From contig JASLCY010000182.1 of assembly GCA_030151925.1 (NCBI GenBank), positions 1 through 11,457 of the forward strand: DNA of 11,457 nucleotides, given 5' to 3'. The DNA is from Oligoflexus sp. GTDB lineage: Bacteria > Bdellovibrionota_B > Oligoflexia > Oligoflexales > Oligoflexaceae. Of the stretch, positions 1 through 11,457 are shown piece by piece (positions within the stretch are counted from its first letter, which is position 1; each line of letters opens with the position of its first letter). The notes beneath the pieces were generated by a model. It made no database searches, was not told the DNA's origin, and saw only the letters and a list, made by a program, of their open reading frames with translations. A program made the translations under genes and the position numbers.

Positions 1-925
1 TACCTGGAAACAACTCGGCAACGAAGAAGAGAATCAAGCCGCCAATGTAAAATTTGAATAACTTGTCGAGACGAGGATAGGCTACTGGCGAATTCATGAA
101 GCTGCGGACGAAGAGGAACGCTGTCAGCGGCGCCATGCAGCTCCAAGCGTTGCCTACCGAATACACATCGAATCCTGCGATATGGGTGATACCCGCTGGG
201 AAATTGATGGCAACCTGGTTTATATAAACATTGGTAGCGACGAATAAAAGATAGTAGAAATACACTGGCTCACGCAGTGTGAAGTACAAGAAGAGGTTGT
301 AGCCGAACATAGCCACGCAGGTACCAAGCATCAAGGCGAGAAAAAAGTTCTCATCCAGGTCTTTTTTGACGAGTTTATTCTGCTCAAGGATTTGCACTTC
401 GAGGTTTACGACGTCCTGCGAGCTGATACGGACGAGATAGTCTCTTGTTTCGTCTTTCCCAATCCTTAGAAAGGCTGAGGGCGTCCGTAGTTCCGTCTCA
501 CTCTGTAATTCCGGTTTGCGTGTTTTATCGCCCGTAATGTCATAAACTTGAATATCAATTGTTGGGTAATTTGTTGCAATAGCCCACTGATCGCTTGAAC
601 TTTGGTTATGCACTCTCAATCGTAGCCAATACACCGAATTCGTATGATCTTGATTGAGGTCTCCCTCGTTCCCAAGTGTGAATGGCAAATGAGTGGCGAG
701 CACATCAGCCGCCGAAAGCTTACCTTTGGTATCAACGGCGTATTCGAACTGACTTTTGAAATGATAAGACCCAACGTCAGTAAGATTAACCACTGCCGGT
801 CGTACTGTCTCTGTCTGCGAGAAAGAAGGCGAGCCAGACGTAAGCGCTACAAGAAAAACCAAAGCCAAGAGCCAGGCGCAAGCTTTAACTCGGGTAAATT
901 TCAGTAAGCGGGTCGGTAGGGTCAC
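1..925 (-). CDS. 7TMR-DISM family membrane sensor, N-terminal part (truncated by window edge)
   Basis: The reading frame is open for 308 codons from a GTG start to the left edge. I chose this GTG because AAAGG lies 7 bases upstream (933-937), an in-frame stop precedes it, and the start opens a signal peptide (basic residues, then hydrophobic about 16-29, possible cleavage near the SFS-Q at 35-37). Residues about 45-185 resemble the periplasmic 7TMR-DISMED2 sensor domain, with the typical W-L-R-L-x-V-x-N at 100-106 and D-I-x-V-Y at 124-128. Several hydrophobic helices follow, about 193-215, 222-241, 261-275 and 292-306, as in the 7TM module of this family. Such receptors usually sense an extracytoplasmic ligand, often carbohydrate, and end in a histidine kinase, GGDEF, phosphatase or adenylate cyclase domain. 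That output part lies outside the window, so the signalling type is unknown. Family assignment is by pattern; the ligand is not inferable. Confidence 0.85.
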   Translation of the reverse strand, partial: MTLPTRLLKFTRVKACAWLLALVFLVALTSGSPSFSQTETVRPAVVNLTDVGSYHFKSQFEYAVDTKGKLSAADVLATHLPFTLGNEGDLNQDHTNSVYWLRLRVHNQSSSDQWAIATNYPTIDIQVYDITGDKTRKPELQSETELRTPSAFLRIGKDETRDYLVRISSQDVVNLEVQILEQNKLVKKDLDENFFLALMLGTCVAMFGYNLFLYFTLREPVYFYYLLFVATNVYINQVAINFPAGITHIAGFDVYSVGNAWSCMAPLTAFLFVRSFMNSPVAYPRLDKLFKFYIGGLILFFVAELFPG

Positions 926-968
926 AAAACAGCCTTTAAAAATGAAGTGAACGACCCAGTCATATCAG

Positions 969-1004
969 AAAAAATGCTAAGACCCTACCCTTTTATCCAG
1001 GGTC
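969..1004 (-). promoter_or_regulatory. Possible leader hairpin with T-tract upstream of the DISM sensor gene
   Basis: On the minus strand GACCCT and AGGGTC (plus positions 999-1004 and 981-986) can form a 6-bp stem, followed 6 bases later by six T (969-974). The gene starts only 44 bases further on. ACGACCC (1000-1006) can alternatively pair with GGGTCGT (951-957), which overlaps the same left arm. This could be a weak attenuator, or chance. The stem is short and the gap before the T-tract is long for an efficient terminator. Confidence 0.3.
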
Positions 1005-1079
1005 GTCGTGTTTTTCATTTCTAAAAATTCTACACTGAACGTTAGAAAAAAAATGTGATTTACAGCAACAACAGTCAAA

Positions 1080-1108
1080 TTGGGAAGTTAAATTTCATCA
1101 GATAAAAA
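1080..1108 (+). promoter_or_regulatory. Candidate sigma70-type promoter for the 1.1-1.35 kb transcription unit
   Basis: TTGGGA (1080-1085) and TAAAAA (1103-1108) are separated by exactly 17 bases, each matching 4 of 6 consensus positions. Transcription would begin near 1115, just before the CCCCC stretch that can pair with the downstream ribosome-binding site. The call rests on spacing and position. In an AT-rich stretch such matches also occur by chance. Confidence 0.35.
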
Positions 1109-1235
1109 TCGCAACGAACATTAAATCCCCCTCAAGTCCTCGCTTAAGAACTCCGATTAAGTATTCAAATACACTGGCAAGGCAACCGATAAATACCTTG
1201 TCAGATGGGGATTCAACTAACAAGGGGGATGCAAA

Positions 1236-1268
1236 ATGAAAAAGAAATTTGCCGCAATGACATTCTAA
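1236..1268 (+). CDS. 10-codon open reading frame (possible leader peptide or gene remnant)
   Basis: The frame encodes MKKKFAAMTF and then TAA. It is notable for its very strong ribosome-binding site, AAGGGGGA (1222-1229), 6 bases before the ATG. It is followed 6 bases after the stop by a GC-rich terminator hairpin. The sequence looks like the beginning of a signal peptide cut short, so it may be the remnant of a small exported protein with its interior deleted. Alternatively it is a leader peptide whose translation is controlled by the upstream pairing element. A second ATG (1205) in another frame would give a 25-codon peptide but lacks a ribosome-binding site. Whether it is translated cannot be told from the sequence. 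Confidence 0.3.
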   Translation: MKKKFAAMTF

Positions 1269-1274
1269 GACACG

Positions 1275-1300
1275 GGGGCCTTTAGGGCCCCTTCTTCTTT
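1275..1300 (+). terminator. Rho-independent terminator, first of two
   Basis: GGGGCC (1275-1280) and GGCCCC (1286-1291) form a 6-bp all-GC stem with loop TTTAG, followed by the pyrimidine-rich tail TTCTTCTTT. It lies just past the stop of the 10-codon frame and would end the plus-strand transcript. The tail is interrupted by C, so efficiency may be moderate. Confidence 0.6.
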
Positions 1301-1314
1301 GTCTGCAATGTAAC

Positions 1315-1349
1315 AAAAGGGGCCTTGAGTAGGCCCCTTTTCTCTTTTT
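1315..1349. terminator. Strong bidirectional terminator between the small RNA unit and the YcaO gene
   Basis: AAAAGGGGCC (1315-1324) and GGCCCCTTTT (1332-1341) form a perfect 10-bp stem with a 7-base loop. On the plus strand it is followed by CTCTTTTT. On the minus strand the stem itself ends in TTTT. It lies 20 bases beyond the stop of the minus-strand YcaO gene, so it can end the HDO-YcaO transcript and also back up the first plus-strand terminator. Its GGGGCC core and sequence resemble the hairpin at 1275-1291. Confidence 0.85.
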
Positions 1350-1360
1350 GGACTGAAATT

Positions 1361-2320
1361 TCAGGGTATCGGATGAACTTCCCTGGCGGTTTCACGGAGC
1401 GAGGCAAACGGACCCTCGAGGTAGCGGCCGAAGTAAAGCGGCAGGGCCTCCTTTGCGGTGGCTTTAGCCACCACGAAGGGCGCGGAGTCCCGGGTCGTAA
1501 TATCCAGGAATTCCACCTTGAGGAAATCGACCTGCGGCCCGGGCTTCGTTTCGCTCGAATTCACGCCGTCAAGCCAACCTCTGAGAATCTGGTGATTGGG
1601 GGGGTAGAGATAAAATTCCGAGTGATAGTACTGCGAGGCTTCATATGTAGGCAGTTCCGTAGGAATATCCTCTCCCCAGAGAAAGCCTAGCCTTTGCAGA
1701 CTCTCGCTTTCGGCCTTACGCTGTGCAGCCGTGAGCTCATACCCCGTGCCGAACCCAAAGACGAGAGGCGCTTCAGGCTTTTTCGGCCAGAGAACGACCA
1801 TGACGACCTTCATAGTCTGCGCGGCGAATGATACTTTTACTTCACCAAATTGATAAGCCTCGCACGTATAAAGGTCCATAAGGGCCGGTGCGAACGACAC
1901 TGGAGACTTGATTCGTTCTGGTTTCCGTCGACCTAGCCAGCTCTCGAGGAGCGCGTGTCGTTCGACAAGTTCCATGGCAGCCCGCTCACAGGCCTTATCC
2001 CATGTCTTATGCAGTGCGATTCCATTCGAACGCGCCGGCCTGTAGAGTTCCGTCGTCTTCCCTGGGAAGATGTCGGGTTGATCGTGCATCTGGATAAGGA
2101 TCGTAAGACGCTCAATGAGTTCGAATTCAGCCGTATGCGACTCGCTATCGCGCGTCACTGAGCTTGCTTGGATAGCTCCAAAGTCAGGATGGCTTGCAGT
2201 CATCCCGAGAAGATTCAAGGTGAGGCCACCGATAGTAACGCTCTCATGGAAGGGCGTCTCGATCGTCCACTCAGCCCTGGGGAGAGGGTCTTTGAGTTTA
2301 TACATAGGCAGCGCTCTCAA
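1361..2320 (-). CDS. YcaO-domain protein (ATP-dependent amide backbone activation)
   Basis: This 319-residue protein has the pattern of the YcaO superfamily, whose members use ATP to activate a peptide amide oxygen, giving azolines, thioamides, amidines or related changes. Three acidic ATP/Mg-binding segments are visible: E67-x2-E70-R71, then the block S98-N-G starting the classic stretch with E117-x2-E120-R121, and E206-x2-Q209-R210. The C-terminus ends H-P-I-P, a short echo of the proline-rich tail common in azoline-forming members. No E1-like or TfuA partner is fused or adjacent. The first possible start is a TTG whose bases overlap the TGA of the HDO gene (TTGA), implying translational coupling. 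An ATG five codons later (2303-2305), with GAGAG eight bases upstream, is equally plausible. The partner HDO gene suggests a two-step tailoring pathway. The substrate is unknown, and a stand-alone function like that of E. coli YcaO cannot be excluded. Confidence 0.85.
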   Translation of the reverse strand: MRALPMYKLKDPLPRAEWTIETPFHESVTIGGLTLNLLGMTASHPDFGAIQASSVTRDSESHTAEFELIERLTILIQMHDQPDIFPGKTTELYRPARSNGIALHKTWDKACERAAMELVERHALLESWLGRRKPERIKSPVSFAPALMDLYTCEAYQFGEVKVSFAAQTMKVVMVVLWPKKPEAPLVFGFGTGYELTAAQRKAESESLQRLGFLWGEDIPTELPTYEASQYYHSEFYLYPPNHQILRGWLDGVNSSETKPGPQVDFLKVEFLDITTRDSAPFVVAKATAKEALPLYFGRYLEGPFASLRETAREVHPIP

Positions 2321-2994
2321 GAGCTTTTCGCGACGCGCACCGCACTGCGCGGAGCCAACGAGAGGAAGAATTTCTTGTGCAACGCAATCGTCTTATCGAC
2401 TACGTTTAGATATTGGTCCTTGTAGATTTTCTCGTCGACTAGATCGAGGATCGCCTGCTCCCACTCCGAAACATGCTCTTTATCGAGCTCAGCGTGATTC
2501 GTGATAACCGTCATCGAATTCTGCTCGTGGCCGCACTTTAAAATCCCCCGGTTAAACTCAGGGCCATAAATCACCGTAAAATACTCGGCAAAGAAAATAT
2601 AAGGCAGATAAAGATAAGGATCGCGGCGGATCGTGTTCTCGATATGCTTCACGAACTCCTTCATCTCATCGGTGACGGCGGGATGAAAGGTTTTGTCGGA
2701 TAATTTCTTCGATACCTTTTGCAGGTCATCGAGCGCCCATTGATCGTGGCCTTGCTCTTCCGGAATCTTATTTTCATAGAATGCATGAAGATCGGGATTT
2801 TTTTGCGAGACATGCGAGGCTAGCTTCAGATGCACTGGCGTGCGATTGACGAGATAATGGATATTCACCAGGAAATCCGAGATACTTTCTGCGGTCGCAG
2901 AGCCGTCGAGTACAGATAGATTGAAAGGGTCTTGAGTCCGAACGTAATCGCGATAGTTTTGGATACGCTTTTTAAGATCTTGGATAAGGGTCAT
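2317..2994 (-). CDS. Heme-oxygenase-like diiron oxidase (HDO) / iron-containing redox enzyme family protein
   Basis: This 225-residue, predicted all-helical protein is of the TenA/PqqC/CADD-like fold. Likely metal ligands are visible in the expected order: E80-x2-H83 (within E-E-Q-G-H-D), E137 in the helix F-F-A-E-Y, and H167-x3-D171-x2-H174. This is the ligand pattern of HDO enzymes such as UndA and CADD, which use two irons and O2 for oxidative cleavage, desaturation or N-oxygenation. I chose the ATG at 2994 because GGGAG (3003-3007) lies 8 bases upstream; the earlier in-frame TTG (3009) overlaps that site. Its stop overlaps the start of the YcaO gene, so the two are co-translated and probably act on one substrate or product. 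There is no signal peptide, so it is cytoplasmic. The reaction is unknown. Thiaminase-like or cofactor-free PqqC-like chemistry is less likely because the metal ligands are intact. Confidence 0.85.
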   Translation of the reverse strand: MTLIQDLKKRIQNYRDYVRTQDPFNLSVLDGSATAESISDFLVNIHYLVNRTPVHLKLASHVSQKNPDLHAFYENKIPEEQGHDQWALDDLQKVSKKLSDKTFHPAVTDEMKEFVKHIENTIRRDPYLYLPYIFFAEYFTVIYGPEFNRGILKCGHEQNSMTVITNHAELDKEHVSEWEQAILDLVDEKIYKDQYLNVVDKTIALHKKFFLSLAPRSAVRVAKSS

Positions 2995-3013
2995 GGTGAG
3001 ATCTCCCAATGTA

Positions 3014-3059
3014 AGGTCTATTGTTAGAATATGTCATATGAACATTGCTCAATAGACCT
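3014..3059 (-). promoter_or_regulatory. 10-bp perfect inverted repeat upstream of the HDO-YcaO pair (candidate operator or leader hairpin)
   Basis: AGGTCTATTG (3014-3023) and CAATAGACCT (3050-3059) are perfect inverted repeats separated by 26 bases. An inner near-palindrome ATATG-T-CATAT sits at 3029-3039. The element ends only 7 bases before the ribosome-binding site of the HDO gene. On the minus strand a weak promoter-like pair (TTGAGC, then TTCTAA about 17 bases later) lies between and across the arms, so a dimeric regulator could cover the promoter. If transcription starts further upstream, the same repeat would fold as a leader stem-loop. The sequence does not decide between these. Confidence 0.5.
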
Positions 3060-3197
3060 CTACATCGACCGAATAATGATAATTTCGGCGGATTCGCGTC
3101 ATTTTCGGCAAGCATCTGCTTTTTTCAGTGATTTCAAAATCTTAAAATGGGTAATTGGATGAGCATTAACGCCAATATCTGAATCAGGGTTAATTTA

Positions 3198-3233
3198 TTA
3201 GGTAAAAATATGTAAGTAATTTTACCAGCCTAA
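3198..3233. repeat. AT-rich inverted repeat in the HDO upstream region
   Basis: GGTAAAA (3201-3207) and TTTTACC (3220-3226) are perfect 7-base inverted repeats with a 12-base spacer. Flanking TTAGG (3198-3202) and CCTAA (3229-3233) are also complementary. It lies in the 309-base gene-free stretch between the HDO gene and the HEAT-repeat gene and might be a regulator site for the HDO-YcaO unit. The rest of this stretch holds no credible gene. Chance pairing in AT-rich DNA is possible. Confidence 0.3.
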
Positions 3234-3261
3234 ATCTGCGGCTAGGTCTGTTAATCGAGCA

Positions 3262-3295
3262 TAAAAAAAGCAGGCTCGTTACAAAGCCTGCTTTT
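3262..3295 (-). terminator. Strong terminator after the NFU-HEAT gene pair
   Basis: AAAAGCAGGCT (3266-3276) and AGCCTGCTTTT (3285-3295) form a perfect 11-bp stem with an 8-base loop. Read on the minus strand it is followed by a run of seven T (3263-3269), starting 24 bases past the stop of the HEAT-repeat gene. It should end that transcript and insulate the HDO-YcaO unit downstream. It could also work weakly on the plus strand. Confidence 0.9.
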
Positions 3296-3318
3296 ATCCA
3301 TTTTCCAAACGTTCTTAT

Positions 3319-4059
3319 TCAAGCATGAATCAAACGGCCGTCCGGCTTCACGCGAATCTGCTCGGTAACCTGCCCGCCTGCGAACTGCGCAGGGTTCTCG
3401 ACCTTCCAATCGCGATCGATGAAGAGTTGAGCCACCGCACCACGGATACGGCGGTTCTCAGACGAATCGTCGAGCAGGAACGGAGCGAGCTTTTCTTTGA
3501 CGGCGTCGGTCTTCTGCGCGATCAGCACTTCGGCCGCCGCATAACGCACGCGCTCGTCGTGATCCTTGAGGAAGTGCGAGATCTGATCGATCTCCTCCGG
3601 CAATTGATAGTCGCGGAGATAGCAGAGGATATCGTAGTTCTTATCCACATCGCTCTGGCTAAACGCGACTTCACCGTAGTTCAGGGCGTTCTTGAGGCAA
3701 TCCACCACGACCTGGTCCTGGCCGAGCTCGTAGAGGATCTTGATGGGCCAAGCGATGCGAGTCGTCGTCTTCAGCCAATCCTTGATGTAAGGGATCGCGG
3801 TATTGCCGTATTTCCGGATGCCCTTCATCGCGAGCTCTTTCTCGCGGGTATCGTTGATGCCGTGCTCGAGGCTGTATTCGAAGCGGGGGAGGAGCGCGGG
3901 GATCGCTTCTTCGGCGTTGTCTACGTTAGCGAGGAACTCGATGGCCGCCCAACGATCGTCTTTGATCGCCTTCGCATTGGTCACGAGCTTCGAAGCCCTT
4001 TGAATGCGGTTCGATTTACGGCCATCAAAATACTCTTTCACATTTCCGAACAAACCCAT
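3319..4059 (-). CDS. HEAT-repeat protein
   Basis: This 246-residue soluble protein lacks a signal peptide or membrane segment. It contains paired-helix HEAT-type repeats, seen best at about 36-60 (W-A-A-I-E-F-L-A), 73-98, 155-183 (H-D-E-R-V-R-Y-A-A-A-E-V-L) and 187-215 (E-N-R-R-I-R-G-A-V-A-Q-L). HEAT repeats form a curved helical solenoid for protein binding and give no catalytic clue; no catalytic motif is visible. The ATG has AGGA 6 bases upstream. The gene follows the NFU-like gene by 57 bases on the same strand and ends at a strong terminator, so the two are probably co-transcribed. A scaffold role connected to iron-sulfur assembly is conceivable, but this is inference from position only. 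Codon use is GC-rich, like the core genes to its right. Confidence 0.85.
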   Translation of the reverse strand: MGLFGNVKEYFDGRKSNRIQRASKLVTNAKAIKDDRWAAIEFLANVDNAEEAIPALLPRFEYSLEHGINDTREKELAMKGIRKYGNTAIPYIKDWLKTTTRIAWPIKILYELGQDQVVVDCLKNALNYGEVAFSQSDVDKNYDILCYLRDYQLPEEIDQISHFLKDHDERVRYAAAEVLIAQKTDAVKEKLAPFLLDDSSENRRIRGAVAQLFIDRDWKVENPAQFAGGQVTEQIRVKPDGRLIHA

Positions 4060-4116
4060 AACGCGTCCTGACTACCTGGCTTAAGTGTTGATGTATCGTC
4101 TTCTCGTCTTCATTCA

Positions 4117-4542
4117 TCAATCTAGCACGGGGAAGACGTCGAGCACCGTCTCTTCCCCGAATGTATCCTGCAAGTCCCGCTTCACGCCGTTCATCAGCGT
4201 AATGCGGGAGGATGGGCAACCCTCGCAGCCGCCGCCGAGGCGAACGGTCGCGATCCCGTCCTGGTAGGCTTCGAGACGGGCATAACCCGAATGCAAAGCG
4301 AGCATCTGCGAGACCGGGCCTTCCAGATGGGTCGCGATATCGTGCGCGACGCCTTCGAACTGCGGCGAGGTCAGGGGCACCCCGAAATCGCCCGCCTGGT
4401 CCATGCCGAGCAGATCGCGCATCGCGACTTCGGCCTCTTCCCGTGTAAGGCCGTGCGTGCTGCGACCCGAGGGCTCATGGAGAGCTTGCCAGCTCCCGTC
4501 GAGCTTTTCCTTAAAGTTCACTGCGTGCAAAGACACGGACAT
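4117..4542 (-). CDS. NifU C-terminal-domain (NFU-like) iron-sulfur cluster protein
   Basis: This 141-residue protein has an NFU domain from about residue 62 to the end. It carries the signature G-G-C-E-G-C-P-S-S with cluster-binding C106 and C109, followed by the helix T-L-M-N-G-V-K. In family members this CxxC motif on two subunits holds a [4Fe-4S] cluster for delivery to client enzymes. The N-terminal 60 residues are not a NifU scaffold or A-type domain that I recognise; they are polar and may bind a partner. The start ATG has GGAG 6 bases upstream. The gene heads the minus-strand pair with the HEAT-repeat gene and is divergent from glmU. No other Isc, Suf or Nif gene is in the window. Cluster carriage is known for the family; the client here is unknown. 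Confidence 0.9.
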   Translation of the reverse strand: MSVSLHAVNFKEKLDGSWQALHEPSGRSTHGLTREEAEVAMRDLLGMDQAGDFGVPLTSPQFEGVAHDIATHLEGPVSQMLALHSGYARLEAYQDGIATVRLGGGCEGCPSSRITLMNGVKRDLQDTFGEETVLDVFPVLD

Positions 4543-4648
4543 TCTACACTCCGCTGGTGAGTAAGCTCAAATTCAATCCACGCCGTTTTATCAGGCTTTC
4601 TACCGATAAGCTAGTATTCATAGCACGGATCACGTGAGAGCAGCCTTA

Positions 4649-4676
4649 AGATTAGGTTCGTCCTGTCTCTCGTCAA
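4649..4676 (-). promoter_or_regulatory. Candidate promoter for the NFU-HEAT pair
   Basis: On the minus strand TTGACG (4671-4676) is followed after 16 bases by TAATCT (4649-4654), a good sigma70-like pair. It would start transcription near 4642 and give a leader of about 100 bases before the NFU start. It lies in the 188-base divergent region shared with glmU. Confidence 0.5.
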
Positions 4677-4700
4677 GAGCCTCCAGAAATCATATAACAA

Positions 4701-4706
4701 TATACT
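4701..4706 (+). promoter_or_regulatory. Possible -10 element for glmU-glmS-pcrA
   Basis: TATACT matches 5 of 6 bases of the -10 consensus, 24 bases before the glmU ATG, which has its own ribosome-binding site GAGGA (4719-4723). I find no good -35 partner at 16-18 bases, so this is tentative. Part of the AT-rich segment ATATAACAATATACT may serve instead. Confidence 0.3.
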
Positions 4707-4730
4707 TGGATTGATCATTGAGGATAAGCG

Positions 4731-5759
4731 ATGCCGAGTCAAAATGATACTGTGGCTGCCCTGGTTCTTGCCGCTGGTAAAGGTACCCGTATGAAAAGCC
4801 AATTACCCAAGGTTTTGCATCCCTTATGCGGCGTGCCGATGCTCGGACATGTGATGCATACGCTATCCAAGGCCGGCATTCAGGACAAGTGCATCGTAGT
4901 CGGCGGCGAAGTCGAACTACTTCAAAATTATCTCCGTAGTTTTGGACCTCTGACCTTCACTCTCCAGCGCGATCGCCTCGGAACCGGCGAAGCCGTGGCT
5001 TGCGGAGGCTTCGGCTTCAAAGGCGTCAAACCGCCTAGCTTTGCGAGCGGCAGCCTCCTCGCCGGCGAACCGATCGACAGCAAGTACATCCTGATCTGCG
5101 CGGGCGATACTCCGGCCATGGACGCCGAGGTGATCGCGGCCTTCGTGAAGTCGTCGCTGCAGAAGGGCTCGAGACTCGCGGTCCTCGGCATGAACCATCC
5201 CGAACCCAAGGGCTACGGCCGCCTTATCTGCAAGGCCGATAACCAGCTCCTTCGCATCGTCGAGGAGAAGGACGCGAGCGAAGCCGAGAAGAAGATTCAG
5301 CTCTGCAACTCGGGAGTGATCTTCGCCGAGAAGGACCACCTCTTCTCGCTCCTCGGCTCCCTCACGCAAAGCAATGCCCAGCGCGAATACTACCTCACCG
5401 ACTGCTTCGCCCTGAGCCTGGAGCGCGGCGTCCCCGCCGATGTTTGGGCGACCGACGATTACCATTCGTTCGACGGCGTCAACGATCGCCATCAGCTTTC
5501 ACAACTCGAAGGTCGCCTCCTGCAGAAGATCCGTCGCCGCTGGATGGCGGACGGCGTGACTTTCCTAATGGCGCCTTCCACTTACATCGAAGCTGATGTT
5601 ACGATAGGGGCCGATACCGTGATCGGTCCGCACGCGAGTTTGATAGGCAAGACGAAAATCGGAGCAAACTGCGAGATCGGTAGCCATGTCGCCTTGAAAG
5701 ATGTAATGATCCCTGATGGCACTCGCATCCCCGCGGGCACCGTCCGCGGCTTCTCATAA
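4731..5759 (+). CDS. glmU: Short GlmU: N-acetylglucosamine-1-phosphate uridyltransferase lacking the acetyltransferase domain
   Basis: The protein should join UTP and GlcNAc-1-phosphate to make UDP-GlcNAc, the precursor of peptidoglycan and lipopolysaccharide. Residues about 8-255 form the uridyltransferase domain: nucleotide-binding A14-A-G-K-G-T-R-M21 with K27, the L-G-T-G segment at 83-86, metal-binding D126 in A-G-D-T-P, E178/E179 in V-E-E-K-D-A, and N251 in V-N-D-R. Then about 60 residues of left-handed beta-helix hexapeptides (I-E-A-D-V-T-I-G-A-D) end with P-A-G-T-V-R-G. The total is 342 residues, against about 456 for bifunctional GlmU. The conserved acetyltransferase part (the later beta-helix with its catalytic Arg, Lys and His) is absent, and the downstream 21 bases leave no room for a frameshifted remainder. 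A loop of about 15 extra residues lies at 97-117. Acetylation must come from another protein, or the enzyme has a related nucleotidyltransferase role. It precedes glmS in the same unit. Confidence 0.9.
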   Translation: MPSQNDTVAALVLAAGKGTRMKSQLPKVLHPLCGVPMLGHVMHTLSKAGIQDKCIVVGGEVELLQNYLRSFGPLTFTLQRDRLGTGEAVACGGFGFKGVKPPSFASGSLLAGEPIDSKYILICAGDTPAMDAEVIAAFVKSSLQKGSRLAVLGMNHPEPKGYGRLICKADNQLLRIVEEKDASEAEKKIQLCNSGVIFAEKDHLFSLLGSLTQSNAQREYYLTDCFALSLERGVPADVWATDDYHSFDGVNDRHQLSQLEGRLLQKIRRRWMADGVTFLMAPSTYIEADVTIGADTVIGPHASLIGKTKIGANCEIGSHVALKDVMIPDGTRIPAGTVRGFS

Positions 5760-5780
5760 CAAGAAGGAACAAGCGCTTAT

Positions 5781-7613
5781 ATGTGTGGAATCGTTGGTTA
5801 TACCGGCCCTCGTCCGTGCCTTGGCATCGTCTTCGACGGACTTAAGAAATTGGAATACCGTGGCTACGACTCCGCCGGCATCGCTGTCCTCGACAAAGGC
5901 GAGATCGCGACGATCAAGGAATCGGGGAAACTCGACAACCTCAAACCAGCGATAGCGCGCCTTCCGCAAGAAGCCCATGTCGGTATCGGGCATACACGTT
6001 GGGCGACTCACGGCCTGCCGACTCGCGAAAACGCGCACCCGCATGAGTCCGAGCACATCGCTTTGATCCACAACGGCATCATCGAGAACTATAAAGAGCT
6101 CAAGGAAGAACTGCTTTCCAAGGGCGTACGCTTCCGTTCGGAAACCGATACCGAGGTCGTGGCCCACCTCGTCTCGCAGGAGATCAAGTCGGAGCCTCGC
6201 CCCATCGAAGCCCTCAAGAACGTCATCAAACGCCTTGAAGGCGCCTTCTCGCTTGCCTTCATCGTCGACAAGGTCCCGGATAAGATCTACGTCGCGAAAC
6301 AAGGCTCGCCGCTCGTCGTCGGTCTCGGCAAGGGCGAGACCTTCTTCGGCAGCGATGTGACGACCTTCGTGAACTTCACGCAGAAGGCCGTGTTCCTCCA
6401 GGACGGCGAGATCGCCGAGGTCAGCCCGAGCGGCCTCAAGCTCTGGGATAGGAAGGGCGCTGAGCTGCCGATCAAAACCACGCTCATCCAGTGGACGCCC
6501 GGCAGCGCGGATAAACAAGGCTTCCGCCACTACATGCTCAAGGAGATCCACGAGCAGCCGCGCGTGGTCTCGGCTACCACCCAAGCCTTCGTCAAGGACA
6601 ACAAGCTCGACCACGAGGCTCTCGGCCTCGACAAGATCGACTTCAAGAAGCTGCGCACGATCCACATCGTGGCCTGCGGCACCGCGTACTATGCGGGCAT
6701 GGTGGCGAAGTACTTCCTCGAGCCGCTGCTCGACGTCGCCGTGAACGTCGAGCTCGCGAGCGAATTCCGCTACCGCGAGCCTTATCTCCATAAGAACGGC
6801 GAAGCCCTCCTCATCGCGATCTCGCAATCGGGCGAGACCGCCGACACGCTCGCTTGCGTGAAGCACGCGAAGGAGAAGGGCGCGCAGATCTTCAGCATCT
6901 GCAACGTGGCCTATTCGAGCATCCATCGGGAGAGCGACTCGTCTATCCTCATGAAGGCGGGTCCTGAGATCGGCGTGGCTTCCACCAAGGCTTTCACGTC
7001 GCAGATCCTCTGCGCTTATCTCTGGGCCCTGGGCGCCGCGCAAAAGCTCGGCCGCATCGCAGACTCCGAGATCACCGAGATCATCCAGGACCTGAAGGCC
7101 CTGCCTCCTTATCTCGACCAGGCCCTCAATGCCGAAGAGCACCTCGTGGACCTCGCGGGCAAGCTCTATAATTACCCGAACTTCCTCTACATCGGCCGCG
7201 GCATGAGCTCTATCATCGCCTATGAAGGCGCGCTGAAGCTGAAGGAGATTTCCTATATCCACGCCGAAGGTTATGCGGCCGGCGAGCTGAAGCACGGCCC
7301 TATCGCCCTCGTGGACAAGAACATCCCTATCGTCGCCATCACCCCTAAGGACCACTATCACGAGAAGACTCTCTCCAATATCGAAGAAGTCTGCGCGCGT
7401 GAAGGCCAAGTCTATGGTATAGGTGATGATAAGGATCAACGTCTGAAAGACGTTTGTGCGCAGGTCATCCCCTGCCCGCAGGTGAAGAACCCCGTTTTCC
7501 AAACAATCCTATCTACCGTTCCTGTGCAGTTCCTCGCGTATCATATCGCGGTGAAACGCGGTACGGACGTCGATCAGCCGCGTAACCTCGCGAAGTCGGT
7601 GACCGTGGAATAA
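5781..7613 (+). CDS. glmS: Glutamine-fructose-6-phosphate aminotransferase (isomerizing)
   Basis: GlmS converts fructose-6-phosphate and glutamine to glucosamine-6-phosphate and glutamate, the committed step of amino-sugar synthesis in the cytoplasm. All 610 residues fit the usual length. The N-terminal Ntn glutaminase domain starts M-C-G-I-V-G with nucleophile Cys2 and carries G-H-T-R73-W-A-T-H77-G and H-N-G-I-I-E-N-Y (97-104). Two SIS sugar-isomerase domains follow: the first holds A-C-G-T (298-301), S348-Q-S-G-E-T353 and S401-T-K; the second holds E-G-A-L-K-L-K-E and A-E-G-Y. The C-terminus ends N-L-A-K-S-V-T-V-E, typical of the family. The ATG lies 21 bases after the glmU stop; AAGGA is 12 bases upstream, a rather long spacing. 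No glmS ribozyme precedes it, and there is no room for one. Expression is probably coupled to glmU. Confidence 0.97.
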   Translation: MCGIVGYTGPRPCLGIVFDGLKKLEYRGYDSAGIAVLDKGEIATIKESGKLDNLKPAIARLPQEAHVGIGHTRWATHGLPTRENAHPHESEHIALIHNGIIENYKELKEELLSKGVRFRSETDTEVVAHLVSQEIKSEPRPIEALKNVIKRLEGAFSLAFIVDKVPDKIYVAKQGSPLVVGLGKGETFFGSDVTTFVNFTQKAVFLQDGEIAEVSPSGLKLWDRKGAELPIKTTLIQWTPGSADKQGFRHYMLKEIHEQPRVVSATTQAFVKDNKLDHEALGLDKIDFKKLRTIHIVACGTAYYAGMVAKYFLEPLLDVAVNVELASEFRYREPYLHKNGEALLIAISQSGETADTLACVKHAKEKGAQIFSICNVAYSSIHRESDSSILMKAGPEIGVASTKAFTSQILCAYLWALGAAQKLGRIADSEITEIIQDLKALPPYLDQALNAEEHLVDLAGKLYNYPNFLYIGRGMSSIIAYEGALKLKEISYIHAEGYAAGELKHGPIALVDKNIPIVAITPKDHYHEKTLSNIEEVCAREGQVYGIGDDKDQRLKDVCAQVIPCPQVKNPVFQTILSTVPVQFLAYHIAVKRGTDVDQPRNLAKSVTVE

Positions 7614-7637
7614 GAGCGGAGAAGAAAGAGGCTCTTT

Positions 7638-9794
7638 TTGAGTGATTTGCTGAAGAATCTCAACAGTGTCCAGCGCGAGGCCGTCCTTCACAGGGATGGG
7701 CCTCTCGTTGTTTTTGCAGGGGCGGGCAGCGGGAAGACCCGCATCATCACGACCCGCATCGCCTATCTTATCGAGACCGGGGTCCTGCCCTGGGAAATCC
7801 TCGCCGTAACCTTCACCAACAAAGCGGCCGAAGAGATGCGGCACCGTTCGCTCGCGCTCTGCCCGGAGTCGCGGCGTTCGACGATCACGACCTTCCACTC
7901 GGCGAGCGCGAGGTGGCTCCGCGAGTTCGCCGGCGAACTCGGCTACGAGTCGAATTTTACGATTTACGACGACCAGGACGTCTCCCGAGCCCTGAAGCAC
8001 ATCATCAAACAGACGACCATCAAGGGCGAGATCGTCGCCCTGGTGAACGAGATGAAGAGCTTCCTCCATTTCGTGAAGACGATAGGCGTCTTCGTCAGCG
8101 AGATCGAGGATTACGCCACGCACAACCCTTCGTTCGTGCCGACCGGCGGCGTGGAGATCTATCGCAAATATCAGGAATTCCTCGCGCAATCGAACGCCAT
8201 GGACTTCAACGACCTGCTGATGAACGTCCTGCTCCTGCTGCGCAAGAACGAAAAGGTGCGGAACATCCTCGGCCGGCGCTTCCAATACATCATGGTGGAT
8301 GAGTTCCAGGATACGAACCGCACGCAGTTCGAGATCATCCAACACCTCAGCTCAGCGCACAAGAACCTCATGGTGGTGGGCGACGACGACCAGTCCATCT
8401 ATAGCTGGCGCGGCGCCACGCCTTCGAACATCATCGATTTCGATCGCACCTATCCCGGCGCGAAGCGCATCGCGCTCGAGGAGAACTATCGCTGCACGGG
8501 GAACATCGTCTCAGCGGCGAGCAAGCTCGTCGCGAACAACAAGAAGCGCGCGGTCAAGACCCTCTTCACCAACGCCCCGGCAGGCGATCTGATCGAGGTC
8601 CATCTCGAATCCGACGGGGAAATGGAGGCCTACTGGATCGCCGAATCGATCTGGAAAGAGCGCACGCGTTTCTCCTACGAGGACGTGGCGATCTTCTACC
8701 GCACGAACAGCCAGTCGCGTTCGCTCGAGGAAGCGCTCCTGAGGCGCCGCATCCCTTATACGATATACGGCTCCCTCGAATTCTACGAACGCCTTGAGAT
8801 CAAGGATCTGCTGGCCTATCTGAGGCTCCTGGCGAATCCCGCGGACGACGTGTCGTTCCTCAGGATCTATAACGTCCCGACGCGCGGGCTGGGAGAGAAG
8901 GCCTTCGAAGGCCTCCAGGTCTATGCGCAGGCACAGGGCCTCTCGCTCTGGAAAGGCGCGGAGGCGATGCTCGCCGACCCTGCGCAGAAGGCTTCGCCGA
9001 AACTCAAGTACCTCATGGACCTGCTCCATGCGCTGCAAGAGGACGTCCTGAGCAACCCGGTGAACGAGGCGGTCAAGACCCTGCTCGAGGCCTTGGAATA
9101 CCCCGCTTACCTGAAGAAGAAGTATCCCGATCAATATGCGGATAAGATGGACAACATCCAGGAGCTCGCGGCCGGCATCATCGAATTCGAGCAAAGGAAT
9201 CCCGGGGCGACGCTCGCCCAGTGGATCGAGACCGTCTCGCTCGTTCGCGAGGACGCGCAGGGCAAGGACGCGAAAGGCGTCTCGATGATGACGCTGCACA
9301 TGGCGAAAGGCCTCGAATTCCCCCGTGTTTTCATCGCGGGCGTCGAGGACGGCCTCCTTCCGCATAGGAACAGCGTGGAAGATCCCCTCGCGATCGAAGA
9401 AGAGCGCCGTCTCCTCTATGTGGGCATCACGCGCGCGAAATCGAAGCTGAGCATGACGCTCGCGAAGCGCCGCCGCAACTTCAACAACGAGATGGCCCAT
9501 CCTCCCTCTCGTTTCCTGAAAGAGATCCCGACCGAGCACATGGACTTCTCCATGAAAGCCCAGGAGGGGATCTATCCCGAGGACGCGCCCAAGCAGATGA
9601 CCTACGTCTACGACGACGTCGAAGACGGCGAGATCGAAGAGGGCTCCAGGGTCTACCACCCGACCTATGGGAAGGGGACCGTCCAGGGCTTCGATATCCA
9701 CCTCGGGTCGCGGAAAGCCGTCGTCAACTTTCGCGACTTCGGCTACCGGAAGATCCGCCCCAGCCAACTGCAGCTGAGAGGGTCGGCTGACTAA
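7638..9794 (+). CDS. pcrA: PcrA/UvrD-type ATP-dependent DNA helicase (superfamily 1A)
   Basis: This 718-residue 3'-5' DNA helicase would act in nucleotide excision repair, replication restart and removal of stalled complexes. Visible motifs in order are the Q-motif Q12, Walker A G28-A-G-S-G-K33-T34, motif Ia T-F-T-N-K-A-A, Walker B D221-E-F-Q-D-T226, motif III G-D-D-D-Q-S-I-Y-S-W-R-G-A (248-260), motif IV Y-R-T-N-S-Q-S-R, motif V with H-M-A-K-G-L-E-F, and motif VI Y-V-G-I-T-R-A. The last 50 residues (V-Y-H-P-T-Y-G-K-G-T-V) form the Tudor-like module that in PcrA and UvrD binds RNA polymerase. The start is TTG, chosen because AGAGG lies 6 bases upstream and the protein begins at the normal family position. 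It lies 24 bases after glmS and is probably in the same transcript, though it has no pathway link with it. The name uvrD would be equally fitting. Confidence 0.95.
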   Translation: MSDLLKNLNSVQREAVLHRDGPLVVFAGAGSGKTRIITTRIAYLIETGVLPWEILAVTFTNKAAEEMRHRSLALCPESRRSTITTFHSASARWLREFAGELGYESNFTIYDDQDVSRALKHIIKQTTIKGEIVALVNEMKSFLHFVKTIGVFVSEIEDYATHNPSFVPTGGVEIYRKYQEFLAQSNAMDFNDLLMNVLLLLRKNEKVRNILGRRFQYIMVDEFQDTNRTQFEIIQHLSSAHKNLMVVGDDDQSIYSWRGATPSNIIDFDRTYPGAKRIALEENYRCTGNIVSAASKLVANNKKRAVKTLFTNAPAGDLIEVHLESDGEMEAYWIAESIWKERTRFSYEDVAIFYRTNSQSRSLEEALLRRRIPYTIYGSLEFYERLEIKDLLAYLRLLANPADDVSFLRIYNVPTRGLGEKAFEGLQVYAQAQGLSLWKGAEAMLADPAQKASPKLKYLMDLLHALQEDVLSNPVNEAVKTLLEALEYPAYLKKKYPDQYADKMDNIQELAAGIIEFEQRNPGATLAQWIETVSLVREDAQGKDAKGVSMMTLHMAKGLEFPRVFIAGVEDGLLPHRNSVEDPLAIEEERRLLYVGITRAKSKLSMTLAKRRRNFNNEMAHPPSRFLKEIPTEHMDFSMKAQEGIYPEDAPKQMTYVYDDVEDGEIEEGSRVYHPTYGKGTVQGFDIHLGSRKAVVNFRDFGYRKIRPSQLQLRGSAD

Positions 9795-9829
9795 GGCGCA
9801 AATCCCGCCCTTTTCTTAAGCCAAATCAT

Positions 9830-9878
9830 GGGCTTTGGGTCTCTCGCACGGCGCGGGACCCAAGGCCCAAGACTTTTG
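9830..9878 (+). terminator. Terminator after the helicase gene
   Basis: GGGCTTTGGGTC (9830-9841) and GACCCAAGGCCC (9857-9868) form a 12-bp stem with one U-G pair and a 15-base loop, followed by AAGACTTTT. It lies 35 bases past the helicase stop and should end the glmU-glmS-pcrA transcript. The T-run is short and begins 5 bases after the stem, so termination may be partial. Confidence 0.65.
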
Positions 9879-9949
9879 GAACAGCCTCCCCGCCCTTAGG
9901 AACCTATGATAAACTCGAGATAATCACTTCTTTCCATCCTGAGGATCCC

Positions 9950-10216
9950 ATGGGTGTAAGGCTCGTCTACTGCCTCGCGGCCATCGTGCTTTTCATCGGC
10001 ACCATGCGCGGCGAAACTTCGATCTATGATTATTTTAAACTCAAGAAAAGCCGCGACATCCTCGAAGCGACTGTCGATAAGCTCAAGGCCAGCAACGAAG
10101 ATCTGAGCGAGGAGATCCGCAAGATCAAAGGCTCGCCCGATTATGCGCGCAAAGTCCTGCGCGACAAGTACCACGTGACCGACGGTAATGAGAAAATCAT
10201 CTTTTTCGCCGACTGA
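9950..10216 (+). CDS. ftsB: FtsB/DivIC-family septum formation initiator
   Basis: This 88-residue protein has a short N-terminal membrane helix (about 5-18), a periplasmic heptad-like coiled coil (about 32-62) and the conserved tail S62-P-D-Y-A-R-K-V-L-R-D-K-Y-H-V and E-K-I-I-F-F. This is the layout of FtsB/DivIC, which with FtsL and FtsQ activates septal peptidoglycan synthesis by FtsWI. The start ATG has GAGGA 5 bases upstream; a -10-like TATGAT (9905-9910) lies ahead without a clear -35. It is the first gene after the helicase terminator, and the lipoprotein gene begins 12 bases downstream, so those two are probably co-transcribed. Proteobacterial ftsB often sits next to eno, which is not visible here. 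A cell-division role is inferred from the family. Confidence 0.8.
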   Translation: MGVRLVYCLAAIVLFIGTMRGETSIYDYFKLKKSRDILEATVDKLKASNEDLSEEIRKIKGSPDYARKVLRDKYHVTDGNEKIIFFAD

Positions 10217-10228
10217 ACAGGAGCTTTC

Positions 10229-11457
10229 ATGCAGAAATTAGCGATAACCCTTGGCCTTCTTGCGACCCTGACGAGCGGGTGCGGAAAATTCAACCTCAAT
10301 CAGATGCTCGCGAGCCAGAAGGATAAAGACGCCTTCGACAACCTGCAGGAGCGCGCGCAGCACGAGTACGACCAGGGCAACTTCGATAAGGCTCTCGAGC
10401 TGACCAACCAGGCTCTCGCCATCAGCCCCGATAGCGAAGACCCGACCATACTCAAAGGCTACGTGTACTTGAGCAAGGCCGGCCTGGACGGTTTCAACAT
10501 CTCGAAGAAATTGATCATCGCGAACGAAGAGTCGCAGTCGGGGACTTCGACGACGGTCAAGACCGGCGACACCACCACCGACAACTTCAACGTCTTCCGT
10601 TCGGTGATGAACCTCACGGACGACGATTACAGCGAGATGGGCACGAGAACCACGATCGGCACCCAGCAACTGCCGATCTACTTGCCGAAGTCCGCTGCAG
10701 ACGCCAGGGCCAGCCATAGCACGGCGATCACCTACCTGACCCAGGCGATCCAGACCCTTTGCCCTCTCGGTCTACCTTCAGCGAATCCTGATAACGACAA
10801 GGACACGCGCCACACCTGTAGCGCGAACCTTCATGCGAGCTCCAACAAAGGCAAGTTGAACTTCGCCTGGGCCCTCGCGCACCTCGGTGAGGCGATCACC
10901 TTCTATTCGGTCATCCTCTACGATTCCGACGGCGACGGTATCCCCAACCTCCAGGCCGCGATTCCCACGGAGCAGATTACCGCGGCCAACGCGAGCCAGT
11001 TCATCTCCACCATCGAGAAGCTGAACGAAGCGTTGAACGCGATCTTCCCGCAGGGCACGCTCGCGGACGGCTCGATGCTGAACGCGGTCTTCAGCGACCT
11101 TGAAACCGCTTCGACGGCGCTTTCTTCGATCCCCGGCATTCCCAAGAGCGTGACGGATTCAGTGCAGAAATCGATCGACGACCTGAACGCGAAGATCTCT
11201 GCCATCAACACCGCCTCCGGCGCCGCCAGCGCCCAGAACGAAGCCTTGAAGAAGAGTTTGACGACCGGTCTCGCCAGCGCTCTGAACAAGCAGATCGAAG
11301 ATTCTCCTCAGTTCTCGACCCTCAGCACCTCCGACCAGGGCAAGGCCTGCTGCGTCTACCGCAGTATGAATACCTCGGCCGATCGTCCCTCGAAGTGCCT
11401 GGCGGCGAACTACACCGACGCCTACTGCGCAACGGTCCTCTCATCGGGTTCCTTGCA
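10229..11457 (+). CDS. TPR-containing lipoprotein with calcium-loop motif (truncated by window edge)
   Basis: The frame is open for 409 codons from an ATG with AGGAG 5 bases upstream to the right edge. Residues 1-17 are a lipoprotein signal peptide and C18 (L-T-S-G-C) the likely lipidated cysteine; Thr at -3 departs from the usual Leu/Ile/Val. Residues about 38-83 look like a TPR unit (Y-D-Q-G-N-F-D-K-A-L, then A-L-A-I-S-P). D232-S-D-G-D-G-I-P-N240 matches the D-x-D-x-D-G calcium loops of thrombospondin-3-like repeats. Cysteines at 178/197 and 374/375/390/400 may form disulfides. A long Ala/Ser-rich helical stretch (about 250-355) separates them. The protein should sit in the outer or inner membrane facing the periplasm, or at the surface. 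I do not recognise a specific family; it may be a structural or adventurous-motility-type lipoprotein. Its 12-base gap to the FtsB-like gene suggests an envelope role. Confidence 0.85.
   Translation, partial: MQKLAITLGLLATLTSGCGKFNLNQMLASQKDKDAFDNLQERAQHEYDQGNFDKALELTNQALAISPDSEDPTILKGYVYLSKAGLDGFNISKKLIIANEESQSGTSTTVKTGDTTTDNFNVFRSVMNLTDDDYSEMGTRTTIGTQQLPIYLPKSAADARASHSTAITYLTQAIQTLCPLGLPSANPDNDKDTRHTCSANLHASSNKGKLNFAWALAHLGEAITFYSVILYDSDGDGIPNLQAAIPTEQITAANASQFISTIEKLNEALNAIFPQGTLADGSMLNAVFSDLETASTALSSIPGIPKSVTDSVQKSIDDLNAKISAINTASGAASAQNEALKKSLTTGLASALNKQIEDSPQFSTLSTSDQGKACCVYRSMNTSADRPSKCLAANYTDAYCATVLSSGSL

Follow-up and report, generated by a model that had tools for sequence, protein, structure and literature searches.

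The 11,457-nt stretch of Oligoflexus sp. DNA analysed here (the window) carries a 10-codon micro-ORF beside genes for a stand-alone YcaO protein, a heme-oxygenase-like diiron oxidase (HDO) and a 7TMR-DISM sensor. We put a probability of about 0.62 on the reading that these genes form a RiPP pathway with an ultra-short precursor, whose product the linked sensor probably reads as a signal. Most relatives of the set, from predatory and soil bacteria, keep the enzyme genes, a sensor kinase gene and the micro-ORF in one place, a pattern suggestive of a modified peptide signal of a kind not seen before. That the micro-ORF is a real gene and forms one system with the gene set is almost certain, and the steps beyond that are graded below. 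An earlier note on this DNA had described the HDO-YcaO pair as having no visible precursor; this was wrong, as the following features show.

2..925, minus strand: N-terminal part of a 7TMR-DISM sensor (PF07696 and PF07695), the proposed receptor; its output domain lies beyond the window edge
1222..1229, plus strand: Shine-Dalgarno-like AAGGGGGA, 6 nt 5' of the micro-ORF start
1236..1268, plus strand: micro-ORF, ATGAAAAAGAAATTTGCCGCAATGACATTCTAA, reading MKKKFAAMTF and a stop, proposed ultra-short RiPP precursor, one of 35 homologous micro-ORFs
1274..1292, plus strand: terminator-like hairpin, 5 nt 3' of the micro-ORF stop
1315..1341, plus strand: another terminator-like hairpin, located where the micro-ORF and the YcaO gene converge
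1361..2305, minus strand: stand-alone YcaO, 314 aa, with an alternative TTG start at 2320
2317..2994, minus strand: HDO, 225 aa
3266..3295, minus strand: terminator-like hairpin upstream of HDO

Arrangement of the genes in the window

The micro-ORF lies 92 bp beyond the YcaO stop on the opposite strand and 310 bp from the start of the 7TMR-DISM gene, and the stretch holding it and its hairpins (1216-1352) folds with a z of -3.77. The pair had been described as insulated by terminators on both sides. Upstream of HDO a minus-strand site (3295-3266) is indeed present, which is probably the transcript end of the HEAT-repeat gene, but on the YcaO side the hairpins at 1274-1292 and 1315-1341 have their T-rich tail on the plus strand, directly 3' of the micro-ORF stop, and therefore more likely end the micro-ORF transcript; the one at 1315-1341 could also end that of YcaO. 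Between 900 and 4800 we counted eight terminator-like sites, against 4.4 (sd 2.1) in shuffles, so that any single site is weak evidence. The reported overlap of the HDO TGA with the YcaO start holds only for the TTG start at 2320, whereas the likelier ATG at 2305 is 11 nt past the HDO stop. No known structured RNA was found in the window by Rfam match at gathering score.

Some features lie apart from the cassette. The GlmU-like protein encoded at 4731-5759 (+, 342 aa) matches only about the first 310 of the 452 positions of bifunctional GlmU; most of the C-terminal acetyltransferase part is absent, and an intact glmS adjoins. Its product shares 81% and 80% identity with GlmS of two other Oligoflexus sp. 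genomes, G001 (carrying locus L001) and G003 (carrying L003), in keeping with an Oligoflexus-like host. Antisense to glmS runs a 582-aa open frame (5754-7502, -), which GC-rich codon use has most likely produced as a shadow ORF. A 141-aa protein with a C-terminal NifU domain (PF01106, 46 bits) is encoded at 4117-4542 (-), upstream of the HEAT-repeat gene at 3319-4059 (-).

A conserved micro-ORF beside the enzyme genes

Micro-ORFs of this kind were first seen in the gaps between a GNAT gene and the next enzyme gene. In all, 35 homologues were collected, 32 in cis at the 40 distinct YcaO loci and three on other contigs of the same genomes, beside GNAT or HDO (L058 for L019, L059 for L001 and L064 for L008). 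A strict expression found 32 of them; the other three (L090, L093 and L094) came from a less strict inspection of the position where a micro-ORF was expected. About 20 gaps had been read in drawing up the expression, so the 32 matches do not count as independent of it. The encoded peptides are 9, 10 or 12 aa long, within the 12-aa bound of ultra-short precursors, and 34 of the 35 are distinct, among them MKKKFAQLSF, MKKKFALLSF, MKKQFALICF, MKKRFALGTL and MKKFALGCF.

When the peptides were aligned from the right, the penultimate residue was Ser, Cys or Thr in all 35 (14, 13 and 8, respectively), Ala stood at -5 in 34, and Phe or Tyr at -6 in 35 of 35. Within the Ala codon, pairwise differences amounted to 0.00 at the first base, 0.06 at the second and 0.70 at the third. 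The flanks showed an identity of 0.26, the random level, but 0.39 in the Shine-Dalgarno stretch, and a Shine-Dalgarno-like core preceded 32 of the 34 scored micro-ORFs (the window's included) versus about 15 expected from base shuffles. At the level of sequence, then, the conservation is that of a coding gene, which is presumably translated; a gene-encoded precursor conserved beside tailoring enzymes is the arrangement of a RiPP locus, with the peptide itself as the putative modified product.

Searching whole genomes gave a consistent result. Over 368 genomes from the phylum to which G006 belongs, the strict pattern matched seven times, always in cassettes and nowhere else, while the reversed control gave none; of the 17 genomes there that have YcaO it recovered only seven, because variants such as MRRKFALYSF escape it. 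Ten chosen genomes yielded six matches, all in cassettes. With a looser pattern, 377 genomes of Myxococcota, the phylum of G005, gave eight matches, six of them in cassettes, and one in the reversed control; the remaining two were rejected as chance, one being out of frame (G293) and the other antisense to another ORF (G270). Since the patterns were drawn from cassettes, the informative point is the near-absence of matches outside them. Shuffling the window 400 times produced one chance hit.

Eight YcaO loci have no micro-ORF in cis. The contigs of two (L086 and L092) end at YcaO, and none was in view at L002, L053 and L096; with a YcaO profile score of only 64 bits, the last of these possibly falls outside the clade. 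In the genome G002, YcaO and a 7TMR-DISM gene were present and neither HDO nor a micro-ORF was found, though a variant could escape the pattern there, as that of G001 did.

The HDO and YcaO enzymes

HDO matches PF14518 with 33.2 bits (cut-off 28.9). The intact E-x2-H, E and H-x3-D-x2-H ligands seen earlier were upheld by an alignment of 20 sequences including the window's, in which E80, H83, E137, H167, D171 and H174 are invariant; with the heme-oxygenase-like fold and these six carboxylate and His ligands, the protein is predicted to hold a diiron site and turn over O2. YcaO matches PF02624 with 53.5 bits (cut-off 25.7), and its acidic ATP-binding residues likewise proved conserved, E62, E65, E112, E115, E201 and Q204 being invariant in 40 sequences including the window's (one short hit of 41 was excluded). 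Family match, conserved acidic ATP/Mg residues and fold place it in the YcaO superfamily. The AlphaFold models were confident, with pLDDT values of 93.0 for HDO and 93.9 for YcaO. A TAA flagged in the HDO of G001 was taken as the normal stop, as the ORF ends exactly at the match end, and neither HDO nor YcaO gave a tblastn match in the plasmid collection that would point to a plasmid-borne origin.

The adjacency of the two genes, which the earlier note proposed to look for in other genomes, is conserved: HDO occurs in the same locus in 23 of the 40 distinct YcaO loci, so the pairing is not chance, and the rare co-occurrence that would have spoken against it was not found.

Across the alignment the YcaO family lacks the C-terminal PxPxP tail of TOMM YcaOs; its members end in HPI[AP] or close variants, HPIP in the window and HPIA in most. 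Among the window genes scanned there was no E1-like/ocin-ThiF, RRE or TfuA partner. An all-against-all comparison of 504 neighbour ORFs, which looked for recurrent families, returned no partner family of these kinds in more than four loci and no recurrent TfuA candidate. The absence of such a partner counts against the RiPP-signal reading.

Composition of the cassette in relatives

A scan of species genomes based on the YcaO alignment yielded 21 loci, and three phyla were searched as well. After duplicate contig records (L051, L082, L083, L085, L088, L095 and the short loci) were removed, 42 distinct loci remained, with 3 to 18.5 kb of sequence in view at each: 40 with YcaO, the window included, and L058 and L059, in which GNAT or HDO lies apart from YcaO. 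In the three phyla, YcaO proteins of the clade (E <= 1e-15) were found in 5 of 58 genomes, 17 of 368, and 8 of 377, the last set being sampled from a larger phylum; the clade is thus patchy and rare.

Counting genes scoring above 50 bits over the 42 loci, we found GNAT in 26, HDO in 25 and a B12-binding radical SAM protein in eight; the kinase and radical SAM profiles were built from members of the cassettes that they then scored. Among the 504 neighbour ORFs of at least 80 aa, the only families in more than four loci were YcaO, GNAT, HDO, the histidine kinase, response regulator and 7TMR-DISM sensors, the giant kinase and the B12-radical SAM protein. The pair is thus not without a known partner, as had been thought: sensor kinases and GNAT accompany it in relatives, and in the window a 7TMR-DISM sensor is encoded as far as its N-terminal part. 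At L057, GNAT, micro-ORF, YcaO and a kinase were present, with no HDO or radical SAM gene in view.

GNAT was absent beside the cassettes of the window, L003, L049, L050 and L059. Distant GNATs of Oligoflexus (L030-L032, 43-53 bits) were considered as acting in trans and rejected, as they also occur in the cassette-free genomes G042, G060, G063 and G064; no similar micro-ORF lies within 3 kb around them. Further distant relatives of the cassette GNAT are encoded in three related genomes (L061, 7005-7601, -; L060, 7703-8302, -; L062, 7182-7784, -), near genes that by eye resemble small response regulators and pilus genes.

HDO and the B12-radical SAM protein never share a locus (P about 2e-4 if the loci are independent), and both types of cassette occur in all three sampled phyla. 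Four of five radical SAM genomes searched had no HDO of the cassette family at all; G006 has a radical SAM cassette plus a second, distant HDO elsewhere. A precedent for such an exchange is chlorophyll synthesis, where BchE, a B12-radical SAM protein, and AcsF, a diiron enzyme, perform the same oxidation. By this analogy the two may be equivalent in the cassettes, though a different reaction is possible. On the YcaO tree, in which L001 and L019 were scored as HDO though their HDO sits on another contig, six HDO/radical SAM changes are needed; well-supported branches force only one, and 75-88 of 500 shuffles were as low, so that repeated swapping is suggested at most.

Further observations concern single loci. 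In L001, L002 and L003, YcaO adjoins an enoyl-CoA hydratase-like gene, the same in all three, and two more genes that by eye resemble those of the methylcitrate pathway; HDO lies alongside in one of these genomes and is absent beside YcaO in two. Next to the solitary YcaO of L019, in a Polyangiaceae genome, a MukB-like protein (PF04310, PF16330) is encoded at 8985-13643 (-). The L020 record is titled Lysobacteraceae, in disagreement with the placement of its genome, G759, in the phylum of G006 (record titled Bacteriovoracaceae).

Linked sensors

AgrD/AgrC and ComX/ComP are systems in which a modified short peptide is encoded beside its sensor kinase. Likewise, 33 of the 42 loci carry a sensor gene, the window's being cut before the output domain. 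Three types occur and never share a locus: a multi-TM-type histidine kinase in 16 loci, with a response regulator at 15 of them; a giant Ser/Thr-kinase-type protein in 13, fully annotated in L009 as Pkinase-AAA-GAF-HK-RR and cut off in L004 and L052; and the 7TMR-DISM sensor in four, cut off in the window. A profile made from eight cassette histidine kinases scored seven kinases outside that set at 270-566 bits and other kinases in the same loci at about 60 at most, a gap that makes the cassette kinases look cassette-specific.

The 7TMR-DISM gene lies beside the micro-ORF in four of the five Oligoflexus-side loci (the window, L003, L049 and L059, not L050). The only hit of the window's sensor in G001 and in G003 is the kinase beside their HDO, and in G001 HDO, micro-ORF and kinase stay together though YcaO is on another contig. 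In G039 the best of 17 hits is the one beside an HDO-YcaO pair, while the second such pair of that genome (L050) has no adjoining 7TMR-DISM gene; in G002, which is without HDO, no micro-ORF lies near the best-scoring hit.

Two observations weigh against a signal. The giant kinases may be cytosolic, and the dedicated exporter or processing protease of pheromone systems was not seen, no such family recurring among the 504 neighbour ORFs (exporters of mixed families would be missed).

Alternative explanations

Most characterised RiPPs are not signals, and the micro-ORF could encode a real precursor of an antibiotic, metallophore or cofactor, with the kinases merely controlling production. RiPP clusters can carry regulators, as does a Bacteroidales cluster with a histidine kinase and a response regulator, at least in the portion of that work drawn on here (PMC10352776). 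We regard this explanation as unlikely, though it is the strongest of the alternatives: sensors accompany 33 of the 42 loci, and at L059 the 7TMR-DISM gene stays beside the micro-ORF though YcaO is elsewhere. Moreover, among the 504 neighbour ORFs of at least 80 aa there was no recurrent family for immunity, transport, peptidase activity or metal uptake, although families varying from locus to locus would be missed in such a comparison. PADLOC gave no hit for the window's HDO and YcaO, one GNAT (L017) and one 7TMR-DISM kinase (L003), and a 32-bit hit (PDC-M51A) for the radical SAM protein of L010; a defence system was discarded on the same result.

It is improbable that the micro-ORF is instead an attenuator leader peptide for downstream enzyme genes, with HDO and YcaO acting on a metabolite or protein. 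Such a role would suit the 30 of 34 scored loci in which the micro-ORF precedes an enzyme gene on the same strand, and the often strong folding of the 75 nt that follow it (about -6 to -42 kcal/mol, without a shuffle control). However, it is convergent to YcaO-HDO in the window, divergent from HDO in L050 and L049, and divergent from 7TMR-DISM and HDO in L059, and for this reason it cannot attenuate the enzymes of these four loci; in L049 it is upstream of the 7TMR-DISM kinase only. The fixed penultimate Ser, Cys or Thr is moreover reached through different codon families (TGC, AGC, TCA, ACA) with positions -3 and -4 left free, which fits a substrate better than a stall codon, and a precursor covers every arrangement of the micro-ORF. 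Least probable is a chance match beside enzymes acting on a metabolite or large protein. Stand-alone YcaOs working without a RiPP precursor do exist (the methanogen and E. coli types), and their solved folds match the YcaO model too, but the pattern counts given above (seven of seven strict matches in cassettes over 368 genomes, six of eight looser ones over 377, one hit per 400 window shuffles) speak against chance. A metabolite-only YcaO with GNAT, cyclising N-acyl-amino acids, had been a candidate as well and became superfluous once the micro-ORF was found in the intergenic gaps.

Proposed pathway

In the RiPP-signal pathway that we favour, the 10-codon gene would make MKKKFAAMTF, whose basic-aromatic head (MKK[KR][FY]A) would serve as a minimal recognition segment. 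YcaO, using ATP, would activate the amide before the penultimate Ser, Thr or Cys, most likely closing an azoline; these are the residue types cyclised by YcaO azoline-formers. HDO, with iron and O2, would then oxidise the product, for example by desaturation or hydroxylation, with the B12-radical SAM enzyme standing in for it in some relatives, and GNAT, where present, may acylate the N-terminus or a lysine. The product would leave or act in the cell, and the linked sensor, 7TMR-DISM in the window and a histidine kinase/response regulator pair or the giant Ser/Thr-hybrid kinase elsewhere, would read it as a pheromone-like signal.

The steps differ in strength. Conservation, gene arrangement, protein families and folds are what the genomes and models provide, and translation of the micro-ORF, the YcaO action, oxidation, GNAT step and signalling are inferred from them. 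That the peptide is the substrate of YcaO and HDO is quite probable, and the earlier proposal that the pair tailors one substrate in sequence is supported to that extent, the conserved adjacent micro-ORF offering a candidate peptide. A signal read by the linked sensor seems a somewhat better than even bet for the product, and an azoline at the penultimate residue, rather than a thioamide or another modification, has about an even chance.

Comparison with known systems

The HDO-YcaO pairing, which could not previously be placed in a characterised pathway, has a precedent in the thiovarsolins of Streptomyces varsoviensis, made from VarA with the YcaO VarY, the TfuA protein VarT and the heme-oxygenase-like VarO (PMC6511847). 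Without varO the dehydrogenated products were lost; N-acetylation of the products is attributed by the authors to an enzyme of the host (PMC6511847). As far as that account is drawn on here, the likeness is the joint use of YcaO and a heme-oxygenase-like enzyme in one RiPP pathway; the differences are TfuA as YcaO partner, a precursor with leader and repeated cores, and the actinobacterial host. The adjacent TfuA expected of a thioamide RiPP was not found among the window genes scanned. A heme-oxygenase-like gene has also been noted in such clusters of Sinorhizobium, according to a part of another report (PMC8120280).

Ultra-short precursors have parallels as well. The leaderless 7-codon MccA of microcin C7 is processed by the chemistry of the ThiF-like MccB into a Trojan-horse antibiotic with exporter and immunity. 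The ultra-short precursor is common to both systems, and the ThiF-like MccB, exporter and immunity are features of microcin C7. Biarylitides and myxarylin derive from a genetically encoded 5-aa precursor with a two-residue leader, one of them myxobacterial (PMC12951456). They share with the present system an ultra-short gene-encoded precursor and an occurrence in a myxobacterium; they differ in using a P450 cross-link, a protease and an N-methyltransferase, and the sections of that paper relied on here describe no YcaO, HDO or GNAT. Neither a P450 nor a ThiF-like MccB was found beside the micro-ORF among the window genes scanned, and no recurrent candidate appeared in the relatives.

Among other YcaO proteins, McbD of microcin B17, which forms azolines, was solved in the McbBCD complex, and no such partner was seen for the window YcaO; azoline-forming YcaOs of the McbD type have the PxPxP tail, in place of which the window family has HPI[AP] or close variants. 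The daptide YcaO DapY acts at the peptide C-terminus (PMC12338566). There, in the part of the work used here, the C-terminal Thr is first made an amine by other enzymes, and the PxPxP motif and other partners are present.

The AgrD/AgrC and ComX/ComP systems differ by dedicated processing or export and by other chemistry, and to our knowledge no two-component peptide pheromone system uses YcaO plus HDO. Full-text searches of open-access papers, which leave subscription papers mostly uncovered, returned no description matching this system, and as far as checked the micro-precursor, the GNAT, the B12-radical SAM alternative and the linked sensors are new.

Implications

Taken at its widest, the cassette may define a new class of pheromones in Bdellovibrionota, Oligoflexus relatives and Myxococcota, a view to which we give even odds: a YcaO-cyclised peptide of 9-12 codons, completed by the O2-dependent HDO or, alternatively, the anaerobic B12-radical SAM enzyme, capped by GNAT, with residues -3 and -4 setting strain specificity, would be detected by the type of kinase that each lineage has coupled to the cassette. 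The precursor would then be among the shortest ribosomal peptide precursors known, processed by YcaO without the usual leader or partner protein, and the system an attractive minimal one for peptide engineering. The alternation of HDO and B12-radical SAM in the same gene set would lend itself to comparing two routes by which one type of peptide is tailored. Because gene finders pass over genes of 10 codons, comparable systems may have escaped notice elsewhere. If the signal reading is true, Bdellovibrionota and Myxococcota would gain a candidate cell-cell signal with a co-encoded sensor.
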